A stretch of DNA of 5,956 nt, from the NCBI GenBank assembly GCA_946408865.1, contig CAMJTZ010000121.1, positions 1-5,956 of the forward strand, read 5' to 3'. The notes under the pieces are model-generated. The model saw only the letters and a list, made by a program, of their open reading frames with translations, was not told the origin of the DNA and searched no databases. Source of the DNA: an uncultured Clostridia bacterium (GTDB taxonomy: Bacteria > Bacillota_A > Clostridia > Christensenellales > Aristaeellaceae). Positions 1 through 5,956 of this stretch are shown piece by piece. Numbering within the stretch: position 1 is the first letter of the stretch; each line of letters opens with the position of its first letter. Both the position numbers and the translations under genes were made by a program.

Positions 1-388
1 GTTCATGGATCCTCCGGTCATAGACAGGAAAAAGACAGGTTCCTTCTGTCCGTGCCTCTATGAGTTTCCGGCAGAGTTTTTCCACATCGTAAGTTTCCGG
101 AGCGCCTTTGATCTCAGCTCCGTAAACCGCTCCCTCCGGTCTTTCTATGACCATATGGGCCAATGTTTCATTTCTGTAATGAAAGCCATCGATGGAAATG
201 CTTTGCAGCAGACCATCCGAGCGTACTTCCATCAGCTTTCCCAGTGTGCTCTTCCCGGCTCCGCTGGGCCCCAGAATCACAATGAACTGCCCTTCTTCAA
301 GGGACAGATTCACGTGGTCCAGTGCCCGCTGTTCATGTTCACCGTTACGGTATACCCGGGAAACATTCTCAAATTCCACAATGGCCAT
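1..388 (-). CDS. Chimeric P-loop protein: ABC ATPase N-terminus joined to a nucleoside/pantothenate-type kinase (partial, 3' end off window)
   Basis: The frame is open from ATG 388 to the window edge (129 codons, no stop). Residues 1-48 are ABC-ATPase-like: an opening beta strand (IVEFENVSRVY), an A-loop tyrosine at Y13, the RALDHVNLSLEEGQF stretch, and Walker A GPSGAGKST at residues 40-48. An ABC protein should continue into a GGMD...SG region and a Q-loop. Instead the frame continues with features of the P-loop nucleoside/nucleotide kinase family: SIDGFHY near 65-71, KGAPETYD at 94-101 and PVYDRRIHE at 121-129. The kinase part lacks the longer N-terminal region its relatives have before the P-loop. 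The start has AGAGG about nine bases upstream and a good promoter. What is seen is one uninterrupted chimeric frame. What is inferred is a recombination at the shared Walker A sequence, or a misassembly there. Whether the product is active cannot be told, because the C-terminus is missing. Confidence 0.8.
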   Translation of the reverse strand, partial: MAIVEFENVSRVYRNGEHEQRALDHVNLSLEEGQFIVILGPSGAGKSTLGKLMEVRSDGLLQSISIDGFHYRNETLAHMVIERPEGAVYGAEIKGAPETYDVEKLCRKLIEARTEGTCLFPVYDRRIHE

Positions 389-419
389 GGTCCGTAACCT
401 CTTTTCCGTTTCAGTCGTA

Positions 420-435
420 GTTAGCTATAACTAAC
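420..435. promoter_or_regulatory. Near-palindrome at the transcription start; candidate MarR-type operator
   Basis: GTTAGCTATAACTAAC has matching GTTAG/CTAAC arms and is symmetric at 14 of 16 positions. It sits where transcription from the promoter at 442-470 should begin. TTAGTTA/TAACTAA-type sites are known for MarR-family repressors that control ABC exporters. Assigning this site to MarR is inference. Confidence 0.45.
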
Positions 436-441
436 GCACAT

Positions 442-470
442 AAATTACTACAACTGGTTTATTTTGTCAA
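442..470 (-). promoter_or_regulatory. Sigma-A type promoter of the chimeric ABC/kinase gene
   Basis: On the minus strand, TTGACA (470-465) is followed after exactly 17 bases by TAATTT (447-442). The expected transcription start is near 435, giving a leader of about 47 bases before the ATG at 388. A perfect palindrome overlaps the -35 box and a near-palindrome covers the expected start point, so repression is likely. Confidence 0.65.
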
Positions 471-482
471 ATGAGATTTGAC
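466..482. promoter_or_regulatory. Perfect 7-bp inverted repeat overlapping a -35 box; candidate operator
   Basis: GTCAAATGAGATTTGAC is a perfect inverted repeat with 7-bp arms and a 3-bp centre. One arm contains the TTGACA -35 hexamer of the leftward promoter. It lies downstream of the M20 gene's stop, but no T-run follows on either strand, so an operator fits better than a terminator. The regulator is not in the window. Confidence 0.45.
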
Positions 483-511
483 CATTGTGTTATTCTGTAT
501 TTACTGCTTGT

Positions 512-1972
512 TCATTCCCCAGATGGCGATGCGGTCCCGTTCGCCGCGATCAGGTTTTTGTAAAAATCCACCGCTCCGGGCAGACAGTTGTATTCTATAT
601 TCTCGTTCATCCCGTGCATGCCCTTCATCTGCTCCGGCCCGTAGATCACCGGCGCAAAGCGCACCACGTGCTCCGCGATCTCCTCGTAGAACCGGGCGTC
701 CGTCGCTCCCGTCATCACGTAGGGGCAGGTTTCCAGCCCCGGGAACGTCTTCCCGATCACCTGCCGCACCAGCGAAAAACCTTCTCCCTGGATATCCACG
801 CTCCGGGAGGCGTCCACCGGGTGGAACACTTCCATCTCCAGCCCGTGCTTCTTCGCGATCTTCCGGGTCTTCTTCAGGCTCTTCTCCATCCCCTCGTGGG
901 GGATGAAGCGCATGTTGGCCCCCAGCGTTGCCTCCTGCGGCAGCACGTTGTAGGCGTCCGACCCGGACAGCCGGGTAAAGGCGATCGTCGTCTGCAGCAT
1001 CGCCCCGGCCTGCGCGCTGATCGCCGGCAGCACCCGGATCAGCAGCGGCCGGAACAGCCACATGTTGCCGAACAGCAGCCGCATATAGAACGGCGCGTAG
1101 GGCGCAAGCTGCTCGAACAGCGCCTGCACCTCCGGCAGCATTTTTCTTTTGAACACCTTTTTATGCTCAAATGTCCATACGAAATCCGCGATCCGGGCCA
1201 CCGGCGTATGCTTGCCCGGCGCGCTGGCGTGTCCCCCCGCGGAGCGGGCGGTAAAACGGATGTCCGCCTTTCCCTTCTCGAAAACGCCCGCCATGGCGAA
1301 ATTGCCTTTGATGCCGCCCACGGGATCCCGGATGATTCCCCCGCCTTCATCACATACGAGGAAGGGGCGCACGCCCCTGCGTTTCAGCTCCGCGACCAGC
1401 TTCGGGCATCCGTCCCCGGACCATTCCTCCGTGCAGGAGGAGGAGAGATAAACATCGTTCTCCGGCTCGTATCCTTCCCGCAGCAGCTCCTCCGCCGCCT
1501 GCAGGAACGCCATCACGCTGCATTTCGTGTCCGACGCGCCGCGGCCCCAGACCTTGCCCTCCGCGATGTCCCCGGAGAAGGGAGCATGTTCCCATTCGCC
1601 CTCCGCCGGCACCACGTCCTGGTGGCTCATCAGCACCAGCGGCCGCCGGCTGTCCCTGCCCTTCCAGTAGAACAGCAGGTTCCCGTCGATCTCGGTCTTC
1701 TCCAGTTTCGCGTGCACCAGCGGAAACAGCTCCTCCAGCAGCGCGTGAAACTGCAGAAATTTCTCCCGCTGGTCGGTCTCCGGAACGCTGACTGTCTCGC
1801 ACGCCACCATCCGGCTCAGCTTTTCCGCGTATTCCTTCGCCCGCTCGTCCGCGGGCGGCGCTTCGTAAACCGCCTTTTTCACCGGCATCCGCAGCGTCCG
1901 GACCAGCGCGGCCGCCAGCAGCGCAGTCACCGCCGCGGCCAGGCAGATCATCACAATCCAGAAAGTGCTCAT
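512..1972 (-). CDS. Membrane-anchored M20 family metallopeptidase (PM20D1/CPS1-like)
   Basis: This 486-residue protein is a di-metal amide or peptide hydrolase of the M20 family. Expected zinc and catalytic residues are all visible: H117 and D119 in SHQDVVP, D148 in GRGASDTK, the E182/E183 pair in CTEEWSGDG, D208 in VCDEGGG, and H453 in KGMHGMNENIEYN. The dimerisation-domain signature GGHASAPGKHTP lies at 247-257. The spacing and wording resemble PM20D1 and yeast carboxypeptidase S, which act on N-acyl amino acids or dipeptides. Residues 4-25 form one hydrophobic segment followed by R25, R28, K32 and K33, so the enzyme is probably anchored with its catalytic domain in the cytoplasm. The start ATG at 1972 overlaps the stop of the upstream membrane gene (ATGA), with AAGGA nine bases upstream. 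It is last in its operon. The exact substrate cannot be read from sequence. Confidence 0.92.
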   Translation of the reverse strand: MSTFWIVMICLAAAVTALLAAALVRTLRMPVKKAVYEAPPADERAKEYAEKLSRMVACETVSVPETDQREKFLQFHALLEELFPLVHAKLEKTEIDGNLLFYWKGRDSRRPLVLMSHQDVVPAEGEWEHAPFSGDIAEGKVWGRGASDTKCSVMAFLQAAEELLREGYEPENDVYLSSSCTEEWSGDGCPKLVAELKRRGVRPFLVCDEGGGIIRDPVGGIKGNFAMAGVFEKGKADIRFTARSAGGHASAPGKHTPVARIADFVWTFEHKKVFKRKMLPEVQALFEQLAPYAPFYMRLLFGNMWLFRPLLIRVLPAISAQAGAMLQTTIAFTRLSGSDAYNVLPQEATLGANMRFIPHEGMEKSLKKTRKIAKKHGLEMEVFHPVDASRSVDIQGEGFSLVRQVIGKTFPGLETCPYVMTGATDARFYEEIAEHVVRFAPVIYGPEQMKGMHGMNENIEYNCLPGAVDFYKNLIAANGTASPSGE

Positions 1973-2646
1973 TGCTTTTTGTCCTTCCGGTATTTCAGCC
2001 ACGCCAGCAGAATGGCCAGCGCGCCGCTGGGAATAATCAGGATGCTGGTCTGGCTCTGCAGCGACGGCACCAGGATGAACAGCGCGCTCATCATCAGCAG
2101 CGGCCACACCGCCAGGCCCAGGTTCTTCCGGTAGTATTTGTACGCCATCGCGCCGAAGAGCGCCGGCACCACGTTGTCAAACGCCGGGGTCAGCACGGGA
2201 TTCTCAAGCACCGGCTTGAGGGGCTGCAGCAGAAGCACGCCTGCCGCCAGCACCAGGATGGTTACCAGGGAGGAAACCGCGATAGACAGCGTGGAGACGA
2301 TCTCGTTCTCCTTCGTTCCCGCCTTCACCCCGGCCAGGTCCCGGGCGTTCACCGCGCAGGGAATCTTCATGTTGATCAGGTTCCCCGTAATAAAGGCCAG
2401 GTAGCTTCCGCCGGAGCCGAGCATCGGCGTGTAGACCAGGAACTCCACCACCGAGGAAACCGTCCACACCAGGCCGACGGCCAGGAACCCCTTCCCCGCC
2501 GCCTGCAGGTCCGGCATCGCGCCGAGATACGCGCCGATCGCGAAGGGCGCGCCGATCAGCATCGCCAGCGTGATCAGGGATACGATCCGCCCCAGAACGT
2601 GCGTTCCTTTTTCGTATTTCGTGAGGATCTCATTCTTGTTTTCCAT
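1969..2646 (-). CDS. Multi-spanning membrane protein, probable partner of the DUF5058 protein
   Basis: This is a 225-residue integral membrane protein that I cannot assign to a named family. Hydrophobic segments lie near residues 20-42, 51-73, 118-141, 157-168 (weak), 175-194 and 200-217. The N-terminus (MENKNEILTKYEKG) and the C-terminus (LKYRKDKKQ) are both charged, the latter strongly basic and so probably cytoplasmic. A glycine-rich stretch between segments, from PMLGSGG at 74-80 to TGNLINMKIP at 87-96, could form a re-entrant loop of the kind found in transporters. ATG 2646 is preceded by AGGGGG at a spacing of eight. The gene begins 13 bases after the DUF5058 stop and overlaps the M20 gene by 4 bases, so the three are almost certainly co-transcribed. 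A transport role is inferred from topology and neighbours only. Confidence 0.88.
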   Translation of the reverse strand: MENKNEILTKYEKGTHVLGRIVSLITLAMLIGAPFAIGAYLGAMPDLQAAGKGFLAVGLVWTVSSVVEFLVYTPMLGSGGSYLAFITGNLINMKIPCAVNARDLAGVKAGTKENEIVSTLSIAVSSLVTILVLAAGVLLLQPLKPVLENPVLTPAFDNVVPALFGAMAYKYYRKNLGLAVWPLLMMSALFILVPSLQSQTSILIIPSGALAILLAWLKYRKDKKQ

Positions 2647-2659
2647 TCTTCACGCCCCC

Positions 2660-3412
2660 TTACAGAATCTGCGCCAGCAGCACGGCTCCGGCCATGCCCG
2701 TCAGCATGGACAGCGCCAGGGAGACGTCCTCCAGCCAGTGCAGTTTTTTCTTCTCCGCGATCCGGGTGATCAGCGCCATCGCCAGCGCGGCGATCACCGC
2801 CGTCAGCAGCGGAATCAGGCTTCCGCTGAAGTTGAATACCTTCCCGTTCGAAATCCACTGTCCGAGATAGGAACCGATATACGCGCTGACCAGGCCGACG
2901 AACATGGCGGTCATCGCCGAATCCCCGAAGGAGGCTGCGCCGTCCTTCCCCGCTTTCGGGGCGGAAAGGCGTTTCGTGTACTTTTTGTTCAGGAACAGGT
3001 TCAGAATCATGCCCCACATGATGCACACGGACATCAGCAGCGCGATCGTGGAAAATGCGGGCGCCGTCATCTGGCTGGCGGAAAGGCTGATCCCAACCTG
3101 CTCCGCCGCGCCCTGGGCAACCTGCGTCTCATAGTGCAGCGCGCCGATCACGCTCAGCCGCAGCCACGGCCAGGGAATCCCCAGCGCGCCGGACAGCGCG
3201 ATCACGCCCAGCAGAATCCCTACCGCGGGCAGCACGGAAAACGACGCGGAAGACGTCACCACGCGCTTCAGCACCGCCGTATCCATTCCGATCGCCTTGC
3301 CCGCTTTCCACGCGCGCACCGCGAACACGACGCATACCGCCGCGACGAAGAGCACGATTCCCCCGCAGATCAGATACATCACCGGGGAAGAAAGCTGATT
3401 GATCACCGACAT
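2660..3412 (-). CDS. DUF5058 family multi-spanning membrane protein (putative transporter component)
   Basis: This 250-residue polytopic membrane protein has hydrophobic segments near 10-33, 55-79, 117-140, 164-186, 196-217 and 230-250. I recognise the layout and the motif around residues 58-94 (SFSVLPAVGILLG, then GIPWPWLRLSVIG and HYE) as DUF5058, a family of unknown function in Bacillota. A basic cytoplasmic loop (KKYTKRLSAPKAGK) lies at 143-156. The start is ATG 3412, because GGAGGTG (3421-3427) lies eight bases upstream. The GTG at 3421 overlaps that ribosome binding site, and the TTG at 3418 is too close to it. The partner gene follows after 13 bases, then an M20 hydrolase, which suggests the pair imports, or otherwise moves, the hydrolase's substrate. 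That role is inference. Confidence 0.88.
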   Translation of the reverse strand: MSVINQLSSPVMYLICGGIVLFVAAVCVVFAVRAWKAGKAIGMDTAVLKRVVTSSASFSVLPAVGILLGVIALSGALGIPWPWLRLSVIGALHYETQVAQGAAEQVGISLSASQMTAPAFSTIALLMSVCIMWGMILNLFLNKKYTKRLSAPKAGKDGAASFGDSAMTAMFVGLVSAYIGSYLGQWISNGKVFNFSGSLIPLLTAVIAALAMALITRIAEKKKLHWLEDVSLALSMLTGMAGAVLLAQIL

Positions 3413-3498
3413 ACCCAACACACCTCCGGCTGATTTTCATTCGATATTTTCCCAGGCATTTTCTATATTGACGGGATATTTTTCCCTCCGGGACCTGT
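3413..3498 (-). other. Short gap inside the operon with a spaced direct repeat
   Basis: This 86-bp gap holds GATATTTTCCC (3443-3453) and GATATTTTTCCC (3475-3486), written on the plus strand. The two starts are 32 bp apart, close to three helical turns. I see no convincing terminator or internal promoter here, so read-through from the small gene into DUF5058 is expected. The repeat might be a regulator's binding site or chance in an A/T-rich stretch. Confidence 0.3.
3421..3427 (-). promoter_or_regulatory. Shine-Dalgarno site that fixes the DUF5058 start
   Basis: GGAGGTG on the minus strand is eight bases from ATG 3412. The in-frame GTG further upstream (3421-3419) lies inside the site itself, so it cannot be the start. 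Confidence 0.8.
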
Positions 3499-3768
3499 TT
3501 ATGCTTTCATAAATGCGGCCACGCATTCGCCGATCACTTTATCGGTTTCCTCCTGCGGGCATCCGAACTGCTGCATCGGCGACCGCATAACCTTAAGGGC
3601 GGTTTCCTTCACGGCGCTTTCCTCGCTCCAGACCGCGTCGTCATATTTCTTCAGTTCCTCGTCCAGCATCGTCAGAAAAAGGGGCATCCGGAACAGCTTG
3701 ACGTACTGGATCATCTGCGGGTTTTCAGCCACCGCTTCGAGAAACTCTTTTCTTCCCTTCATACGCAT
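3499..3768 (-). CDS. Small unrecognised protein, first gene of the DUF5058/M20 operon
   Basis: I do not recognise this 89-residue protein. It appears alpha-helical and soluble: a basic N-terminus (MRMKGRKEF), a short hydrophobic patch with charged flanks (FRMPLFLTMLDEELKKYDD, residues 26-44) that is too short for a membrane span, an acidic middle, and a C-terminal helix (TDKVIGECVAAFMKA). No DNA-binding helix-turn-helix or metal motif is evident. ATG 3768 has GGGAG four bases upstream; the second ATG (3762) has the same site at ten bases, so either could be used. A good promoter lies about 45 bases upstream. The DUF5058 gene starts 86 bases after its stop with no terminator between, so it probably heads that operon. 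It could be an accessory or regulatory subunit, but nothing in the sequence proves a function. Confidence 0.65.
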   Translation of the reverse strand: MRMKGRKEFLEAVAENPQMIQYVKLFRMPLFLTMLDEELKKYDDAVWSEESAVKETALKVMRSPMQQFGCPQEETDKVIGECVAAFMKA

Positions 3769-3813
3769 CTTTCTCCCAGCCTTCCTGATTTTTCTTTCTT
3801 TCAGGGCAGTCAG

Positions 3814-3843
3814 ATTTTATCGTGAAAACCGCGTCCCTGTCAA
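3814..3843 (-). promoter_or_regulatory. Sigma-A type promoter of the small gene/DUF5058/M20 operon
   Basis: On the minus strand TTGACA (3843-3838) is followed after 18 bases by TAAAAT (3819-3814). The expected start near 3807 gives a leader of about 40 bases before ATG 3768. No other comparable promoter is seen before the downstream genes. Confidence 0.65.
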
Positions 3844-3870
3844 TTGTTCTTCCCGCCCGGAAACGTGAAA

Positions 3871-3899
3871 TTGAAAAGAACTCCGGAATCGGGTATACT
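3871..3899 (+). promoter_or_regulatory. Plus-strand promoter of a short terminated transcript
   Basis: TTGAAA (3871-3876), exactly 17 bases, then TATACT (3894-3899). Transcription should begin near 3906 and runs into the hairpin terminator at 3939-3975. No credible coding region lies between. Confidence 0.6.
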
Positions 3900-3905
3900 C
3901 CTTCC

Positions 3906-3975
3906 GGAAAGAAAAAATGACGCCTGAAAGGAGTCTGCAAAAACCCTGCCGGCTGGATGGGCCGGCAGGGTTTTT
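3906..3975 (+). ncRNA. Putative small RNA of about 70 nt, or an attenuated leader
   Basis: The transcript is bounded by a good promoter upstream (3871-3899) and a strong intrinsic terminator downstream. A first small stem-loop is possible at 3919-3935: GACGCCT and AGGAGTC arms with one mismatch and a GAA loop. The second stem-loop is the terminator. The purine-rich stretch GGAAAGAAAAAA precedes the first stem and could be a single-stranded pairing or translation-initiation region. I recognise no known RNA family. Because a separate promoter (4000-4028) drives the toxin-antitoxin genes, a free-standing RNA is more likely than a leader. The 5' end is estimated from the -10 box. Confidence 0.45.
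3939..3975. terminator. Strong bidirectional intrinsic terminator
   Basis: Left arm AAAAACCCTGCCGGC (3939-3953) and right arm GCCGGCAGGGTTTTT (3961-3975) are perfectly complementary, with a 7-base loop. The ten G/C-rich inner base pairs are followed by five Ts in either direction. On the plus strand it ends the short transcript begun near 3906. On the minus strand it could stop read-through from the amidohydrolase gene, which has no other visible terminator, before the peptidase operon begins. Confidence 0.88.
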
Positions 3976-3999
3976 GATGGTTTCCGGTTAAATTTACCG

Positions 4000-4028
4000 T
4001 TGAATCTGGTGGTATATTCAGGTATAAT
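4000..4028 (+). promoter_or_regulatory. Promoter of the toxin-antitoxin operon
   Basis: TTGAAT (4000-4005), exactly 17 bases, then a consensus TATAAT (4023-4028). The start is expected near 4035, leaving a leader of only about 16 bases that consists mostly of the G-rich ribosome binding site. Possible operator elements overlap it: TGAAT/ATTCA inverted (4001-4005 and 4016-4020) and a GGTATA direct repeat with a 10-bp period (4011 and 4021), as expected for an autoregulated antitoxin. Confidence 0.75.
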
Positions 4029-4050
4029 TTTGAGGGGAGGGGTGTGTATT

Positions 4051-4296
4051 ATGACAAATATTGTTCCGATTTCAGATCTGAAGAATTACTCTGAAGTTCT
4101 CAGCTGCTGTGATGACGGCTCTGTTGTTTATCTGACAAAAAACGGCCGCGGGAAATATGTCGTTCAGTCGATGCTTGAATATGAGAAAATGAAAGCAGCC
4201 GTTCAGCTTCTTGCAGATCTTTCCAAAGGGATCGAATCTCTGCGCACAGAAGGCGGCCTGACGATTGAAGAAGCCTTTGAAGGTCTGGAGGAATAA
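4051..4296 (+). CDS. Phd/YefM-like antitoxin of a type II toxin-antitoxin pair
   Basis: This 81-residue protein has the Phd/YefM layout. The N-terminal half (NIVPISDLKNYSEVL at 3-17, VVYLTKNGRGKYVV at 25-38, then MLEYEKMK) resembles the fold that dimerises and binds operator DNA. The C-terminal tail (ESLRTEGGLTIEEAFEGLEE) is acidic and should wrap the toxin when bound. The start is ATG 4051: AGGGG lies eight bases upstream, and the consensus promoter ends at 4028, which excludes the longer frame from the TTG near 4000. The toxin gene follows after three bases, with its ribosome binding site inside the last codons here, so translation is coupled. The gene is richer in A/T than its neighbours, suggesting horizontal acquisition. 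By family precedent the protein should neutralise the toxin and repress its own promoter. Confidence 0.88.
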   Translation: MTNIVPISDLKNYSEVLSCCDDGSVVYLTKNGRGKYVVQSMLEYEKMKAAVQLLADLSKGIESLRTEGGLTIEEAFEGLEE

Positions 4297-4299
4297 GCC

Positions 4300-4617
4300 A
4301 TGTTCCGGGTGATCGTTTCAAAGGAAGCGCAAAGAGACCTGGTGAATATCCGGAATTATATCCGGGATGAGCTTTGCAATCCGGACGCCGCCGGCAGGAT
4401 CATCCGCGCGCTGCGTGCAGCAGTGCAGGACCTCCGGAATTTTCCCAACCGCGGAAGGCCGCTGGATGCAATGATTTCAATTCACACGGAATACCGTTAT
4501 CTTCCCTGTGAAAACTACTGTGTTTTCTATCTTGTAATTGAAAATGAAGTCTTTGTTATCCGTATCCTTCATCAGAAGCAGGATACGCTGAAAGCGTTGT
4601 TTATGGACCGGGAATAA
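4300..4617 (+). CDS. RelE/ParE family toxin
   Basis: This 105-residue protein has the length and order of elements of the RelE/ParE superfamily. It shows an opening strand and helix (RVIVSKEAQRDLVNIRNYIRDE, in two parts within residues 3-24), a second helix (RIIRALRAAVQDL, 33-45), the FPNRGRPL turn (48-55), and the closing strands YRYLPCENYCVFYLV and VFVIRILHQKQD (84-95), where the family usually shows an ILHxxRD-type ending. RelE members cut mRNA at the ribosome and ParE members poison gyrase; the sequence does not decide which, although the compact length and the RILHQKQD ending lean to the ParE/RelE mixed group. ATG 4300 has GGAGG (4287-4291) eight bases upstream. The frame is intact, so the toxin may be active. 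Its 3' end lies six bases from the convergent amidohydrolase. Confidence 0.88.
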   Translation: MFRVIVSKEAQRDLVNIRNYIRDELCNPDAAGRIIRALRAAVQDLRNFPNRGRPLDAMISIHTEYRYLPCENYCVFYLVIENEVFVIRILHQKQDTLKALFMDRE

Positions 4618-4623
4618 AGATTA

Positions 4624-5775
4624 TCATGCGCGCTCCACGAGTTTCTTCCCGTCGACAATCACATACCGGATGTCCGCGTCGCTGACCATCGGATCTCCGT
4701 TCACCAGCACGATATCGGCGTCCTTTCCCGCTTCCAGGCTGCCCACCCGGTCCTCCACGCCGATATGCCGCGCCGGATTGATGGTGATCGCCTGCAGCGC
4801 CTGGAAAGGATCCATCCCTGCCTTGACGGCCAGGCCCGCGCACAGCGGCAGGTACTGCTGGGGAATCACCGGCGCGTCGGTGATAATCGATACCTGCAGT
4901 CCGGCGGCAGCCAGAATCCCCGGCGTCTCCCAGGATTTGTTCAGCAGTTCGAGCTTGGAGGCGTTGGTCAGCGTCGGGCCGACCGCTACCGGTACGCCGG
5001 CTTTTTTCAGTTCGTTGACAATCAGGTGGCCTTCCGTGCAGTGCTCGATGGTAATCCGCACATTGAACTCCTGCGCGATCCGGATGGCGGTCATAATGTC
5101 GTCACTCCGGTGGGCGTGGGCCTTCAGGGGGATCTCCCGTTTCAGCACGGGAATCAGCGCTTCCATCTTCATGTCGTATTTCGGGCATTTGGAAAGGTCG
5201 TCCCCGGCCGCTTCCTTGCGCATCATGTAGTCCCGGGCGTCATACAGCATCTCCCGCAGCTTCGCGGCCGTAGTCATCCGGGCGGAATCGCTCTTGTCCC
5301 TGTAGCACCGCTTCGGGTTCTCGCCGAAGGCGCATTTCATGCCGATGGCTTCCCGGAGCATGTTTTCTTCCACCGTGTTGCCGTAGAGCTTCACGGCGAA
5401 GAACGTCCCGCCCAGCACGTTGGCGGATCCGGGTCCCGCCGCCACGGTGGTCACGCCGCCCGCCAGGCCCATGGGAATCGCCGCATCGTGGGCGTAATAG
5501 CTGTCATACCCTCTCAGCTGGGGACAGCAGATATCGTTCATCTCGTTGTAGTCAAAGGTGGTTCCGGTGGGGCCGCCGTAATTGTCCAGCCCGATATGGC
5601 TGTGGGCGTCGACGAATCCCGGATAGGCGTTCAGCCCGGAAGCGTCCAGGATCTCCTCGTCCGCTTCCGCTGCCTTCCCGCCCACGGAGATCAGTTTTCC
5701 GCCGCGGATCACGATATCTCCCTGAAAGGGTTCCGGATGAATCGCGTCATGAATCATTGCGTTCCTGATAATCAT
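4624..5775 (-). CDS. Imidazolonepropionase-like amidohydrolase
   Basis: This 383-residue metal-dependent hydrolase belongs to the amidohydrolase superfamily, in the broad HutI-like group (COG1228 type). Visible active-site residues are H58 and H60 in DAHSHIG, a candidate carboxylated lysine K129 in FFAVKLYG, H220/H222 in KAHAHR, H245 and H250 in IEHCTEGH, and D300 in IITDAPVIP. The first 50 and last 45 residues form the usual small beta-sandwich, ending with GSLEAGKDADIVLVNGDP (345-362). There is no signal peptide, so it is cytoplasmic. ATG 5775 has AGAGG nine bases upstream. It is probably not a true histidine-pathway HutI, since no hut neighbours are present; cyclic amide or dipeptide-like substrates are possible. 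It lies on the same strand as the DUF5058/M20 operon but is separated from it by the toxin-antitoxin pair and a terminator. Confidence 0.9.
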   Translation of the reverse strand: MIIRNAMIHDAIHPEPFQGDIVIRGGKLISVGGKAAEADEEILDASGLNAYPGFVDAHSHIGLDNYGGPTGTTFDYNEMNDICCPQLRGYDSYYAHDAAIPMGLAGGVTTVAAGPGSANVLGGTFFAVKLYGNTVEENMLREAIGMKCAFGENPKRCYRDKSDSARMTTAAKLREMLYDARDYMMRKEAAGDDLSKCPKYDMKMEALIPVLKREIPLKAHAHRSDDIMTAIRIAQEFNVRITIEHCTEGHLIVNELKKAGVPVAVGPTLTNASKLELLNKSWETPGILAAAGLQVSIITDAPVIPQQYLPLCAGLAVKAGMDPFQALQAITINPARHIGVEDRVGSLEAGKDADIVLVNGDPMVSDADIRYVIVDGKKLVERA

Positions 5776-5956
5776 TTGGGGGTTCCTCTCTTTTTTTGTC
5801 TTTTTTATCTTCTCTGTCCGCCTGCAGACTCTGTCCTTTATATTCGCCGCAGCCTCCGTTCTTCCTTTTCTCCCCCTTGTTCTTTGACGTTCAGTTGTTT
5901 GTATTTACAATTTCGTAATATCTCTTGTTTAGAGTTAATATAATTGCATTTGTATT
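5776..5956 (-). promoter_or_regulatory. Leader and upstream region of the amidohydrolase gene
   Basis: No gene is seen here. The minus-strand leader is strongly purine-rich near the gene. It contains an 8-bp direct repeat, written CTCTGTCC on the plus strand at 5812-5819 and 5829-5836. Further out the sequence becomes A/T-rich, as expected for a promoter, but I find no pair of boxes with good spacing on the minus strand. The near-palindrome at 5905-5918 is the best regulatory candidate. Confidence 0.4.
5905..5918. promoter_or_regulatory. TTAC/GTAA near-palindrome, candidate operator
   Basis: TTACAATTTCGTAA has symmetric TTAC and GTAA ends around a 6-base A/T-rich centre. It lies about 130 bases upstream of the amidohydrolase start, in the A/T-rich stretch most likely to hold the promoter. 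The regulator is unknown. Confidence 0.3.

Follow-up and report, generated by a model that had tools for sequence, protein, structure and literature searches.

An ABC transporter ATPase start joined to a kinase fragment at the Walker A motif is probably a false join of two unrelated genes

Three kinds of described system come closest to the locus analysed here. ABC transporter ATPases of the LolD/MacB type that have a separate permease (P0003 and its orthologues) share residues 1–49, the start codon region and the P-loop with the open reading frame (ORF) under study; the ORF differs from them in having neither LSGG nor Walker B, and in not being followed by a permease. PRK09270 kinases (P0122 and the model NF006745) have the motifs GAGKSTL, SIDGFH, KGAPETYD and PVYDR, all of which recur in the ORF in the same order and ungapped, whereas their own N-terminal region, with [VI]NG[FL], is replaced by the ABC start, and their C-terminal part beyond PVYDR falls outside the DNA analysed. 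The third kind is not a protein family: according to the part of the review PMC7299287 drawn on here, chimeric contigs can form through shared k-mers in short-read metagenome assembly, and these likewise join sequence from two sources. The chimeras described in that part of the paper involve related species and sequencing errors, whereas the case considered here would involve a shared motif of two unrelated genes.

The window, by which we mean the whole 5,956-nt stretch of DNA that was analysed, carries at 2–388 on the minus strand an ORF that starts with ATG, encodes 129 amino acids and is open at the left edge of the window. It consists of 49 residues of an ABC ATPase of the LolD/MacB type, followed by a fragment of a kinase of the PRK09270 group. 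The features of this end of the window are as follows.

2..241, minus strand: PRK09270 nucleoside/nucleotide kinase fragment, cut by the window edge (69% to P0122; NF006745, 8.7e-17)
242..262, minus strand: GAGKSTL codons (Walker A), common to both parent families and the site of the switch (motif comparison)
242..388, minus strand: initial 49 codons of a LolD/MacB-type gene for an ABC transporter ATPase (amino acid identity 98% to G003 and 94% to G012; ABC_tran, 2.6e-7)
420..435, minus strand: operator-like inverted repeat GTTAG-N6-CTAAC with a variable centre, upstream of the ABC start
442..470, minus strand: promoter-like TTGACA - 17 nt - TAATTT, read by eye

When the two halves of the ORF were queried apart, as the first-pass annotation of this DNA had suggested, they matched different families. 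Residues 1–49 (window 242–388) matched the Pfam model ABC_tran at 2.6e-7, above its cut-off, with five other P-loop models below theirs, and are 98% identical to the intact ABC gene product of the relative G003. Residues 43–129 (window 2–262) were matched by five PRK09270 models of NCBIfam only, the best being NF006745, and by no Pfam model at 0.01. These matches bear out the earlier reading of the ORF as an ABC ATPase start on a kinase body, and the coordinates given for it were correct, the switch lying at 242–262. The kinase part is 69% identical over residues 50–129 to P0122, a PRK09270-type kinase of 252 aa, and 49–59% identical to 11 other kinase relatives; for the kinase relative P0128, the source gives the name Lachnospiraceae. 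Walker A, DGFH, KGAPETYD and PVYDR are all present in the kinase part in an alignment with 11 of the 12 kinase relatives, from which P0132 was omitted. The nearest solved chain by sequence is 3c8u, named fructokinase (2.7e-16). The cut ORF scores 66.5 bits, below the NCBIfam PRK09270 cut-off of 228 bits; full-length P0122 itself scores 206.8 bits and also falls below, and the cut-off is thus strict for the P0122 subgroup. All 12 kinase relatives have an N-terminal region of their own with [VI]NG[FL] and none has the ABC start, which the window ORF carries instead; the kinase therefore lacks its own N-terminal region, as had been noted from the sequence.

Two other readings of the ORF were rejected. 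Full-length membership of one established family, an alternative that the first-pass annotation had itself raised, is rejected because the kinase relatives bear no resemblance to residues 1–39 and because NF006742, whose alignment begins at residue 6 of P0001, keeps its match from the P-loop onward (profile position 53) once the ABC part is taken away. A frameshifted ABC gene is rejected because the left part of the ORF has a 69% kinase match of its own.

The ABC N-terminus was found in 64 of the 308 genomes of G003's family (at 1e-18), at 65 places. We examined the best 30 of these 65 matching places, and every one has an intact gene that encodes 233 aa from ATG, includes both Walker B and LSGG, and is followed within 260 nt by the start motif of a permease. 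The observation that the window ORF has no further ABC elements after its start holds, in that LSGG and the Walker B string DEPTGALD are absent from it and present in all 30 orthologues. The further proposal, of a kinase now driven from an ABC promoter, is not supported: no relative with the fusion was found, and the 30 orthologous loci have an intact ABC gene and then the permease. These loci are orthologous genes of other species and do not adjoin the M20 peptidase gene that neighbours the ORF in the window, which makes them weaker evidence than an intact gene at this very locus. Among the remaining 35 places, G160 carries an in-frame stop (96-aa open frame). Among the 120 protein relatives listed, the best for the ABC part is P0003 (91% over 40% of the query).

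The match in G020 (L118) covers residues 1–39 only, and its 9844-base contig stops after two bases of the codon for the first Gly in the ABC P-loop; this is another break at the P-loop motif of the same ABC gene, in that genome's own copy. Breaks of a related kind occur in 13 of the 120 relatives listed for the ORF: these have the ABC start and then at least 15 residues of other sequence at the end. Two of the 13 tails match the downstream permease (P0036, 93%; P0076, 72%), four are another frame of the ABC gene (P0018, P0072, P0080 and P0120), and seven have no match in the ABC loci searched. P0052 starts as this ABC ATPase and has a precomputed Pfam label of an iron-transport domain, PF10634. 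P0036, P0052 and P0076 are possible database chimeras. From the odd-tailed relatives it is clear that breaks like these are common in the database, which is no proof that the join in the window is false.

The position of the switch can be read from the DNA. Ungapped identity between the window and the ABC gene of G003 is 51/60, 49/57 and 25/30 up to ORF base 147 (window 242), or about 85%, and drops beyond that base to 20/60 and 17/60 (33% and 28%, in 60-base blocks). BLASTN alignments to four ABC orthologues (L023–L026) also end at 242, the base with which the Leu codon of GKSTL finishes. Since the P-loop reads GPSGAGKSTLLN (GPSGAGKSTL) in the ABC orthologues (30/30), APPGAGKSTLAK (APPGAGKSTL) in the kinase P0122 and GPSGAGKSTLGK in the window ORF, the switch falls inside GAGKSTL, at window 242–262. 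We conclude that the switch was rightly placed in the P-loop by the first-pass annotation, with DNA similarity to the ABC parent stopping at the end of the shared stretch. Judging by the flanking codons, the parents could have at most 22 identical bases at GAGKSTL.

We consider it very likely that ORF 2–388 is a chimera of two unrelated genes, falsely joined in silico by the assembler at the P-loop, at a contig end. The ABC start and promoter region would come from an uncultured member of the Clostridia with relatives among rumen and gut MAGs, and the last 241 bases from a kinase gene of another organism. Both source genes carry Walker A codons for GAGKSTL, and an identity of about 21 bases between them there would let a de Bruijn-graph assembler walk from one into the other, with the contig ending soon after the join. 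The left end of the window would be that contig end, and the join would presumably be carried by no molecule. The first-pass annotation had offered two explanations, a gene born by crossover between two P-loop genes and a false join at the shared motif; the second is the better supported, and the first is not supported.

A length of 21 is a usual first k-mer of short-read (metagenome) assemblers. As a control for the false join, we compared 30 ABC genes with 34 kinase genes of the same bacterial family, or 1020 pairs; 34 of 35 kinase loci were used, L073 being left out as it did not fit the motif pattern. An exact word of at least 21 bases was common to 8 of the 1020 pairs, always at the P-loop, and words of at least 18 bases were common to 24 pairs in the P-loop segment, the longest being 26. 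Outside the P-loop, no pair among the 1020 had a word of at least 21 bases, and the longest was 16. We conclude that the P-loop is the sole k-mer-graph link between these two gene families, since among the 1020 pairs the long exact words are confined to it. None of the kinase genes examined contains the word that the window itself would share, their longest exact match to it being 11 bases, and our inference that this sample's source genes are identical over 21 bases therefore comes from the other pairs.

Kinases of broadly this kind occur in 80 of 308 genomes of the bacterial family (at 1e-8), at no more than 53% identity to the fragment. The nearest species by M20 DNA (G001, G002, G003 and G013) have no such kinase at 1e-8, and G012, likewise near by M20 DNA, is not among the 80. 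G011, also a close relative by M20 DNA, has one kinase of the group, 40% identical, which we count against a false join. With P0122 as the query, a single genome among the 391 searched from the class matched at 1e-45, at 40% identity, and one of nine further genomes matched at 1e-20, at 35% identity. The kinase half had no match at 1e-16 in 397 genomes (the family of G309) or 396 genomes (the order of G003), searches that had no positive control and so show nothing; neither these two samples nor the one of 391 genomes, likewise without a positive control, yielded a member of the P0122 subgroup at the strict cut-offs used. Viral contigs gave two pattern matches and no relative, plasmids gave one record at 1e-10, and among phages there were 79 records at 1e-5, none of which reached 60% identity; one of these records, at 29%, covers 90% of the query. 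Because it is absent from most of the nearest M20 relatives, and because the P0122 subgroup was not met in the genome samples, the kinase fragment looks foreign to the closest relatives of the ABC half, an absence that horizontal transfer could also explain. GC3 is 59% (29/49) in the ABC part and 47.5% (38/80) in the kinase part, a difference that is not significant (p = 0.21), and GC3 of kinases in the bacterial family runs from 42.5% to 90%, with values of 47.5% or less in 3 of 30. The origin of the halves is not settled by base composition.

Protein searches covering 5.8 billion proteins found no relative with an ABC–kinase fusion. The whole-ORF search returned 2103 proteins, with a top score of 92 bits; among the best 120, which were listed, only P0114 covers more than 71% of the query, and its tail, when read, is not kinase. 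This search admits proteins of up to about 233 aa, and since a full fusion would have about that length, it is not conclusive alone. When the kinase half was searched with a wider length band, 16 candidates yielded 12 hits, and the kinase half alone, without padding, gave no candidate. Both protein searches, with the whole ORF and with the kinase half, can find a relative only if it has exact 5-residue words in common with the query. A literature search found no account of a gene fusion between an ABC ATPase and a P-loop kinase, which shows little.

The lack of a second example among 5.8 billion proteins weighs against a real event, in which illegitimate recombination at P-loop microhomology put the kinase, from Walker A onward, in place of the remaining part of the ABC gene. 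Such an event would account for a join that is in frame, in a structurally equivalent loop of both families, and behind a promoter side that looks native, and the absence of the kinase from near relatives also fits horizontal transfer. However, the frame exits the window 241 bases beyond the switch, the hybrid has no counterpart of the N-terminal region found in all 12 kinase relatives, and the exchange would cost the ABC transporter its ATPase. We therefore regard recombination of this kind as unlikely. It is similarly doubtful that the ORF specifies a hybrid protein whose first strands are those of an ABC ATPase and whose core, with one shared Walker A, is that of a sugar or nucleoside kinase, and there is little prospect that the ABC promoter and operator-like repeat place a kinase under transporter control.

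In favour of a false join by the assembler we count the two families matched, the end of similarity at the shared stretch, the N-termini of the 12 kinases, the 30 intact ABC loci, the 8/1020 shared words, the kinase not found in G001, G002, G003 and G013, the break in G020 and the 13 odd-tailed relatives. Against it we count, in addition to the kinase of G011, the window's own word, which was not found (longest 11), the GC3 values, which do not differ significantly, and the reading frame, which is kept across the join and would be kept by chance in one case in three at most; at a shared in-frame motif, the frame is kept by necessity. The shared stretch would equally serve template switching, and a laboratory chimera made in this way during amplification, or a rare population variant, might have produced the join in place of the assembler. 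Nothing specific was found in favour of such an origin, which without reads has the same appearance as an assembler join, and we think it very improbable.

ORF 2–388 is thus probably an artefact rather than a new protein. If so, it carries a warning: Walker A codons are constrained enough for exact bridges of 21–26 bases to exist between genes that are unrelated and belong to different species (8/1020). Because such bridges can form, apparent fusions that switch at the P-loop near a contig end call for a read check before they enter protein databases. If the fusion were real, a new P-loop enzyme could arise by a single crossover at a motif common to such families.

Upstream of the ABC start, the GTTAG-N6-CTAAC pattern of the repeat at 420–435 also occurs within 170 nt upstream of 16 of the 30 ABC orthologues, a count made without a shuffled control. 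The repeat is a candidate operator, and because it recurs, the window looks native on its promoter side. The neighbouring gene encodes an M20 peptidase and places the window close to uncultured Clostridia MAGs, of which the nearest is about 80% identical in DNA. Across 389–511, the window places next to each other M20 and ABC genes that are not adjacent in any relative compared: the 22 M20 loci contained nothing that matched ABC at 1e-12, and an M20 match was likewise missing from the 30 ABC loci, taken with 1.5 kb flanks, and from the longer stretches examined for four of these. The genes upstream of the ABC gene differ among these four stretches, so the missing adjacency says little. GC3 is lower in the ABC part (59%) than in the M20 gene (84%; p = 1e-4), a gap that is smaller in G003 (77% vs 82%) and in G012 (74% vs 80%). 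A second false join may lie between 389 and 540.

Two further groups of genes lie in the window. At 515–3409, on the minus strand, are the M20 peptidase gene, a 225-aa ORF that has no Pfam match and a gene for a DUF5058 membrane protein (PF16481). DNA similarity covers all three in at least 13 of 22 relatives' loci, which suggests that they form a conserved unit, possibly for peptide or amino-acid uptake and processing. At 4051–4617, on the plus strand, is a small two-gene unit, an ordinary type II toxin–antitoxin pair, with an antitoxin of the Phd/YefM type (PF02604, 29.2 bits, just under the cut-off of 29.8) and a toxin of the ParE type (PF05016, 4.9e-18).
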